A stretch of DNA of 64,000 nucleotides from Leisingera daeponensis DSM 23529 (GTDB lineage Bacteria; Pseudomonadota; Alphaproteobacteria; Rhodobacterales; Rhodobacteraceae): assembly GCF_000473145.1 (NCBI RefSeq), contig NZ_KI421500.1:3063725-3127724 (forward strand), written 5' to 3'. The position numbers and the translations under genes were made by a program. Under the pieces are notes generated by a model, which was not told the DNA's origin, made no database searches, and saw only the letters and a list, made by a program, of their open reading frames with translations. Shown here piece by piece: positions 1-64,000 of the stretch; position 1 is the first letter of the stretch; each line of letters begins with the position of its first letter.

Positions 1-423
1 GCCGAAACACAGGCCATGCTGCGCTACTCTGTCCTGCTCGTCAGCATGGCCACACTGGTCAGCTTTCTGATCATCGTGTTTTACGGCGACTGGCTGCTCG
101 CCCTGATGAACCCGGACTTTGCAACCGCAGCTCCCGCCCTGACAGTTCTGGGGGCCGGCTTTCTTATTTCCGTCTGCTGCGGGCCGGTGCCCAACATCCT
201 GGAGCTTGCAGGCCAGGAGAAGACGCTGCTGCGGCGGCTGGTCTGGTTCAACTTCATTTGCCTCGCCGCCCTGGTCCCGGCCACTGAGCACTTTGGCATG
301 ACCGGCGCGGCGTTCTGCACCGCAGGGCTGCGCGCTGTCACGCATATTACCCTATTATTTACCGTCAAAAAGCGGGTCGGCATCGACCCTTCCATTTTCT
401 CATTGTGGAGCAAAGCCGCATGA
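1..423 (+). CDS. Polysaccharide flippase (Wzx/MATE-like), C-terminal part
   Basis: This is the last 140 codons of a gene that begins upstream of the window; the frame is open from base 1. The fragment is strongly hydrophobic, with about four membrane segments separated by short charged loops, as in the C-terminal helices of polysaccharide biosynthesis proteins of the Wzx/MurJ-like exporter superfamily. Its stop overlaps the start of the sulfotransferase (ATGA), so it is translationally coupled to a polysaccharide operon, which supports a role in moving lipid-linked glycans across the inner membrane. The fragment has no diagnostic motif, so another multi-helix polysaccharide transporter is possible. 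Confidence 0.6.
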   Translation, partial: AETQAMLRYSVLLVSMATLVSFLIIVFYGDWLLALMNPDFATAAPALTVLGAGFLISVCCGPVPNILELAGQEKTLLRRLVWFNFICLAALVPATEHFGMTGAAFCTAGLRAVTHITLLFTVKKRVGIDPSIFSLWSKAA

Positions 424-1337
424 GCACCCCGAATTTCTTTCTGATCGGCGCCCCCAAGTGCGGCACCACCGCAATTGCCGAATACTTGTCTGAACGCGAA
501 GATGTCTTCTTCTCCAAACCCAAGGAACCGCTGTTCTGGTGCAGCGATCTGGGGATTGAACCGCACGCGCTGCGCCCGGAAACGCAGGCGGAATATGACG
601 CCCTGTTCGCCGCCGCCGACCCGGCGCGGCACAAGATTATCGGCGAGGGGACAACCTCCTATTTGCGCTCAGCGCAGGCCGTCAGCACATGCGCCAGCCG
701 CTACCCGGAGGCGAAGTTCGTGGCGATCCTGAGAAACCCCGCTGATGTGGCCCACGCCTTCCATATGGAGCAGCTGTACACCGGCCTGGAAACCGAGCAG
801 GACTTTGCCGCCGCGTGGCAGGATCAGGCCCGCCGCGAGGCCGAATGGGACGCGGCCAGGGACGGCCGCCCGGACAGCCTGCTCTACCGGCGGATCGCGG
901 CGTTTTCGCCGCAGATCGAGCGGTTCTTTGAGCTAGTGCCCGCCTCCCGGCGCAAGGTGATCATCTATGACGATTTCCGCGATAACCCGCGGGCGGTCTG
1001 GCTGGACCTGCTGTCCTTCCTCGGGCTGCCGGACGACGGGCGCACGGATTTTTCGCCCCGCAATGCCGCCCACGCCCAGCGGTTTCCCCGGCTGTCGCAT
1101 TTCCTGCTGGCGCCTCCGAAACCGCTGGCCCCGGCGGTCAGGGCGCTGCGCCTGGCGCTTCTGGCGCGCGACAGCAAGGCGGTTGCCGCGCTCAAGGGCT
1201 TCCTGAACGTCAAACGCCCCCGGTCCCGGCTGGACGACGCGCTGCGGGCGGAAATGACCGCCTGGTTCCGCCCCGGCGTGGAGCGCCTGGAAACCCTGCT
1301 GCAGCGCGACCTGTCCGCCTGGAAGGGAGAGGCGTGA
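420..1337 (+). CDS. Sulfotransferase family protein
   Basis: A 305-residue protein of the PAPS-dependent sulfotransferase superfamily. The 5'-phosphosulfate-binding loop is at residues 10-18 (GAPKCGTTA), and the 3'-phosphate region is around residues 100-113 with Arg105-Asn-Pro. The Ser that often follows in this second motif is not obvious (AHAFH here). The chosen ATG overlaps the upstream stop as ATGA; an in-frame ATG 15 bases earlier would overlap further and lacks a better binding site. Lying between a flippase and a glycosyltransferase, it probably sulfates an exported polysaccharide or its precursor; the acceptor cannot be read from the sequence. Confidence 0.85.
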   Translation: MSTPNFFLIGAPKCGTTAIAEYLSEREDVFFSKPKEPLFWCSDLGIEPHALRPETQAEYDALFAAADPARHKIIGEGTTSYLRSAQAVSTCASRYPEAKFVAILRNPADVAHAFHMEQLYTGLETEQDFAAAWQDQARREAEWDAARDGRPDSLLYRRIAAFSPQIERFFELVPASRRKVIIYDDFRDNPRAVWLDLLSFLGLPDDGRTDFSPRNAAHAQRFPRLSHFLLAPPKPLAPAVRALRLALLARDSKAVAALKGFLNVKRPRSRLDDALRAEMTAWFRPGVERLETLLQRDLSAWKGEA

Positions 1338-2416
1338 TGAGGCTTTACGTGGATGCACGCCTGCCTTGGGGATCCGGGATCGGGCGCTATGTGGCCTCGA
1401 TCCTGCCGCACATGATTGCCGCCCGTCCTGAGTGGACATTTATCCTTGGCGTGCAGCAGGGAAACAGCCATCCCGATTTGCGCAGGATTGCCGAAGCTGC
1501 CAACGTGAGTGTGCGCGAAATCCCCATCGCTCCCTTCAGCCTGGAGGAGCAGCGGCACCTGCACGCAGCCGCCGGACCGCATGATTTGGCCTGGTTCACC
1601 AATTACTGGGTGCCGTTTTTCTGGCGCTCCCCCTTTGTTGTGACCGTGCATGACCTGCTGCATCAGCGCCCCGATCTCTTTCCTGCGCCGGCTGCCAAAC
1701 GCATCGCCAGCCGGATGATGCTGGCCAATCTGCGGCGGCGGGCCCGCTCCGTGATCTTCGTCTCCGGCTTTACCCGCCGGGAGTTTATCCGCACGGCCGG
1801 CGCCCCGCGGGACTGCCGGGTCATCCATCACGGCTCCGACCACTTCCCCGCGGCTCTGCCCCCGTTTTCAAAAACCAAAAGCGCCCTGATCGTCGGGGCG
1901 CCCAAGCTGCACAAGAACATGGCGCTGGCCATCGAGGCCTGGGCCGCTGCGGCGCCGGAAGACCCGTGGCGTCTGACCGTCGTCTCGCCCGGTGACGAGC
2001 TGCGCAGTTCGGTGCCGCTGGGCCAGGCCCAGGGCTCTGTCGTGTTCCGTTCCGGACTTTCAAACGAGGAGCTGGCACGTCTCTACCGCGAGGCCGCGGT
2101 GGTGCTGTTTCCAACGAAATACGAAGGCTTCGGCTTCCCCGTCATCGAAGCGGCGCTGAACGGCGCTTATATCCTGTCCTCCACGGCGGAGGCTTTGCAG
2201 GAGGTGGCCCGGGACATGGAGGTCACCTTCCTGGACCCCGACGACAAGAGCGCCTGGGTCCGGGCGATCAGGGAGACGCTGCAGAAACCGCTGCCTGCCT
2301 GCGACACACCGGAAATCGCCCGGAATATCGCTGCCGCACAGGATTACCGCTGGGCGGACGCGGCGCAGCAGACGGTTGAGGATTTGGAGCTTAATATGGG
2401 CAATAGAACCAAATGA
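1337..2416 (+). CDS. Glycosyltransferase, GT4 family
   Basis: A 359-residue GT-B fold glycosyltransferase. The N-terminal half begins with a beta strand and a Gly-rich acceptor loop (PWGSGIGRY). The C-terminal half carries the GT4 nucleotide-sugar signature near residues 258-272 (YEGFGFPVIEAA). The ATG at 1337 shares one base with the upstream TGA; a GTG three bases earlier is the alternative. It overlaps the next gene by four bases, so it is the third cistron of a coupled polysaccharide operon. It should transfer a sugar from an NDP donor to a lipid-linked or growing glycan on the cytoplasmic side. Donor and linkage are unknown; GDP-mannose is plausible because manC lies nearby. Confidence 0.85.
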   Translation: MRLYVDARLPWGSGIGRYVASILPHMIAARPEWTFILGVQQGNSHPDLRRIAEAANVSVREIPIAPFSLEEQRHLHAAAGPHDLAWFTNYWVPFFWRSPFVVTVHDLLHQRPDLFPAPAAKRIASRMMLANLRRRARSVIFVSGFTRREFIRTAGAPRDCRVIHHGSDHFPAALPPFSKTKSALIVGAPKLHKNMALAIEAWAAAAPEDPWRLTVVSPGDELRSSVPLGQAQGSVVFRSGLSNEELARLYREAAVVLFPTKYEGFGFPVIEAALNGAYILSSTAEALQEVARDMEVTFLDPDDKSAWVRAIRETLQKPLPACDTPEIARNIAAAQDYRWADAAQQTVEDLELNMGNRTK

Positions 2417-3582
2417 CCGTCAATAGGTGGTATTTCATAGCAACCTTTTTCATATTGTTGGCCGGTTTCGATGTTGTTGCAATACCAGTCGGTGGTGGCA
2501 ATCTTCGGATAAGTATTTTAGTTCTTCTGATTTTTGTGTTTGCGAATATGAGCGCCCTCCTCAAAAGGGAGGTTGTGGAATCTAATTTAATACTTTTTAT
2601 TTTTATTGTTTTCACGTTTATTGTCTGTGTGTCGCAATTTAGGTTGAGGCCATTTCTCGAAATGGGGCACTGGCTGTCCGTTCTGGCGAGTTTTTTCTTT
2701 GCTGGGCAGATATTAGGGCGAAAAATTTCGTGGCCTTACTTGTATCGCGCTTACCTTTTTGCATTTCGGCTTCAAATTGGAGCAGGTTTTCTGATCTGGA
2801 TTGCCGTGGGGGGGCGGATTGACCTCTTTTATTATGAACCGTCCTATTTTGTGCTCGCGTCAGCACCCTATCTGGTCATCGCTACCCGGAATATTCTTTC
2901 CAAGCCTCTTTGTGCTGATCTTTTTGTCGTAGCGTGCTTTTTGATGATAACACAATCTGCAACTCTTATCGCGCTGATATGTCTTGCCTTCGCAGCAAAT
3001 TTAGTGAAACGACCAAAAGCACTTTTCTGGGTCACAATTACGGCTGGGCCAGCAGTTCTTTTCTTCTTGCCGCTCGCTTTGGTTGGCGGTGATACTCTCT
3101 TGACGTCAACTATTTCAGGTTTCATCGAGAGTCCTGATAAAATACAGTTTTTCATTGAAAGAGGCGGGAACAGGTGGCCGAGATTGATACTCGGTTGGGA
3201 TCTGCTATGGGAGAACTGGAAAATGGGTATTGGACCGGGGCAGATCGGTGAAATTCTGTCCCAACGTGATTTGTCACAATATGTTGAGCACAGATGGTGG
3301 ATGAGGCTGGATGACAAGCCGCTTACAAACGTTTTTCTTGAGCTTGCAGTCGACGTTGGCGTTATAACCGCCGCTGTCTTGGCGGTATTCATTCTGAAAA
3401 TAGCCATCCGGGTTCACCGTAAAGGCCATTGGGAAATTTCCTCCAGCATCGCAATCATGCTGATTGTGATGCTGGGCATGAGTTCGGTGTTCAGGCCTTA
3501 CGTTTGGTTGCTTTTAGGATTTGCGACAACACTAGAGAAGCGGACGCCGCTGGCATTAGGCCGAGGTGCTATTCAAGGATGA
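2413..3582 (+). CDS. O-antigen polymerase/ligase-like membrane protein
   Basis: A 389-residue polytopic membrane protein with about ten hydrophobic segments and a larger polar loop around residues 220-310 that contains RGGNRWPRL and GIGPGQIG. This layout resembles Wzy polymerases and WaaL-type ligases (O-antigen ligase superfamily), whose large periplasmic loop holds the catalytic Arg and His. It starts in an ATGA overlap with the glycosyltransferase. The gene is clearly richer in A and T than its neighbours, with many ATT, TTT and AAA codons, which suggests more recent acquisition, as is common for wzy genes. Its last 14 bases overlap the convergent spike-fibre gene. Polymerase versus ligase cannot be decided. 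Confidence 0.65.
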   Translation: MTVNRWYFIATFFILLAGFDVVAIPVGGGNLRISILVLLIFVFANMSALLKREVVESNLILFIFIVFTFIVCVSQFRLRPFLEMGHWLSVLASFFFAGQILGRKISWPYLYRAYLFAFRLQIGAGFLIWIAVGGRIDLFYYEPSYFVLASAPYLVIATRNILSKPLCADLFVVACFLMITQSATLIALICLAFAANLVKRPKALFWVTITAGPAVLFFLPLALVGGDTLLTSTISGFIESPDKIQFFIERGGNRWPRLILGWDLLWENWKMGIGPGQIGEILSQRDLSQYVEHRWWMRLDDKPLTNVFLELAVDVGVITAAVLAVFILKIAIRVHRKGHWEISSSIAIMLIVMLGMSSVFRPYVWLLLGFATTLEKRTPLALGRGAIQG

Positions 3583-4456
3583 TCCGCTTCACCCAGGGCC
3601 GTGACAGCGCGGGCCACCAGCCTTCGCTCACCGTCTCACCGGCCAGTGCGTCCTGACTATCATCATCATAGGCGATGGTCACATCAAAGGTGCCGCTGAT
3701 CCCGGTCAGGCCGGGCTGGTCGGCGCTGCGGGCGGCGGGGCTGGCATCCGTGGCGATGCAGGAACTGGCGCTGCCGCCCAGCTCCACCTGCGCGCCCCAG
3801 ATGAAGACATCGGTGTCCGCGTTCACGTCCTCGTACAGCATGAAAATCCGGTTCTGGGTGTTGGGCAGCACATCGGTGTAGCTGAAACGCTGCCAGTCCG
3901 GGGTCACGGTGATGGCCTCCGAGGTGCCGTCCGAATGGCCGAAGCGCATCACCAGCGGCGCGCTGGCGCGCAGCCAGACGCTGGCGGTGGCAATGCCGGA
4001 GACACCGCCGCCGGCAACCAGGATGCCGCCGCGCTGGCCGCCGGCGCCGCCGGTTGTCGCGGCGCAGTTCCAGGCCATCGCGGTCAGGCTTCCGTCCGGG
4101 GCGCTGTGGCCGCCGGTGAAGGCGGGCTTGGCGGCATAGCCGGACCAGACGCTCTGGGTGAAATCGCTGGAATAGCTCAGCAGGTTGCTGGCCGCCGGTT
4201 CGAACAGTGCGCCGCGGAAGGCCCCGGAGCCAAAGGCATGGTCCAGGCGCAGCACGTCCGGCCCCACCGTTTCCAGCAGGCCGCCCGCGGTCCCGCGGAC
4301 GGCGGCGGAGGCGCGGCTGAAACGCAGCGCCGAGGACAGCGGCACGGGCACGCCTGCGGCCCGGTAGGCCTGCCGCCCGAAGTCGAGCAGCAGCGCGGGG
4401 GCCGCCGCCGGACGGTGGCGGCGCGCGGTGACGGAAAAATCGGTCAGCAGCTTCAT
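3569..4456 (-). CDS. Phage/GTA-type head spike fibre-like protein
   Basis: A 295-residue protein with the architecture seen in many phage tail or spike proteins: RFSRAS near the N-terminus, then LFEPAASNLL followed by a W-containing segment and a beta-rich, lectin-like domain ending with IWGAQVELG. The start overlaps the stop of the preceding small gene (ATGA). That small gene looks like the spike base protein GhsA (Rcc01079 family) of Rhodobacter capsulatus, so this one is the positional equivalent of the spike fibre GhsB (Rcc01080), which helps GTA particles bind capsule. The order and coupling fit; fibre-level sequence identity was not tested. No capsid, terminase or tail genes lie nearby. 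Confidence 0.6.
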   Translation of the reverse strand: MKLLTDFSVTARRHRPAAAPALLLDFGRQAYRAAGVPVPLSSALRFSRASAAVRGTAGGLLETVGPDVLRLDHAFGSGAFRGALFEPAASNLLSYSSDFTQSVWSGYAAKPAFTGGHSAPDGSLTAMAWNCAATTGGAGGQRGGILVAGGGVSGIATASVWLRASAPLVMRFGHSDGTSEAITVTPDWQRFSYTDVLPNTQNRIFMLYEDVNADTDVFIWGAQVELGGSASSCIATDASPAARSADQPGLTGISGTFDVTIAYDDDSQDALAGETVSEGWWPALSRPWVKRIILE

Positions 4457-4719
4457 GCCAGCACCATCGCGTGGATGCCTGCGGCGGTGGTGCCGGTGGC
4501 GTGAACCCTGACCGTGCCCACCGGCAGGATCGAGAAATCGGCGACCTGGACGGTCCGCTGCTGTCCCCGGACAGTGGTCAGGGTCACCGCGCCGCCGGTT
4601 TCGGCATAAAGCGCAATCGCAACATCCGGCAGGTCCACGGTATCGGAGGGGACGACCGGCGCAATGTCGCGGGCGGGACCGGAGAGCGCGGGCACACGGT
4701 TGTCAAAAGGGTTGGTCAT
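4453..4719 (-). CDS. Spike base protein-like, Rcc01079 (GhsA) family
   Basis: A small 88-residue protein that begins with a DPF-like N-terminus (TNPFDNRVPALSGPA). It continues with a PSDxxDLP segment and ends with a short beta-rich core containing ATGTTA, the pattern I associate with the Rcc01079 spike base family of gene transfer agents. A GAGG ribosome binding site lies 8 bases before the ATG. The downstream fibre-like gene starts inside its stop codon, so the two should be made together and assemble as one appendage. In R. capsulatus the spike genes also sit outside the main GTA cluster. A generic phage structural protein is the alternative. Confidence 0.6.
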   Translation of the reverse strand: MTNPFDNRVPALSGPARDIAPVVPSDTVDLPDVAIALYAETGGAVTLTTVRGQQRTVQVADFSILPVGTVRVHATGTTAAGIHAMVLA

Positions 4720-4833
4720 CGGACTGGCCTCATCAGCTGTTTTGTTCCGCCAGGACGTTAAGGCATAGGGATGAAAGTCCCCCTAGGCCTGCGCACGCCC
4801 CCTTAATCCCTTCTCAACCCCTTGCGGCCCGAG

Positions 4834-5928
4834 TCAGGCGCGCTCCAGCGCCCGGGCCGCGAACGCAGAGAATTTCTCTTTGAAAACAGCCGTATCAAAC
4901 CCCTTGGCCAGTTCCCGGATCGCTTCGGGGCCGGCGACCAGGCCGGGCTCGTCCTCGAACCGGGAGATGGCGTCGTTCAGGGCGTCCGCGGTCTGCTCGT
5001 GGAACAGAACGCCGCTCACCCCTTCGATCACCGTATCCAGCGCGCCGCCGCGCCCGTAGGCGATCACCGGGCGGCCGCAGGCCATGACCTCAACCGGGAT
5101 GATGCCGAAATCCTCCTCCCCCGGAAAGATAAGCGCCTTGCACGTGGCAAACTGCTGCTTGAGTTCGGCAAAGGGCACCCGGCCCAGGAAGGTGATATTG
5201 GGGCCGGACTTGCGCTCCAGCGCCTCCCGCATTTCCCCGTCACCGACCACCACCAGCTTGCGCCCGGACGCGTTGAAGGCGTCCACCGCGAGATCCGCCC
5301 GCTTGTAGGAGACCATTTCCCCGGCCAGCAGGTAGTGGTCGCCTGCTGAAGGGGAAATCGCGAACTCCGCGGTTTCCACTGGCGGAAAGATCACCTCGGC
5401 CTCGCGCCGGTAGAACTTTTCGATGCGCTTGGCGATGAAGGAGGAATTGGCGATGAAATGATCGACACGCGCTGCCGTGGTGACATCCCAGATCCGCAGC
5501 CTGTGAGCGGCCAGGGGCATCACCAGCCGGGCCAGCCGCCCTGCGCGCGCCCGGTACACATGGTAATGGTCCCAGATGTAGCGCATCGGCGAATGGCAAT
5601 AGCTGATGTGGACCGCATCCGGGCGCACGATGACGCCCTTGGCCGGCCCGGATTCGCTGGAAATGACCAGGTCGAACTCCTGCATGTCCATAAGCTCAAG
5701 CGCCAGCGGCATCAGCGGCAGGTACTTCTGGTAATGCTTCTTTGCGCCCGGCAGCCTGCCGATAAAGGTTTCCCGCACCTCATGGCGGCGGACCCGGTCG
5801 CTGACCTGGGCGGGGTCGTAGACATGCGTGACGATCACAGCATCCGGGTAAAGGTCCAGCAGGGCTTCAAGAACCTTCTCCCCGCCGCGCATGCCGACGA
5901 GCCAGTAATGAACAATGGCGACTTTCAC
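4834..5928 (-). CDS. Glycosyltransferase, GT4 family (mannosyltransferase-like)
   Basis: A 364-residue GT-B glycosyltransferase. The N-terminal domain starts with VAIVHYWLVGMRGGEK, and the C-terminal domain has GEEDFGIIPVEVMA at about residues 268-281, the GT4 donor-binding Glu pair. A GTG start at 5928 is chosen because an AAAAGGG site lies about 8 bases upstream and the gene then follows the ManC stop by 4 bases; longer in-frame starts would run into manC. The sequence resembles WbaZ-type mannosyltransferases. Together with the coupled manC this suggests GDP-mannose as donor in polysaccharide assembly. The family is clear; the substrate is inferred. Confidence 0.8.
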   Translation of the reverse strand: MKVAIVHYWLVGMRGGEKVLEALLDLYPDAVIVTHVYDPAQVSDRVRRHEVRETFIGRLPGAKKHYQKYLPLMPLALELMDMQEFDLVISSESGPAKGVIVRPDAVHISYCHSPMRYIWDHYHVYRARAGRLARLVMPLAAHRLRIWDVTTAARVDHFIANSSFIAKRIEKFYRREAEVIFPPVETAEFAISPSAGDHYLLAGEMVSYKRADLAVDAFNASGRKLVVVGDGEMREALERKSGPNITFLGRVPFAELKQQFATCKALIFPGEEDFGIIPVEVMACGRPVIAYGRGGALDTVIEGVSGVLFHEQTADALNDAISRFEDEPGLVAGPEAIRELAKGFDTAVFKEKFSAFAARALERA

Positions 5929-5932
5929 TGAC

Positions 5933-7381
5933 TCAGCCCTTTTCGCCCTGCCCCCGCGCGTAGACATCCTCATAGCGCACAATGTCGTCCTCGCCGACAT
6001 AGGCGCCGGTCTGAACTTCGATCAGCACCATCGGCACCTTGCCGGGGTTTTCCATCCGGTGGATGGCGCCAAGCGGGACGTAGACGCTTTGGTTTTCCGT
6101 CACCAGTTTCACCTCGTCATTCACCGTTACCTTGGCAGTGCCCTTCACCACGATCCAGTGCTCAGCGCGGTGCAGGTGGCTTTGCAGCGACAGCGATGCG
6201 CCGGGATGCACCTGGATCCGCTTGACCTGGAACCGGTCGCCAACCACCAGGCTCTCGAACCAGCCCCAGGGGCGGTGGTCCTTGGGAAACTGGGTGGCCT
6301 GAGCCGCGCCCTTCTGCTTCAGCGCGGTAACGGCCTTTTTCACATCCTGGGCGCGGGACTTGTCGGCGACCAGCACCGCGTCATTCATCGCCACCGCTAT
6401 TATGCCGTCCAGCCCGATGCCGACAACCTCCAGCCCTTCGCTGTCAGCACGCAAGAGGGTGTCCCGGCAATCAATCGCGGTCGCGCCGCCGCTGGTGACA
6501 ACGCCGGTCGCGTCCGGGCCGGTTTCGCGCCAGACCGCATCCCAGCCGCCTAGGTCCGACCAGGCCGCGTCAAAAGGCACGACAGAGAGGTTTCCGGCTT
6601 TTTCCATCACCGCATAGTCGATGGAGATGTCTTCGGCGCGGCTCCAGGGCTCTGCCGCCAGGCGCAGAAAGCCGAGGTCGGTCTTGGCCTGATCCAGCGC
6701 TGCCTGCACCGGTTCGATCAACGCCGGCGCATGTGTTTTGAAGGCGGCGATGACATCCGCGGCGCGGAACAGGAAGATCCCCGCGTTCCACATGAAATTG
6801 CCCGCTGCCAGCATTTCAGCGGCGCGCGCGGCATCGGGTTTTTCGACAAACTGCTTGAGCGGAACCGGGGCGTTCCCGGCCTCTGGCGCGGCAGCAAGCT
6901 CGAGATAGCCATAGGCGGTTTCGGCATGGGAGGGGGTGATGCCAAAGGTCACCATCTGGCCTTGGGCCACCGCTTCGAGGCCCTTGGCGACAGCGGCCTG
7001 GAAGGCTGCGGTGTCCGGCACCACGTGGTCCGAGGGCGCCACCAGCAGCACCGCATCGGGGTCTTCGGCCTGGGCGCGCAGGGCCGCGGCCAGCACCGCA
7101 GGCGCGGTGTTGCGCCCCTCCGGTTCGATCAGGATGGCGCCGGGGTCGATGCCGATGGCCTGCAGCTGCTCCGTGACGATGAAGCGGAAATCGGAATTGG
7201 TCAGCACCATGGGCGCGGCAAACCTGAGCTGATCCGTCTGCCCGGACAGCCGCCGGGCTGAGGCCTGAAACAGGGTTTCTTCGCCCATCAGGGGCACGAA
7301 TTGCTTGGGATAGCTTTTGCGCGACAGGGGCCACAGGCGGGTTCCGGACCCTCCGCACAGAAGGATTGGTGTAATCAACAT
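5933..7381 (-). CDS. manC: Mannose-1-phosphate guanylyltransferase / mannose-6-phosphate isomerase
   Basis: A 482-residue bifunctional enzyme (type II PMI-GMP). The N-terminal nucleotidyltransferase domain has LCGGSGTRLWPLSRKSYPKQ at residues 8-27 and FVEKPD near residue 177. The C-terminal cupin domain, about residues 385-450, has the isomerase-type HLHRAEHWIVVKG segment. It makes GDP-mannose from mannose 1-phosphate and interconverts fructose 6-phosphate and mannose 6-phosphate. The ATG at 7381 starts exactly at the conserved N-terminus; a much longer open frame upstream is not used by the family. It is the first gene of a two-gene operon with a glycosyltransferase, supplying its likely donor. 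Confidence 0.93.
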   Translation of the reverse strand: MLITPILLCGGSGTRLWPLSRKSYPKQFVPLMGEETLFQASARRLSGQTDQLRFAAPMVLTNSDFRFIVTEQLQAIGIDPGAILIEPEGRNTAPAVLAAALRAQAEDPDAVLLVAPSDHVVPDTAAFQAAVAKGLEAVAQGQMVTFGITPSHAETAYGYLELAAAPEAGNAPVPLKQFVEKPDAARAAEMLAAGNFMWNAGIFLFRAADVIAAFKTHAPALIEPVQAALDQAKTDLGFLRLAAEPWSRAEDISIDYAVMEKAGNLSVVPFDAAWSDLGGWDAVWRETGPDATGVVTSGGATAIDCRDTLLRADSEGLEVVGIGLDGIIAVAMNDAVLVADKSRAQDVKKAVTALKQKGAAQATQFPKDHRPWGWFESLVVGDRFQVKRIQVHPGASLSLQSHLHRAEHWIVVKGTAKVTVNDEVKLVTENQSVYVPLGAIHRMENPGKVPMVLIEVQTGAYVGEDDIVRYEDVYARGQGEKG

Positions 7382-7759
7382 GATAAAATACTCGATTAAA
7401 GTTCGCTTACGCGTGGTCCTAGTAAATGACCGCTGCCCTGACAACCCTGCGGGGTGAGCCGCGGCGCAAAATTTCATCTTAGGTTTACCAAAGCCGCCGC
7501 GTTCGCCTGCTGTTTGCCCGCGCCGTTCCGGGTGCCTGAGGTTTTGAGACCGATAAGGCTTGCTGCTTACACCTGCAGGCTGAAGGGGCGGAAACGCCGT
7601 TGACGGCCGGGGCTGGCCGGGTTCGGAAATCATGTGAGGGATCGGACTGAGTCTGCTGCCTGTCATTCCATTTTGGAATGGCAGCAGTACGCAATCTCAT
7701 TGGCGTTGCGCTGGGGTTTCGCGGATAACAACACGCAGCAAGTGTTCCAAGGAGGCCGT
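7382..7759. promoter_or_regulatory. Divergent intergenic region manC / E1 dehydrogenase
   Basis: A gap of 378 bases between divergent genes, so promoters for both should lie here. The manC-proximal part is A+T richer (around 7382-7400 and 7470-7490). An imperfect palindrome occupies 7653-7687 and is listed separately. A strong AAGGAGG site precedes the right-hand gene at 7749-7755. I could not identify a convincing -35/-10 pair on either strand, and I see no credible small gene inside. Confidence 0.5.
7653..7687. promoter_or_regulatory. Palindromic element upstream of E1 gene (possible operator)
   Basis: The arms CTGCTGC (7653-7659) and GCAGCAG (7681-7687) enclose a tighter palindrome, CATTCCA-TTT-TGGAATG (7664-7680). 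The left side carries three or four extra bases, so the outer arms are slightly offset. The core TTCCA-N3-TGGAA has the size of a dimeric regulator site and lies about 73-107 bases before the E1 start. No regulator gene is adjacent, so the binding protein is unknown; a plain hairpin is the alternative. Confidence 0.4.
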
Positions 7760-9949
7760 ATGGACCGCGCCCAGATCGTGCATCAGAATTTCCTCGAAAG
7801 GGTTCAGGCCGGGAAGCTGCCTGCAGGCGCTGCGCCCGCAGGGCCGCTTGCCGCGGCGGAGGCTGCAGGCCTCTTTCGCGCGCAGGTCTTGAGCCGGGCG
7901 CTGGACCTGACCAGCCGGGCGATGCAGAAGGCGGGGGAGGGGTTTTATACCATCGGCTCCTCCGGGCATGAGGGGATGGCGGCAGTGGCCGGCGCCCTGC
8001 GTCCCACGGATATGGCGTTCCTGCACTACCGTGATGCGGCTTTCCAGATCGCCCGCGCCGATCAGGTGCCGGGGCAGCGGATTGCCTGGGACATGCTGCT
8101 GTCCTTTGCCTGCTCCAGCGAGGATCCGACCTCCGGCGGGCGGCACAAGGTCTTGGGTTCCAAGGCGCTGATGATCCCGCCGCAGACTTCGACCATCGCC
8201 TCGCATCTGCCCAAGGCGGTGGGCGCGGCCTATTCCATCGGCGCCGCCAAGCGGCACCAGCCGGAACACCAGGTGCTGCCGGAGGATGCGATTGTCATGT
8301 GCTCCTTCGGGGATGCCTCTGCCAACCACTCGACCGCGCAGGGGGCGATCAACACGGCGGGCTGGACCTCGGTGCAGGCGGTGCCTCTGCCGCTGCTGTT
8401 CGTCTGCGAGGACAACGGGATCGGCATTTCGACCAAGACGCCGAAAGGCTGGATCGAGGCGTCGATGGCGCATCGCCCCGGCATCAAATATTTCAAGGCG
8501 GACGGGCTGGATATCTACAACGCCTTTCAGGTGGCGCAGGAGGCGGCGGAATATGTGCGGACCCGAAAGAAGCCCGCGTTCCTGCATCTGCGCACCGTGC
8601 GGCTTTACGGCCATGCCGGCGCTGATGTGCCGACCACCTACCTGGCCAAGGCAGAGGTGGAGGCGGATGAATCCAACGATCCGCTGCTGCATTCGGTGCG
8701 GCTGCTGGATGCGGCCGGGGCTTTGAAGCCGGCCGAGGCGCTCAAGATCTATCAGGACACCTGCGCGCGGGTGGAGCGGATCCGGGCGGAAGTGGTGACG
8801 CGGCCGCATCTGGAAACGGCGGCGGATGTGGCGGCCAGCCTGATCCCGCCCCGGCGGGCGTGCGCGCCCACCAATGGCCCCAGCGCCGAAGCGCGCGCCG
8901 GGACCTTCGGCAGCGACCTGCGGGCGATGGAGGAGCCGCAGCCAATGTCGCGCCTGATCAACTGGGCGCTGACAGATCTGATGCTGGAGCACCGCGAAAT
9001 CGTCATGATGGGCGAGGATGTTGGCCGCAAGGGCGGGGTTTACGGCGTCAGCCAGAAGCTGCAGCAGCGGTTTGGGCCGGACCGGGTGATTGACACTTTG
9101 CTGGACGAGCAGTCGATTCTGGGGCTGGCGATCGGCATGGGGCACAACGGGTTCCTGCCCATCCCGGAGATTCAGTTCCTCGCCTACCTTCACAACGCCG
9201 AGGATCAGCTGCGCGGCGAGGCGGCGACTTTGCCGTTTTTCTCGAACGGGCAGTTTGCGAACCCGATGGTGCTGCGGATTGCCGGGCTGGGCTACCAGAA
9301 GGGCTTCGGCGGCCATTTCCACAACGACAACTCGCTGGCAGTGCTGCGGGATATTCCTGGGCTTGTGATTGCCTGCCCGTCGGACGGGGCCGAGGCTGCG
9401 ATGATGATGCGCGAGGCGGTGCGGCTGGCGCGCGAGGAGCAGCGGGTGGTGGTCTTTGTCGAACCGATTGCGCTCTACCCCATGCGGGACCTGCATGAGG
9501 CCAAGGATGGCGGCTGGATGCGGACCTACCCCGCGCCGGACCGGCGCATCGGATTGGGTGAGGTCGGGGTGCATGGGGATGGCAGCGATCTGGCCATCGT
9601 GACCTATGGCAACGGGCGCTACCTGTCGGCTCAGGCGCAGGCCGAACTGGCGGCGCAAGGGGTGAATGCCCGGATCGTGGACCTGCGCTGGCTGGCGCCC
9701 TTGCCGGAGGCGGCGCTGCTGGAAGCTGCCGAGGGCTGCAAGCACGTTCTGATCGTTGATGAATGCCGCACCACCGGCAGCCAGTCGGAAGCGCTGATGG
9801 CGCTGTTTGCGGAGCAGAGCGGTATTCCCGCGGCGCGCATAGCCGCCAGCGATTGCTTCATCGCAACCGGACCCGCCTATGGCGCGACACTGCCGTCGAA
9901 GGACAGCATTGTAGCGGCTGCAATGGCGCTGGCAGGAGGCAAGAAATGA
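7760..9949 (+). CDS. Fused 2-oxoacid dehydrogenase E1 (alpha-beta), thiamine-dependent
   Basis: A 729-residue protein joining both E1 subunits of the branched-chain/acetoin-type 2-oxoacid dehydrogenases. The alpha-like half carries the thiamine pyrophosphate motif GDASANHSTAQGA (about residues 184-196) ending in CEDNGIGIS (about 216-224). The beta-like half begins near residue 395 with a transketolase-type pyrimidine domain (MMGEDVG) and ends with a transketolase C domain. The ATG follows AAGGAGG by 4 bases. The enzyme should decarboxylate a 2-oxoacid and pass the acyl group to a lipoyl E2. No E2 or E3 gene lies in the window, so its partner is encoded elsewhere or it works differently. It is coupled to a FabD-like gene. 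Confidence 0.85.
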   Translation: MDRAQIVHQNFLERVQAGKLPAGAAPAGPLAAAEAAGLFRAQVLSRALDLTSRAMQKAGEGFYTIGSSGHEGMAAVAGALRPTDMAFLHYRDAAFQIARADQVPGQRIAWDMLLSFACSSEDPTSGGRHKVLGSKALMIPPQTSTIASHLPKAVGAAYSIGAAKRHQPEHQVLPEDAIVMCSFGDASANHSTAQGAINTAGWTSVQAVPLPLLFVCEDNGIGISTKTPKGWIEASMAHRPGIKYFKADGLDIYNAFQVAQEAAEYVRTRKKPAFLHLRTVRLYGHAGADVPTTYLAKAEVEADESNDPLLHSVRLLDAAGALKPAEALKIYQDTCARVERIRAEVVTRPHLETAADVAASLIPPRRACAPTNGPSAEARAGTFGSDLRAMEEPQPMSRLINWALTDLMLEHREIVMMGEDVGRKGGVYGVSQKLQQRFGPDRVIDTLLDEQSILGLAIGMGHNGFLPIPEIQFLAYLHNAEDQLRGEAATLPFFSNGQFANPMVLRIAGLGYQKGFGGHFHNDNSLAVLRDIPGLVIACPSDGAEAAMMMREAVRLAREEQRVVVFVEPIALYPMRDLHEAKDGGWMRTYPAPDRRIGLGEVGVHGDGSDLAIVTYGNGRYLSAQAQAELAAQGVNARIVDLRWLAPLPEAALLEAAEGCKHVLIVDECRTTGSQSEALMALFAEQSGIPAARIAASDCFIATGPAYGATLPSKDSIVAAAMALAGGKK

Positions 9950-10980
9950 CCCGCACCGCTGTTCTGATCTGCCCTGGACGGGGCACCTACAACAAGGCGG
10001 AGCTGGGGTATCTGCACCGCCACCACGCGGACAAGGCGGCGCTGTTTTCGGGCTTTGACGCGCAGCGGCGGGACGCCGGGCAGGAAGAGGTCACGGCGCT
10101 GGATGGCGCCACGCGGTTTTCGGTGTCGAAATATTCCCGCGGGGATATTGCCTCGCCGCTGATCTACGCCTCGGCTCTGGCGGATGCGCAGTCGCTGGCC
10201 GAGGATATCGAGGTTGTTGCCGTCACCGGCAACTCAATGGGCTGGTATATCGCGCTGGCGGCGGCCGGCGCGCTGAGTGCGGCGGCCGGGTTCAAGGTGG
10301 TGAACACCATGGGCACGCTGATGCAGGAGCAGCTGATCGGCGGTCAGCTGGTCTATCCCTTTGCCGGGCCGGATTGGCAGAACGATCCCGTGCGCAAGGC
10401 GGAGCTGCTGGCCCTGTCAGCGGAGATCAATGCCCGCGAGGGGCATGATCTGGCGCTGTCGATTGATCTGGGCGGGCTGCTGGTGCTGGCCGGGAACGAG
10501 GCCGGGCTGGCGGCGTTCGAGGCGGCAGTGCCGGTGGTGGAGGAGCGTTTCCCGATGCGGCTGGCCAACCACGCAGCGTTTCACACCGCGCTGCAGGCGC
10601 CGGTGGCGGTGGAGGGGCGCAAGAGGCTGGGGGCGGACCTGTTCACCCAGCCGAAGGTGCCGCTGATCGACGGGCGCGGGCAGATCTGGTGGCCGGGGGC
10701 CACCGATACCCAGGCGCTCTGGGACTACACGCTGGGGCATCAGGTGGCGGAGCCCTATGACTTCACCCGTGCGGTGCAGAACGCGGCGTATGAGTTTGCG
10801 CCGGACCTGTTCATCGTGACCGGCCCCGGCACCACGCTGGGCGGCGCGGTGGCGCAATCGCTGGTGCATTGCGGCTGGCAGGGGATGACCGGCAAGGCGG
10901 CCTTCAAGGCGCGTCAGGCGGAGAATCCGCTGCTGGTCTCCATGGGCGACGAGGCGCAGCGCGGGATTGCAACCGGCTGA
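9946..10980 (+). CDS. FabD-like acyltransferase domain protein
   Basis: A 344-residue protein resembling malonyl-CoA:ACP transacylases. The nucleophile elbow GNSMG puts Ser at residue 97, the AFH motif gives catalytic His213 (LANHAAFH), and a late VTGPGTTLGG matches the GPG loop of FabD. The start overlaps the E1 stop as ATGA, so the pair is translationally coupled. FabD proper sits with fatty acid genes, which are absent here, so this copy probably handles another acyl group, perhaps linked to the 2-oxoacid dehydrogenase product. That coupling is an inference from position only. Confidence 0.7.
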   Translation: MTRTAVLICPGRGTYNKAELGYLHRHHADKAALFSGFDAQRRDAGQEEVTALDGATRFSVSKYSRGDIASPLIYASALADAQSLAEDIEVVAVTGNSMGWYIALAAAGALSAAAGFKVVNTMGTLMQEQLIGGQLVYPFAGPDWQNDPVRKAELLALSAEINAREGHDLALSIDLGGLLVLAGNEAGLAAFEAAVPVVEERFPMRLANHAAFHTALQAPVAVEGRKRLGADLFTQPKVPLIDGRGQIWWPGATDTQALWDYTLGHQVAEPYDFTRAVQNAAYEFAPDLFIVTGPGTTLGGAVAQSLVHCGWQGMTGKAAFKARQAENPLLVSMGDEAQRGIATG

Positions 10981-11122
10981 GTCCGGCGTTGGGTGCGGGG
11001 CAAGGGAAAGCTCCCGCGCCTGTTGCCTGCATCGAAGATGCCGGCAAAGCAGCCTTGGGCGTGGCCCTGCCCCGCCGGCAGGGCGGAAGGGGCTTGCTGA
11101 GACGGCCTTCAGGGGCAGCGTT

Positions 11123-11154
11123 GCACCGGCGGTCCTTTAACCGGTGCGCATTTT
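11123..11154 (+). terminator. Possible terminator after FabD-like gene
   Basis: Arms GCACCGG (11123-11129) and CCGGTGC (11141-11147) enclose an 11-base loop and are followed by GCATTTTC. The short T run and large loop make it a weak candidate. The rest of 10981-11163 is GC-rich and holds another small hairpin, GCCCTGC/GCAGGGC at 11064-11084. Confidence 0.35.
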
Positions 11155-11163
11155 CATCCGCGT

Positions 11164-12738
11164 CTATTGTGCCGCGGCTTGCGGTGCGGGCCTGGCGGGG
11201 ATGGCAAAACACGTCACCGGCTGGGAGACATTGTGCAGGCTGACCGCGCCCAGCGGGATGCCATGTGACGGATCGCTCAGGATGTCGCAGCTGACGACGA
11301 CCGGGTGATTGACCGTCTTGCCGTAATCGCCCAGCCGCGCCGCGATATTGGCGGCCTGGCCGATCACGGTGAAGTCCAGCCGCTCCCGCGAGCCGACGTT
11401 GCCATAGGTCACGCGGCCATAGGCGATGCCGATGGCGGCTTCGCAGCGGTGGCCGTCTTCCTCTCCCGCGATCTCCTCCAGCCGGGCTACGATGGCGCGG
11501 GCGCTGTCCAGCGCCTGGGTGCGGGCCTGTTCCGGGTCGCTGCCGGCCGGAAACACTGCCAGCACAGCGTCACCGATGAACTTCAGAACTTCGCCGCCGT
11601 GATCATGCACGATGGTCGAGGCGGTCTCGAAGAACTGGTTCAAGAGCGCGATATAGTCCTGGCGGCCCAGCTGCTCCTCCAGCCGGGTGGAGCCGCGCAG
11701 GTCGCAGAACATGATGGCGGCGTCGATCTCGTCGCCATCGCCGCGGCGGATCTCGCCGCCCAGCACCCGGGCGCCGGTGCGTTTTCCGACATAGGTTTCC
11801 AATAGCGACTGGGCGTTTTCGCGCTGCATGAAGATTTCATAATACCGCGCGATCACGCCGGAGCATTCGAAGATCAGCCCCAGGTTGGCGGTGGAAAATC
11901 CGTTGGGGTGGTCGCTGGTCAGGGTCAGCACGTTGATGCGCCCGTCGGAAAACCGCAGCGGCATGGCGACATAATCGGTAGCGCCTTCCTTGCGCAGGTC
12001 TTCGAGAATCGGGAAGGCGTCGTCGGAGCAGCAGCGGCCGAGCCGGTGGCGCACCCCGCCCAGGCCGTTGGACACATGCCGCAGCGGGCTGTTCTGGTAG
12101 GCCGGGTGATCGTGGATTTCGTACGACGGCGCGTAGGTGGTGACCTTGCCGGTCTTCCTTTGCCAGATATAGTTCTTGCCGGCGATCAGCGGATGCAGCG
12201 ACCATGCCATGACCGAGAGGCGGGAGAGGTGGATGCCCTGTTCCACGAATTTTCCGGCCAGGGCGGCGGTCAGCTCTTCCGGGGCCGGCACCAAGGCCGC
12301 ATCGCGCAGCAGCCAGTCGATCACCGGGCCGGAGATATTGCCGTAGTCCGGCGTCTCAACCGTGTTCCGGCCCAGGTCGAATTCAGCCTCTGCTCCGGGC
12401 ATGAAGCCGATATGGCCGGAAATCGCCGCGGCCTCGGGCATCGCGTCCTCATAGGCCCAGACACCGTTCGGCACGCGGTCCCCAGGCAGCAGGATGTCGC
12501 GGTAGCTGGCAGTGCCCTTGAACGGGCAGAAGGTTTGCAGCGCGGTATGGGGGGAGAGCGGGACGGTCACGTCCTCTGCCGGGAAATAGATAGCCGGGGG
12601 CAGGCGGGTTTCATACATCACCTTGGCGCGGGTGCTTTGCGCCAGAATGATGCCATTGCGCCGGGCCGTGACCTGGCCGTGCAGCGGCTGAACGACAATG
12701 CCGTATCCGCGGGTGCCGGTCTGAACCTGTGCATCCAT
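11164..12738 (-). CDS. DUF427-adenylate cyclase fusion protein
   Basis: A 524-residue cytoplasmic protein. Residues about 17-110 form a DUF427 domain (GxTVA-type strand pattern with CPFKGTASYRD and WAYEDAMPEA). A middle region, about 170-330, is of the kind found before alphaproteobacterial cyclase domains. A class III cyclase homology domain fills about 335-480. The metal-binding Asp residues are in FCDLRGS (about 346) and LKFIGDAV (about 390); the Lys of LKF and the Asp of DFTVIG favour ATP, so cyclic AMP is the likely product. The predicted sensor part is unusual. Its promoter-proximal neighbour is a membrane-bound winged-helix gene on the same strand, 130 bases upstream. Confidence 0.8.
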   Translation of the reverse strand: MDAQVQTGTRGYGIVVQPLHGQVTARRNGIILAQSTRAKVMYETRLPPAIYFPAEDVTVPLSPHTALQTFCPFKGTASYRDILLPGDRVPNGVWAYEDAMPEAAAISGHIGFMPGAEAEFDLGRNTVETPDYGNISGPVIDWLLRDAALVPAPEELTAALAGKFVEQGIHLSRLSVMAWSLHPLIAGKNYIWQRKTGKVTTYAPSYEIHDHPAYQNSPLRHVSNGLGGVRHRLGRCCSDDAFPILEDLRKEGATDYVAMPLRFSDGRINVLTLTSDHPNGFSTANLGLIFECSGVIARYYEIFMQRENAQSLLETYVGKRTGARVLGGEIRRGDGDEIDAAIMFCDLRGSTRLEEQLGRQDYIALLNQFFETASTIVHDHGGEVLKFIGDAVLAVFPAGSDPEQARTQALDSARAIVARLEEIAGEEDGHRCEAAIGIAYGRVTYGNVGSRERLDFTVIGQAANIAARLGDYGKTVNHPVVVSCDILSDPSHGIPLGAVSLHNVSQPVTCFAIPARPAPQAAAQ

Positions 12739-12868
12739 CCCTGTGGTCCTTGTCCTTGCGGCGGCTTTCAGGACCGGCCGGCATGGGCCGGTTCTGATCT
12801 ATCTGGGGTCTGCGGACGGGAATTCCAGAGCGCAACACGTGATATTGAGCGAGCCGGAGCGGGCAGGG

Positions 12869-13570
12869 TCAGACCATGCGGATCACGTCCTTGCTGATGG
12901 CCAGCACATAGCCGCGCTTGGCGATGTTCTTGACCAGCAGCTCGCTGACCATCTGGTTGCCCAGCGTGTCCCGCAGCCGCTTGATCCGGGTGGCGCCGGC
13001 AGCCTCCTCGCAATCTGCCGACGTGCGGCCTGAGATGACCGCCTCGATCTCGGCACCCGACAGCACATCGTCGTCCAGCCGGGCCTCGGCCAGGACCGAC
13101 AGGGTTTCCATCGCGGCAGGCGTCAGCCTGAACCCCATGTTGTTCAGATAGACTGTGTTTTCGTCCCGGCTGATCAGCAGCTCATTCACCTGGATCCCAG
13201 ACCGTTCAATCTGCGCCATGCGGCGGTTCAGCATCACCAGCATGCCCAGCACCGCGAGCGCTGCCACCATCATCGCGGTGGCGAACACCAGCAGCACAAA
13301 GATCACCATCCGGTAGCTGGTCAGCGTGTCGGCAAAGGCGGTGCCGGATTGGGCCAGGATCTCCAGCAGCTTGATTTCGGCCTGAGCGGTCAGGTCGTTT
13401 TCGACGAACAGCCGTTCAACGCGCGCGTTGAACGCATTGGCATCCGGCAGGGTCAGCAGCAGTACCGTGCCCGCAATCACCAGAAGCGCCACGATGGCGG
13501 CAATGCCAAAGGCGATCACTTTGCTGCCGGCTGCGCGGGCCTCAGAAACGGAGATAGTAGGGTCCGGCAT
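12869..13570 (-). CDS. Membrane-anchored winged-helix protein
   Basis: A 233-residue protein with two clear membrane helices at about residues 17-40 and 87-112, joined by a short periplasmic loop. A cytoplasmic C-terminal region from about 140 looks like an OmpR/PhoB-type winged helix (RIKRLRDTLGN, then a hairpin with KRGYVLAI). This would be a one-component membrane regulator with the domain order reversed compared with ToxR or CadC, whose DNA-binding domain is N-terminal. The ATG has an AGGAAGG site, and its first 29 bases overlap the preceding small gene. Targets are unknown; the adjacent cyclase gene is an obvious candidate. DNA binding is inferred from fold pattern alone. Confidence 0.6.
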   Translation of the reverse strand: MPDPTISVSEARAAGSKVIAFGIAAIVALLVIAGTVLLLTLPDANAFNARVERLFVENDLTAQAEIKLLEILAQSGTAFADTLTSYRMVIFVLLVFATAMMVAALAVLGMLVMLNRRMAQIERSGIQVNELLISRDENTVYLNNMGFRLTPAAMETLSVLAEARLDDDVLSGAEIEAVISGRTSADCEEAAGATRIKRLRDTLGNQMVSELLVKNIAKRGYVLAISKDVIRMV

Positions 13571-13835
13571 TGGCCTTCCTCTCTTGCAGGCCTTCGGGAC
13601 CGAAGACGGTCAGGACATTCAATAGCTTCCATCCGTCGGACGCGATGCGCGCCTGGATCTCGCTGCGGGCGGCCTGTTTCTGGCAGGCGCCTGAAAGCTG
13701 GATCACGCCGTAATGCAGACGCAAGGGGTCGTCCTGCTTGGCCTTGTAATCGGCATAGCATTCGGCGGCCTCGGCCGGGGTGGAAAGCGCCAGAAGGGCG
13801 GCCGCAGCAGCGGCGGTGAGGAGATGCTGTTTCAT
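13542..13835 (-). CDS. Small exported hypothetical protein
   Basis: A 97-residue protein starting with a typical Sec signal peptide (MKQHLL, Ala/Leu core, cleavage near AEA-AECYA). The mature part is about 75 residues with two Cys (AECYADY and LSGACQK) that could form one disulfide. I do not recognise the family. The longer open frame upstream is rejected because the signal peptide starts only at the ATG at 13835. It overlaps the membrane winged-helix gene by 29 bases, so the two are probably co-transcribed and the periplasmic protein could feed information to that regulator; this is speculation from position. Confidence 0.65.
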   Translation of the reverse strand: MKQHLLTAAAAAALLALSTPAEAAECYADYKAKQDDPLRLHYGVIQLSGACQKQAARSEIQARIASDGWKLLNVLTVFGPEGLQERKANAGPYYLRF

Positions 13836-14005
13836 GAGGGCATCCTGCGGTTCTGCCGCGTGAAATTCAATAACCGCAGGGGGTTGGTCAGGCTGATATC
13901 TGATAACAAGAGGCCGATATTGCCTGTCCGGAGCGGGCAGAAGCAGGCTGGGGTCATCAAGGCGCATTGGCTGCGCGACAATCCATTTCTGAGAAAGGTC
14001 CCGAT

Positions 14006-14524
14006 ATGACCCGGACACCCCGCCCGCAACCGCACCGCAAATTCATTGCTTTGATCGTCGCCGTATCCATTGCCATCACCGGGTTCTCGGCGGCACCTGC
14101 CCGCGCCGATGAAGACGTCGCAAAGATCCTCGGAGGCTTGGCGCTGCTGGGGATTCTCGGGGCTGCGATCAAGCATTCGCGGGACAAGGATGACAATGCG
14201 GTGACGCATAACTACACGCAGCCCCCGCACAACCATTCCCATGGCGGCCAGGGTTACCGGGGCTACGGCCGTGACGACAGGTATGTGAAACCGCTGCCGC
14301 CGCAGGTGCGCCGCTATGACCTGCCGTCCCAGTGCCTGAAGTATTTCCCGCGCTACAGCCGCAACCACCCGCTGGTCGGCAAAGGCTGCCTGGAGCGCAG
14401 CTATGGCTACACCAATGCGCTGCCGCAATCCTGCCGCGTGACCTTCTGGAACGGCCAGCGCCATCGCACCGGGTACAAGCCCGGCTGCCTGAACAGCCAC
14501 GGTTACCGGCTGGTGCGGCGCTGA
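14006..14524 (+). CDS. Exported hypothetical protein, Tyr/Arg/His-rich
   Basis: A 172-residue protein with a signal peptide of about 36 residues ending in APARADED. A hydrophobic GLALLGILGAA stretch comes next, then a His/Tyr/Gly/Arg-rich linker (HNHSHGGQGYRGYG). The C-terminal domain has four Cys (SQC, KGC, QSC, PGC) that could form two disulfides. An AAAGG site lies 7 bases before the chosen ATG. It is monocistronic: a strong terminator follows at 14556-14580. Similar small periplasmic proteins are common in Roseobacters, but I cannot name a function. Divergent to the small exported protein gene on the left. Confidence 0.7.
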   Translation: MTRTPRPQPHRKFIALIVAVSIAITGFSAAPARADEDVAKILGGLALLGILGAAIKHSRDKDDNAVTHNYTQPPHNHSHGGQGYRGYGRDDRYVKPLPPQVRRYDLPSQCLKYFPRYSRNHPLVGKGCLERSYGYTNALPQSCRVTFWNGQRHRTGYKPGCLNSHGYRLVRR

Positions 14525-14555
14525 GACGGAATGCAGATTCGAGCAGCAGCAAACT

Positions 14556-14580
14556 GGGGGGCTTCGGCCCCCCTTTTTTT
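14556..14580 (+). terminator. Rho-independent terminator
   Basis: GGGGGG (14556-14561) pairs with CCCCCC (14568-14573) around a classical C-TTCG-G tetraloop, followed by seven T. It ends the exported-protein transcript 31 bases after its stop and separates it from rnhB. Confidence 0.92.
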
Positions 14581-14625
14581 GCCGCCGCCCTTGCATAACC
14601 GGCAGGCATTGGCTTTGTCGGGCGC

Positions 14626-15243
14626 ATGACACAGCCTGATTACAGCCTAGAAGCCGCCGCCCTTGCCCAAGGGCATCTGAGGATTGCCGGAGTGGATGAG
14701 GTGGGCCGCGGCCCGCTGGCCGGTCCGGTGACGGCGGCGGCGGTGGTTCTGGATGCCGCCGCGATCCCGGACGGTCTGAACGACTCCAAGAAACTGAGCC
14801 TGAAAAAGCGTGAGGCGCTGGAAGGCGCGATCCTGTCCTGCGCGCAGACCGCCATTGCCCACGCGACGGTCGAAGAGATTGATTCCCTGAATATTTTGCG
14901 CGCCTCCCATCTGGCGATGGAGCGCGCGGTGGCGGCGCTGGACCCGGCGCCGGATTACCTGCTGATCGACGGCAATCTGATCCCCAAGGGGCTGGTCCTG
15001 CCCTGCGAAGCGGTGGTCAAGGGTGATGCCAAATCGCTGTCGATTGCGGCGGCGTCGATCATCGCCAAACTGGCGCGCGACCGGATCATGGTGGATTTGG
15101 CGCAACAGTTCCCCGGATATGGCTGGGAGAAAAACGCAGGCTACCCCTCGAAACAGCACCGCGAGGCGCTAGTTCAGCTGGGTGTGACCCCACATCATCG
15201 GCGCTCCTTTAAGCCGGTACACAACATCTTGTATCAAGAGTGA
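14626..15243 (+). CDS. rnhB: Ribonuclease HII
   Basis: A 205-residue RNase HII that removes ribonucleotides and RNA primers from RNA-DNA hybrids. The signature AGVDEVGRGPLAGPV lies at residues 21-35 with the catalytic Asp-Glu pair. The later acidic residues are in LLIDGN (about 110) and in the KGDAKSLSIAAASIIAK block (about 130-146). Length and motifs match the family. It precedes ccrM on the same strand by 107 bases, an arrangement I associate with Rhodobacterales. That gap contains two GANTC sites, so ccrM probably has its own promoter. Confidence 0.95.
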   Translation: MTQPDYSLEAAALAQGHLRIAGVDEVGRGPLAGPVTAAAVVLDAAAIPDGLNDSKKLSLKKREALEGAILSCAQTAIAHATVEEIDSLNILRASHLAMERAVAALDPAPDYLLIDGNLIPKGLVLPCEAVVKGDAKSLSIAAASIIAKLARDRIMVDLAQQFPGYGWEKNAGYPSKQHREALVQLGVTPHHRRSFKPVHNILYQE

Positions 15244-15279
15244 ACCGTAAGGCGTTGTTGTAATAAACAAATTGACCTC

Positions 15280-15295
15280 GAATCCGCGATGACTC
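15280..15295. promoter_or_regulatory. Paired GANTC methylation sites upstream of ccrM
   Basis: GAATC at 15280-15284 and GACTC at 15291-15295 start 11 bases apart, one helical turn, and lie 56-71 bases before the ccrM start. CcrM methylates GANTC, so the promoter can report its own methylation state, as is established for Caulobacter ccrM. A possible -35 TTGACC is at 15272-15277. TGTGGACAA at 15300-15308 resembles a DnaA box with one mismatch. No full CtrA motif (TTAA-N7-TTAA) was seen. Confidence 0.7.
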
Positions 15296-15341
15296 ATCCT
15301 GTGGACAACCTAATGAGCGCAAAAATGCGCCGCGGTTATGA

Positions 15342-16454
<1,113 letters not shown>

Positions 16455-16520
16455 CGGTCACCGTTTCAAAACATTAAAGTCTATTGCAGGTGCCGCGCGT
16501 TTGCGCAGGCGCACACCTTG

Positions 16521-16547
16521 CCCCGCCTGTCCCAGGCGGGGTTTTTT
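16521..16547 (+). terminator. Rho-independent terminator after ccrM
   Basis: A nine-base-pair stem, CCCCGCCTG (16521-16529) with CAGGCGGGG (16533-16541), has a three-base loop and is followed by six T. It lies 66 bases after the ccrM stop. Confidence 0.93.
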
Positions 16548-16642
16548 GTGATGATGCGGCCCGATGCGCTATTCCCTGGGCCGTGCCGGGCCGTTATCTG
16601 AGGTGCCGCAACTGCAGCCGCCACCGGGCAGGGGGAATGCCG

Positions 16643-18034
16643 ATGACCGATACCGCCTTTGCGTCCGGAACCAGCGCCGTCCAGGCGGCGGAGCGCGGCA
16701 GCTTGCAGCAAGGCTCATCCGCCGAAACCAAGTTCGCGGAGGCAGCGCTCGATGCGCACAAGCGGCGCGGGTTGCAGCTGGCCGTGCGGGCCCGCTGGAT
16801 CGCGATGCCGGTTATCGGCGTGTTCCTGGTTTTCATAAATCCAGCGTGGGAGATGCTGTATTACCAAGGCATTCTGCTGCTGTTGTGCCTGAACGGCTGG
16901 TTCATCAGCCGCGCCGGACGGGTCGGGCGGTCGCGGGCAGAGCTGGCCCTGATCTTTGCCGACCTTCTGATCATGACCGCCGGCATGGTGGTGCCGAACC
17001 CGTTCGCCAGCCAGGAATTTCCCGTGGCCATGCAGTACCGGTTCGACAACTTTCAGTACTTCTTTGTCATTCTGGCCGCCGGCACGATGGCTTATTCTTG
17101 GCGCACGGTGATTGCGATGGGCGTCTGGACCGCAGCGATGTGGCTGGGTGCGCTGTCATTGGCATGGTGGTTTTCCACCCCTGTGCCCGGCCTGAGCGAA
17201 GCTGCCCGCGCGGCCTTTCCCTGGGATCCGCATTTGCTGGCGTTTGTTGACCCCAATGATTTTGTTGTGCGGCTGCGGGTGCAGGAGGCCGTGGTCTTTG
17301 TGCTGGTGGCGGTGACGCTGGGCTTTTCGGTGCGCCGGTTCAGCGGGCTGCTGCGGCGCAATGCCAGCCTGACGCGGGAGCGGGCGAACCTGTCGCGCTA
17401 CTTCTCGCCCAACGTGGTGGAGCAGCTGTCGCAGAACGACGAGCCGCTGAAACAGGTGCGCAGCGAGAACGTGGCGGTGCTGTTCATCGACATCGTCGGC
17501 TTCACCCGGCTGTCGGCGGGGATGCAGCCGCGGGCGGTGATTGATCTCTTGCGCGAATTTCACGGCCGGATGGAGCGCGAGGTGTTCCGCCATCACGGCA
17601 CGCTCGACAAATACCTGGGCGACGGGCTGATGGCGACCTTCGGCACGCCGGTGTCGGGGGTGCGGGATGCCAGCAACGCGCTGGCCTGTGCCCATGCCAT
17701 GCGGGCGTCGCTGGCAAAGTGGAATACGGAGCGCATCCGCCAGGGCAAACCGGAGATCCGCGCCGGGATCGGCATTCATTACGGCGAGGCGCTGCTGGGC
17801 GACATCGGCGCCAACCGGCTGGAATATGCGGTGATCGGCATGACGGTGAATGTTGCCGCCCGGCTGGAGAGCCTGACCCGCACGCTGCAGGCCAGGATCG
17901 TGGTCAGTGAAGCGCTGGCGCAGCGCGTCAAGGCAGAGCAGGCAGAGCCGGGCCTGCTGGACGGTGCCACCCGGCACCCCGGCCAGGAGGTGCGCGGGCT
18001 GGATCAGCCGATGACCGTGCTGGCCTGGGGCTGA
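16643..18034 (+). CDS. Membrane-bound class III nucleotide cyclase
   Basis: A 463-residue protein with an N-terminal membrane region of about six helices (residues about 37-225) and a C-terminal class III cyclase domain. The metal-binding Asp lies in LFIDIVGFT (about 283), and the second in DKYLGDGLMATFG. The base-recognition positions carry Lys (DKY) and Glu (LEYAVIG), so adenylate cyclase is likely but guanylate cyclase is not excluded. The helix layout suggests a membrane sensor like those of other bacterial cyclases. The ATG at 16643 is preferred over 16637 because GGGGG then sits 7 bases upstream. It ends 3 bases from the convergent alkB-like gene. It is the second cyclase in 5 kb. Confidence 0.82.
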   Translation: MTDTAFASGTSAVQAAERGSLQQGSSAETKFAEAALDAHKRRGLQLAVRARWIAMPVIGVFLVFINPAWEMLYYQGILLLLCLNGWFISRAGRVGRSRAELALIFADLLIMTAGMVVPNPFASQEFPVAMQYRFDNFQYFFVILAAGTMAYSWRTVIAMGVWTAAMWLGALSLAWWFSTPVPGLSEAARAAFPWDPHLLAFVDPNDFVVRLRVQEAVVFVLVAVTLGFSVRRFSGLLRRNASLTRERANLSRYFSPNVVEQLSQNDEPLKQVRSENVAVLFIDIVGFTRLSAGMQPRAVIDLLREFHGRMEREVFRHHGTLDKYLGDGLMATFGTPVSGVRDASNALACAHAMRASLAKWNTERIRQGKPEIRAGIGIHYGEALLGDIGANRLEYAVIGMTVNVAARLESLTRTLQARIVVSEALAQRVKAEQAEPGLLDGATRHPGQEVRGLDQPMTVLAWG

Positions 18035-18037
18035 GCC

Positions 18038-19171
18038 TTAGCGCGGCAGCGGATTCTCGGCCTTGTTATAGGCGTGCCAGTCGGTGATTTCCGGGTAATA
18101 CCGCTGCCGCCAGCGGCGCACGCGGGGGTTCATCACCCGGCGCCACAGGGGCGGAATCATCGCCGCAATCGTCATCACCGGGTAGCCGTAGGGCAACTGC
18201 GGGGCGTCCGCCTCGGTATAATTCTGCAGCAGCGGGAAACGGCGGTTCGGCTTGTAATGGTGGTCCGAGTGGCGCTGCAGATTGATCAGCAGCCAGTTTG
18301 ATGCTTTGTGCGCCGCATTCCAGGAATGGCGCGGCTGGACCGGCTCATACTTGCCATCGCCCAGGTGTTTGCGGGTCAGCCCGTAATGCTCGACATAGTT
18401 GACCACCTCCAGCTGCCAGATGGCGGTGCCGGCCTGCACCAGGAACAGCAGCACGCCGGATATCCCGCCCAGCAGCAGCGCCAGCAGCAGCATGGCCGCC
18501 TGCAGCGCCCAGTAACGGAAGAACGGGTTCGATCGGTCGGTCCAGGGGCGGTTCTTCTTCGCCAGCTTTTCCTTCTCGGCGCGGAAGGCGGAATGCCAGC
18601 ACTGCCGCAGCACCCGCGGATAGAAGCGGTGAAAACCCTCATTATAGCGCGCGGTGACCGGATCGCGGGGCGTGCCGACATAGCGGTGATGGACCAGCAG
18701 ATGCTCGGACCGGAAATGCGAGTACAGCACCATCGCCAGCAGGATATCCCCCAGCCAGCGCTCCACCCGGCTGGACTGGTGCATCAGCTCGTGGCTGTAG
18801 TTGATGCCGACAGCGCCGGTCACCACACCAACACCAAAGAAGGCGGCGAATTTCTCAAAACCGTTCAGGTGCTCCGTGCCGCTGACGTACCAGATCAGCC
18901 CGAACAGGGTGAGGAATTGCAGCGGCACCCAAGCCGCGGTCAGCGCCTTGTACCATTTCAGATCGCTATCCGGCGTCTGCGGATCGGCGTTCTCGAGGTT
19001 AAGCCCGAACATCCCGTCCAGCACCGCAAACAGCTGCCAGGTCACCAGCGGCGGCAGCAGCAGCGCCCAGCCCCCCTGCAGCGCGGCGAACCAAACCAGC
19101 GGCAGCAGCAGAAAGGACATCCAGAATGGCAGGGCGCTTTGCCAGCGGGCAAGGGTTTCGGGGGCAATCAT
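18038..19171 (-). CDS. AlkB-type di-iron membrane hydroxylase (alkane 1-monooxygenase-like)
   Basis: A 377-residue integral membrane protein with the histidine boxes of AlkB-type monooxygenases: HELMH (about 126-130), EHLLVHH (about 155-161), NYVEHYG (about 258-264) and LQRHSDHH (about 297-304). These ligate two irons and hydroxylate terminal methyl groups of alkyl chains using rubredoxin. The second box has Val where AlkB proper has Gly (EHxxGHH). The ATG at 19171 has GGGAG 8 bases upstream; an earlier TTG is possible. No rubredoxin gene or alk regulator is nearby, so the substrate may not be a free alkane. Convergent with the cyclase gene, 3 bases apart. Confidence 0.78.
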   Translation of the reverse strand: MIAPETLARWQSALPFWMSFLLLPLVWFAALQGGWALLLPPLVTWQLFAVLDGMFGLNLENADPQTPDSDLKWYKALTAAWVPLQFLTLFGLIWYVSGTEHLNGFEKFAAFFGVGVVTGAVGINYSHELMHQSSRVERWLGDILLAMVLYSHFRSEHLLVHHRYVGTPRDPVTARYNEGFHRFYPRVLRQCWHSAFRAEKEKLAKKNRPWTDRSNPFFRYWALQAAMLLLALLLGGISGVLLFLVQAGTAIWQLEVVNYVEHYGLTRKHLGDGKYEPVQPRHSWNAAHKASNWLLINLQRHSDHHYKPNRRFPLLQNYTEADAPQLPYGYPVMTIAAMIPPLWRRVMNPRVRRWRQRYYPEITDWHAYNKAENPLPR

Positions 19172-19255
19172 GCCGGGGTCTCCCAATCAGTCAGCGCGCG
19201 TCTGCGCTGACCCTAGGCCCAAAGATCTGAAAACCCAAGAGGGGCGCAGCCTGAC

Positions 19256-20320
19256 CTAACGCCCCCTGTAGAGGTCGAACGCCTTGCGCATCACCGTGGG
19301 CAGGCTGGCGGGGCGGAACCCGTGGCGGGGGATCAGTTCCTGCGCAGGGTCCGGATTGAACCCTTCTGGCAGCTCCGCCGTCATCACCTGCAGGATCAGG
19401 TGGAAGTGGGTGAAGGTATGGCGCACCTCGCCGCCCAAGTCCTGCCAGTCCGCCGCGAAGGGGGGATTGGGGGCAGGGGCCTCGTTCCACTCCGACCCCG
19501 GCCAGCCGAGCATCCCGCCCAGCAGCCCCTTGTCCGGGCGCCGTTCCAGCAGCCAGGTCCCCGCCGCGGATTCCGCCAGGTAGACGATGCCGTAGCGGGT
19601 GGGTTTCGGCTTTTTCGGTGTTTTCTTGGGCAGCTCGGCGGCGGTGCCTGCCACCCGCGCCGCGCAAGGCGCCCGCCAGGGGCAGATGCCGCAGGCCGGG
19701 CTGCGGGGGGTGCAGATGGTGGCGCCCAGATCCATCACCGCCTGGGCATAGTCACCGGGCCGCCGGGCCGGGGTCAGCTCCGCCGCGCGCTCCTTCAGCA
19801 CGGGCTTCACGTCGGGCAGGGGATCGTGGATGTCATGCAGCCGGGACATCACCCGTTCGACATTTCCGTCCAGCACCGTCTCTGGCTGGTCGAAGGCGAT
19901 CGAGGAGATGGCAGCGGCGGTATAGGGGCCGATGCCGGGCAGCTTGATCAGCCCCTCGTAGCTGTCCGGAAAGACGCCCTCCCGGTCATCCGCCACCGTG
20001 CGGGCGCATTTCAGCAGGTTGCGGGCGCGGGCGTAATAACCAAGGCCCGCCCATTCGCTCATCACGTCGGCATCCTCTGCCGCGGCCAGATCCAGCACTG
20101 TGGGCCAGCGGCTGGTGAAGCGCAGGAAATACTCCCGCACCGCGGCCACGGTGGTTTGCTGCAGCATCACCTCGCTCAGCCAGACCTTGTAAGGATCGGG
20201 ACGGATTCCGGTGGCGCGCTCTGCCGGGCTGACGCGCCAGGGCATTTCGCGGGCGTGGATATCGTACCAGGCCAGCAGCTCTCCGCTCATTTCCGCTGCA
20301 TCGCTGTTCAAGTCACGCAT
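19256..20320 (-). CDS. mutY: A/G-specific adenine glycosylase
   Basis: A 354-residue MutY that excises adenine mispaired with 8-oxoguanine. The helix-hairpin-helix domain has the catalytic Glu in SEVMLQQT (about residue 49), the HhH loop LPGIGPYTAAA and the catalytic Asp region VMDLGA. The four Cys of the [4Fe-4S] cluster follow the C-x6-C-x2-C-x5-C pattern at about residues 202-218. A C-terminal NUDIX-like domain recognises 8-oxoguanine (LLERRPDKGLLGGM, and FTHFHL). AGGGA lies 7 bases before the ATG. It is divergent from dciA; the 84-base gap should hold both promoters. Confidence 0.95.
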   Translation of the reverse strand: MRDLNSDAAEMSGELLAWYDIHAREMPWRVSPAERATGIRPDPYKVWLSEVMLQQTTVAAVREYFLRFTSRWPTVLDLAAAEDADVMSEWAGLGYYARARNLLKCARTVADDREGVFPDSYEGLIKLPGIGPYTAAAISSIAFDQPETVLDGNVERVMSRLHDIHDPLPDVKPVLKERAAELTPARRPGDYAQAVMDLGATICTPRSPACGICPWRAPCAARVAGTAAELPKKTPKKPKPTRYGIVYLAESAAGTWLLERRPDKGLLGGMLGWPGSEWNEAPAPNPPFAADWQDLGGEVRHTFTHFHLILQVMTAELPEGFNPDPAQELIPRHGFRPASLPTVMRKAFDLYRGR

Positions 20321-20404
20321 TCGTTATTCCCTGGCTTTCGGTTAAGCTGGCGCCTGTAGTCGGGCTCTTTACAATAGGGTACGCAGTCGAGCAAAAGCTA
20401 GATC

Positions 20405-20932
20405 ATGGCATTCAGGCGCAGCACAACACGCGGGTTCGCACGAACCTCCAAGCTTCTAAATGAGCAGATCCGCAAGGCGGGGGAAAGCCGGGGATTCGCG
20501 GTGTCCCGGCTGCTGACCCATTGGGAAGAGATCGCAGGCCCGGATATTGCCGCGATGGCGCGGCCGGTGAATATCGGCTATGGCCGCGGCTCCTTCGGTG
20601 CCACGCTGACGGTGCTGACAACCGGGGCCAATGCGCCGATGCTGGAGATGCAGAAAGAACGCCTGCGCGAGCGGGTGAACGCGGTTTACGGCTTCAACGC
20701 CATCTCCAAGGTGCGGATCACGCAAACGGCACCGACGGGATTTTCCGACGGCCGCGTGGAATTCAAATATGCCCCCAAGGTGCAAGCACCGCTGCAGCCG
20801 GACCCGCAGGATGCGGCGGAGGCCAGCAAGGCCGCCGAAGGGGTGGAAAACGACGATTTGCGCGCCGCCCTGGAACGCCTGGGGCGCAATGTGCTGACAA
20901 AACAGAAAACGCAAGGAAAGGGGTTCAAATGA
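20405..20932 (+). CDS. dciA: DciA-like DUF721 protein (putative replicative helicase loader)
   Basis: A 175-residue protein with an N-terminal DUF721 domain (LLxHWxEIAGPxIA, about residues 38-51) and a beta-rich core ending before about residue 115. An acidic, Ala-rich tail follows. DUF721 proteins were identified as DciA, which works with the DnaB helicase at initiation in bacteria lacking DnaC or DnaI. The symbol rests on domain identity. The next gene starts inside its stop (ATGA) with GGAAAGGGG upstream, so replication factor and DsbA-like protein are co-translated, an arrangement common in this group with no evident functional reason. Confidence 0.8.
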   Translation: MAFRRSTTRGFARTSKLLNEQIRKAGESRGFAVSRLLTHWEEIAGPDIAAMARPVNIGYGRGSFGATLTVLTTGANAPMLEMQKERLRERVNAVYGFNAISKVRITQTAPTGFSDGRVEFKYAPKVQAPLQPDPQDAAEASKAAEGVENDDLRAALERLGRNVLTKQKTQGKGFK

Positions 20933-21600
20933 CCCGTCTCATGTCTGGTGTGTTTGCCGCTGTTGCGGTTGTGGCGGGCGGTTATGCCCTGACCGGTTTC
21001 AACGCCCAGAGCAATCTGCCGGAAAACCCGCTGGTCGGCGCCGCTTATGCGCAAGAGGCCGAGGTGGACACCTCGACCATCACCGAGATGACCCTGGGGG
21101 CCGAGGATGCGCCGGTCACGCTGATCGAATACGCGTCCTACACCTGCCCGCATTGCGCCAATTTCCATAACACGGTCTTCAAGCAGCTGAAGAAAGACTA
21201 CATCGACACCGGCAAGGTGAAGTTCATTTACCGCGAGGTCTATTTCGACCGCTACGGGCTGTGGGCGTCGATGATTGCGCGCTGCAACGGGCCGGACAAG
21301 TTCTTTGGCATCTCCGACCTGATCTACAAGGGCCAGTCCGAATGGGCACGCGCCGGCGGTGCGTCGGAAATCGTTGATGAGCTGCGCAAGATCGGCCGCC
21401 TGGCGGGCCTGGAGAATGAGCAGCTCGAAGCTTGCCTGCAGGATGGCGCCAAGGCGCAGACCCTGGTGGCGTGGTACCAGGAGAACGCGACCGAGCACGG
21501 CATCGAGTCGACCCCCTCCTTCATCCTGAACGGCGAGAAGATCTCGAACCAGTCCTACGAGGAGTTCAAGAAGCTGCTGGACGCAGAGCTGGAAAGCTAA
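20929..21600 (+). CDS. DsbA-family thiol-disulfide oxidoreductase
   Basis: A 223-residue exported thioredoxin-fold protein. The N-terminus is a membrane-spanning signal (FAAVAVVAGGYAL) with possible cleavage after YAQEA. The active site CPHC is Cys73-Cys76, followed by the DsbA-like helical insertion and a cis-Pro loop near ESTPSF. CPHC is typical of DsbA, which oxidises folding periplasmic proteins; membrane-associated Roseobacter homologues are usually annotated as thioredoxin or DsbA family. It overlaps dciA by 4 bases. A terminator at 21624-21650 ends the operon. Confidence 0.88.
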   Translation: MTRLMSGVFAAVAVVAGGYALTGFNAQSNLPENPLVGAAYAQEAEVDTSTITEMTLGAEDAPVTLIEYASYTCPHCANFHNTVFKQLKKDYIDTGKVKFIYREVYFDRYGLWASMIARCNGPDKFFGISDLIYKGQSEWARAGGASEIVDELRKIGRLAGLENEQLEACLQDGAKAQTLVAWYQENATEHGIESTPSFILNGEKISNQSYEEFKKLLDAELES

Positions 21601-21623
21601 GCCAGCACCGCTGCACCGATGGC

Positions 21624-21650
21624 AAGCCCGGGCCTGTGCCCGGGCTTTTC
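21624..21650 (+). terminator. Rho-independent terminator
   Basis: The palindromic arms GCCCGGGC (21626-21633 and 21638-21645) close a CTGT loop. Two A-T pairs extend the stem into the T run. It lies 24 bases after the DsbA-like gene, between convergent operons. Confidence 0.85.
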
Positions 21651-21682
21651 TGTTTGAGGGCCACCGCGCAACCTGTGGCGGC

Positions 21683-22684
21683 TCAGGGCGCAGGCGCGGC
21701 TTTCTTCAGCAGGTCTTTCAAGGCGCTGTCTCCGGCAACCTGCAGCCGCACCGGCAGGGTGATCACCTTGCGGCGGAAGCTATCGGGCAGGCGGACCGCG
21801 TCCTTTTCGGTGGTGACCAGCTGGGCGCCGCGCAGCTTGGCCTCATTTTCCAGCCGGGTCAGCAGCGCCGGGGTCAGCGGCTGGTGATCGTCCAGCGCCT
21901 CGGCCCGGGCGACATCCGCCCCCAGGCTGCGCAGGGTGTCGAAGAATTTCTGCGGATGGCCGATGCCGGCAAAGGCCAGCACGCGGGTGCCGCTCCAGGG
22001 CATTCCGGTCTGCAAGGGTTCCAGCGCACCGGTGAAATGCGGCAGGCCCTGAAGCTGACTGCCCCAGGCGGCGGCAAAGGCCTGCTGGGCCGCCTCCGGC
22101 CCGATCGACAGAACAGCATCCGCGCGTTTCAGCCCGGCGGCCACCGGTTCGCGCAGGGGGCCTGCCGGCAGGCAGCGTCCGTTGCCGAAGCCATGCTGCG
22201 CGTCCACCACGATCAGCGACAGATCCTTGGCCACGGAGGGATTCTGAAAGCCGTCGTCCAGAAGGATCACCGTCGCCCCCGCTGCGGCAGCCGCCCGGGC
22301 GCCAGCGGCGCGGTCCTTGGCGACCCAGACCTCTCCAAAGGCGGCCAGCAGCAGCGGCTCATCCCCGGTCTGGGCGGCGTCATGCGTGGCGGGTAGCACC
22401 TGCACCGGCCCCTCCAGCGTGCCGCCATAGCCGCGGGTCACCACGTGCGGGTCATGCCCTTGGCTGCGCAGGGTTTCCAGCAGCCAGATGACCGTCGGCG
22501 TCTTGCCGGTCCCGCCGGCGTTCAGATTGCCCACGCAGATCACCGGCACACCGGCTGCGGCCGGGCTGCCCTTGGCGATTCTTGCGGCGGTGGCGCGCGC
22601 ATAGGCCCAGCCGAGCGGCGCGAGCAAGGCGGCCCGAACATCGAATGCGCCCGGCGGCTTGTGCCAGAAATCAGGTGCCCGCAT
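21683..22684 (-). CDS. lpxK: Tetraacyldisaccharide 4'-kinase
   Basis: A 333-residue LpxK, which phosphorylates the 4' position of the lipid A disaccharide on the inner membrane. The P-loop is [12 protein letters not shown] (about residues 52-63). The family pattern RGYGG follows at about residue 87, and DDGFQN appears near residue 140. An N-terminal hydrophobic helix anchors the enzyme. The ATG overlaps the end of the waaA-like gene by 14 bases, so Kdo transfer and lipid A phosphorylation are co-transcribed, as expected for lipid A biosynthesis. Confidence 0.95.
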
Positions 22685-23864
22685 CGGTATCCTCGCGCCG
22701 GTCCAGAAGTTCCTGAACCTTTTCCAGAAGTGTGTCGGTCGTGGCCGCGCTTTCGGTCACGCTTTGCCAGCCGGCCAGCGCCATCTCCGCTGCCTTGTCC
22801 GGCGCCGACATTGCGACCACCGCATCGGTCATCTCCTCCTGCGTCCGCACGGGCCGGGCTGCGCCGGCCTTGGCCAGGCGCTCGTACAGGTCGCGGTGGG
22901 CATGGATGCCGGGGCCGTGCAGCAGGGCCGAGCCCAGGGCGGCTGCATCCAGGGGCGACTGGCCCTGGGCCGCAGGGTCCAGGCTGCTGGCAATCAGCGC
23001 AACCGGGGACAGCCGGTACCACAGGCCCAGATCCTCGCCGCCTGTGAGCAGCACCTGGGTGAAATCGTCCGGCTCGCCGCCGGTTTCCCAGTCGGCAAAG
23101 GACAGCCCGCTGTCCTGAAGCAGGCGGCGGGCGGCGTCCAGATCCGCGTAATCGTCCAGCGCGACCACCAGCAGCAGCCGGTGCAGCAGCCGCAAGGCAC
23201 CCCGGTGGGCGTCCAGAATGCGGGCCAGCTCGCTCAGCTTCACATGGGCCGCTAGCCAGATCGGGCGGCTGCCCAGGGTCTGCTGCATCGCGGCCAGCTC
23301 GTCATCGTTGCAGCCGGGCGGAATAGCGGAAACCCGCAGCTTGCCTGCCAGCTCCACCCGCTCCGCCGGAAAGCCGGTCCTGACCAGACGCGCCTGCACC
23401 GCCTTGGACGGGGTCAGGATGCAGGCCAGCCCCTCCAGCAGCCGCCGCCGCTGGTCCGGCAGCCAGCGGCTGGCCCGGTTCGGAACCTCATCCTCCAGCA
23501 GATCGGCCAGCAATACCCCGGTGCCCTGCTCGCGCAGCTGCCGCAGCATCACCCGCCGGGCGGGGGGGCCGGTCCAGATGCAGGCGTCAGGCTGCCAGTG
23601 CCCCAGAAACTCCCGCGCCTCCGCCTGGGTGTCTTCTGCCAGCGGGCCGACGGGAACATCGCAGCCGACGGTGCCGGTCAGCCGCAGGCCGGGCTCCCAG
23701 CTGGCCAGCACCGACAGGTCCGGGCGCAGGGCCTTGAGCCGGCGGCCGATATCGCACAGCGCCAGGTAGCGCTCCGCCGTTGTTGCATGCACCCACAGCA
23801 GCTCGCCCCTGGGACGGGGCTGCAGCACGGATTGGCGGCTGGGAGCTGTGGTTCGCCGTTGCAT
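22671..23864 (-). CDS. waaA: 3-deoxy-D-manno-octulosonic acid transferase-like (GT30)
   Basis: A 397-residue protein with the GT30 layout: an N-terminal Kdo-transferase domain ([30 protein letters not shown]) and a C-terminal GT-B half. It should attach Kdo to lipid IVA. It is shorter than the roughly 425-residue enteric enzyme because the usual N-terminal membrane helix is missing. The catalytic Glu region is reduced, so a divergent family member or a paralogue is possible. The start is uncertain: neither the ATG at 23864 nor the one at 23906 has a clear ribosome binding site. It overlaps lpxK by 14 bases. Confidence 0.75.
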
Positions 23865-23977
23865 CTGGTTCGATCTTAAATTTCCGGCCCAACGTATCGG
23901 CAACATGCGGGTTTGTCTGTGAAAAATTTGCCGGCGTTGCAGCCGCCTCTGCTACCGCCGCTTAAGGCCGGCCGCTG

Positions 23978-24781
23978 TCAATGTCCAGTGATGCCGGGGC
24001 TGTCCGGGTCCAGTGCGTCCAGCAATGCCCGGTGCAGGGCGCTGCCGCCGGCCACCACGCCATTCAGGCGCGGGGCCGGGTTGTTGAAGCGCAAGGGGGT
24101 GCCGGTCCTGTCAGTGATGGTGCCGCCGGCCTCGCGCAGCAGCAGATCGCCTGCGGCAATGTCCCACTCCCAGCTCGGCCGCAGCGTCAGCATCGCACCG
24201 AACCGGCCGTCCGCCACCTTGGCCAGGCGGTAGGCCAGCGAGGGCCGGTAGCTGCGGATGAACGCGGGCGGGGTGCCGCCCAGCCAGTGATGCGCTTGCA
24301 GGTTGGGCTTGGCGGCCAGGACCTCTGTTATGGACAGGTCCAAGGCGGTAGAAACCCGGATCGGGGCGCCGTTGCAGGCGGCGCCCTGGCCCTTGGCCGC
24401 GGTGTACATCAGGTCCCGCTGCGGCAGGTAGATCACCGCCGCCGTCACCACGCCCTTTTCCGCAACCGCAATGGAATGCGCCCAGGTGCGCGAGCCTTGG
24501 GCAAAGCTGCGGGTGCCGTCGATCGGGTCGATGATGAACACCCGCTCCCGCGACAGCCGCGCGGCGCTGTCCTCGGTCTCCTCCGACAGCCAGCCGTAAC
24601 CGGGGCGCGCCTTCTGCAGCATGTCTTCGAGCATGGCGTTCACGGCCAGGTCTGCTTCTGTCACCGGGCCCGCGCCGCCGGGCTTGTCCCAGCTCCTGGC
24701 CTCGGGACCTGTGAAGCGGCATGCGATGTCTCCGGCCAGTTCCGCCGCTTTCACAAGCAGGGGCAGGTCAGTTGCCGGCAA
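23978..24781 (-). CDS. Inositol monophosphatase family / CysQ-like phosphatase
   Basis: A 267-residue Mg-dependent phosphatase of the FIG superfamily. The motifs are the metal-binding Glu pair (LSEETED, about 66-72), DPIDGT (about 85-90) and the C-terminal WEWDIAAGDLLLREAGG. Members include inositol monophosphatase and 3'(2'),5'-bisphosphate nucleotidase (CysQ); proximity to envelope genes does not decide between them. A TTG start at 24781 is used because GAGGGG sits 7 bases upstream and no in-frame ATG lies before conserved sequence. Its start overlaps the end of pmbA by 14 bases. Confidence 0.85.
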   Translation of the reverse strand: MPATDLPLLVKAAELAGDIACRFTGPEARSWDKPGGAGPVTEADLAVNAMLEDMLQKARPGYGWLSEETEDSAARLSRERVFIIDPIDGTRSFAQGSRTWAHSIAVAEKGVVTAAVIYLPQRDLMYTAAKGQGAACNGAPIRVSTALDLSITEVLAAKPNLQAHHWLGGTPPAFIRSYRPSLAYRLAKVADGRFGAMLTLRPSWEWDIAAGDLLLREAGGTITDRTGTPLRFNNPAPRLNGVVAGGSALHRALLDALDPDSPGITGH

Positions 24782-26114
24782 GTGTCATCCCCTCGGCCAG
24801 AAGCGACGGCACCACGGTGGACAGATGCGTGCGCGCGTCATTGGCCGGCACGATCCGGCGCAGCATGTCGAGCAGGTTGCCCGCGATGGTGCATTCGTTC
24901 ACCGGATAGGCGATCTCGCCGTTTTCCACCCAGAAGCCGGAGGCGCCGCGGGAATAATCCCCGGTGTTCGGATTGATGGTGGAGCCGATCATCGAGGTGA
25001 CCAGCAGGCCGGTGCCCATCTGTGCGATCAGATCCTCGCGGCTGGCCTCGCCCTGGGTCAGCGCAATGTTCCACGTGGCGGGCGAGGGCACCCCGCCGAT
25101 GCCGCGGGCGGCGTTGCCGGTGCTTTCCAGCCCCAGTTTCCGGGCGGAGGCCAGGTCCAGCGTCCAGCCGGTCAGAACGCCATTGTCCACCACGGTGCGG
25201 CGGCGGGTCGGCAGCCCTTCGCCATCAAAGGGGCGGGAGCCGGAAATGCGCGGGCGGTGCGGGTCCTCGATGACTGAGAGCGTTTCGGGCAGCACCTGCT
25301 GGCCCAGCGAATCCTTCAGCCAGGAGGAGCCGCGGGCAATCGCGGCGCCATTGGCGGCGGACAGCAGATGCCCGATCAGGGAGGAGGAGATGCGTTCGTC
25401 AAACAGCACCGGGAAGCTGCCGGTCTTGGGCTTGCGCGCCCCCAGCCGGGCCACGGCCCGCTCGCCGGCGGTGCGGCCGATCTCCTGAGCGCTGCGCAGG
25501 TCAGACTGGAACGTGCGCGAGTCGCCATCGTGGTCACGCTCCATGCCGGTGCCGGTGCCTGCGATCCCGGTGCAGGACAGCGACCGCCCGGTGCGCTGAT
25601 AGCCGCCGGAGAACCCGTTGGTGGCAGCCATGTGTACCGCGTGCCGGCCATAGCCTGCGGCGGCGGACTGCACCTGGCTGATGCCGGAGATCTCCTGGCA
25701 GGCGGCCTCGGCGGCCAGCGCGTCCGCTTGCAGCGCGGCCGGTTCCGGCTCGCCCGAGGGGTCTTCCAGCTCCAGTGCGGCCAGGTCCCAGTCCCGGGCC
25801 AGCTGCGACGGATCGGCAAGGCCAGCATAGGGATCCTCCGGCGCTTCCCTGGCCATCGCCACGGCGCGTTCGGCCATCGCCGCGATGGTTTCTGGGCGCA
25901 TGTCCGACGACGAGACCAGCGCCTGCCGCTTGCCCACAAAAACCCTAAGGCCCAGGTCGGTCCCTTCGGAGCGTTCCGCGTGCTCCAGCTTGCCCTCGCG
26001 CACTTCGATGCTGAGAGAGCTGCCCTCGGCAGCCATCGCATCAGCGGCATCCGCGCCGGCCTTGCGGGCGGCGTCAATCAGGGCGTGGCAAAGCGCTTCG
26101 GGGGACTGGGTCAT
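24768..26114 (-). CDS. pmbA: TldD/PmbA family metallopeptidase, PmbA type
   Basis: A 448-residue protein of the TldD/PmbA family. It has the N-terminal segment EGKLEHAERSEGTDLGLRV-like region (about residues 35-55) and the family's central Gly-rich DKDG-like and GFSGGYQRTG stretches. The C-terminal half contains GIGGVPSPATWNI and the GFWVENGEIAYPVNECTIAGN-type end. The HExxxH zinc motif of TldD is absent, as expected for PmbA. TldD/PmbA heterodimers degrade unfolded or modified peptides; tldD is not in this window. The ATG at 26114 has AGAAGG 5-6 bases upstream, and a GTG two codons earlier is possible. It heads the operon running to lpxK. Confidence 0.92.
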   Translation of the reverse strand: MTQSPEALCHALIDAARKAGADAADAMAAEGSSLSIEVREGKLEHAERSEGTDLGLRVFVGKRQALVSSSDMRPETIAAMAERAVAMAREAPEDPYAGLADPSQLARDWDLAALELEDPSGEPEPAALQADALAAEAACQEISGISQVQSAAAGYGRHAVHMAATNGFSGGYQRTGRSLSCTGIAGTGTGMERDHDGDSRTFQSDLRSAQEIGRTAGERAVARLGARKPKTGSFPVLFDERISSSLIGHLLSAANGAAIARGSSWLKDSLGQQVLPETLSVIEDPHRPRISGSRPFDGEGLPTRRRTVVDNGVLTGWTLDLASARKLGLESTGNAARGIGGVPSPATWNIALTQGEASREDLIAQMGTGLLVTSMIGSTINPNTGDYSRGASGFWVENGEIAYPVNECTIAGNLLDMLRRIVPANDARTHLSTVVPSLLAEGMTLAGN

Positions 26115-26181
26115 GGGCACCTTCTGTTCTGCTCTGTAAAAGAGCTATCCAGTGAGGCCGCTTGCCGCAAGTGCGGGCTGT

Positions 26182-26211
26182 AAAAAAGGGGCCGCGCATG
26201 GCAGCCCCTTT
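26182..26211 (-). terminator. Rho-independent terminator of the DUF2125 gene
   Basis: Read on the minus strand, AAAGGGGC (26211-26204) pairs with GCCCCTTT (26192-26185) and is followed by a T run (A run at 26182-26187 on the plus strand). It lies 25 bases beyond the DUF2125 stop and isolates that gene from pmbA. Confidence 0.88.
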
Positions 26212-26235
26212 GCAGTACCCGTCAGGGTTTGACGG

Positions 26236-27759
26236 TTATTTGATGCGCTGGCCGTTGGCGAGGATCTTGCCATCCTCGGAGATTTCGATCTTCGAGGTCA
26301 GGGTGTCCTCAGCCTCGCCCGGCACTGCCAGCATACCCATCATCATCCGCGCGCCCATGGCGTCGCCCTCGGTGATCAGGCCCATCTGGATCAGCTTGTC
26401 GATCAGGGCGTTGGCGCCGGTCAGCTTGAGGTTGGCCTCGCCCGCGGGGGCAGGCACCCCGTCAAAGCTGGTCAGATCCTCGTTGTTGAAGGTGAAGTCG
26501 CCAGTTCCGGTCAGCTCAGCGCCCGCGGCGGACACCTGAAGCTGATTGATGGTCAGCGCATGCAGTTCACCCGGCTGTCCCTCGCCCTTTTCCAGGGCTT
26601 CCATCGCTTCCGGGTCGAACATGTCGAACAGCACCTTGCCCTTGCCGGCCAGGTCCAGAACGACGGTGGCCGGGTCATGCGGCAGCTGGCCGGTCGGATC
26701 GAACATCCCCCACAGCATTTCCGGCAGCGCAAAGTCGCGCAGGGTGACGCCCAGGGCGAAATCCTGCTCTTCCTCGGATTTCGCAAGCGGCATCGTCATC
26801 TTGAACCCGGCTTCCGCCATGCTGAGCGCCAGCGGGAAAGGGATCTCGGACCCGGTGATGTTCACATCGGTGCCGCTCTGCGACACGTCATAGGTCAGGT
26901 GCTTGTTGTCCATCGCAATGGCGACCGAACCGCCCTCGGAGCTGCTCTCCATGGCAAAGCTTTCGCTGCCTTCCTGGCCGGAAATCGACCCTTTGCCGCT
27001 GGCAAAGGTAAAGGTGCCGTCAAAGGCAAAACCGGCCTCCAGCAGCGCTGCCATGTCGGGGGCGTCGAGACCAGCCGGAACGGTGCTGGTGCCTTTGAAG
27101 CTGAGCCCTTCCAGCGCGCCTTTGAAGGTCCCGTTGCCGTTGCTCTCGGGATCCTTGAACCCCATGTCGTAGCTCAGGCTGGAGGCGGAAAGCGACTGTT
27201 TATAGGTGCGCACGTCCGCGATTGCCATGTCGGTGGTGGTGGTCACGTCGCTCAGGGAGACCTGCGCATTCGCCACACCGTCCGGCACGGCCTCGCCGTC
27301 GGCGGCTAGCTCTGCCAGTGTCATGGTGACCTTGGAGGACCTGTAATCGTAGCTCATGTTTTCGGCGTCGCCGGCCACAGTCATCGGCGCGCCGTCATGA
27401 GTGTAAAGCAGTTTGCCCGAGAATGTTTCGCCGTCGGCGGAAAACTCGAACCCTACCGGGAACTCCGCGGGCAGCAGCAGGTTGACGGTGCCATCGCCGT
27501 TTTCCACGAACTTGATTTCCGGGAGGCTGACGGTGCCGGACCCGTCCTCTTCGTCGATCGGCATGACCATCGACACATCGGAAACGGTCAGGATGCTGCC
27601 GGAAATGGATTCAGTGCCGGACACGGTATAGCCGGTGCTGGTCAGATACGCCTTCCACTCGGCCCAGACATCCTGAGCGCTGAGATCGGCGAGGGCGCCC
27701 TGGGCTGAAACAACCAAAATTGCCGCTGCGGCACCGCCGCGCGCAAAAAATCGGGACAT
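26236..27759 (-). CDS. DUF2125 exported protein
   Basis: A 507-residue protein with a Sec signal peptide (MSRFFARGG, hydrophobic core, cleavage near ALA-DLSA). The mature protein is acidic and beta-rich, with many repeated Asp/Glu/Ser/Gly strands. It begins with AQDVWAEWKAYLTSTGY, a pattern I recognise from DUF2125 proteins of Rhodobacterales. Their function is unknown; the repeated strands suggest a long periplasmic or outer-membrane-associated beta structure. The open frame extends 254 codons further, but that region lacks a signal sequence and runs against the divergent SDR gene, so the ATG at 27759 is used. Monocistronic with its own terminator. Confidence 0.75.
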   Translation of the reverse strand: MSRFFARGGAAAAILVVSAQGALADLSAQDVWAEWKAYLTSTGYTVSGTESISGSILTVSDVSMVMPIDEEDGSGTVSLPEIKFVENGDGTVNLLLPAEFPVGFEFSADGETFSGKLLYTHDGAPMTVAGDAENMSYDYRSSKVTMTLAELAADGEAVPDGVANAQVSLSDVTTTTDMAIADVRTYKQSLSASSLSYDMGFKDPESNGNGTFKGALEGLSFKGTSTVPAGLDAPDMAALLEAGFAFDGTFTFASGKGSISGQEGSESFAMESSSEGGSVAIAMDNKHLTYDVSQSGTDVNITGSEIPFPLALSMAEAGFKMTMPLAKSEEEQDFALGVTLRDFALPEMLWGMFDPTGQLPHDPATVVLDLAGKGKVLFDMFDPEAMEALEKGEGQPGELHALTINQLQVSAAGAELTGTGDFTFNNEDLTSFDGVPAPAGEANLKLTGANALIDKLIQMGLITEGDAMGARMMMGMLAVPGEAEDTLTSKIEISEDGKILANGQRIK

Positions 27760-27894
27760 TAGAGAACCTTTCTCTGTGAGATAATTGAAATCATCGTCGG
27801 CCCGGCGGGCGGTGCCGTCAAGGGGGCCATGGGCTGGACCGCTCCCCGTAACCGCTTTACCACTTGGGTCAGCAGCCACTTGGAGGGACAGCGG

Positions 27895-28644
27895 ATGGAT
27901 TTCAATGGAAAAACAGTTGTAATTACAGGGGCCAGCCGCGGCATCGGCGCGGATGCGGCCCGGGTGTTTGCCGCTGCCGGGGCCAATCTGGCCTTGCTGG
28001 CAAGGAGCGGCGAGGCGCTGCAGGAACTGGCGTCGGAAATCGGCGGCAACGTGCTGACCTTCGCCTGCGATGTGGCTGACTATGCCGCGGTGGCGGCGGC
28101 GCTGTCCGAGGCGCACCGGAAATTCGGCAGCCTGGATGTTCTGATCAATAATGCCGGCGTGATCGAACCGATCGCCAGGCTGGAGGCGGCGCAGCCCGAA
28201 GACTGGGGCAAGCTGATCGATATCAACGTCAAAGGCGTGTTCAACGGGATCCGGGCCGCGCTGCCGCTGATGAAGCCCGCGGGCGGCGGCACCATCATCA
28301 CCGTCAGCTCCGGCGCGGCGCACCGCCCGCTGGAGGGCTGGAGCGCCTATTGCACCTCCAAGGCGGGGGCGGCGATGATGACCAGCGCGCTGGACCTGGA
28401 GGAGCGCGAAAACGGCATCCGCGCCATGGGCCTGTCGCCGGGCACGGTGGCAACCCGGATGCAGCGCGAGATCAAGGCCAGCGGCATCAACCCGGTGAGC
28501 GAGCTGGAGTGGGAAGACCATATCCCGCCGGAATGGCCCGCCCGGACGCTCTTGTGGATGTGCACGGCCGATGCGGACGATTATATCGGCGAGGAAGTCT
28601 CCCTGCGCGAAGACAGCATCCGCCAGCGGGTCGGCTTGGCATGA
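27895..28644 (+). CDS. Short-chain dehydrogenase/reductase
   Basis: A 249-residue classical SDR. The nucleotide-binding TGASRGIG is at residues 12-19, the NNAG motif at about 84-87, a catalytic Ser in VSSGAA (about 139), and Tyr152-x3-Lys156 in YCTSK. It oxidises or reduces an alcohol/carbonyl with NAD(P). GGAGG lies 8 bases before the ATG. It starts an operon with a crotonase-family and a VOC-family gene, each overlapping by four bases, so the three probably act in one catabolic or detoxification sequence; the substrate is unknown. Confidence 0.9.
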   Translation: MDFNGKTVVITGASRGIGADAARVFAAAGANLALLARSGEALQELASEIGGNVLTFACDVADYAAVAAALSEAHRKFGSLDVLINNAGVIEPIARLEAAQPEDWGKLIDINVKGVFNGIRAALPLMKPAGGGTIITVSSGAAHRPLEGWSAYCTSKAGAAMMTSALDLEERENGIRAMGLSPGTVATRMQREIKASGINPVSELEWEDHIPPEWPARTLLWMCTADADDYIGEEVSLREDSIRQRVGLA

Positions 28645-29252
28645 TCGGGCTGGATATCGCGGACAGCGGCCTGTGGACCATCACCATCAACCGCCCGGAC
28701 AAGGCCAATTCGCTGACCGGGTCGATGCTGACCGAGCTGGCAGAGATCGCCGAGCGTGCGCAGGAAGCGCGCGGGCTGATCCTGACCGGCACTGGCAAGG
28801 TTTTCAGCGCCGGCGCCGATCTGGACGAGGCACGGGCCGGACTGGCGACCTCTCCGGTGTGGGAGCGGCTGTCCAATGCGATGGCTGCTGTGCCCTGCCT
28901 GAAAGTGGCTGCGCTGAACGGCACCCTCGCAGGCGGCGCCAACGGCATGGTGCTGGCCTGCGATATCCGCATTGCCGTGCCGTCGGCCAAGGTCTTCTAT
29001 CCGGTGATGAAGCTCGGCTATCTGCCGCAGCCCTCGGACGCGGGCCGGATGGCGGCGCTGATCGGGCCTGCGCGCACCAAGATGATCCTGGCGGCAGGGC
29101 AGAAGATCACCGCTCAGGAGGCCTATGATTACGGTCTCATCGACCGGATCGTGGAGCCGGACGCGCTGATGGCCACCGCGCACGAACTGCTGGCGCATTC
29201 GCTGGCGGCCATGCCGGAAACCGCCGCCGGGATTCTGAGGATGTGCCGGTGA
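28641..29252 (+). CDS. Short crotonase-family (enoyl-CoA hydratase/isomerase-like) protein
   Basis: A 203-residue crotonase fold protein, against about 260 in typical enoyl-CoA hydratases. The CoA/oxyanion elements are present (AGADLDEA near 55-62, LAGGANGMVLACDIRIA near 95-111). The PEI segment that normally supplies catalytic Glu (Glu144 of the rat hydratase) reads PVM here. The usual C-terminal helices that complete the CoA site are missing. It may therefore catalyse a different CoA reaction or be a divergent hydratase. It starts in an ATGA overlap with the SDR gene and ends inside the start region of the VOC gene. Confidence 0.78.
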   Translation: MIGLDIADSGLWTITINRPDKANSLTGSMLTELAEIAERAQEARGLILTGTGKVFSAGADLDEARAGLATSPVWERLSNAMAAVPCLKVAALNGTLAGGANGMVLACDIRIAVPSAKVFYPVMKLGYLPQPSDAGRMAALIGPARTKMILAAGQKITAQEAYDYGLIDRIVEPDALMATAHELLAHSLAAMPETAAGILRMCR

Positions 29253-29935
29253 AGCGGCTGTCCGGCGTTCAACTGCAGGTGCAGGATCCCGAACGGCTGG
29301 CCCGGTTCTATTCGGATGTGCTGGGCATGAATGCGCGCCGCGACAACGGCGGATGGCGCGCAGGCTATGCAGGGGCGGACGCCGATCTGGTCCTGCAGCC
29401 GGGCGGCCGCCCGGTTCCGCATTCACGGGAGGAGCGGTACTGGAAAATCGGCATCTGCCTGCCCGATCTGGACACCGCCTGCGAACAGCTGCGGCAGAAG
29501 GGGGTGGAAGTTTCTGCCCCGCACCAGTTCCGCGACATCGGCTATATGGCGCATCTGCACGATCCCGAAGGCTTTGCCATCGAGCTGCTCCAGCATGACT
29601 TCCAGGGCTGCCGGCCTGACGGGGCGGGCGATCCGGCGCTGCCGCTGGGCGGCGGGGCGCATCTGGGACAGATCACCTTGCGCACCGGCGACATTGCCGC
29701 CGAACTGGCGATGCGCGCGGACATGACGCTGCTGGCGGTTCAGGACGTGGCGGAGTTCGGCTTTGACCTGCATTTCCTGGCCTACACCGACGAAGCCCCG
29801 CCGGACCCCGATCTGCGGGCTGTGGCAAACCGGCCCTGGCTGTGGAAGCGGCCTTACACGACGCTGGAATTCCAGCACATTGCCGGGGCCGACCTGCGCG
29901 ACAGCCCGGCGTTTCTGGGGCTGGAGATCACCTAG
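29249..29935 (+). CDS. VOC (glyoxalase/extradiol dioxygenase-like) family protein
   Basis: A 228-residue protein made of two betaalphabetabetabeta modules of the vicinal oxygen chelate superfamily. The first module starts at VQLQVQDPERLARFYSDVLGM and ends with HDPEGFAIELLQ, where Glu is a likely metal ligand. The position that often holds the first His ligand reads Gln. The second module is about residues 130-220. A GTG start at 29249 overlaps the previous stop and has GAGG 8 bases upstream; a GTG two codons earlier is possible. It ends the SDR-crotonase-VOC operon; its stop overlaps the convergent HNH gene (CTAG). Substrate unknown. Confidence 0.78.
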   Translation: MKRLSGVQLQVQDPERLARFYSDVLGMNARRDNGGWRAGYAGADADLVLQPGGRPVPHSREERYWKIGICLPDLDTACEQLRQKGVEVSAPHQFRDIGYMAHLHDPEGFAIELLQHDFQGCRPDGAGDPALPLGGGAHLGQITLRTGDIAAELAMRADMTLLAVQDVAEFGFDLHFLAYTDEAPPDPDLRAVANRPWLWKRPYTTLEFQHIAGADLRDSPAFLGLEIT

Positions 29936-30225
29936 CGCTTGCGCCTCTTGCCGGGCACTCGGGAACGGAAGCCCGGCGGGCGTTTCTGCACCCAGACGAT
30001 GAACTTGGCCAGCCGCGGGTGTGTTTTCAGCGCTTCCGGGGTGCTGTATTCGCGGGCCAGTTCTGCCTCGGTCAGCGTCGCGTGGATCTCGCGGTGGCAG
30101 ATGTCATGCAGCAGCACGGTTGGCCCGCCCTTGCCTCCTTTCAGTTTTGGGATCAGATGGTGCAGGCTTTGCGGGGCGTCATCGGGGATGGGACGGCCGC
30201 AAAGCGGGCAGACCGGATCGGACAT
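29932..30225 (-). CDS. Small HNH endonuclease-like protein
   Basis: A 97-residue protein with an HNH/betabetaalpha-metal layout. A zinc-binding pair, Cys6 and Cys9 (CPLC), is followed by the His22-His23 core (LHHLIPK). A helix with Cys43-His44-x3-His48 (ICHREIHATL) follows, and the C-terminus is very basic (ending PGKRRKR). Such small proteins occur widely in alphaproteobacteria and probably nick or bind DNA; they are not linked to a methylase here, so a restriction role is unlikely. Convergent, 4-base overlap with the VOC gene. Confidence 0.78.
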   Translation of the reverse strand: MSDPVCPLCGRPIPDDAPQSLHHLIPKLKGGKGGPTVLLHDICHREIHATLTEAELAREYSTPEALKTHPRLAKFIVWVQKRPPGFRSRVPGKRRKR

Positions 30226-30293
30226 GTGCGGGCCTCTTGCGGTTTCGTGCGCTGAATAGACACGCTGGCGGCGGGCGCTGGCAAGGGGATGGC

Positions 30294-31493
30294 ATGACGG
30301 AAACGTGGGACGCAGTGGTGATCGGCGCCGGGCCTGCAGGGCTGATGGCGGCAGAGGAGCTGGGCCGCGCCGGGCACCGGGTGCTGGTGATCGAGGCCAA
30401 GCCGTCGGTTGCGCGCAAGTTCCTGATGGCGGGCAAGTCCGGCCTGAACCTGACCAAGGATGAGCCGTATGAGCAGCTGATCACCCACTATGGGGGCGCA
30501 GCGGACTGGCTGGCCCCGATGATCCGCGCCTTTGATGCGCAGGCCGTGCAGGACTGGGCGCAGGGGCTGGGGAGCGCGTTGTTCACCGGATCGACGGGCC
30601 GGGTGTTTCCCACGGTGATGAAGGCCTCGCCGCTGCTGCGCGCCTGGCTGGCGCGGCTGGATGGGTACGGCGCTCAGATCCGCACCCGCTGGCGCTGGAC
30701 CGGCTGGGACGGCGCTGCGCTTGCCTTTGAGACGCCGGAGGGCCCGCAGCGGATCGGGGCCGGGGCCGTGGTTCTGGCGCTGGGCGGTGCCAGCTGGGCT
30801 CGGCTTGGATCGGACGGGGCCTGGGTGCCGCATCTGCGTGAAAAGAGCGTAAAGATCGCGCCGTTCCAGCCGGCCAATGCGGGTGTGCTGGTGGAATGGT
30901 CCGCGCATATGAAGCCTCAGTTCGGCCAGCCGCTGAAGGGCATTGCCCTGCGCGCCGGCAGCCTCACGTCGCGCGGCGAAGCGGTCATTTCGGAGCGCGG
31001 CCTGGAGGGCGGCGGCGTTTATTCCGTCTGCGCGGCGGTCCGGGAGGGTGCGGTTCTGCAGATGGATCTGCTGCCGGACATGGATGCGGCGGAGATTGCC
31101 AGCCGCCTGTCCCGGCCGCGCGGCAAGGCGAGTTTTTCCAACCATTTGCGCAAGGTGCTGAAGCTGGGGACTGCGCGAACGGCGGTGTTGCAGGAATTCG
31201 GGCGACCGCTGCCGCAGGAGGCGAAGGCCCTGGCGCAGCTGATCAAGGCGCTGCCGGTGCAGCACGCAGGCCTGCGCCCGATGGATGAGGCGATTTCCAC
31301 CGCAGGCGGCGTCTGCCGCGAGGCGTTGGAGGACACCCTGATGCTGAAACAGCTCCCCGGAACGTTCTGCGCCGGGGAGATGCTGGATTGGGAAGCGCCA
31401 ACCGGCGGCTACCTTCTGACCGGATGCCTGGCGACCGGGCGCTGGGCGGGCCGGGCGGCGGCGGCTTACTTGGCGAGTGCGGCGACCCGCTGA
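30294..31493 (+). CDS. HI0933/BaiN-type flavoprotein (TIGR03862 family)
   Basis: A 399-residue FAD-dependent protein. The Rossmann motif VIGAGPAGLMAAE is at about residues 8-20, followed by the family-specific GKSGLNLT (about 44-51). It ends with the FAD-closing pattern GEMLDWEAPTGGYLLTGCLATG in outline. The family, related to HI0933 and BaiN, is thought to oxidoreduce unsaturated or cyclic substrates, but the natural role is unknown. AAGGGG precedes the ATG at 30294. Its last 28 bases overlap the convergent glutathione transferase gene. Confidence 0.87.
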   Translation: MTETWDAVVIGAGPAGLMAAEELGRAGHRVLVIEAKPSVARKFLMAGKSGLNLTKDEPYEQLITHYGGAADWLAPMIRAFDAQAVQDWAQGLGSALFTGSTGRVFPTVMKASPLLRAWLARLDGYGAQIRTRWRWTGWDGAALAFETPEGPQRIGAGAVVLALGGASWARLGSDGAWVPHLREKSVKIAPFQPANAGVLVEWSAHMKPQFGQPLKGIALRAGSLTSRGEAVISERGLEGGGVYSVCAAVREGAVLQMDLLPDMDAAEIASRLSRPRGKASFSNHLRKVLKLGTARTAVLQEFGRPLPQEAKALAQLIKALPVQHAGLRPMDEAISTAGGVCREALEDTLMLKQLPGTFCAGEMLDWEAPTGGYLLTGCLATGRWAGRAAAAYLASAATR

Positions 31494-32059
31494 AAGGCAG
31501 GGCGCTCCCGCATCCGCTTGCCGTAGTCCTGAATCTTCTCGCCCTCGACCGGGAACTTGGCGCTGCGCGCCCAGTTCAGGCAATGGGTGCAGATGATGTC
31601 GGCGATGGTGAAGTCCTCGCCCATCAGGAAGGGACCGGTCATCTTGTCCTCAAGCCGCGCCAGATTGTGGCCGAACTCCCATTTCAGGCTGCCTTTCACT
31701 TCCGGCACCCGCTGTTCCTCGGGCAGGATAAAGCTGTGGCGGGCCGCGGCCCACAGGACGGCATCGAACTCGTCCAGCAGCAGATGGGTGATCGCGTCCT
31801 GCTTGGCGCGGGCCACCGTCCCGGCGGGCGCTGTCAGCGCGCCGTGCTTGTCGGCCAGATAGGTGATGATGGCGGTCGAATCGGTGATGACCTCCCCCTC
31901 AGCCTGCAGCACCGGCACCTTGCCCGAGATATTCAGCGCCTGAACCTCCGGGCTGCGGGGGCCGTGCGGGTGGAGCTCATAAGGCTCGCCAAGCTCTTCA
32001 AGCGCCCAGAGCACCCGGAAGGTGCGGGTGAGCGGCATGCCGGTGACGGTATACATCAT
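31466..32059 (-). CDS. Glutathione S-transferase family protein
   Basis: A 197-residue GST. The N-terminal thioredoxin-like domain (MPLTRTFRVLWALEELG) carries the glutathione-contact KVPVLQ and DSTAIITYL elements at about residues 45-65. A helical C-terminal domain includes the N-capping-box region GEDFTIADI. A Ser/Thr/Tyr at the N-terminal active position could be Thr in MPLTR. AGGAG precedes two adjacent ATG codons (32059 and 32056); the first is used here. Conjugation or isomerisation of small electrophiles is expected; no substrate clue from neighbours. Confidence 0.87.
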   Translation of the reverse strand: MMYTVTGMPLTRTFRVLWALEELGEPYELHPHGPRSPEVQALNISGKVPVLQAEGEVITDSTAIITYLADKHGALTAPAGTVARAKQDAITHLLLDEFDAVLWAAARHSFILPEEQRVPEVKGSLKWEFGHNLARLEDKMTGPFLMGEDFTIADIICTHCLNWARSAKFPVEGEKIQDYGKRMRERPAFQRVAALAK

Positions 32060-32132
32060 CTCTCTCCTGTTCATGTGCGGGTAAGATGCGCCGCCAGCGG
32101 AGGCGGATCAAGCGGGACCGTGCGCCGCCGGT

Positions 32133-33161
32133 TCAGCGGGCGCGGCCCAGCATTGCCAGCCGGATCAGCGCCCGTTCCATCAGCGCCAGCGCCGGGGCGG
32201 TCTGGCCGGCAGACCGCAAGGCCAGATCGGTATCGGTGATGATGGTCAGCGCGGTTTCCAGCCGGTTCGCGCCCCAGTTCTGCGCCTGCCGCAGCATCCG
32301 GTCGCGCCGCTTGCCATAGAGCGGCGGGCGCAACTGGCTGATGCCCTGGGCCGGGCCGCCGGGGGCGCCGGCAATGGTGTAGAGCGTGCGGAAATGCCGT
32401 GTCGCGCCGATGCACAGCGTGACCGCATTGGTGCCTTGCGCCTGCAGGCGGCGGATCAGCGGACCGATTTCGGCGCTGCGCCCCTCGGCCACCACGTTCA
32501 GCACATCATCCAGTGCGGCTTCGGTCGATTGCGGGGCGACGGCGCCGATATCCTCCAGCGACAGCGGGCTGCTGTCACCGTGCTTGTAAAGCGCCAGCTT
32601 CTCGATCATGCGGGAAAAGTCGCCGGGTCCGGTGTCGTTGGCTATATCTGTCAGCGCCGACATGCTGTCGCCGGGCACATCCCGGATGCCGGCCTCGCCC
32701 AGGATGCGCTCGATCTCGGCCCGCGAGGGCGGATCATCGTAGATGCCCGCGGCATAGGCGTTGCTGTGGCCCTCAAACGCCTTGCGCAGTTTGGAAGTGG
32801 CTTTCAGCTGGCCTGCGGTGACGACGATCTGGGCATCGCCCGGCTGCCATTCCTCCAATGCTGCGACGATGGCGGGCGTAGCCGTGTCGTTGGCGCCCTC
32901 GACAAAGACCGCCCGGACGCCGGGAAAGAACCCGACTGCCTTGACCGCATCCAAAAGCTGTGCCGGATCCTTGCGCAGGTCTGCGCCGGGCAGGCGGCTC
33001 AGCCGCATCTCTTCCTCGGCGCCGGGGCCAAGCAGGGCGGCCAGCACCTGCTGCCGCTTGAGCGACACCCGCATGGCGTCGGCGCCATAGATCAGGATGC
33101 CGGTCTTGCCCGGATCGGGCTTGGCGAAATAACCGTCGGCCTCGCGCGGGGAGAGCTTCAT
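32133..33161 (-). CDS. holA: DNA polymerase III subunit delta
   Basis: A 342-residue HolA-type protein, the clamp-loader subunit that opens the beta clamp. The N-terminal Rossmann-like AAA+ domain begins with [15 protein letters not shown] and ILIYGADAMRVS. The protein continues with a lid domain and a C-terminal collar (GATRHFRTLYTIA, then LRPPLYGKRRDRML). It lacks a functional Walker A, as usual for delta. The ATG overlaps the lptE stop (ATGA). The leuS-lptE-holA order is conserved across many proteobacteria, which supports the call. Confidence 0.92.
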   Translation of the reverse strand: MKLSPREADGYFAKPDPGKTGILIYGADAMRVSLKRQQVLAALLGPGAEEEMRLSRLPGADLRKDPAQLLDAVKAVGFFPGVRAVFVEGANDTATPAIVAALEEWQPGDAQIVVTAGQLKATSKLRKAFEGHSNAYAAGIYDDPPSRAEIERILGEAGIRDVPGDSMSALTDIANDTGPGDFSRMIEKLALYKHGDSSPLSLEDIGAVAPQSTEAALDDVLNVVAEGRSAEIGPLIRRLQAQGTNAVTLCIGATRHFRTLYTIAGAPGGPAQGISQLRPPLYGKRRDRMLRQAQNWGANRLETALTIITDTDLALRSAGQTAPALALMERALIRLAMLGRAR

Positions 33162-33673
33162 TCTGCCGGAGCGGAAAGATCCGCAGTTGCCAGGATCTGC
33201 GCCGTGATCTGGTCCGCCAAAATCACCATCAGCCGCTCACGCGCGTCGCGCTCGCCCGCCAGCGTTTCCACGGTGGAGCCGGTCGCGGAATAGCCGGTGA
33301 AGTTCCGCACGGTTCCGCTGGAGACGATATTGCCAGCTGACAATTCCGTTAGGGAATAGTTAACCGTTCCGATCACCGAATAGCGGGTGATCTCATTTCC
33401 GGCGGTGATTGCCTGCCCTTCTTCCTGGGTGCTGATCGTCAGATCCAGCTTGTAGTCCGGGCTGCCGCCGCGGCCCAGCCGCTGTTCCAGGTTCTGCACC
33501 AGGAAATAGGCATCAGTGCCGGTGGCGCCTGTAATCTCCTCGGGCGCCTGAACCGCGATCCGCCCATGCAGCGCGGACCCGGTGCCGCCGGGAGCGTACA
33601 CCGGGGTAAAGCCGCAGGCCGCTGCCACCAGGGGCAGGGCCAGCAGCAGGGTTCTGCGGTTAAGCAACGACAT
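33158..33673 (-). CDS. lptE: LPS assembly lipoprotein LptE
   Basis: A 171-residue lipoprotein with the lipobox LVAAACGF (Cys20), followed by FTPVYAPGG, the typical N-terminus of alphaproteobacterial LptE. LptE plugs the LptD barrel and helps insert lipopolysaccharide into the outer leaflet. The mature part is beta-alpha as in the family. It overlaps leuS by 14 bases upstream and holA by 4 downstream, giving the conserved leuS-lptE-holA operon. Confidence 0.9.
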
Positions 33674-36224
33674 TCACGATCCGGCCCGGCACTACGATCA
33701 CCTTCTTCGGAGCGCTGCCATTCAGCGCCTTCTGCACAGCTTCATGCGCAAGGGCCAGTTTTTCAACCTCTGCCTTGTCCAGATCCTTGGCGACCTCGAT
33801 CTCGCCGCGGCGCTTGCCGTTGATCTGGATCGGCAGGGTGACGGTGTCCTCGACCAGCATCGCGTCGTCCGCAACCGGCCAGGGTGCGGTGGCGCACAGG
33901 CCTTCGCCGCCCTGGTGGTTCCAGATGTCCTCCGCCAGGTGCGGGGTCATCGGGGACATCAGCTGGGCCAGCGTCATGATGGCCTGGCGCTGCACCTTAT
34001 AGCCCGCCTTGGATTTCGACAGCGTTCCGGTGAAGGCGTAGAGCTTGGCAATCGCGGCGTTGAAGCCGAAGGAATCGATGCCCAGCGTCACGTCGCGGAT
34101 GCACTTATGCATCTCGCGCAGCAACTCCTCGTCGCCTTCGCCGGGCGCCTCGCGGTCCATCTCGCCGATCCGGTCGCACAGGTTCCAGACCCGGTTCAGG
34201 TGCTTGTGCGCGGCTTCGGCACCGGAAGCGGTCCATTCCACGTCCCGCTCGGGCGGCGAATCGGACAGCACGAACCAGCGCGCGGTGTCGGCGCCGAAGG
34301 ACGAGATGATGTGCAGCGGGTCCACCACGTTGTTCTTGGACTTCGACATCTTGGCGGAGGGGATGATTTCCACCTCGGTGCCGTCCTTGAGGAAGCCCTT
34401 GCCGTCCTTCAGTTCCACTTCCTCGGGGTAGTGGTAGACCGGGCGGTGGTTGTCGCCGGTGGTCTTGTAGATCGCGTGGGTCACCATGCCCTGAGTGAAC
34501 AGCGCGTCAAACGGCTCCTTCGATTTCTCCGGCAGGTGGCCGCAGATGTGCATCGCGCGGGCAAAGAAGCGCGAATACAGCAGGTGCAGAATCGCGTGCT
34601 CGATGCCGCCGATGTACTGGTCGACGTTCATCCAGTATTCGGCCTCGGCCATATCGGTCGGGGTTTCGGCGCGCGGGGCGGTGAAGCGGGCGAAATACCA
34701 GGACGAGTCCACGAAGGTGTCCATGGTGTCGGTTTCGCGCTGGGCCGGCTTGCCGCAGGACGGGCAGGCGCAGTCGCGCCAGGTCGGGTGGCGGTCCAGC
34801 GGGTTGCCCGGCACCGAGAAGTCGATCGGCTTGCCGCCCTCATCGTAGGGCAGCGCGATCGGCAGGTTCTCTTTCTTCTCCGGCACCACGCCGCAGTCTT
34901 CGCAGTGGACCACAGGGATCGGGCAGCCCCAGTAGCGCTGGCGGGACAGCCCCCAGTCGCGCAGGCGGTACTTGGTGACGCCCTGGCCCCAGCCGGCCTT
35001 CTCCGCAAAGCCGACGGTGGCGTTGATCGCGTCCTCGCCGGTGGCCTCGGTCAGCCCGGCAAAGTGGTTGACCCAGCGGACCTTTTCGGACTTCGGCGGC
35101 ACCAGGGCCTCGTTTGCGACCGGTGCGTCCTCGTCCAGTGCAAAGAAGGCGTTGGTGACCGGCAGGTCATACTTGCGGCAGAAGTCCAGATCGCGCTGGT
35201 CATGCGCCGGGCAGGCAAAGATCGCGCCGGTGCCGTAATCCATCAGGATGAAGTTGGCGATCCAGACCGGCAGTTCCCATTCCGGGTTCAGCGGATGCTT
35301 CACACGGATGCCGGTGTCATAGCCCAGCTTCTCGGCGGTTTCGATGGCTTCTTCGGTGGTGCCGCCCTTGCGGCACTCGGCGACAAACGCCGCGGCCTCT
35401 TCCGATTCGGCCTCCAGCGCCTTGGCGACCGGGTGGTCGGGCGAGATGCCGACGAACGACGCGCCCATCAGCGTGTCGGGGCGGGTGGTATAGACCTCAA
35501 TCGGCGCGCCGCCGTCGGTGCGCTCAAACGAGAACTGCAGGCCGCGCGACTTGCCGATCCAGTTTTCCTGCATCAGGCGCACCTTGGCGGGCCAGTTCTC
35601 CAGGGTGTCCAGCGCCGACAGCAGTTCTTCGGAGAAATCGGAGATCTTGAAGAACCACTGGGTCAGCTCGCGCCGCTCCACCAGCGCGCCGGAGCGCCAG
35701 CCGCGGCCGTTCTCGACCTGCTCGTTGGCGAGCACGGTCATGTCGATGGGGTCCCAGTTCACCACCGCGTTCTTGCGGTAGACCAGCCCTTTTTCCAGGA
35801 AGTCGAGGAACAGCGCCTGCTGCTGGCCATAATATTCCGGATCGCAGGTCGCGAACATGCGGGACCAATCCAGCGACAGGCCCAGCGGCTTCATCTGTTC
35901 GACCATCGTGTCGATGTTGGAGTAGGTCCAGTCCTTGGGGTGCCCGCCAGAGGCCATCGCGGCGTTTTCGGCCGGCATTCCAAAGGCGTCAAACCCCATT
36001 GGATGCAGAACGTTATGGCCGGTCGACAGCTTGTAGCGCGCGATCACGTCGCCCATCGTGTAGTTGCGCACGTGGCCCATGTGCAGCTTCCCCGACGGAT
36101 AGGGGAACATCTCCAGCACATAATACTTGGGCTTGCCGCCGGTACGCTTGGCCTGGAAAATTCCGGCCTCGTCCCAGGCTTTCTGCCATCGTGCTTCGAT
36201 TTCAGGAGCTATGTAACGCGGCAT
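33660..36224 (-). CDS. leuS: Leucyl-tRNA synthetase
   Basis: An 854-residue class I synthetase that charges tRNA-Leu. The HIGH-type motif is [11 protein letters not shown] (about residues 35-45), and the KMSKS loop is in [10 protein letters not shown] (about 618-624). A zinc-ribbon insertion has CEDCG and CPSCG Cys pairs, and a CP1 editing domain has the TRPDTLMG Thr-rich signature. The ATG at 36224 is preferred, with AGGA 8 bases upstream; an in-frame ATG six codons earlier has no better site. It is preceded by a minus-strand hairpin terminator at 36243-36268, so it likely starts its own transcript. Confidence 0.96.
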
Positions 36225-36242
36225 CAGAGCGGTCCTTTGCAT

Positions 36243-36268
36243 GAAAACGCCGGGCAGGGGGCCCGGCG
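36243..36268 (-). terminator. Hairpin terminator between DUF3576 gene and leuS
   Basis: On the minus strand CGCCGGGC (36268-36261) pairs with GCCCGGCG (36255-36248) around a 5-base loop and is followed by TTTTC. It lies 45 bases beyond the DUF3576 stop and just before the leuS start region. Confidence 0.7.
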
Positions 36269-36312
36269 CATCTGATAATGGGGTTTGGCAGGTGATTCCA
36301 GTGCGCAGCGGG

Positions 36313-36798
36313 TCAGAGTTTCTTGTCCGCGATCCGTAGCTGGCGCGCGCGGGAAAGAATCGCGTCTTCGACCGCCCGGGTGGTGCTGGCGCTGACCGGG
36401 CCGCCCTTGGACTGCAGCGCCACATTCAGGGAACGCGCGTCCAGCGCCGGATCCTTGATATGGATGGTCGCCCGGTAAGAGCGGCCGCCGCCCGGCGGGG
36501 TGCCGTAGCCGGTGACAATCACACCGGTGAAAGGATCGACCGACTGAACCGGCAGGAACGACAGCACATCCAGGCTGGCGGTCCACAGGTAGCGGTTCAC
36601 CTGAACGGTCTGATCCGGCTTGGCATTCAGGAAGTCAAAGACCGAGGACTTGGTCGCGGCGCCCTGAATCTCTTCCTTGTGGCTGATTGTCCGGGCCGTG
36701 CTGGCCGGCGCGTCGCCGCCTCTGTTGCCGCCGCACGCCGCGAGGCTGAGACAGATCGCGCCAACCAAAGTTACCCGCAGGGTCTTTCCGTATTCCAT
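36313..36798 (-). CDS. DUF3576 lipoprotein
   Basis: A 161-residue lipoprotein with the lipobox LSLAACGG (Cys about 22), starting [16 protein letters not shown]. The mature part has [14 protein letters not shown] and the [18 protein letters not shown] segment that I associate with DUF3576 proteins of alphaproteobacteria. It ends with a conserved RARQLRI. Function is unknown; an outer-membrane or periplasmic role is likely from the signal. A GGAG site 6 bases before the ATG at 36798 fixes the start against a longer open frame. It is upstream of leuS but separated by a terminator. Confidence 0.8.
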
Positions 36799-37109
36799 AA
36801 CCGCTCCCGGAGCCATTTTCTGCGCGAACACCTAACGCAAGCCAAGCCGGCGGAGCAAGGGCTTTGGCTTCTATAGTGAGGGTGTAGTGCTGCGCCGCCG
36901 GGTGTTTCCGCCGGAACCCGGGGCTTATCCGGCGCTACAGCGCGCCGGGGGCGGGCAGACTGTGGCAAAGCTGCACCATCCAGCCCCGCATCGTTTCCCC
37001 TGACTTTCCGAAGACTTGCCAAAACGGGGGCGAAAGAGCGAAACCCCTTGGCATACCCACGCCGGATTCCCCGGTTTGGGCTGAGGAATAGAAAACCGAG
37101 GGAAAAACT
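36799..37109. promoter_or_regulatory. Divergent intergenic region DUF3576 lipoprotein / porin
   Basis: A gap of 311 bases that must hold the promoters of the lipoprotein (minus) and porin (plus) genes. The centre (about 36895-36965) is very GC-rich. The 60 bases before the porin are less so and end with GAGGGA 8 bases before the ATG. I found no convincing -35/-10 pair, operator palindrome or small gene. Confidence 0.45.
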
Positions 37110-38126
37110 ATGAAAAAGGTTCTCTTCGCGACTACCGCGCTGATCGCCACCGCAGGCATGGCCGCGGCAGAAGTCAAAATCTCCGGCTACGGCCGTTTCG
37201 GCCTGGACTGGAACGAAGCAAACGACGTTACCGGCAACCTGGACAACACCGATGCAACCAACATCACCAGCCGTTTCCGTCTGACCTTTGACGCGTCGAC
37301 CGAAACCGACGGTGGCGTGACCGTTGGCGGCCGTATCCGCGCACAGGCAGAAAACCGTGACGGCGCTCAGGGCGCAGCTAACTGGTCCAGCCCGCAGTTC
37401 CACGTCGCATACGGCGGTCTGCGTGTGAACGTCGGCAACATCTGGGGCGCGATCGACTCCGCACCGGGCCTGTACCTGAACACCACCTCGGTTGGCACCG
37501 GCATCGACGGCATGGGCTTCAACTCCCTGGCCATCAAAGGCGCTGGCTTTGACACCTTCACCTCCGCTGGCGTTGGCCGTGGCGGCATCGAAGCCATCTA
37601 CTCCGCTGGCGGCTTCACCGGCCACGTCTCCTACTCGAAGCAGAACGGCACCGCAGGCACCTCCACCGACGCAAACGGTGAAGAGCGTACCGCGATCATG
37701 CTGAACTACGCCTTCGGCGACTACTTCGTGACCGGTGCTTACCAGGCGTCCGACAACGGCCCGCTGATCACCAAAGGCGGCGTTGCAGTTAATGCAAACG
37801 ACGACATCATGTTCTTCGCCGCTGGCGCAGACTTTGGTCAGTTCGGCGCAACCCTGCAGTACGCTGAAACCGAGCGCGCAGACAGCGTGACCCTGGCAGG
37901 CGAAGCCGAAATCGGCGCAGCCTCGACCCTGATCGGCTGGGTGAACTCCGCTGACATCGACGACACCGTTCTGGCCGCAGACCAGAGCGTCAACGACGGC
38001 ACCTCCTTCGGCATCAACTACGAGTATGACCTGGGTGGCGGCGTGACCTTTGTTGCTGGCTACGTGAACACCGCAGCCGACGACAACGACAACTCCGTTC
38101 AGGCAGGTCTGCACTTCAGCTTCTAA
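37110..38126 (+). CDS. Outer-membrane porin, Rhodobacter type
   Basis: A 338-residue trimeric-type general porin. The signal peptide MKKVLFATTALIATAGMAAA is followed by EVKISGYGRFGLDW, then amphipathic strands. The RLTFDASTETDGG element is typical of Rhodobacter porins, and the C-terminus ends in a strand with the terminal Phe (GLHFSF) needed for BAM recognition. The gene's codon use is visibly more restricted than its neighbours (repeated GAC, AAC, GGC, CTG), as expected of a very highly expressed protein. GAGGGA precedes the ATG by 8 bases, and a terminator follows at 38153-38188. Monocistronic. Confidence 0.92.
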   Translation: MKKVLFATTALIATAGMAAAEVKISGYGRFGLDWNEANDVTGNLDNTDATNITSRFRLTFDASTETDGGVTVGGRIRAQAENRDGAQGAANWSSPQFHVAYGGLRVNVGNIWGAIDSAPGLYLNTTSVGTGIDGMGFNSLAIKGAGFDTFTSAGVGRGGIEAIYSAGGFTGHVSYSKQNGTAGTSTDANGEERTAIMLNYAFGDYFVTGAYQASDNGPLITKGGVAVNANDDIMFFAAGADFGQFGATLQYAETERADSVTLAGEAEIGAASTLIGWVNSADIDDTVLAADQSVNDGTSFGINYEYDLGGGVTFVAGYVNTAADDNDNSVQAGLHFSF

Positions 38127-38152
38127 GCTGAAGCACGCCTAGCGTGACTTTC

Positions 38153-38188
38153 GGGGCGGGTTCCTTCGGGGGCCCGCCCCTTTCTTTT
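38153..38188 (+). terminator. Rho-independent terminator of the porin gene
   Basis: GGGGCGGG (38153-38160) pairs with CCCGCCCC (38173-38180); the 12-base loop contains a small CC-TTC-GG hairpin. TTTCTTTT follows. Confidence 0.9.
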
Positions 38189-38202
38189 GGCTCTTAACAT
38201 TG

Positions 38203-38234
38203 GCGGCCAAACAGTGTTTTTTGCGGCCAAACAG
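38203..38234 (+). repeat. Two 12-base direct repeats before the YggS-family gene
   Basis: GCGGCCAAACAG occurs at 38203-38214 and again at 38223-38234, exactly 20 bases apart, in the short leader between the porin terminator and the PLP-binding protein gene. The period of two helical turns suggests a tandem protein-binding site, but a chance duplication is possible. Confidence 0.55.
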
Positions 38235-38250
38235 AGATGAGGCCGGACCC

Positions 38251-38901
38251 ATGCCGCTAGACGAGATCAAATCCAGGATTGCCAAGGCCGAAGCAAACGC
38301 AGGCCGCGCGCCGGGCAACGTAAAGCTGATCGCGGTCTCCAAGGTGCAGCCGAATGAGCGGGTTGAAGCGGTGCTGGAAGAAGGCCACCGCTGTTTTGGC
38401 GAGAACAAGGTGCAGGAGGCCGCAGGCAAATGGCCTGCCTTTGCCGAGCGCTTCGACGGGATCGACCTGCACCTGATCGGCCCTTTGCAAACCAACAAGG
38501 CGCGCCAGGCGATGGAGCTGTTTGACAGCATTCATTCGGTCGACCGCCCGAAACTGGCCAACACCCTGGCCCGGCTGGCGCAGGAATTGGGCACATGCCC
38601 GGACCTGTTCATTCAGGTGAACACCGGCGAAGAGGAGCAGAAGGCAGGCGTGATGCCGGCGGATGCGGATGCTTTCATCGCCGAATGCCGCGCGCTGGAT
38701 CTGCCGGTCAAGGGGCTGATGTGCATCCCGCCGGTGGATGAGGAGCCGAGCCTGCATTTCGCGCTGCTGGCCAAGATTGCCAAACGCAACGGCCTGCAGG
38801 GCCTGTCGATGGGCATGAGCGGCGATTTTGAGACTGCCATTGCGCTTGGCGCGACCCATGTCCGGGTCGGCTCTGCCATCTTCGGTGCCCGGACTTACTG
38901 A
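38251..38901 (+). CDS. YggS-family pyridoxal phosphate homeostasis protein
   Basis: A 216-residue PLP-binding TIM-barrel protein of the YggS/PLPBP family, which buffers free pyridoxal phosphate. The Lys that binds PLP is in LIAVSKVQP (Lys31). Family patterns RCFGENKVQEA, DLHLIGPLQTNK, FIQVNTGEE and GLSMGMSGDFETAIALGATHVRVGSAIFG-type C-terminus are present in order. GAGG lies about 10 bases before the ATG at 38251, slightly far; a TTG at 38200 is the other option. Two direct repeats sit in its leader. Confidence 0.92.
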   Translation: MPLDEIKSRIAKAEANAGRAPGNVKLIAVSKVQPNERVEAVLEEGHRCFGENKVQEAAGKWPAFAERFDGIDLHLIGPLQTNKARQAMELFDSIHSVDRPKLANTLARLAQELGTCPDLFIQVNTGEEEQKAGVMPADADAFIAECRALDLPVKGLMCIPPVDEEPSLHFALLAKIAKRNGLQGLSMGMSGDFETAIALGATHVRVGSAIFGARTY

Positions 38902-38958
38902 GGCGCAAAAATTTTGTGAAAACTTCTGCGAAGACTTATTAGACAAGTCTTGGGTGCG

Positions 38959-39468
38959 TCAGGCGCGGCCCAAGGGCGGCACGATGAGCCGGGTGCCCGG
39001 CTGGAGGCGGGCGGCCAGCCAGTGAAGGTTGGCCCGGGAAAAGGCGATGCAGCCTTCGGTGGGAAACCCCGGACGCCGCCATTGGTGCAGGAAGATGGCT
39101 GAGCCTTTGCCGGGCACGGCGTCCGGCCAGTTCCAATCCGTGACCAGGATCAGATCATACAGCGGATCCACCCGGCGCAGCTTTTCGTGGCTGAACGCAT
39201 AAGGCGCCCGCACATGGCGGTTGTAGGCGCTGTGGCCTGCATCATCCGACCACAGATCGCCTGGGCCGATCGGCTCTGCCCACGGAGCGGGCCGGGGAAG
39301 CCGGTCCGGGCGGTAGAGCATTCCCGCAATCCGGTGAATGCCGATGGGCGTGGCGCCATCGCCTTCGCGTTTGGCGCGGGACAACCCGCCTTTGCCAATG
39401 GTGCAGGGCAGAATCCGGCCCAGGAATCGCACACCGCGCGGGGTCAGGACCAGATCTGCCGGGGACAT
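38959..39468 (-). CDS. L,D-transpeptidase catalytic domain protein (YkuD-like)
   Basis: A 169-residue protein with the YkuD/ErfK catalytic pattern: His128 (FLHQW), then TEGC with nucleophile Cys140 followed by IAFSR. Such enzymes cross-link peptidoglycan (3-3 bonds) or attach proteins to it. No signal peptide is visible at the N-terminus (SPADLVLTPRGVRF), and the protein is short, so the export route is unclear; many small alphaproteobacterial members look like this. Its ATG overlaps the ribA stop by one base (TAATG), so the two genes are coupled. Confidence 0.82.
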   Translation of the reverse strand: MSPADLVLTPRGVRFLGRILPCTIGKGGLSRAKREGDGATPIGIHRIAGMLYRPDRLPRPAPWAEPIGPGDLWSDDAGHSAYNRHVRAPYAFSHEKLRRVDPLYDLILVTDWNWPDAVPGKGSAIFLHQWRRPGFPTEGCIAFSRANLHWLAARLQPGTRLIVPPLGRA

Positions 39469-40556
39469 TACAGCATGTGCCCGGATTTGCGGGCCTTGGT
39501 GGCCAGGTAATGCTGGTTGTGGGCGTTTTCACCGACTTGCAGGGCCACCCGCTCCGCGACGTGGATGCCGGTTTTTTCCATCATTGCGATCTTGTTCGGG
39601 TTGTTGGTCAGCAACCGCACTTGGGAAAACCCCATCTTCTGCAGAATGGCGGCCCCCAGGCGGAAATCGCGCTCATCATCTTCAAAGCCGAGCCGGTGGT
39701 TGGCCTCCACCGTGTCAAAGCCCTGATCCTGCAAGGAATAGGCCCGCATCTTATTGGCAAGCCCGATGCCCCGGCCCTCCTGATTGAGGTACAGCAGCAC
39801 GCCTGCGCCTTCTTCGCCCATCTGCGCCAGCGCGCCGCGCAGCTGCGGGCCGCAATCGCATTTGAGCGAGCCCAGCACATCGCCGGTGAAGCAGGCCGAA
39901 TGCAGCCGCGCCAGCACCGGTTTGGAACGGTCGGGACGGCCGATTTCGACGGCGTAATGCTCCTCGGCGCCATCCTCGGGCCGGAAGATGTGCAGGCGCC
40001 CGGCTTCGGCGGCGTCCATCGGCAGGCGGGCCGCAGCCACCGGATGCAGGGGCGAGCTTTCGCTGAGCAGCGGTGCCGCGGCAGTCCGGGACAGGGTGGT
40101 CAGCCCGTGACCGGCGGCAAATTCAGCCGCCCCGCTGAGCGGCACCAGGGCCGCGGCCGGCAGCAGGCGCGCGGATTTCACCAGCGCAATCGCCAGCCGG
40201 TGCAGGTCCGCGCTGCCGCCGCGCTGGCTCGACAGCGGGCCTTTCATCGGTGTGTTCAGGTCGTCCGCCGGGTCTGCCAGCGCCTGGATCCAATGCAGCC
40301 CCTCGGATGCGGGAACGGCAACACGCGCAATATCCTCGTCGTAAACCCGGGCTTTCAGCGTATCCGCCCGGCGCGCGGTCAGCGCCAGCGACAACTCCCC
40401 CAGCGCCCGCATGTCTGCCAGGCGTGCCTCTGTCAGCGATTCGACAGCAATCGCCAGCGCCGCTTCCTCGCCGTTTACCAGCACCACCGGCAGCCCCATG
40501 CGCAGATCGACCCGGGCGCGGGCCAGCAGTTCGATCATCGTGGGCATCAGGCTCAT
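39468..40556 (-). CDS. ribA: GTP cyclohydrolase II with divergent N-terminal domain
   Basis: A 362-residue protein. The C-terminal half is a standard RibA, with zinc Cys in the CFTGDVLGSLKCDC segment (about residues 221-234), the GTP-binding QEGRGIGL, and LLTNNPNKI near the end. It converts GTP to the first riboflavin/pterin intermediate. The N-terminal 165 residues resemble in layout a DHBP synthase (RibB), but the acidic motif of active RibB was not found, so this half is probably inactive or structural. The gene is coupled to an L,D-transpeptidase; no other riboflavin genes are nearby. Confidence 0.88.
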   Translation of the reverse strand: MSLMPTMIELLARARVDLRMGLPVVLVNGEEAALAIAVESLTEARLADMRALGELSLALTARRADTLKARVYDEDIARVAVPASEGLHWIQALADPADDLNTPMKGPLSSQRGGSADLHRLAIALVKSARLLPAAALVPLSGAAEFAAGHGLTTLSRTAAAPLLSESSPLHPVAAARLPMDAAEAGRLHIFRPEDGAEEHYAVEIGRPDRSKPVLARLHSACFTGDVLGSLKCDCGPQLRGALAQMGEEGAGVLLYLNQEGRGIGLANKMRAYSLQDQGFDTVEANHRLGFEDDERDFRLGAAILQKMGFSQVRLLTNNPNKIAMMEKTGIHVAERVALQVGENAHNQHYLATKARKSGHML

Positions 40557-40729
40557 GCGGGGTATCCGGTGTTATTCTGTAACAAAGGCTCGCCGTCTTT
40601 ACGCCCAAATGCAACGGATGTGAAACAATTTCCATGTCATGGACACGTCGGCGTGAGAGTTTTGCAGCAAATCTTGCCGCGGGCGCAAGGGATGCGCATT
40701 TGTGGTTTCACGAACAGGAGGGTGAGCCG

Positions 40730-41416
40730 ATGGCGCAACTGAAGAAAATTCTGCTGGTTGATGACGACGAGGACCTGCGCGAAGCCTTGAGCGAGCAGCT
40801 GGTGATGACCGAGGACTTCGATGTCTTCGAGGCTGAGAACGGCCAAAGCGCGATGGAGCGCGCCAAGGAAGCCCTTTATGACCTTATCATTCTGGATGTC
40901 GGCCTGCCGGACACCGACGGGCGGGAGCTGTGCCGCCTGATGCGCAAGCAGGGGGTGAAGTCGCCGATCCTGATGCTGACCGGCCATGACAGCGATGCCG
41001 ATACTATCCTGGGGCTGGATGCCGGCGCCAACGACTATGTCTCCAAGCCGTTCAAGTTCCCGGTGCTTCTGGCCCGCATCCGCGCCCAGCTGCGCCAGCA
41101 TGAGCAGTCGGAGGATGCGGTCTTTGCGCTGGGGCCTTACACGTTCAAGCCTGCGATGAAACTGCTGATCACTGAGGATGACCGCAAGATCCGGCTGACG
41201 GAGAAAGAGACCAATATCCTCAAGTTCCTCTACCGCTCCAGCGACGGGGTGGTGCCGCGCGATGTGCTGCTGCATGAGGTCTGGGGCTACAATGCGGGTG
41301 TCACCACCCACACGCTGGAAACCCATATCTACCGGCTGCGGCAGAAAATCGAGCCCGATCCGTCGAATGCGCGCCTGCTGGTGACGGAATCAGGCGGATA
41401 CCGGCTGGTTGCCTGA
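40730..41416 (+). CDS. cenR: OmpR-family response regulator, CenR-like
   Basis: A 228-residue two-domain regulator. The receiver domain has the acidic pocket VDDDED, phospho-acceptor Asp56 (LDVGLPDTDG), and the switch Thr and Lys (MLTGHD, SKPFKF). The winged-helix domain ends with the RLRQKIEPDP-type recognition helix and GYRLVA. The sequence, especially the segments around LGLDAGANDY and RAQLRQHEQSEDAVF, matches what I remember of CenR, an essential orphan regulator of envelope genes in Caulobacter and Rhodobacter. No histidine kinase adjoins it here, consistent with an orphan. AGGAGG lies 8 bases before the ATG at 40730. The name is a family judgement. Confidence 0.8.
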   Translation: MAQLKKILLVDDDEDLREALSEQLVMTEDFDVFEAENGQSAMERAKEALYDLIILDVGLPDTDGRELCRLMRKQGVKSPILMLTGHDSDADTILGLDAGANDYVSKPFKFPVLLARIRAQLRQHEQSEDAVFALGPYTFKPAMKLLITEDDRKIRLTEKETNILKFLYRSSDGVVPRDVLLHEVWGYNAGVTTHTLETHIYRLRQKIEPDPSNARLLVTESGGYRLVA

Positions 41417-41424
41417 GACACGCG

Positions 41425-41438
41425 TTGAGCCAGATCAA
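41425..41438 (+). promoter_or_regulatory. FNR/FnrL-type binding site (candidate)
   Basis: TTGAGCCAGATCAA matches the FNR-family consensus TTGAT-N4-ATCAA with one mismatch. It begins 9 bases after the cenR stop. Its centre is 41.5 bases upstream of 41473, and TAGACT at 41461-41466 would be the -10 element, the class II activator geometry. The transcript would run into the terminator at 41520-41548. Confidence 0.55.
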
Positions 41439-41472
41439 AGAAGACACTAGAGTTCATCTTTAGACTGTATTC

Positions 41473-41548
41473 GATCCCGCGCATATCCGGGTTACGATAT
41501 GCACCTCCCTGTTGGACTTGGCCGGGCCTTCTGCCCGGCCTTTTTTTT
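41473..41548 (+). ncRNA. Candidate FNR-controlled small RNA
   Basis: About 76 bases with no coding potential between cenR and xthA. The first hairpin is GCATATC (41481-41487) with GATATGC (41496-41502), a perfect 7-bp stem. A single-stranded stretch containing ACCTCCCTG (41503-41511), complementary to Shine-Dalgarno sequence, follows. The third part is a strong terminator hairpin with eight T (41520-41548). Hairpin, exposed anti-SD, terminator is a typical trans-acting small RNA layout. The 5' end is inferred from the FNR-type box and -10 candidate. A long cenR 3' untranslated region is the alternative. Confidence 0.5.
41520..41548 (+). terminator. Rho-independent terminator upstream of xthA
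   Basis: GGCCGGGC (41520-41527) pairs with GCCCGGCC (41533-41540) around CTTCT, followed by eight T. It stands 104 bases after cenR and 103 before xthA. Confidence 0.95.
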
Positions 41549-41650
41549 GGAACCGGGCCGCACCGGGCCTTTGCGCAATTCCTCTCTGGCCCTTCCTGGC
41601 CGGGGCGGGCAGTATCGCGCCCGAACCCGGATTTCATGATGAGGCGCGCG

Positions 41651-42439
41651 ATGCCATTTACCCTTGCCACCTGGAACATCAACTCGGTCCGCCTGCGCGA
41701 GCCGATTGTGCAGAAGCTTTTGCAGGAAGAAGGGCCGGATGTGCTGTGCCTGCAGGAGTGCAAAAGCCCGGTGGAGAAGATCCCGGTGGAGGGGTTTGCG
41801 GCGCTCGGCTACCGCCACATGATTGCGCGCGGGCAGAAGGGGTATAACGGCGTTGCAATCCTGTCGCGGCTGCCGATCGAGGATGCCGGGGAGCAGGACT
41901 TTGCCGCCCTTGGCCATGCCAGGCATGTGGCCGGCCGGCTGGAGAACGGGGTGGTGATCCACAACTTCTATGTGCCGGCGGGCGGCGACGTGCCGGACCG
42001 GGAGGTGAATGAAAAGTTCGGCCAGAAGCTGGACTACCTGACAGCCATGCGCGACTGGTTCCATGCGGACAAGCCGGAGAAATCCATTCTCGTAGGCGAC
42101 CTGAACATCGCGCCGCGCGAGGATGACGTCTGGGATCACAAGAAGCTGCTGAAGGTGGTGAGCCACACGCCCGTGGAGGTCGAGCATCTGGCCGACACCC
42201 AGGAGGCGGGCGGCTGGATCGACATCACCCGCCGCGATATCCCCGGGGGCAAGCTCTACAGCTGGTGGTCTTACCGCGCGCGCGACTGGGATGCGGCGGA
42301 CAAGGGGCGGCGGCTGGATCATGTCTGGGCGACACCGGATATTGCCGGGGCGGGCCATTCCAGCCGCATCCTGCGCGATGCCCGCGGCTGGGAAAAACCC
42401 AGCGACCACGCGCCGGTGTTTGCAACCTTCGATCTGTGA
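41651..42439 (+). CDS. xthA: Exodeoxyribonuclease III
   Basis: A 262-residue AP endonuclease/3'-exonuclease of the ExoIII family. The N-terminal ATWNINSVR, catalytic Glu in LCLQECK (about residue 35), a VGDLNIAP motif (about 150) and the C-terminal RLDHVW and KPSDHAPV elements are all present in order. It repairs abasic sites and oxidised 3' ends. GAGG sits 6 bases before the ATG at 41651; an ATG five codons earlier lacks such a site. The upstream region is closed off by the terminator at 41520-41548, so it has its own promoter. Confidence 0.95.
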   Translation: MPFTLATWNINSVRLREPIVQKLLQEEGPDVLCLQECKSPVEKIPVEGFAALGYRHMIARGQKGYNGVAILSRLPIEDAGEQDFAALGHARHVAGRLENGVVIHNFYVPAGGDVPDREVNEKFGQKLDYLTAMRDWFHADKPEKSILVGDLNIAPREDDVWDHKKLLKVVSHTPVEVEHLADTQEAGGWIDITRRDIPGGKLYSWWSYRARDWDAADKGRRLDHVWATPDIAGAGHSSRILRDARGWEKPSDHAPVFATFDL

Positions 42440-42799
42440 CAGCGGGCGGGGCGGGGGCTCCCGCCTGATCCGGGTCCTCCGCTGAATGACCCTTCTCCGT
42501 TGGGCCGCACGCCGCGCGGCAGCGCGGCGTGCGGCCCAACGCCGCCAGGGGGCTGGCGCAGCCAGGGCCAGCCAGCGGGGGCGGGAGCGCGCGGTCGGGA
42601 TCATCAGCGGCAGCCCCGCGATGCGGCTGTAATGCCCCGGGGATTTGCATGCCGGTTGCGGGCGGCATCATCCGGGCGCATCAGCCGTTCCGATGCGGCA
42701 CGGAGGTCAGACCGGGGCCGTGCCGTGACCAACTCCTCTCTTGGTTTCCGGCGCTTAGGATTCCATATAGGGGGGAAGTTCCAAGCGGAGAACAAACTT
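42440..42799. other. 360-base intergenic region with a palindromic repeat
   Basis: The left 150 bases consist mainly of the palindromic element at 42457-42588 (separate entry), following xthA. The right part (42600-42799) is unremarkable until a less GC-rich stretch near 42760-42799. There GGAG lies 9 bases before the thioredoxin-family gene, whose promoter should be here. I see no credible small gene. Confidence 0.5.
42457..42588. repeat. Nested palindromic intergenic element
   Basis: The core is a perfect 19-bp inverted repeat with a 4-base loop: GTTGGGCCGCACGCCGCGC at 42499-42517 and its complement at 42522-42540. Outer arms GCTCCCGCC (42457-42465) and GGCGGGAGC (42580-42588) are also exactly complementary. 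The element follows the xthA stop. The arm words GTTGGGC and GGCGGGAG recur in the hairpin cluster at 52498-52680, which suggests a dispersed repeat family. Confidence 0.8.
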
Positions 42800-43726
42800 A
42801 TGAGCGACTTTTTTGGCAGCGCCGCACCAGCGGGCGATCTGATCAAGGACGTGACCGAAGCCACCTTTATGCAGGACGTGGTCGACGCGTCGATGCAGGC
42901 TCCGGTGATCGTGGATTTCTGGGCCCCCTGGTGCGGTCCTTGTAAAACCCTGGGTCCGATGCTGGAGGCGGCCGTCACCAAGGCCAAGGGCGCCGTCACC
43001 ATGGCCAAGATCAACGTCGATGAGAACCAGCGCCTGGCGCAGGCGCTGGCGCAGCAGGGGCTGCCGCTGCAATCCATCCCGACCGTTGTCGCCTTTGTGC
43101 AGGGCCGCCCGGTCGACATGTTCCAGGGCGCCTTGCCGGCGTCGGAAATCGACGCTTTCCTGAAGAACGTGATCGAGGCCGCGGGCGGCACCGCCGACGG
43201 CGGGCTTGGCGAAGCGCTGGAGGCCGCGGAACAGATGCTGGCCGAAGGCGCGGTTGCGGATGCGGCCCAGACCTTTGCCGCCATCCTGGGCGAGGACGAC
43301 AAGTGCGCCGCCGCCTATGGCGGGCTGGCGCGGGCCCATATAGCCCTGGGCGAATTGGATCAGGCCGAAGCGGTGCTGAACGGCGCGCCGGCGGACATCG
43401 CCTCCGCGGCGGAAATCGAAGCGGCCTTTGCGCAGATCGAGCTTGCCCGCCAGGCGGAAAATGCCGGTCCGGTGACAGAGCTGCGGGCCGCTGTGGACGC
43501 AAACCCCGGCGATCACCAGGCCCGATTCGACCTGGCGCAGGCCCTGCATGCAACCGGCGACACCGAGGCGGCCGTTGCTGAACTGCTGGAGCTGTTCCGC
43601 CGCGACCGGGACTGGAATGACGGGGCCGCCAAGACGCAGCTCTTCACCATCTTCGATGCGCTCAAGCCGAACGACCCGGTGGTTCTGAACGGACGGCGCA
43701 AGCTGAGCTCGATGATATTTGCCTAA
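42800..43726 (+). CDS. Thioredoxin-TPR protein, YbbN/CnoX-like
   Basis: A 308-residue protein. An N-terminal thioredoxin domain has WCGPCK (Cys45, Cys48) and cis-Pro in QSIPTVV. Four to five TPR-like helical pairs follow (about residues 130-300), for example AYGGLARAHIALGELDQAEAVL. It matches the YbbN/CnoX co-chaperone family, which protects proteins from oxidative aggregation and hands them to GroEL and DnaK; many alphaproteobacterial members keep the CGPC active site, as here. The open frame extends 100 codons upstream through the repeat region, so the ATG at 42800 is used. Co-oriented with the Lon-domain gene 27 bases downstream. Confidence 0.88.
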   Translation: MSDFFGSAAPAGDLIKDVTEATFMQDVVDASMQAPVIVDFWAPWCGPCKTLGPMLEAAVTKAKGAVTMAKINVDENQRLAQALAQQGLPLQSIPTVVAFVQGRPVDMFQGALPASEIDAFLKNVIEAAGGTADGGLGEALEAAEQMLAEGAVADAAQTFAAILGEDDKCAAAYGGLARAHIALGELDQAEAVLNGAPADIASAAEIEAAFAQIELARQAENAGPVTELRAAVDANPGDHQARFDLAQALHATGDTEAAVAELLELFRRDRDWNDGAAKTQLFTIFDALKPNDPVVLNGRRKLSSMIFA

Positions 43727-43753
43727 AATCGGGGCAGCACTACACTCTGTCCT

Positions 43754-44398
43754 ATGATCCAGCCTGCCGATCTGCCGGACACCATTGCCGTGTTTCCCTT
43801 GCCCGGGGCGCTTTTGCTGCCCCGCTCACGCCTGCCGCTGCACATCTTTGAGCCGCGGTATCTGCAAATGCTTGAAGACACGCTGAAAACGCGGCAGCGG
43901 CTGATCGGCATGGTACAGCCTTGCCCGGGGCCGAACGGGCAGGGCGAAGACCTGCATGCGATCGGCTGCGCCGGGCGGGTCACCCAGTTCTCCGAAACCG
44001 AAGACGGCCGGTACCTGGTCACGCTGTCTGGCGTGTCCCGGTTCCGCGTCACCCGCGAGTCCGGCGGGTTTGCGCCGTACCGGCGCTGTGATGTCAGCTG
44101 GGCAGGATTTGAGCGCGACCTGGGCCGGACCGAGGCGGATGCGGCGCTCGACCGCCCCTCGTTCCTGAACCTGCTGGAGCGGTTCTTTACCGCCCGCAGC
44201 CTGTCGACTGACTGGGAGGCGCTGAAAGAGGCTGAAGATGAGCTGCTGATCAATTCCCTGGCGATGCTGCTGGAGTTCGACCCCGAGGACAAACAGGCCT
44301 TGCTCGAGGCGCCCTGCCTTGCGACAAGGCGGGAAACGCTTGTCACTTTGATCGAATTCGCCCTGCGCGGCGGCTCTCAGGAGGAAACCCTGCAATGA
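43754..44398 (+). CDS. Lon N-terminal (substrate-binding) domain protein
   Basis: A 214-residue protein formed by the Lon substrate-binding domain alone: [30 protein letters not shown] start, [14 protein letters not shown], and a helical C-terminal part. It has no ATPase or protease domain. Such stand-alone domains are widespread in bacteria and of unknown function, possibly adaptors. It lies between the YbbN-like and Trm112-like genes, an arrangement that looks like a protein quality-control operon. The last 4 bases overlap the next gene. Confidence 0.87.
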
Positions 44399-44583
44399 CG
44401 GAACCACAGGTGCCGGCCTTTGACCGGCGGATGCTGGAAGCGCTGGTCTGTCCGCTGACCCAGACCGTGCTGGACTATGATGCCCAGGCACAGGAGTTGA
44501 TTTCGCGCGCGGCCAATCTTGCCTTCCCGATCCGCAATGGCATCCCTGTGATGCTGGTGGATGAGGCGCGCGAGCTGGACTAA
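44395..44583 (+). CDS. Trm112/UPF0434 family protein
   Basis: A 62-residue protein with the Trm112-like start [18 protein letters not shown] and the conserved [12 protein letters not shown]-terminal part. The usual second zinc Cys of the first knuckle (CPxC) is missing: the sequence reads CPLT. In eukaryotes and archaea Trm112 activates methyltransferases; bacterial members of this length (UPF0434) have no settled role. It starts in an ATGA overlap with the Lon-domain gene. Confidence 0.87.
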
Positions 44584-44673
44584 GCCCGGTCCCAGCACTG
44601 AAGGGGCCGGGCAGCCGCGGCCCTGCGCGCCAGCGCGGTGCCGCTCCCGCCGGCTTCCTGTGCGGGACGCCGC

Positions 44674-45900
44674 CTAGATCGCCTGGCCTTTCAGCAGCCG
44701 GGGCAGGTCGCCGGTCAGCCCTGCCGCTTCGCGCACGAAATTGCGGCGCAGCCCCGGGATCGCGCCGGCCACGCCCATGCCGATGTCCCGGCCCAGCCGC
44801 AGCAGCGGGTTGTCGTTGGAGAACAGCCGGTTGAACACATCCGTGGCCGCCACCAGCGAGGCGGTGTCAAAGCGGCGCCATTGCTGGTAACGCGCCATCA
44901 CCAGCGGCGAGCCGATATCTTCACCCCGCCGGGTGGCTTCGGTGATCACTTCGGCCAGTGCTCCGACATCGCGCAGGCCGGCGTTCAGGCCTTGGCCGGC
45001 AATCGGGTGCATCCCGTGTGCGGCGTCACCAACCAGGGCCATGCGCTTGCCAATGAAGCTGTTGGCGATGGTCAGGTTCAGCGGGTAGGTGAAGCGCTTG
45101 CCAGCCAGGGAAATCTCCCCCAGGAAATCGCCGAACCGGGGGCGTAAAGCCTGGATATATTCCGCGTCATCCAGGGCGTGAATGGCGCAGGCGGTCTCCG
45201 TCCGCTCGCTCCAAACGATGGAGGACCGGTTGCCCGGCAGCGGCAGGATTGCCAGCGGCCCGGGCGGCATGAAGAACTGATGCGCGATGCCGTGGTGCGG
45301 TTTTTCGTGGTCGATCGCGCAAACCAGCGCGGTCTGGCCGTAATCCCAGCCGGTGCGCTTGATGCCCGCCCGCCGGGCGGTGCCGCTGCGGCGCCCGTCG
45401 GAGCCGACCAGAATCTGGCCGCGCAGCTCTCCGCCGTCGTCCAGGGTCACTGTCACGCCGGTCTGGTCCGGAGCCTGTGCGGTCACGGTCCTGCCGGACA
45501 CGAGCGTGATCTGCGGCTGGTCTTCCATCGCCTGCAGGAAGGCGCGGCGCAGGAAGCGGTCCTCGACCATGTATCCCATCGGGCCTTCTTCCAACTCGGC
45601 ATGGTCGAAATGGATGAAGAAAGGTGAGGGGCCGTGGCCAGCGTGCCCGTCCGTCACCTTGATTTCCAGCATCGGTTGCGCGTTGTCCCCGACATGCTGC
45701 CAGACGCCGGTCTGCTGCAGCAGCCGCTGCGAGGCGAGCGCCAGCGCGTAGCCGCGGCCGTCGAACCCGTCATCGGCCAGTTTGTCCGGGGTCAGCGAGT
45801 CGACCACGGTAACGCTGTGGCCGGTCTGAGCCAGGGCCAGGGCCAGCGCCGGGCCATTCAGCCCGCCGCCCACGATCAGGATATCGGACGCATTTTTCAT
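44674..45900 (-). CDS. UbiH/UbiF/VisC-type FAD monooxygenase
   Basis: A 408-residue aromatic hydroxylase of the ubiquinone-biosynthesis family. The FAD-binding VGGGLNGPALALAL is at about residues 9-22, a conserved SDGRRSGTAR segment is near 160, and GDAAHGMHPIAGQGLN (about 288-303) closes the FAD site. It should hydroxylate the ubiquinone ring at one position, which cannot be assigned from sequence alone. The start at 45900 follows family length, but its ribosome binding site is weak; an ATG 12 codons earlier is possible. Divergent from the amidase gene. Confidence 0.88.
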   Translation of the reverse strand: MKNASDILIVGGGLNGPALALALAQTGHSVTVVDSLTPDKLADDGFDGRGYALALASQRLLQQTGVWQHVGDNAQPMLEIKVTDGHAGHGPSPFFIHFDHAELEEGPMGYMVEDRFLRRAFLQAMEDQPQITLVSGRTVTAQAPDQTGVTVTLDDGGELRGQILVGSDGRRSGTARRAGIKRTGWDYGQTALVCAIDHEKPHHGIAHQFFMPPGPLAILPLPGNRSSIVWSERTETACAIHALDDAEYIQALRPRFGDFLGEISLAGKRFTYPLNLTIANSFIGKRMALVGDAAHGMHPIAGQGLNAGLRDVGALAEVITEATRRGEDIGSPLVMARYQQWRRFDTASLVAATDVFNRLFSNDNPLLRLGRDIGMGVAGAIPGLRRNFVREAAGLTGDLPRLLKGQAI

Positions 45901-46011
45901 GCCCCGCAATATGCGCCTGCTGGCGGGATTGTCCATGCAGGAAGCGCGGGATTGTGCCTGCGTCCTGCTGCCGCTACCGTCACCCGCAACTGCTTACGGG
46001 GAGACGGGCTT

Positions 46012-47343
46012 ATGCAAGACTGGCTGACGATGACGGCCGCCGATCTGGGACGCGGGATTGAGGCGGGTGAAATCGGCCCGGTGGCGCTGACCCGCTGCTA
46101 TCTGGACGCCATTGACGCCCACCCCCTGACAGACCGGATCTACACGCAGGTGACCCGTGACCGGGCGCTGGCGGAAGCGGAAGCGGCTGAGCAGCGCGCT
46201 GGTCTGGGCCTGCGCCGGTCTCCGCTGGACGGGGTTCCGGTCAGCTGGAAGGATTTGTTCGACAGCGCAGGCACCGCGACCGAATCCGGCTCTGACCTGC
46301 TGAAAGGCCGGGTGCCGGATCAGGACGCGGCGGTGCTGAGCAACGCAACCCTCATGGGCACGGTCTGCCTGGGGAAAACCCATATGAGCGAGCTGGCCTT
46401 TTCCGGCCTGGGCTTCAACCCGGTCAAGCAAACACCGCCCTGCGTGAATGACCAGGGCGCAGCGCCGGGCGGGTCGTCCTCCGGTGCCGCGGCATCGGTG
46501 GCCTTTGGCCTGGCGGCGGCTGGCATCGGCTCTGACACCGGCGGGTCGGTGCGCATCCCTGCTGCCTGGAACGATCTGGTGGGGCTCAAGACCACGTCGG
46601 GCCGGATCACCCTGGAGGGCGTGGTGCCGCTGTGCCTGAAGTTCGACACCGTCGGCCCGCTGGCCCGCTCGGTGGAGGATGCCGGACTGCTGCTGGGCGT
46701 CCTGGAAGGCACTGCGGGGCCCGATCTGCGCAAACCCGCGGCTCTGAAAGGGCGCCGCTTTGCCGACCTGCAGAATGTCGTGCAGGATGACCTCGACCCG
46801 AAAATCGCGGCGGCCTACCGGGAAACTCTGGCAAAGCTGAAGGAGGCCGGCGCGCTGATCGTGCCGCTGGAAGTGCCGGAGCTGGAGGAGGCGATGGGCC
46901 TCAGCCCGGTTCTTTACACCACCGAAGCCTATGGGCTGTGGAAAGACGTGATCGAGGCCGCGCCGCAGCTGATGTATGCGGAAATCCTGGAGCGTTTCCG
47001 CACCGGCGCACAGTTCAGCGGTCCGGATTACGTGGCGGCCTGGGCCAAGCTGGAACAGTGCCGCATGGCCTGGGATCAGGCCGTGGCAGGGTTTGACGCA
47101 GTGCTCAGCCCGGCCTCACCGAATTTGCCGCCCAACCTGGAGCGGCTGCAAAGCGACCATGACTATTACGTGCAGTCCAACCTGCTGGCTCTGCGCAACA
47201 CGCGGGTCGGCAACCTCATGGGCGTTTGCGCGCTGTCGCTGCCCACAGGCACGCCCAGTTGCGGGCTGCAAGTGCTGGGACAGCCGGACTGCGAGGAGGC
47301 GCTGCTGCGCACCGGCGCCGCGATCGAGGCCGCCTTGGCCTGA
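46012..47343 (+). CDS. Amidase signature family protein
   Basis: A 443-residue amidase-signature hydrolase. The Ser-Ser-Lys triad is visible: Lys about 80 in SWKDLF, the cis-Ser in GGSSSGAAA (about 154), and nucleophile Ser about 179 in SDTGGSVRIPAA. Members include GatA and aryl or aliphatic amidases; absence of gatB/C points to a stand-alone amidase. GGGGAG lies 8 bases before the ATG. It precedes an aminotransferase and ftsK on the same strand, but gaps of about 110 bases suggest separate promoters. Confidence 0.9.
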   Translation: MQDWLTMTAADLGRGIEAGEIGPVALTRCYLDAIDAHPLTDRIYTQVTRDRALAEAEAAEQRAGLGLRRSPLDGVPVSWKDLFDSAGTATESGSDLLKGRVPDQDAAVLSNATLMGTVCLGKTHMSELAFSGLGFNPVKQTPPCVNDQGAAPGGSSSGAAASVAFGLAAAGIGSDTGGSVRIPAAWNDLVGLKTTSGRITLEGVVPLCLKFDTVGPLARSVEDAGLLLGVLEGTAGPDLRKPAALKGRRFADLQNVVQDDLDPKIAAAYRETLAKLKEAGALIVPLEVPELEEAMGLSPVLYTTEAYGLWKDVIEAAPQLMYAEILERFRTGAQFSGPDYVAAWAKLEQCRMAWDQAVAGFDAVLSPASPNLPPNLERLQSDHDYYVQSNLLALRNTRVGNLMGVCALSLPTGTPSCGLQVLGQPDCEEALLRTGAAIEAALA

Positions 47344-47452
47344 AAGACACATTCGGCCCATCGGCCGCATCACCGGGTGGACGCACCCGCCCGCCATCTG
47401 TAACCTGAGGCGCAAACGGGGCGCCAATGATCCCGTGACCGAGGCACAAGAC

Positions 47453-48631
47453 ATGGATTTTCCTGAGCGGTTTTCGAACCTGCCAGCCTATGCGTTTCCG
47501 CGCCTGAGGGCGCTTCTGGACCATCACACTCCCGGCGGGGATGTGGTGCATATGACCATTGGCGAGCCGAAACATGCGTTCCCGGCCTGGGTCTCTGATG
47601 TCATCGCCGAGAATGCGGCCGGGTTTAACCAGTATCCGGACAACGACGGCACGCCGGAACTGCGCGGCGCCATCGCCGATTGGATCAGCCGCCGCTATGG
47701 CGTGACCGCGAACCCGGAAACGCAGATCATGGCGCTGAACGGCACCCGCGAGGGGCTGTATAACGCCGCGATGGCGCTGTGCCCGGAGCAGAAGAACGGC
47801 AAGACGCCCGTCGTGCTGATCCCGAACCCGTTTTACCAGGTCTATATGGTGGCGACGATCTCCGTCGGCGCAGAGCCTGTTTTCGTGCCCGCGACCGCGG
47901 CCACCGGCCATCTGCCGGACTACGAAAACCTGCCCGAGGATGTGCTGAACCGCACCGCGGTGGCCTATATCTGCTCACCCGCCAACCCGCAGGGCGCTGT
48001 GGCGTCGCGCGATTACTGGACCCGGCTGATTCAGCTGGCCGAAAAATACGATTTCCGCATCTTCGCGGACGAATGCTATTCCGAAATCTACCGCGACGAG
48101 GCCCCCGCGGGGGCGCTGACTGCCGCGCAGGAACTGGGCGCCGATCCGGAACGGGTGGTGCTGTTCAACTCACTGTCTAAACGGTCGAACCTGCCGGGCC
48201 TGCGCTCCGGGCTGATTGCAGGCGGGGCGGAGACCATCAAGCGGGTGAAGCAGTTGCGCGCCTATTCCGGGGCTCCGCTGCCGGGGCCCTTGCAAGCTGC
48301 TGCGGCCAGGGTCTGGGCGGACGAGGCGCATGTGGCGGAGAACCGGGCGCTTTATCAGGAAAAATACAAGATCGCCGATGAGGTGTTCGACGGTCTCAAC
48401 GGCTATATGGCGCCTGAAGCAGGCTTCTTTCTGTGGCTTCCGGTGGACGACGGCGAAAAGGCCGCGCTGAAGCTGTGGACGGAAACCGGCGTGCGGGTGC
48501 TGCCCGGTGCCTATCTGGCGCAGGGCGAACCTGGGCAGAACCCGGGCGAGAGCTACATCAGGGTGGCGCTTGTCGCCCCCGCCGAGGACACCCGCAAGGC
48601 GCTGAGCACGCTGCGCGGCTGTCTTTACTGA
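47453..48631 (+). CDS. Class I/II aminotransferase (DapC/AspC-like)
   Basis: A 392-residue fold-type I PLP enzyme. MTIGEPKHAFP (about residue 34) and NQYPDNDGTPELR begin the substrate region. SPANPQGAV holds the conserved Asn, and the PLP Lys is 243 in NSLSKRSNLPGLRSG. The sequence resembles alphaproteobacterial succinyldiaminopimelate aminotransferases (DapC) as much as aspartate aminotransferases; genes for lysine biosynthesis are not nearby, so the substrate stays open. GAGG lies 8 bases before the ATG. Confidence 0.87.
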   Translation: MDFPERFSNLPAYAFPRLRALLDHHTPGGDVVHMTIGEPKHAFPAWVSDVIAENAAGFNQYPDNDGTPELRGAIADWISRRYGVTANPETQIMALNGTREGLYNAAMALCPEQKNGKTPVVLIPNPFYQVYMVATISVGAEPVFVPATAATGHLPDYENLPEDVLNRTAVAYICSPANPQGAVASRDYWTRLIQLAEKYDFRIFADECYSEIYRDEAPAGALTAAQELGADPERVVLFNSLSKRSNLPGLRSGLIAGGAETIKRVKQLRAYSGAPLPGPLQAAAARVWADEAHVAENRALYQEKYKIADEVFDGLNGYMAPEAGFFLWLPVDDGEKAALKLWTETGVRVLPGAYLAQGEPGQNPGESYIRVALVAPAEDTRKALSTLRGCLY

Positions 48632-48744
48632 ACACCGCTGCGCGGCGCCTGCCGGGGCCGCACAGCCAAGACCAATAAACGACAGGCGCGTGACCCTGCG
48701 GTGAACAGCGGGGCACAGGCACAAGAAACGGAACTGAGGTAGGC

Positions 48745-51700
48745 ATGGCATTTCAAACCCGCAGCCGCGATCCGCTGCTCGACAGCAACATGCAGGCGGC
48801 CATTGAAAAGCGCGGCAAGGAACTGATCGGGATAGCCCTGATTCTGGGGGGGCTGATGGTTGCGGCCATGCTCGGCTCCTACACGCCGGAGGATCCGAAC
48901 TGGACCGTGTCCACCGACGCGCCGGTGCAGAACTGGCTGGGCCGGCCGGGGGCCTCTGTCTCCTTCATTCTGATCACCCTGTTCGGCAAGGCGAGCTGGG
49001 CGCTGCCGCTGTTCCTGTCCACCTGGGGGCTGCGCTTTGTGCTGCACCGGGGCGAGGACCGGGTGGTCTGGCCGCTGCTGTTGTCGGTGCCGTGGCTGCT
49101 GGTTGTGGCGCTGCATATGGAAACCCTCAATGCAAGCTCCGCCTGGCAGCAGAATTACGATTTCGGCCTCGGCGGCATGGTCGGCTATACCTTCCTGGGC
49201 GCGCTTCTGGCGCTGCTGCCGGTCAGCCTGCATTTCATGGTCAAGATCATGTCGCTGCTGAGCGCGGCAGGTATGCTGGCGCTGGGCTGCGCCGTGCTCG
49301 GCTTCACCTGGCCCGAGGTGAAGAAGGGCCTGCACAAGGTCACGGTCGGGCTGATCCTGGGCTATGGCGCGGTTGCCGCGCTGCTGGGCCGCGGGGCCTC
49401 CAGCGGGCTGCAGGCCGCGATGACCTACCGCAAGGACCGGGCCGGGCGCGCGCATTCCGCTGCGGATGATGCCGCCGCCTATGACGGCGCGGACCAAGAC
49501 CCCGAGATGTTCGAGGATTACCCCGAGGATCCCTATGGCGATTACATCGCCGAGGCTGCCCCGGCCGCGCCGGAAGCCCCGGCCAAGGGCGGGCTGCTGT
49601 CCCGCGTTCCGTCGCTGATACGCCGCGCCGCGCCTGCGCCGGCCGCCGCAAATGCCTATGCGGCGGCGCTGGAGGAAACCGATGGCGCAGAAGTTTTGGC
49701 AGACGGCGAGGCTGGCGAGGACCGGATTTCCCAGAAGATCGCCAACGCCGTCCGCATCCGCCGCGCCGCCAACGTGCCGCCGGAACACGACCCGAACCTG
49801 CCCCTGACCAAAGGCCGCGGCACGCGCCCTGCGCCGCTGATCTTCAACCCGGCAGCCGCCCCGGGCGGTCTGCCGCCGGAGCCGCCGCTGACCGCAGCGA
49901 TGGTCCCGGTGCCGCCGCTGCCGGAAGAGCCGGTCCTGGCCTGGCAGGCGCCGGAAGACGACGCCGCGTTCCCCGAAGCCCCGATTGCAGATCTGCATGA
50001 TGATACCGATGACGCGGACTTTGCCGCTGAGTCCGGGATGCTGACCCCGGACCACGTGCCGTTTGAGGCGCTGCCGGACCAAGCCGCGTCTGCTGTGCCG
50101 CCCGCGCCCGCCCCGGAAAAGCCAAAGACGGCAGGACCGCGCCTGACGGTCGATCTGCCGGTGGCAGAGCCGCGCAAGGCTGTCGTGGAACAGCCGGTGC
50201 GCAAGACCGTGCAGCCCTCGGCGCGCGCCAAGGCGGAGGCCCAGCCCAATCTGGCCTTTGACGACAGCGGCAGCGATTTCGAGCTGCCGCCGCTGAGCCT
50301 GCTGACCAACCCGGTCGGCATCGAGCGCCACCATCTCAGCGATGAGGCGCTGGAAGAAAACGCCCGGATGCTGGAAACGGTGCTGGACGATTATGGCGTC
50401 AAGGGCGAGATCGTCTCGGTCCGCCCCGGCCCGGTGGTGACAATGTACGAGCTGGAGCCGGCCCCGGGCCTCAAGGCCTCCCGCGTGATCGGCCTGGCAG
50501 ATGACATCGCGCGCTCGATGTCGGCGTTGTCGGCGCGGGTTTCAACGGTGCCGGGCCGCACCGTGATCGGCATCGAACTGCCGAACGAGAAGCGCGAGAA
50601 AGTGGTGCTGCGCGAAATCCTGTCGTCCCGCGACTTCGGCGACGGCAACCATGCGCTGCCGCTGGCGCTGGGCAAGGATATCGGCGGCGACGCCATGGTC
50701 GCAAATCTCGCCAAGATGCCCCACCTGCTGATCGCGGGCACCACCGGCTCCGGCAAGTCGGTGGCGATCAACACCATGATCCTGTCGCTGCTGTACAAGC
50801 TGACCCCGGATGAATGCCGCCTGATCATGATCGACCCCAAGATGCTGGAACTGTCGGTCTATGACGGTATCCCGCATCTGCTGTCGCCCGTTGTGACCGA
50901 CCCGAAGAAGGCGGTTGTGGCCCTGAAATGGGTGGTGGGCGAGATGGAAGACCGCTACCGCAAGATGTCCAAGATGGGCGTGCGCAACATCGCGGGCTAC
51001 AATGGCCGGGTGAAGGATGCACTGGCCAAGGGCGAGATGTTCTCGCGCACGGTGCAGACCGGATTTGATGACGACACCGGCGAGCCGGTGTTCGAGACCG
51101 AGCAATTCGCCCCCGAGGCGCTGCCCTATATCGTTGTCATCGTCGACGAGATGGCCGACCTGATGATGGTCGCGGGCAAGGAGATCGAAGCCTGCATCCA
51201 GCGTCTGGCGCAGATGGCGCGGGCGAGCGGGATCCACCTGATCATGGCGACCCAGCGTCCCTCGGTCGATGTGATCACCGGTACCATCAAGGCCAACTTC
51301 CCGACCCGGATTTCCTTCCAGGTGACCTCCAAGATCGACAGCCGGACCATCCTGGGCGAAATGGGCGCCGAGCAGCTCCTGGGCATGGGCGACATGCTCT
51401 ATATGGCGGGCGGCGCCAAGATCACCCGCTGCCACGGGCCCTTCGTGTCGGACGAGGAAGTCGAGGAGGTGGTCAACCACCTCAAGCAGTTCGGACCGCC
51501 GGACTATGTCGGAAGCGTGCTGGACGGCCCGGATGACGACAAGGCCGACAATATCGACGCGGTGCTCGGGCTGAATACCGGCGGCAACACCGACACCGAG
51601 GACGCGCTCTATGACACGGCGGTTGCCATCGTGATCAAGGACCGCAAGTGCTCGACCTCTTACATCCAGCGCAAGCTGGCAATCGGCTACAACAAGGCGG

Positions 51701-51789
51701 CGCGGCTGGTGGAGCAGATGGAGGAAGAGGGCGTCGTCTCCTCCGCGAACCATGTCGGCAAGCGGGAAATTCTGGTTCCCGAACAGTAA
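48745..51789 (+). CDS. ftsK: DNA translocase FtsK
   Basis: A 1014-residue FtsK. The N-terminus holds four membrane helices (about residues 25-230) that anchor it at the septum. A Pro/Ala/Glu-rich linker fills about 240-510, and a motor domain follows. Walker A is GTTGSGKSV (about 664-672), and Walker B is [12 protein letters not shown] (about 795-806). The last 65 residues form the gamma winged helix that reads KOPS ([15 protein letters not shown] and [12 protein letters not shown]). It pumps DNA at division and activates XerCD. Length and linker match other alphaproteobacterial FtsK. The lolA gene follows. Confidence 0.96.
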
Positions 51790-51806
51790 GCTGACAAAAA
51801 TCTGCC

Positions 51807-51834
51807 GATGCCGGATTCGCGAGGGTCCGGCATC
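51807..51834 (+). terminator. Hairpin between ftsK and lolA
   Basis: GATGCCGGA (51807-51815) pairs with TCCGGCATC (51826-51834) around a 10-base loop. There is no T run, so it is a weak terminator or an mRNA-stabilising hairpin 17 bases after ftsK. Confidence 0.5.
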
Positions 51835-51868
51835 TTCACATCTGCAATGCCGCACCTATGTTGGACTC

Positions 51869-52453
51869 ATGAAACGGATTGCACTTGCCATTGCGCTGAC
51901 CCTCGCCGCGCCGGCGTCCTGGGCGGCAGAGAAATTGAGCCTGAACGAGATTTCCCGTTATCTGAACGGGATCTCCACGGCGTCATCCCCCTTTACCCAA
52001 ATCAACGATGACGGCAGCCTGTCGACCGGCAAGCTGTACATGCACCGGCCGGGCCGGATGCGGTTTGAATATGACGGCAAGGGCGGCGGCACGGTTGTGG
52101 CCGGCGGCGGGGCGGTGGTGATCCACGACCCCAAGTCGAACCAGCCGCCAGAGACCTATCCGCTGAAACGGACGCCGCTGTCGATCATCCTCGACCGCCG
52201 GGTGGACTTGGGCCGCGCCAATATGGTGGTGGGGCACAGCTTTGACGGCACCTCGACCATCGTGCGGGCGCAGGATCCGGAGCACCCGGATTACGGCAGT
52301 ATCGAGATGATGTTCACCGGTGATCCGGTGGAACTGCGCAAATGGGTGATCCATGACAGCGCAGGCGGCAAGACGACCGTGATCCTGGGCGCGATGAAAA
52401 CCGGCCAGAAGCTGTCCTCCAGCCTGTTTACCACCAGCGGCAGATCCCGATAA
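51869..52453 (+). CDS. lolA: Outer-membrane lipoprotein carrier protein LolA
   Basis: A 194-residue periplasmic protein. A signal peptide (MKRIALAIALTL, cleavage near ASWA-AEKL) precedes a half-barrel starting LSLNEISRYLNGISTASSPFTQ and PGRMRFEY, both typical of LolA. It carries lipoproteins from LolCDE to LolB or the outer membrane. The ATG at 51869 lies 80 bases after ftsK, and its ribosome binding site is weak (TGGACTC). The ftsK-lolA order is conserved in Rhodobacterales, which supports the call. Confidence 0.9.
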   Translation: MKRIALAIALTLAAPASWAAEKLSLNEISRYLNGISTASSPFTQINDDGSLSTGKLYMHRPGRMRFEYDGKGGGTVVAGGGAVVIHDPKSNQPPETYPLKRTPLSIILDRRVDLGRANMVVGHSFDGTSTIVRAQDPEHPDYGSIEMMFTGDPVELRKWVIHDSAGGKTTVILGAMKTGQKLSSSLFTTSGRSR

Positions 52454-52497
52454 GGCACGATCCTCAGCGCAACAGCGGCTCCCGCGCCCGCGGCTGC

Positions 52498-52662
52498 TCC
52501 GGCTTTGCCGGAACCGCCTGGCGGCCTTGGGCCTGGCGCCGGGCTGGCGCCCGGCGCGCCACCGCGTTTTTCCGGCTGTAACGGGGCAATCTGCACGGCA
52601 GCGCACCGCGCTTCAGCGCGGTGCCCGGCCCAACGGCTGAGAGGCTTTCGCCAGAAAGCCTC
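52498..52662. repeat. Cluster of intergenic hairpins
   Basis: Between convergent lolA and the lytic transglycosylase gene lie four hairpins. They are CCGGC-TTT-GCCGG (52499-52511), GCGCCGGGC-TGGC-GCCCGGCGC (52536-52557), GCACCGCGC-TTCA-GCGCGGTGC (52603-52624) and GAGGCTTTC-GCCA-GAAAGCCTC (52641-52662). Three of them share a 9-bp stem and a 4-base loop. The flanking words GCCCAACGGC and GGGCGGGAG recur in the palindrome at 42457-42588. The regularity suggests a REP-like element. No gene fits the 242-base gap. Confidence 0.75.
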
Positions 52663-52695
52663 CGAAGCGGGCGGGAGTGCCCCGCCTGATGTGCC

Positions 52696-53283
52696 TCAGC
52701 GGAACTTGCGGCAGGTGGCGAGCTGTGCCTGATAGGTCTGGGCACGGGTCTCCACCTGTCCGGCAACGCGCATCAGCCAGGACTTGGAGCGGTAGCTGCC
52801 GCGGGCATAGCCGTAGTGGCCTTCGTGATAGGCCAGGTACTGGTTGCGCGCGTCATACAGCGGGATGCCGTTTTTCTCGTAGCTCTTGCGCATGTACCAG
52901 CCCATGAAATCGGTGGCATCGCTGATGCGGTCGCGCTTGGCCCGGCGGCGTCCGGTGTCGCGGCGGTAATCGTCCCAGGTGCCGTCCAGGGCCTGGCTGT
53001 AGCCATAGGCGCTGGATTGCCGCCCGACCGGGATCACGCCCAGCAGGAACTGGTGCGGTGTGCGGGCATCGCCGCGGAACCCGCTCTCGTGATAGATGGT
53101 GGCCATCTGCACATGCACCGGCACGCCCCAGCGGCGCTGGGTGGCGCGGAATGCTTTCAGGTATTCAGGACGCTGCTGGATGATGCTGCACGCGTTGTCC
53201 AGGTCGCGCGGCGGCGCTTTGTGCCCCCCTCCGCATGACGCAACCGCCATCAGGAGAACAAGGGCGCTCAGGAATCTGCTCAT
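52696..53283 (-). CDS. Lytic transglycosylase-like lipoprotein (SLT domain)
   Basis: A 195-residue lipoprotein with the lipobox AVASCGGG (Cys about 17). The SLT lysozyme-like domain has catalytic Glu in IYHESGFRG (about residue 66), SAYGYSQALDGTW, and NQYLAYHEGHYGY, as in Slt35/MltB-related and Roseobacter SLT proteins. It should cleave peptidoglycan near the outer membrane. It is convergent with lolA across the hairpin cluster and shares its strand with the AEC transporter. Confidence 0.88.
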   Translation of the reverse strand: MSRFLSALVLLMAVASCGGGHKAPPRDLDNACSIIQQRPEYLKAFRATQRRWGVPVHVQMATIYHESGFRGDARTPHQFLLGVIPVGRQSSAYGYSQALDGTWDDYRRDTGRRRAKRDRISDATDFMGWYMRKSYEKNGIPLYDARNQYLAYHEGHYGYARGSYRSKSWLMRVAGQVETRAQTYQAQLATCRKFR

Positions 53284-53350
53284 TGCCTCAGCCCATTTTT
53301 GTATTGGCTATGTTTTCGGCAACTCTAGCGGATTGCGGCGGGTGTGAAAA

Positions 53351-54238
53351 TCAAATTTCCAGCACCTGGCTCAGCAACAGCGGCAGCAGCAGCGCCGACA
53401 TCAGGGTCGAGACCACAACAAGACCCGCCACGGCGCTGGAATCGGCTTCGAATTTCTCCGCCAGCAGATAGGCGGTGACGGCGACCGGGGTGGCCAGTTG
53501 CAGGATCAGCACGCCAGAAGCAGCCGGGTCCAGACCGAAAGCCGCCGCCAGCCCCCAGCCTGCGGCGGCGCTCACCAGAAACTTCACCAGCGACAGCGCA
53601 ACCGCCTTGCCGGTTTCCCCCGGTGTCAGCCGGGCGACTGCGGTGCCCAGCGTAATCAGCATCAGCGGCACCGCCATCTGCCCGGCCAGCTCCAGCGCGT
53701 TGGTCAGAAAGCGCGGCGTGTGCCAGTCCTGCCACAGAAACAGCGCCCCCAGCAGCGTGGCCCAGACCATCGGCTCCCGGATGGCCTTGCTGCCCGCGCT
53801 GTGCCCGGCCACCAGGTAGATGCCATAGGTGAAGGACAGGACGGCAGACACCGCAAGCATGACGACGGCATAGCCAAGCCCGGCCTCGCCAAAGGCAAAC
53901 ATCGCCAGCGGGATGCCCAGGTTGCCGGTGTTACCGAAGATGAACGGCGCCAGATAGGTCCGCCGCTCCAGCCCGCTGAAGCGGCAAAGGATTTCACCCG
54001 CCGCCGCCATCACCGCATGGCCTGCCAGCGCGGCCAGCACAAAAGTCCCCAGCGCGCCCTTGTCCAGGCTGGTGTTCATCAGCGCGGTGAAGATCAGGCA
54101 GGGCACCGCCAGCGTCATCGCCAGCCGGGTGACAAACTGGGTCCGGAACTCAAACCCGAGCTTTACCCAGACGAACCCGGCAGAGGCGAGGAGGAACACC
54201 GGAGCGGTGATTTCGAGCACTGTCAAAGCCAGGTTCAC
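53351..54238 (-). CDS. AEC (auxin efflux carrier) family transporter
   Basis: A 295-residue membrane protein with about ten hydrophobic segments in two halves. It has the AEC pattern APFIFGNTGNLGIPLAMFAFGEAGLGYAV in outline in the first half and SGVLILQLATPVAVTAYLL in the second. Bacterial members export organic acids such as malate or malonate and some amino acids. A GTG start at 54238 is used, with GGGG 9 bases upstream. Its promoter region of 80 bases faces hspQ. Confidence 0.87.
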   Translation of the reverse strand: MNLALTVLEITAPVFLLASAGFVWVKLGFEFRTQFVTRLAMTLAVPCLIFTALMNTSLDKGALGTFVLAALAGHAVMAAAGEILCRFSGLERRTYLAPFIFGNTGNLGIPLAMFAFGEAGLGYAVVMLAVSAVLSFTYGIYLVAGHSAGSKAIREPMVWATLLGALFLWQDWHTPRFLTNALELAGQMAVPLMLITLGTAVARLTPGETGKAVALSLVKFLVSAAAGWGLAAAFGLDPAASGVLILQLATPVAVTAYLLAEKFEADSSAVAGLVVVSTLMSALLLPLLLSQVLEI

Positions 54239-54318
54239 AATCTGTTTCCCCGAAAATTTGCGTCAAGAGTTGGACAATTGCTGCGCGCGCGCGCTATTTA
54301 CAAAGAACGGGGGCTAAC

Positions 54319-54651
54319 ATGACCATGTTGAGAACACGAGCGAAATACAACCTTGGGCAGGTCGTCCGCCACCGGAAGCACCCCTTCCGCGGGGTGGTTT
54401 TCGACGTCGATCCGGAATTCTCCAACACCGAAGAATGGTACGAAGCAATTCCCGAAGACAGCCGTCCGGTGAAGGATCAGCCCTTCTATCATCTGCTGGC
54501 GGAGAATGACCAAAGCTACTACGTGGCCTATGTCTCGGAGCAGAACCTGGTGGCGGATTATTCCGGCGAGCCGGTCGGCCACCCGGACGTGCCGGAGATG
54601 TTCGGCACTTTCGATGGCGGCGCCTATGCGCTGCATTACCAGCTGAACTGA
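54319..54651 (+). CDS. hspQ: Heat shock protein HspQ
   Basis: A 110-residue protein matching HspQ (YccV family): RAKYNLGQVVRHRKHPFRGVVFDVDPEF, DQPFYHLLAE and YVSEQNL in order. In Escherichia coli HspQ is a sigma-32-dependent adaptor that enhances Lon degradation of specific substrates and binds DnaA. GGGGG lies 5 bases before the ATG; the second ATG two codons later is possible. It is monocistronic between two minus-strand genes. Confidence 0.93.
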   Translation: MTMLRTRAKYNLGQVVRHRKHPFRGVVFDVDPEFSNTEEWYEAIPEDSRPVKDQPFYHLLAENDQSYYVAYVSEQNLVADYSGEPVGHPDVPEMFGTFDGGAYALHYQLN

Positions 54652-54699
54652 GGGCCGCACCTGCCGGGCCGCTGCCCGGAACTGCGGCAGATCTGCCCG

Positions 54700-56274
54700 T
54701 CAATACCCCAGCGCACAGCCGTCCTTGCGCGGATCGCTGGCGCCTTCCAGAACGCCTGAGGCATGGATCCTGATGGCCTGCGCCCCACCCAGAGGTGTGT
54801 CCGGGACCTCTATGCGGTGCCCCAGGTCCGCAAGGGCCTGATGAACCGGTGCCGCATATCCGCGCTCGACCTTCAGGACGCCGCCGTCTGCAAAGATGCG
54901 CGGGGCGTCTATGGCGGATTGCAGATCCATGCCGAAATCCAAGAGGTTCGAGACAAGCCGGGCATGACCCGCGGGCTGGTAACCGCCGCCCATCACGCCA
55001 AAGGGCATGATCACCTCTCCGTCCTGTTGCAGCATGGCGGGGATGATCGTGTGCATCGGCCGTTTGCCGGGGCCAAACTCGTTCGGGTGGCCTTCCTCCA
55101 GAGAAAACCCCGCGCCGCGGTTCTGCAGCAGGATGCCGAACTTTTCCGACGCGATGCCGGACCCGAAGCCGTGGAAAATAGAATAGATCAGCGACACTGC
55201 CATCCGGTCCTTGTCCACCACGGTGATATAGACCGTATCCTTGTGCACAGCCTCGCTCAGCGGCGCGGCGGCGGGCATGGCGCGTTTGGGATCGATCAGC
55301 GCGGCAAGGCTGGCAGCGGTTTCCGGGGCCAGCATATGCGCCAGACGCGAGGTGTGGTCAGGATCGGCCAGAAACCGGTTGCGCGCATCATAGGCGAGCT
55401 TGGCGGCCTCGGCCTCGATATGCGCGCGTTCGGCCCCGAAAGGCTCCATCCCCGCAAGGTCAAAGTGCTTGAGGATATTCAGCAGCAGGATCGCCGTGGC
55501 GCCCTGGCCGTTGGGCGGATGCTCGGCCAGTTCGCGTGCCTTGTAACGGCCGGTTACCGGCTGTGTTGCAAAACTGGTTGCGGCGGCAAAATCTTCCAGC
55601 TTGTGAACGCCGCCTGCTGCGGCCAGCGCCTGGACCATATCCTCGGCCACTTCGCCAGTATAAAACGCATCCCGCCCGTGCTTGGCGATGCGGCGCAGCA
55701 CCTCGGCCTGACCGGGCGCGCGGAACACCTCACCGCTGCGCAGGGGCTGCCCGTCCCGCAGGTAGTGGCGCCGGGCCGCGCCTTGCAGGGTGGCGGCGCC
55801 ATTCTTCCAATCGAAAGCCGTGCGCGGAGCCACCGGCACGCCTTCGTCGGCATAATCTATCGCGGGCTGAAGCAGCGTATCGAGCCCCAGCCGGCCCTCG
55901 CGTTCGGCAAGGCGGCAGAAGGCGTCGATTGCGCAAGGGATGGTAACAGACTCGGGGCTGCCCAGCGGCACTGCGTCCAAACCCCGTGCCCGCATGGCCC
56001 CGGCACTGGCAGCCGCCGGCGCGCAGCCGGACCCGTTCAGCGCCTGAACCCCGCGGCCCGGGCGCGAATACAGCACAAAGCAGTCGCCGCCGATCCCGGT
56101 CATCTGCGGCTCGCAAATGCCCAGCAGCACAGCCCCGGCCAGCGCCGCATCCATCGCATTTCCGCCGCGCTTGAGGATATCCACCGCGACGCCGGCCGCC
56201 AGCGGGTGCGACGTCGCGCACAGGCCGTTGCCTGCGAAAACGGCTGAGCGCCCGGGAAGATGAAAGTCGCGCAT
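54700..56274 (-). CDS. Gamma-glutamyltransferase family protein
   Basis: A 524-residue Ntn-hydrolase precursor of the GGT family. It has the N-terminal LAAGVAVDILKRGGNAMDAA, the GCA/GGDCF region, and an autocleavage/nucleophile Thr near residue 346 in HKDTVYITVVD. The C-terminal GFSLEEGHPN and GGYQPAGHARLVSNLLDFGMD complete the pattern. No signal peptide is present, so it is cytoplasmic, unlike Escherichia coli GGT; such Roseobacter homologues may hydrolyse other gamma-glutamyl compounds or cephalosporin-like amides. The gene is monocistronic. Confidence 0.88.
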   Translation of the reverse strand: MRDFHLPGRSAVFAGNGLCATSHPLAAGVAVDILKRGGNAMDAALAGAVLLGICEPQMTGIGGDCFVLYSRPGRGVQALNGSGCAPAAASAGAMRARGLDAVPLGSPESVTIPCAIDAFCRLAEREGRLGLDTLLQPAIDYADEGVPVAPRTAFDWKNGAATLQGAARRHYLRDGQPLRSGEVFRAPGQAEVLRRIAKHGRDAFYTGEVAEDMVQALAAAGGVHKLEDFAAATSFATQPVTGRYKARELAEHPPNGQGATAILLLNILKHFDLAGMEPFGAERAHIEAEAAKLAYDARNRFLADPDHTSRLAHMLAPETAASLAALIDPKRAMPAAAPLSEAVHKDTVYITVVDKDRMAVSLIYSIFHGFGSGIASEKFGILLQNRGAGFSLEEGHPNEFGPGKRPMHTIIPAMLQQDGEVIMPFGVMGGGYQPAGHARLVSNLLDFGMDLQSAIDAPRIFADGGVLKVERGYAAPVHQALADLGHRIEVPDTPLGGAQAIRIHASGVLEGASDPRKDGCALGY

Positions 56275-56586
56275 GCTCCGGCTCCTTGCTGCTGCCGGAC
56301 AGAGCCTAGGCAGGCGGTGCGGGAAGGCAATAAGATTTCCTTCCCGGTGCAGCGGGACGGAACGTTACGGGTCAAAAAACGGGAGCGCAGACTGAAAGAA
56401 ATATCCCCGGTGCCGTGCACTGGTGGGGGCTAGGATACGCGGCACCAGGGGAAGCTCGTTTCAGCTACAGGTAAGGTTTCGCATATGTATTGGGCTGCGG
56501 TTGGCCGGGAATGCGGCGCCGGTGTGGCGGAGCGTTAAAAATGCAGCTAACCGGCGGGCTGCCTGCGGACAGGTGCAGGATCCGGG
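56275..56586. other. 312-base intergenic region, ggt-like / RsbW-like genes
   Basis: It separates two minus-strand genes, so it holds the promoter of the gamma-glutamyltransferase gene and the downstream end of the RsbW-like gene. One weak inverted repeat, GGTGCCG (56409-56415) and CGGCACC (56440-56446), encloses a 24-base loop. I see no gene, promoter box or strong terminator. Confidence 0.4.
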
Positions 56587-57036
56587 TCAGGAGTTCGCAG
56601 AAGGGCTGGTGACCTGGATTTCAAAGCAGAGCGACAGGTTATTGTTTCCCTCCGAGCGCTCATACTGGACCTGGCTTGCCAGCTCCCGGATCAGGAACCA
56701 GCCAAAGCCGCCTTCGGGCAGGCTGTCGGCGGGTCCGCTGACGTCGGCGGGCTTGCCCTCGGGCAGCTCGCCCTTGGGGAACGGGCTGCCGGCATCCTGA
56801 ATGCTGATCCACAGACGTTCCGGGAACAGCTCCCCCCTGATCCGGACATCGCCGGGGGGGCTGCCTTCATAGGCATGTTCGACCACGTTGTTCACGGCTT
56901 CGGTCAGGGCAATTTGCACCTCGTCCACGCGGGCCCCCGGAACCCCCAGGGACCGCAGTTTGCTGACCACGGACTGAATCCCCTGGCGGGCATCCAGGTT
57001 TGTGGCTGTGAACGAGCAGGCAAAGGTTTTTACCAT
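56587..57036 (-). CDS. RsbW-like anti-sigma kinase / ATPase domain protein
   Basis: A 149-residue GHKL-type ATPase. The N box is ALTEAVNNVVEHAY (about residues 43-56), a G1-like IQDAGSPFP (about 78-86) and a G2-like region GGFGWFLI (about 108-115) follow. This matches RsbW/SpoIIAB-type anti-sigma kinases, which bind a sigma factor and phosphorylate a STAS antagonist. The next gene upstream on the strand is such an antagonist. No sigma factor or PP2C phosphatase gene is in the window, so the target lies elsewhere or the pair controls another protein. ATG at 57036, weak ribosome binding site. Confidence 0.85.
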   Translation of the reverse strand: MVKTFACSFTATNLDARQGIQSVVSKLRSLGVPGARVDEVQIALTEAVNNVVEHAYEGSPPGDVRIRGELFPERLWISIQDAGSPFPKGELPEGKPADVSGPADSLPEGGFGWFLIRELASQVQYERSEGNNNLSLCFEIQVTSPSANS

Positions 57037-57070
57037 CAATTTCTCGCTTTGCGCCGCCAGCGCATCGTCT

Positions 57071-57415
57071 TCAGGAATTTGCGTTAGCAGGCGCGGTTGC
57101 TTCGCTCAGCGAACCGTAAAGGTCGAAAACCGTGTCCATCCGGGTCAGCCGGAAAACCTTCTCCACCATCGGGGTCAGCCCGGCGAGGTCCAGCTTGCGG
57201 CTGCCGCCCAGCTGCTTCATGGCAGCCACAATCGCGCCAAGCCCGCTGGAATCGATGAACTGGACTTCGGACAGGTCCAGAATCACGCGGCTGGCTCCGC
57301 TGTCGGTCTCCGTCCGCATGTCTTCTTTGAATTGGATAGCCATGGCGGCGTCAATACGTTCGGCATTGACTTTGACGATCTGGACATCGTCCGTCATGGT
57401 GGTCGTCAGGCTCAT
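57071..57415 (-). CDS. Anti-sigma factor antagonist (STAS domain)
   Basis: A 114-residue STAS protein of the RsbV/SpoIIAA type. The phospho-acceptor Ser lies in QFIDSSGLGAIV (Ser56/57). The sheet and helices after RVILDLSEV fit the family, and the tail (ATAPANANS) is unstructured. It should be phosphorylated by the RsbW-like kinase encoded 35 bases downstream and, when unphosphorylated, release that kinase's partner. Divergent to thiolase. No separate phosphatase gene lies nearby to reverse the phosphorylation. Confidence 0.88.
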   Translation of the reverse strand: MSLTTTMTDDVQIVKVNAERIDAAMAIQFKEDMRTETDSGASRVILDLSEVQFIDSSGLGAIVAAMKQLGGSRKLDLAGLTPMVEKVFRLTRMDTVFDLYGSLSEATAPANANS

Positions 57416-57480
57416 TTCTTCCCCCGGGATGTAACGTTATTCGGATGCACTCTAGACCGCAAAGCTTACTTTTCTGTAGG

Positions 57481-57486
57481 TATAAT
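57481..57486 (+). promoter_or_regulatory. -10 element of the thiolase gene (candidate)
   Basis: A perfect TATAAT at 57481-57486 with a T-rich stretch on its 3' side; transcription would start near 57493, giving a leader of about 17 bases. No good -35 hexamer was found at 16-19 bases upstream, so an activator or an extended element may be needed. Confidence 0.55.
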
Positions 57487-57509
57487 TTCGACGATTGGAG
57501 GAAAATTGC

Positions 57510-58682
57510 ATGAAAGATGTTGTTATCGCCGGAGCAGCCCGGACGCCGATGGGCGGGTTTCAGGGGATGTACGACGGGGTGACGGCTTCGGAGCTTGGCG
57601 GCGCGGCCATCCGGGCGGCCCTCGAAGGGGCCGGCGCTGCCACTGTCGATGAAGTGCTGATGGGCTGTGTTCTGCCCGCAGGCCAGGGCCAGGCGCCGGC
57701 GCGCCAGGCCGGGTTTGCGGCGGGACTGGGCGAAGAGGTGCCAGCCACCACCCTCAACAAAATGTGCGGCTCCGGCATGAAGGCGGCGATGATCGCCTTT
57801 GACCAGATTGCGCTGGGCCACGCCGACACGATGATCGCCGGCGGCATGGAGAGCATGACCAATGCCCCCTATATCCTGCCGAAAATGCGCGGCGGCGCCC
57901 GCATCGGCCACGGCCAGGTGATCGACCACATGTTCCTGGACGGGCTGGAAGATGCCTATGACAAGGGCCGCCTGATGGGCACCTTCGCCGAGGACTGCGC
58001 CGAAAAGTACCAGTTCACCCGCGAAGCCCAGGACGAATACGCGCTGAAATCGCTGTCCAACGCGCTGGAAGCGCAGGCGAGCGGCGCCTTCGACGGCGAA
58101 ATCGCCGCCGTGACCGTGAAAACCCGCAAGGGCGAGGTGGTGACGGATGCGGATGAGCAGCCGAAATCGGCGCGCCCGGAAAAGATCCCGACGCTGAAAC
58201 CCGCGTTCCGCAAGGACGGCACCGTGACCGCCGCCAATGCCTCCTCCATTTCGGATGGTGCCGCGGCGCTGGTGCTGGCCTCCGCTGAGGCTGCCGAGGC
58301 CCAGGGCCTGAAGGTCCGCGCCCGTATCCTGGGCCACGCCAGCCATGCGCAGGCGCCGGGCTGGTTCACCACCGCGCCGGTTCCGGCCGCGCAGAAGCTG
58401 CTGAAATCCATCGGCTGGAAGGTCGAGGACGTCGATCTGTGGGAGGTCAACGAGGCCTTTGCCGTTGTGCCGATGGCCTTCATGCACGAAATGGGCATCT
58501 CCCGCGACAAGGTGAATGTGAACGGCGGCGCCTGCGCGCTGGGCCATCCGATCGGCGCCTCCGGCGCGCGGATCATGGTGACCCTGCTGAACGCATTGGA
58601 AAAGCGCGGCCTCAAGCGCGGCGTGGCCGCCATCTGCATCGGCGGCGGCGAAGGCACCGCGATTGCGATCGAGCGGGTGTGA
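57510..58682 (+). CDS. Acetyl-CoA C-acyltransferase (thiolase)
   Basis: A 390-residue thiolase of the acetyl-CoA acetyltransferase type. The acyl-carrying Cys86 is in LNKMCGSGMKA, with His and the second Cys in GGACALGHPIGASGARI and CIGGGEGTA near the C-terminus. It condenses two acetyl-CoA to acetoacetyl-CoA or runs the reverse in beta-oxidation. GGAGG lies 8 bases before the ATG at 57510. No phaB or PHA synthase gene is nearby, so polyhydroxybutyrate use is not shown by context. Confidence 0.93.
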   Translation: MKDVVIAGAARTPMGGFQGMYDGVTASELGGAAIRAALEGAGAATVDEVLMGCVLPAGQGQAPARQAGFAAGLGEEVPATTLNKMCGSGMKAAMIAFDQIALGHADTMIAGGMESMTNAPYILPKMRGGARIGHGQVIDHMFLDGLEDAYDKGRLMGTFAEDCAEKYQFTREAQDEYALKSLSNALEAQASGAFDGEIAAVTVKTRKGEVVTDADEQPKSARPEKIPTLKPAFRKDGTVTAANASSISDGAAALVLASAEAAEAQGLKVRARILGHASHAQAPGWFTTAPVPAAQKLLKSIGWKVEDVDLWEVNEAFAVVPMAFMHEMGISRDKVNVNGGACALGHPIGASGARIMVTLLNALEKRGLKRGVAAICIGGGEGTAIAIERV

Positions 58683-58683
58683 T

Positions 58684-58715
58684 CTTCACCTTTGCAAAAT
58701 ACTCTCGGGGGTGAA
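58684..58715 (-). repeat. Short intergenic repeat, copy 1 (minus orientation)
   Basis: Read on the minus strand it contains CACCCCCGAGAGTATTTTGC followed by AAAGGTGAAG. A closely similar run in plus orientation lies at 59271-59301, so the two copies flank the fRMsr gene in inverted orientation. Motifs of this form (CACCCC, GAGTATTT, AAAGATGAAG) are recurrent between Roseobacter genes in my experience. Next to it lie TTGACC-GCGA-GGTCAA (58716-58731) and a hairpin AGAGGGGGC/GCCCCCTCT (58731-58753). Confidence 0.65.
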
Positions 58716-58777
58716 TTGACCGCGAGGTCAAGAGGGGGCAGACAGCCCCCTCTGCTGCGTTGAAGGAGAGCAAGCCC

Positions 58778-59233
58778 ATGCGGGCCGATTACGAAACCCT
58801 GGCCAAGACAATTGCGTCGCTGACCGAAGGCGAAACGGATGAAGTGGCGCTGATGGCCACCGTCGTCTGCGAGGTGCATCACGCTGACAGCCGGTTCGAC
58901 TGGACCGGCTTTTACCGCGTTGCGGCACCGGAGCTGTTGAAGATCGGCCCCTATCAGGGCGGTCATGGCTGCCTGCAGATCCCGTTCTCCCGCGGCGTTT
59001 GCGGTGCGGCTGCGCGCAGCGGCGAGGTGCAGCTGGTGCCCGATGTGGACGCCTTTCCCGGCCATATCGCCTGTGCCTCTTCCACCCGGTCGGAATTGGT
59101 GCTGCCGGTCTGGAACGGCGCCGGGGAGCTGATCGGGGTGTTCGACATCGACAGCGACCAGCCCGATGCCTTCACCCAGGAAGACGCGGACCAGCTGGCC
59201 GCAATCCTGCGGCAGGTGTTCGGCCGCAGCTGA
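58778..59233 (+). CDS. Free methionine-(R)-sulfoxide reductase (GAF domain)
   Basis: A 151-residue GAF-domain enzyme, fRMsr type (YebR/MsrC). The three Cys sit at 65, 75 and 99 (GCLQIPFSRGVCG, HIACAS). The spacing of 10 and 24 residues equals that of the active-site Cys84, Cys94 and Cys118 of the Escherichia coli enzyme. It reduces free L-methionine-R-sulfoxide with thioredoxin. Start at 58778, with GGAG about 10 bases upstream; a TTG six codons earlier is possible. Flanked by an inverted pair of intergenic repeats and closed by a terminator. Confidence 0.9.
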   Translation: MRADYETLAKTIASLTEGETDEVALMATVVCEVHHADSRFDWTGFYRVAAPELLKIGPYQGGHGCLQIPFSRGVCGAAARSGEVQLVPDVDAFPGHIACASSTRSELVLPVWNGAGELIGVFDIDSDQPDAFTQEDADQLAAILRQVFGRS

Positions 59234-59270
59234 TTCGGGTGCAGGGGCTTTGCCCCTCGGCCTGGCGGCC

Positions 59271-59301
59271 TCACCCCAGAGTATTTCTTGAAAGATGAAA
59301 G
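59271..59301 (+). repeat. Short intergenic repeat, copy 2 (plus orientation)
   Basis: TCACCCCAGAGTATTTC followed by TTGAAAGATGAAAG matches copy 1 at 58684-58715 with a few changes. It lies between the fRMsr gene and its terminator. A small hairpin AGGGGC-TTT-GCCCCT (59243-59257) precedes it. Confidence 0.65.
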
Positions 59302-59332
59302 AGCCCGGCGCCTTGTTGCGCCGGGCTTTTTT
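59302..59332 (+). terminator. Rho-independent terminator after fRMsr gene
   Basis: AGCCCGGCGC (59302-59311) pairs with GCGCCGGGCT (59318-59327) around CTTGTT, followed by a run of T to 59332. It separates the fRMsr gene from the XRE regulator. Confidence 0.93.
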
Positions 59333-59349
59333 CAAGGGAGAAGCCTCCC

Positions 59350-59374
59350 GTGAAAAAATGCTTGGAAATTTCAC
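59350..59374. promoter_or_regulatory. Operator 1 before the XRE-cupin regulator
   Basis: GTGAAA (59350-59355) and TTTCAC (59369-59374) form an inverted repeat with a 13-base spacer, 25 bases in all. It is the distal of two sites with identical geometry; see 59389-59413. Confidence 0.7.
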
Positions 59375-59388
59375 AGACTCAGGTCATC

Positions 59389-59413
59389 GTGAAAATAGAA
59401 TGGAATTTTTCAC
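59389..59413. promoter_or_regulatory. Operator 2 before the XRE-cupin regulator
   Basis: GTGAAA (59389-59394) and TTTCAC (59408-59413) form the same 25-base inverted repeat, extended by one base on each side to CGTGAAAA/TTTTCACG. Its centre is 39 bases from that of operator 1 and it ends 18 bases before the regulator start, so autoregulation is likely. Confidence 0.7.
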
Positions 59414-59430
59414 GAGCGGGGAGAGCGGCC

Positions 59431-60000
59431 GTGAACGACCAGACCCGGGCAGCAGCGACACTGGGGGCCGATATCCGGGCCTTGCGCAAGGCGCGCGGGC
59501 TGACGCTGACGGATGTGGCCGCGGTGCTGAACCGGTCCGTCGGCTGGCTGAGCCAGGTTGAACGCGACATGTCCGAGCCTTCGATCTCCGACCTGCGGCA
59601 GATTGCCGAGGCGCTGGGGGTGCCGATGTCGATGCTGTTTGCCCACTCCGGCGCCCCGGCGCATGAGCATGGGTACATCGTGCGTGCGGGCTCCCGCCGT
59701 CCGATGGGCTCGGGCGAGGAGGGGCTGATCGAGGAACTCTTGTCCCCCGACCTGACCGACGATTTCGAGATGGTGCATTCCACCTTCCGGCCCAAGTCGC
59801 GGATGCAGACACCGGCCAACCGGCCCACGCAGGAGGTCGGCTACATGATCGCGGGCAGGCTGGACCTGCTGATCGGCGGCCGCAGCTTTACTGTCGGTCC
59901 CGGCGACAGCTTCCGGATCCGGCATGAGCCTTATCAATGGTCGAACCCCTATGACGAGCCCGCCGTGGCGGTCTGGGTGATCGCACCGCCGGTTTACTAG
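59431..60000 (+). CDS. XRE-family regulator with cupin sensor domain
   Basis: A 189-residue regulator. The helix-turn-helix is at about residues 12-66 (LGADIRALRKARGLTLTDVA, SVGWLSQVERDMSEPSISDL). A cupin domain follows at about 110-188 and includes EVGYMIAGRLDLLIGGRSF and GPGDSFRI. Such regulators sense small ligands through the cupin and often control catabolic operons. The GTG at 59431 is used: GGGGAG lies 7 bases upstream, and a longer open frame would run through two operators. It probably binds these operators and controls the GFA-dehydrogenase genes downstream; the ligand may be a methylated glycine. Confidence 0.88.
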   Translation: MNDQTRAAATLGADIRALRKARGLTLTDVAAVLNRSVGWLSQVERDMSEPSISDLRQIAEALGVPMSMLFAHSGAPAHEHGYIVRAGSRRPMGSGEEGLIEELLSPDLTDDFEMVHSTFRPKSRMQTPANRPTQEVGYMIAGRLDLLIGGRSFTVGPGDSFRIRHEPYQWSNPYDEPAVAVWVIAPPVY

Positions 60001-60010
60001 GAGGAAGACG

Positions 60011-60382
60011 ATGATCAAGGGATCCTGCCTGTGCGGCGACATCCGGTTTGAGACCGCGGCCCGGCCGCAGGGCGCCTCGATGTGCCATTGCAGCCAGTGC
60101 CGCAAACAATCCGGCGGCATCTGGGCCTCTGCGCAAGTGCGCGACGCGGATCTCGCCATCACCGGACCGGTGAGCTGGTTTGCGGCAACGCCGAAGGCCA
60201 GGCGCGGAAGCTGCCCGCGCTGCGGCTCTTTCCTGTTCTGGAAGGGGACGGGGGAAGACACCACCAGTTTCGCCTTGGGCGCTGTCGACGGGGCCACCGG
60301 CCTCAGCATCGAAAAGCACATCTTTACCGCCTCCAAGGGCGATTACTACGACATCGCGGACGGCGTGCCGCAAAAGGACTGA
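60011..60382 (+). CDS. GFA family zinc protein (Gfa/CENP-V-like)
   Basis: A 123-residue protein of the glutathione-dependent formaldehyde-activating enzyme family. The Cys pattern is CLCG (residues about 6-8), CHCSQC (about 25-30) and CPRCG, which bind one or two zinc ions. The prototype joins glutathione to formaldehyde, although that activity is debated and most members are uncharacterised. Placement directly before a dimethylglycine dehydrogenase-type enzyme, which can release formaldehyde, makes a detoxification role attractive. It begins 10 bases after the regulator stop. Confidence 0.88.
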   Translation: MIKGSCLCGDIRFETAARPQGASMCHCSQCRKQSGGIWASAQVRDADLAITGPVSWFAATPKARRGSCPRCGSFLFWKGTGEDTTSFALGAVDGATGLSIEKHIFTASKGDYYDIADGVPQKD

Positions 60383-60397
60383 CATCAGGGAGCAATC

Positions 60398-62845
60398 ATG
60401 TCCGATTTTCCATCCAAGGCCCGCGTGGTCATCATCGGCGGCGGTGTCGTCGGCTGTTCGGCACTCTATCACCTGGCCAAAAAGGGCTGGACCGACTGTG
60501 TGCTCCTGGAAAAGAACGAGCTGACGGCAGGCTCCACCTGGCACGCCGCGGGCAACGTCCCCACGTTCTCGACCTCCTGGTCGATCATGAACATGCAGCG
60601 GTATTCGACCGAACTCTACGCCCGTCTCGGCGAGGAAGTCGATTATCCGATGAATTACCACCAGACCGGTTCGATCCGTCTGGCCCACACCAAGGAACGG
60701 ATGCAGGAGTTCGAGCGCGCCTGCTCGATGGGCCGCTACCAGGGCATCGGGATGGAGATCTGGACGCCTGAGCAGGCCAAGGAGCGCTATCCGTTCCTGG
60801 AAACCCACGATCTGAAGGGGGTGCTGTGGGATCCGTCTGATGGCGACATCGACCCGGCGCAGGTGACACAGGCGCTGGCCAAGGGTGCCCGCGACATGGG
60901 CGCGAGGATCATCCGTTTCTGCCCGGCAACCGGTGTCACCCAGAAGGAGGACAAGACCTGGATCGTGCACACCGGGAAGGGTGATATCGCCTGTGACTAT
61001 GTGGTGAACGCCGCCGGTTATTATGCCCAGCGTGTCGGGGAGTGGTTCAAGCCCTATGGCGGCCGCACCGTGCCGATGATGGTGATGAGCCACCAGTATC
61101 TGCTGACCGAGCAGATCCCCGAGATCGAAGAGCACACCAAGAAGACCGGCAAGAAGCTTCCGCTGATCCGCGACGTGGACGTGTCCTATTACCTGCGGCA
61201 GGAGAAGAACGGCTACAACCTCGGCCCGTACGAGCCGAATTGCAAAGGCCATTGGATGTCTGAGGACGACCGGATGCCGGACGATTTTTCGTTCCAGCTG
61301 TGGTCGGACGATCTGGACCGGATCGAGGATATCGTGACCGACGCGATGGAGCGGGTGCCGCTGATGGCGTCCTCCGGCGTCTCCAGCGTGATCAATGGCC
61401 CGATCCCCTATGCCCCCGACGGGCTGCCGCTGCTCGGCCCGATGCCGGGTGTGGACAACGCGTTCGAGGCCTGCGTGTTTACCTTCGGCATTGCCCAGGG
61501 CGGCGGTGCCGGCAAGGTGCTGGCGGAATGGATCGCAGATGGCCAGACCGAATGGGACATGTGGGCGGTCGATCCGCGCCGCTACACCGACTATACCGAC
61601 CAGGACTACTGCAACAAGAAAGGCATGGAGGTTTACGGCAACGAATACGCCATGCACTTCCCGCACCACGAATGGCCCGCTGCGCGGGACAAGAAGGTGA
61701 GCCAGGTTCACGCCAGGATCAAGGAACTGGGCGGCCAGATGGGCGCCTACAACGGCTGGGAGCGCGCCAACTGGTTTGCGAAGGACGGTGACGACACCTC
61801 CGAGGAAGCGACCCAGACCTGGGGCCGCTCCGGTCCGTGGCAGCAGCGGATCAAGGAGGAATGCGAAGCGGTCCGCGACGGTGTTGGCGTTCTGGACCTG
61901 CCGGGCTTCTCCCGCTTCAACCTGGAGGGCGAAGGCGCAGCCGGGTTTCTGCGCGGCATGATCACCGGCGGTCTGCCCAAGGCGGGCCGGATGAACCTGG
62001 TCTATTTCTCGGACAATCGCGGCCGCATCCTGACCGAGATGTCCTGCATCCGTCACGGCGAGGATCACTTCACCCTGATCACCGCAGGGTCGGCCCAGTG
62101 GCATGACTTCGAGATCCTGAAAAAGGCGCTGCCCGAGGGTCTGACCCTGACCGACCGCACCACCGGATTTGCAACCATGATCGTCACTGGCCCGAAATCG
62201 CGGGAGCTGCTGGCGGGCATCTCTGATGCCGATCTGTCGCTGGGCTGGCTGACCCATCAGGAAGCCGCCGTCGCGGGTAAGCCCGCCTTCCTGGCGCGGG
62301 TGTCCTTTGCGGGCGAGCTGGGCTGGGAGGTCCATTGCGCCAACGCGCATCAGCCGGAGATTTACGAGGCCCTGCTGGCGGGCGGCGCCAAGCCGTTTGG
62401 CATGTACGCGCTGAACTCCCTGCGCATCGAAAAGGGCTACCGCACCTGGAAGGGCGACCTGTCCACCGACTACTCGCTGCTCGAAGGCGGGCTGGAGCGG
62501 TTCGTCAAGCTGGACAAACCGCAGGATTTCCCGGGCAAGGCCGCGATCCAGGCCGAAAAGCAGCGCGGGGTGAAGAAATCCTTTGTCACCCTGATTGTCG
62601 ACGCGGGCGAGGCGGATGCGCCCTACATGTCCTGCATCTGGAAGGACGGGGAGATTGTGGGCGAAACCACCTCCGGGGACTGGGGCTACCGTGTGAATGC
62701 CTCCATCGCGCTGGGCATGGTGCGCGCCGATCTGGCGGTGCCGGGAACCGGGCTGGAGGTCGAGATCTACGGCGAGAAATACCGTGCGGTTGTTCAGAAG
62801 GACGAACCGCTGTGGGACCCTGCGAACGCGCGCCTGCGCGCCTGA
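60398..62845 (+). CDS. Dimethylglycine/sarcosine dehydrogenase-like flavoprotein (DAO-GcvT fusion)
   Basis: An 815-residue two-part enzyme. The N-terminal DAO domain (residues about 9-370) has the FAD motif IIGGGVVGCS. GSTWHAAG carries the His (His49) that covalently holds FAD in dimethylglycine and sarcosine dehydrogenases. A middle FAO-type domain leads to a GcvT aminomethyltransferase domain (about 430-815), which can transfer the removed methyl to tetrahydrofolate. The reaction should be oxidative N-demethylation of dimethylglycine to sarcosine, or of a related N-methyl amine; the sequence cannot separate these. AGGGAG lies 7 bases before the ATG. A BHMT-like gene follows. Confidence 0.85.
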   Translation: MSDFPSKARVVIIGGGVVGCSALYHLAKKGWTDCVLLEKNELTAGSTWHAAGNVPTFSTSWSIMNMQRYSTELYARLGEEVDYPMNYHQTGSIRLAHTKERMQEFERACSMGRYQGIGMEIWTPEQAKERYPFLETHDLKGVLWDPSDGDIDPAQVTQALAKGARDMGARIIRFCPATGVTQKEDKTWIVHTGKGDIACDYVVNAAGYYAQRVGEWFKPYGGRTVPMMVMSHQYLLTEQIPEIEEHTKKTGKKLPLIRDVDVSYYLRQEKNGYNLGPYEPNCKGHWMSEDDRMPDDFSFQLWSDDLDRIEDIVTDAMERVPLMASSGVSSVINGPIPYAPDGLPLLGPMPGVDNAFEACVFTFGIAQGGGAGKVLAEWIADGQTEWDMWAVDPRRYTDYTDQDYCNKKGMEVYGNEYAMHFPHHEWPAARDKKVSQVHARIKELGGQMGAYNGWERANWFAKDGDDTSEEATQTWGRSGPWQQRIKEECEAVRDGVGVLDLPGFSRFNLEGEGAAGFLRGMITGGLPKAGRMNLVYFSDNRGRILTEMSCIRHGEDHFTLITAGSAQWHDFEILKKALPEGLTLTDRTTGFATMIVTGPKSRELLAGISDADLSLGWLTHQEAAVAGKPAFLARVSFAGELGWEVHCANAHQPEIYEALLAGGAKPFGMYALNSLRIEKGYRTWKGDLSTDYSLLEGGLERFVKLDKPQDFPGKAAIQAEKQRGVKKSFVTLIVDAGEADAPYMSCIWKDGEIVGETTSGDWGYRVNASIALGMVRADLAVPGTGLEVEIYGEKYRAVVQKDEPLWDPANARLRA

Positions 62846-62851
62846 TCTAAG

Positions 62852-62889
62852 GGCACCAGCCCGGGCCGCGATCTGCCCGGGCTGGTGCC
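62852..62889 (+). terminator. Long hairpin after the dehydrogenase
   Basis: A perfect 15-bp stem: GGCACCAGCCCGGGC (62852-62866) and its complement (62875-62889), with an 8-base loop. There is no T run, so it may attenuate or stabilise mRNA rather than end transcription fully. It lies 6 bases after the dehydrogenase stop. Confidence 0.65.
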
Positions 62890-62969
62890 GCATTGCAAGA
62901 CAGCCCGCGCCGCCGGACCGGTTTCTGTATCCTGGCGGCGTTTGGCACCGGTAATAAGGACGGTTCGGT

Positions 62970-63866
62970 ATGGCTGAAATCACGCTTCTGGACGGCTCGA
63001 TCGGGCAGGAGGTTGTCAAACGCTCCGGCGACCGGGCAACGCCCTTGTGGTCCACTTCGGTGATGATCGAACGGCCGGATGTGGTGGGCGGGGTTCATGC
63101 CAGCTATTTCGCGGCCGGGGCCACGATTGCCACGATGAACACCTATGCCGTGCTGCGCGACCGTCTCAGGCGCGCCGGTATCGAGAACCATTTTGAAGAG
63201 CTGCTGGAGAAAGCCGCGGCACAGGCGACGGCTGCCCGGGATGCGCATGGCTCGGGGCGCATCGCTGCTGCGCTGGGGCCGCTGATTGCCTCCTACCGCC
63301 CGGACATCTGCCCGCCGCATGGGGAGGCCGCACCTGTTTACGCAGAAATCGTTCAGTTGCTGGAGCCGCAGGCAGACCTGTTCCTGATCGAAACCGTTTC
63401 TTCCGTTGAGCAGGCCAAAGGCGCGCTGCTGGGCTGCGCGGGCACCGGCAAGCCGGTTTGGCTGGCCGCATCCGTGCAGGACGGCGACGGCACCCTTCTG
63501 CGGTCCGGAGAGCCGCTGGCAGCGCTTGCGCCGCTGGCCGGGGAGTTCCAGCCCGATGCGGTCCTGCTCAACTGTTCGCGGCCTGAGGTTATTGGCAGCG
63601 GGCTGGACATCATCAAAGGCTTCGGCAAGCCGTTTGGGGCCTATGCCAACGGCTTCACCCGGATCTCCGAGGACTTCCTGAAGGATGCGCCGACCGTGGA
63701 CGCGCTGGAGCAGCGCCGGGATCTGGGGCCCGAAGCTTATGCGGCCTTTGCGATGGGCTGGGTCGCCCAGGGTGCCACCATCGTTGGCGGCTGCTGCGAA
63801 ATCGGCCCGGATCACATTGCCGAACTGGCCCGCCAGCTGCGTGCGGCCGGGCATCGGATCGTCTGA
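62970..63866 (+). CDS. Homocysteine S-methyltransferase family protein (BHMT-like)
   Basis: A 298-residue zinc methyltransferase of the BHMT/MmuM family. The zinc Cys are Cys202 (LLNCSRPE) and Cys275-Cys276 (GGCC), and the N-terminal LLDGSIGQEV is the usual substrate loop. Betaine-homocysteine methyltransferase converts glycine betaine plus homocysteine to dimethylglycine and methionine; dimethylglycine would then feed the upstream dehydrogenase. S-methylmethionine or another donor is possible. AAGGA lies 9 bases before the ATG. Confidence 0.85.
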   Translation: MAEITLLDGSIGQEVVKRSGDRATPLWSTSVMIERPDVVGGVHASYFAAGATIATMNTYAVLRDRLRRAGIENHFEELLEKAAAQATAARDAHGSGRIAAALGPLIASYRPDICPPHGEAAPVYAEIVQLLEPQADLFLIETVSSVEQAKGALLGCAGTGKPVWLAASVQDGDGTLLRSGEPLAALAPLAGEFQPDAVLLNCSRPEVIGSGLDIIKGFGKPFGAYANGFTRISEDFLKDAPTVDALEQRRDLGPEAYAAFAMGWVAQGATIVGGCCEIGPDHIAELARQLRAAGHRIV

Positions 63867-63896
63867 CATCTTCTGCCCAGGGGAGGGGGGATTGGC

Positions 63897-64000
63897 ATGG
63901 CAACTCCGCAAAAACCCAAAGCCGCGGATCCGGCCCGGGTCTGGACCATCGACATCATCGTGGCCGAAGGCTTTGTCCTGGTCGAAATGGCGGCAATACT
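63897..64000 (+). CDS. Start of a further gene, possibly a GlxA-type regulator (partial)
   Basis: Thirty-four codons and two bases lie in the window. GGGGAGGGGGG precedes the ATG by about 7 bases, and the frame is open to the end. The peptide begins MATPQKPKAADPARVWTIDI and continues with a hydrophobic strand. Placement after the betaine-type genes and the strand pattern suggest a GlxA/AraC-type regulator with a class I glutamine amidotransferase-like domain. Too short for certainty. Confidence 0.35.
   Translation, partial: MATPQKPKAADPARVWTIDIIVAEGFVLVEMAAI

Follow-up and report, generated by a model that had tools for sequence, protein, structure and literature searches.

The RNA encoded immediately behind cenR in Leisingera daeponensis DSM 23529 is a cenR-linked copy of the known small RNA SorX, and two routes probably lead to it: RNase E would cut it from the cenR mRNA, of which it forms the 3′ end, and a class II FNR-type promoter of its own would start it directly. 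Four points are shown by sequence analysis and genome comparison: the identity of the RNA as SorX, an FNR-type box and −10 element held at a fixed spacing, the presence of an FnrL gene in the genome, and covariation in a stem (S1) at the SorX 5′ end. The analysis started from a window, a 64-kb stretch of this genome, and coordinates are positions in that window.

The host gene of the 3′-UTR form of SorX, cenR (the ompR-1 or RSP_0847 homologue; 40730–41416, plus strand), is an open frame the start codon of which is an inner ATG of a longer frame (40634–41416). The gene name follows the earlier note on this DNA and the literature, from which we take RSP_0847 to be CenR. All 80 loci kept from a protein search with cenR are relatives, with 86–99% identity.

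All the elements that follow lie on the same strand. An FNR/FnrL-type box, TTGAGCCAGATCAA (41425–41438), is centred at 41431.5 and followed after 22 nt by the −10 element TAGACT (41461–41466). Adding 41.5 to the box centre puts the predicted start of an FNR-dependent transcript at 41473–41474, the position homologous to the processed SorX 5′ end; the Rfam SorX model starts at 41474. SorX itself (41474–41546) begins with CCCG (41476–41479), assigned by a swap test described below as the 5′ strand of a pseudoknot stem, S1, and followed by a one-base loop at 41480. Stem S2, for which the Rfam match, the fold and the swap test agree, pairs GCATATC (41481–41487) with GATATGC (41496–41502) over 7 bp, and its hairpin loop opens with the 3′ strand of S1, CGGG (41488–41491). 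Next comes a stretch that is unpaired in the fold and has an anti-Shine-Dalgarno sequence, ACCTCCCTG (41503–41511), which is also kept in the Rfam consensus, and then an intrinsic terminator (41520–41548) made of an 8-bp stem (41520–41540) and eight T (41541–41548). The fold of 41473–41548 is more stable than that of shuffled sequences (z = −2.8). The box, TAGACT, 7-bp hairpin, unpaired stretch and terminator with eight T had all been read from the letters before, and each is present where it was placed.

The stretch 41474–41546 matches Rfam family RF02784 (SorX) over model positions 1–73 of 73, with 93.9 bits against a cut-off of 46.6 and E = 1.7e-23 (3.5e-22 over the whole 64-kb window); it is the only Rfam match above a cut-off in the window. 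Its position is that of the SorX family, with the cenR stop ending at 41416 and SorX beginning at 41474 on the same strand. The earlier note had proposed a small RNA behind cenR with an anti-Shine-Dalgarno loop: the RNA is real and this stretch is conserved, but it is SorX and not new.

In Rhodobacter sphaeroides, SorX (RSs2461) is a 75-nt RNA that RNase E derives from the 3′ UTR of ompR-1 (RSP_0847) by way of a 116-nt precursor, according to the parts of PMC6238624 and PMC8625941 consulted. PMC3320616 (Table 2) lists it as sharing an RpoHI/II promoter and a transcript with RSP_0847; it is described as induced by singlet oxygen and dependent on Hfq (PMC9438474, PMC3320616), and as an inhibitor of the polyamine transporter gene potA (PMC9438474). 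The portions of this literature consulted credit SorX to RpoH factors, not to FnrL, and a discussion section considers it reasonable that UTR-derived small RNAs share the promoter of their mRNA (PMC8625941). SorX is thus a standard example of a small RNA derived from a 3′ UTR. The Leisingera copy shares with RSs2461 the RNA family (over the whole model), the host gene family, the anti-Shine-Dalgarno stretch and the terminator. It differs in having a stronger box (19.0 versus 8.3 bits on the matrix introduced below) and a predicted start that coincides with the SorX 5′ end, whereas in R. sphaeroides SorX starts 35 nt beyond TATAAA and RNase E cutting produces the published 5′ end.

A SorX match was found in 188 of 198 Rhodobacteraceae genomes, one per genus, and was above the cut-off in 157; a class-wide sample of 115 genomes gave a weak match in 38 and only 2 above the cut-off, both Rhodobacteraceae. 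For comparison of loci we took the top match from each of 130 genomes out of the 157, working down the scores almost in sequence, so that the sample leans to strong SorX matches; the other 27 genomes, including G028 (matches near contig ends), were left out. The CenR C terminus was recognised upstream of SorX in 125 of the 130 loci and the other five were dropped, leaving a main set of 125 cenR–SorX loci, each from another genus. Paired SorX copies above the cut-off, within about 650 nt of each other, occur in five places (G022:C183, G148:C3, G182:C35, G190:C76 and G230:C3).

The FNR-type box is conserved in a large minority of these loci. A perfect TTGAY-N4-RTCAA lies between the cenR stop and SorX in 31 of the 125, compared with a mean of 0.08 and a maximum of 1 in 200 dinucleotide shuffles; allowing one mismatch gives 41 loci (shuffles: mean 1.34, maximum 5). 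The choice of a motif by eye was avoided with a matrix built from 25 of the 28 sites in R. sphaeroides FnrL ChIP-chip peaks (PMC2908626 Table 2), from which three low-scoring sites were excluded and a low-scoring hemN site retained, with a threshold of 11.5 bits, the third-lowest leave-one-out score. It finds sites in 44 of the 125 loci (200 shuffles: mean 0.36, maximum 3), and 41 of these 44 belong to the 100 loci in which cenR and SorX are 30 nt or more apart. The Leisingera box has one mismatch to TTGAY-N4-RTCAA and scores 19.0 bits on this matrix of bound sites; a box beginning with TTGAG, at phbC, is within an R. sphaeroides FnrL ChIP-chip peak (PMC2908626 Table 2). Most of the 125 loci lack the box.

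Within the genus, the strict pattern of box plus SorX occurs in 17 of 21 genomes. The remaining four all have SorX; the box has a single further change in one and is decayed in another, a third has a deletion, and the fourth was left unparsed. An alignment of 20 loci from the genus shows the box and CATCTTTAGA conserved and the spacer variable. Across the family, the strict pattern is present in 66 of 394 genomes; the backwards-pattern control gave 0 of 394 but says little, as the SorX part was reversed as well, and the statistics rest on the shuffles. The 80 named cenR loci, which partly come from the same genomes as the first sample, include 22 with a perfect box and 8 with one mismatch, among them Ruegeria, Silicibacter lacuscaerulensis, Marivita lacus, Roseivivax, Shimia and a MAG named Paracoccus haematequi; 23 of the 80 lack a SorX motif by pattern and are unscored, and one of these, L189, visibly has the box and a variant SorX. 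The expectation that box and hairpins would both recur in relatives was borne out unevenly: the box is kept in the large minority described above, and the hairpin in nearly all loci of a set that was itself picked by the SorX model.

The box is accompanied by a −10 element in the arrangement of a class II promoter, in which the box is centred 41.5 nt before the start and the −10 element lies at a fixed distance from the box, with no need for a −35 element. In Leisingera, TAGACT follows the box after 22 nt, this spacing is conserved, and a scan of 41000–42000 found no sigma-70 hexamer pair; the box is at the class II position relative to a start that is itself predicted from the sequence. Among the 38 loci that have a box with at most one mismatch and enough room, TA occurs at offset +22 in 24 and at +23 in 8, and any other offset between 14 and 31 has TA in at most 5. 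With the matrix sites, TA lies 21–23 nt after the site in 36 of the 41 loci with room for a promoter. Aligned on the box, the TTTA columns hold 0.9–1.1 bits of information; aligned on the SorX start they hold at most 0.4. The distance from box start to SorX start ranges over 47–64 nt in these 38 loci (with one case of 25), and 22 of them are at 47–49. As the distance from box to −10 element is fixed and that from box to SorX varies, the class II FNR anatomy is independent of the processed end. This matters because 41473, the predicted start, is almost the same position as the processed 5′ end published for SorX: the distance to that end alone proves little, and the evidence for a promoter comes from the fixed spacing between box and −10 element. 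The claim that an FNR-type box and a −10 element stand before the RNA at class II spacing holds beyond this genome, as both are conserved across many genera. No conserved class II promoter of SorX is described in the literature searched. Class II FNR/FnrL promoters of Rhodobacteraceae such as those of ccoN, hemA and feoA have the same type of box (PMC2908626 Table 2) but serve protein genes, whereas here the product is a 73-nt RNA. In three loci (L045, L073 and L093, in genomes G196, G180 and G140, respectively), a perfect FNR-type box overlaps the cenR stop only 11–12 nt upstream of SorX and is thus too near to activate it as a class II site.

A candidate oxygen-sensing regulator for the box is available. 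The genome encodes an FnrL-type CRP/FNR protein of 246 amino acids with the cysteine motif CGDCPIRHRAVCARC, and contains 21 canonical FNR sites, compared with 5 for the backwards pattern. Among 33 chosen genomes, FnrL is present in 13 of 13 with a perfect box and also in 8 of 9 that have SorX but no box with one mismatch or fewer; the presence of FnrL thus does not discriminate between them. The box by itself does not separate FnrL from paralogues that recognise the same site. Of the ten genomes in the family sample without a SorX match, eight lack a close FnrL (G014, G033, G054, G059, G090, G102, G136 and G164); five of these eight are only 1.9–2.6 Mb, and genome reduction may explain some of them.

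Binding of FnrL near SorX has already been published for one species. FnrL ChIP-seq in R. sphaeroides lists 13 sites outside the upstream regions of annotated genes, two of them in putative promoter regions of the small RNAs RSs0019 and RSs2461; the effect of FnrL on these two RNAs could not be measured, as they are absent from the gene chip (all in the parts of PMC4263372 consulted). The table of an earlier FnrL ChIP-chip study has no peak at this place (PMC2908626 Table 2). Our search of the literature found no measurement of SorX at low versus high oxygen as a function of FnrL. We take genome G051 to be R. sphaeroides 2.4.1, as its SorX coordinate is 2,598,225 and the published one is 2,598,224 (PMC6238624). 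Its box, TTGCGTGAGATCAA, overlaps the cenR stop and scores 8.3 bits, below the threshold of 11.5, with TATAAA 22 nt later; a box beginning with TTGCG, at hemN, is nevertheless bound by FnrL (PMC2908626 Table 2). The published precursor end in this species (2,598,182) lies 2 nt before TATAAA and differs from the start predicted for an FNR promoter. A precedent for direct FNR control of a small RNA is FnrS of Escherichia coli, which has no sequence similarity to RSs2461 according to the part of PMC4263372 consulted; for SorX such control is inferred, and SorX, unlike FnrS, also has a 3′-UTR origin.

The loci fall into two layouts. SorX begins 2–23 nt after the cenR stop in 25 of the 125 loci and at least 42 nt after it in the other 100, and never 24–41 nt after it; an intergenic promoter has no space where SorX lies flush with the stop. 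A cenR tree of 123 loci requires a minimum of 27 changes in the box (mean 32.7 and minimum 26 with shuffled labels) and of 15 in the short gap (mean 23.2 and minimum 19). The tree was built quickly from under 400 nt of cenR, and errors in it inflate the counts of changes. On this weak tree, turnover is high, and the box shows little phylogenetic signal. Upstream of cenR, the stretch 40570–40729 is almost invariant in the genus, and blocks in it such as GGATGTGAAA and TTGCAGCAAATCTTGCC partly recur in other genera. It may hold the stress promoter of cenR–SorX; a search of this conserved region for an RpoH promoter of cenR identified no sigma-factor motif.

A feature that the earlier note missed is that CCCG (41476–41479) is complementary to CGGG (41488–41491) in the hairpin loop. 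We examined this complementarity with a column-free swap test in the 124 loci with a parsed S2 stem (one of the 125 failed). The four bases that open the loop have their exact complement within the 9 nt before S2 in 99 of the 124, whereas permuting these 9-nt stretches among loci gives a mean of 52.2 and a maximum of 71 in 10,000 permutations; the exact complement is absent from the other 25. Shifting the loop by 1–4 bases leaves 16, 11, 2 and 0 loci, against permuted means of 21.7, 8.5, 1.9 and 0.5. The two strands change together: CGGG loops are preceded by CCCG in 63 of 65 loci, and CCCG occurs in 5 of 59 elsewhere; GGGG loops are preceded by CCCC in 31 of 41, and CCCC occurs in 13 of 83 elsewhere. 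Rarer combinations behave alike (ACCG with CGGT in 1 of 2, TCCG with CGGA in 1 of 1 and GCCG with CGGC in 1 of 1), and their 5′ strands occur in no locus with another loop. The type of the inner S1 pair changes at least 15 times on a tree of 98 loci (shuffled: mean 27.1, minimum 22). A column-wise covariation test on a MAFFT alignment gave a weak signal, with standard S1 pairs in 0.81 of cells, 0.76–0.77 after a slide of one column, and a mean of 0.77 and maximum of 0.80 when letters were dealt anew. As the loop before S2 varies in length, S1 is misaligned in that test, and the swap test was used instead.

Where S1 is present (99 loci), the first loop measures 1–2 nt in 83 and the last loop 4 nt in 91, and no bases lie between S2 and the 3′ strand of S1. 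Such loop lengths suit H-type pseudoknots. The 5′ end of SorX thus appears, from these sequence comparisons, to form an H-type pseudoknot in the order S1–S2–S1′–S2′ with a covarying S1. S1 and S2 might instead be alternative folds that act as a switch, in which case the covariation of S1 would look identical; we consider this rather unlikely, as the loop lengths fit a single pseudoknot in most loci. The S1 bases are unpaired in the Rfam SorX structure line as printed, and the literature searched did not mention SorX and a pseudoknot together.

In the scheme that we infer, oxidative stress would lead to cutting of the cenR mRNA by RNase E and release of SorX, as published for R. sphaeroides and extended here by homology, and at low oxygen SorX would be started directly at about 41473 by FnrL or by a paralogue that recognises the same site. 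In this genus the predicted promoter start nearly coincides with the processed end, so that the transcript would need no cutting. By either route, SorX would begin with the pseudoknot, which may shield the 5′ end, and ACCUCCCUG would stay free to pair with the ribosome-binding sites of targets.

One alternative, in line with the R. sphaeroides publications, is that SorX derives solely from the 3′ UTR, cut from the cenR transcript, and that the box is a chance or functionless match. RNase E processing is documented for R. sphaeroides in the parts of PMC6238624 and PMC8625941 consulted, SorX lies within 23 nt of the cenR stop in a fifth of the loci, and the box is missing from most of them. Set against this, the boxes exceed shuffles more than hundredfold, a −10 element stands at a fixed distance from them, and the R. 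sphaeroides ChIP-seq study lists a site here (PMC4263372); we therefore hold an exclusively UTR-derived SorX to be unlikely. We give a somewhat lower probability still to repression, in which the box would bind an FNR-type regulator that blocks read-through from cenR or the precursor, so that SorX falls at low oxygen. FnrL does repress some of its targets (minus signs in PMC2908626 Table 2), and repression would suit the three loci with a perfect box overlapping the cenR stop, in which class II activation is excluded, but the −10 element 21–23 nt after the box in most loci is the anatomy of activation.

The dyad TTGAY-N4-RTCAA could also fold into a short hairpin in the transcript, and so might be kept as an RNA structure of the cenR 3′ UTR or precursor and not as a DNA site. 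However, in 17 of the 31 perfect boxes the inner position places C opposite A and so cannot pair: conservation follows the letters and not the pairing. The fixed-spacing −10 element would also be left unexplained, and we find an RNA hairpin highly improbable.

Production by both RNase E release and an FNR-type promoter remains our preferred reading for the Leisingera locus. We are evenly divided on its extension to the family, in which SorX would be a two-input oxygen RNA of Rhodobacteraceae, supplied by the cenR mRNA under reactive-oxygen stress and by an FnrL promoter at low oxygen, with one pseudoknotted product, a primary transcript that equals the processed one in many genera, and lineages that repeatedly switched between an own promoter and the 3′ UTR only. 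Were this so, a single small-RNA family would show a 3′-UTR RNA gaining and losing independence. The two layouts, with a promoter at class II distance or with SorX flush with the stop, offer a natural series for how UTR-derived small RNAs become genes of their own. If many relatives use the FNR promoter, SorX would link low oxygen with the defence against singlet oxygen, an arrangement that would fit bacteria alternating between oxic and anoxic life. The pseudoknot would offer a testable explanation of where the mature 5′ end lies and why it is stable.

As to targets, the duplex energies of the SorX seed with potA-like start regions of this genome are not stronger than with other starts, in a weak comparison: the background consisted of 105 first-ATG starts, taken from long open frames in the window whether genuine or spurious, and of the potA matches the best has only TTG starts and the second-best (L275) has no parsed start.

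SorY (Rfam RF02651), which has its own promoter according to the part of PMC6238624 consulted, shares the ACCUCCCUGUUGGACUU stretch with SorX but has another 5′ hairpin; its model reaches 40.2 bits in the window against a cut-off of 111, and the SorX model scores far higher there. Outside the window, the same genome has four more SorX-like places (L002, L003, L004 and L005), one of them above the SorX cut-off. At L002:1501–1581, behind a gene that by its frame reads as LysR-type, the same ACCTCCCTGTTGGACTT follows another 5′ hairpin; this is perhaps SorY. Finally, a 40-base inverted repeat, TTGGGCCGCACGCCGCGCGG CAGCGCGGCGTGCGGCCCAA, lies at 42500–42539 behind the xthA-like gene.
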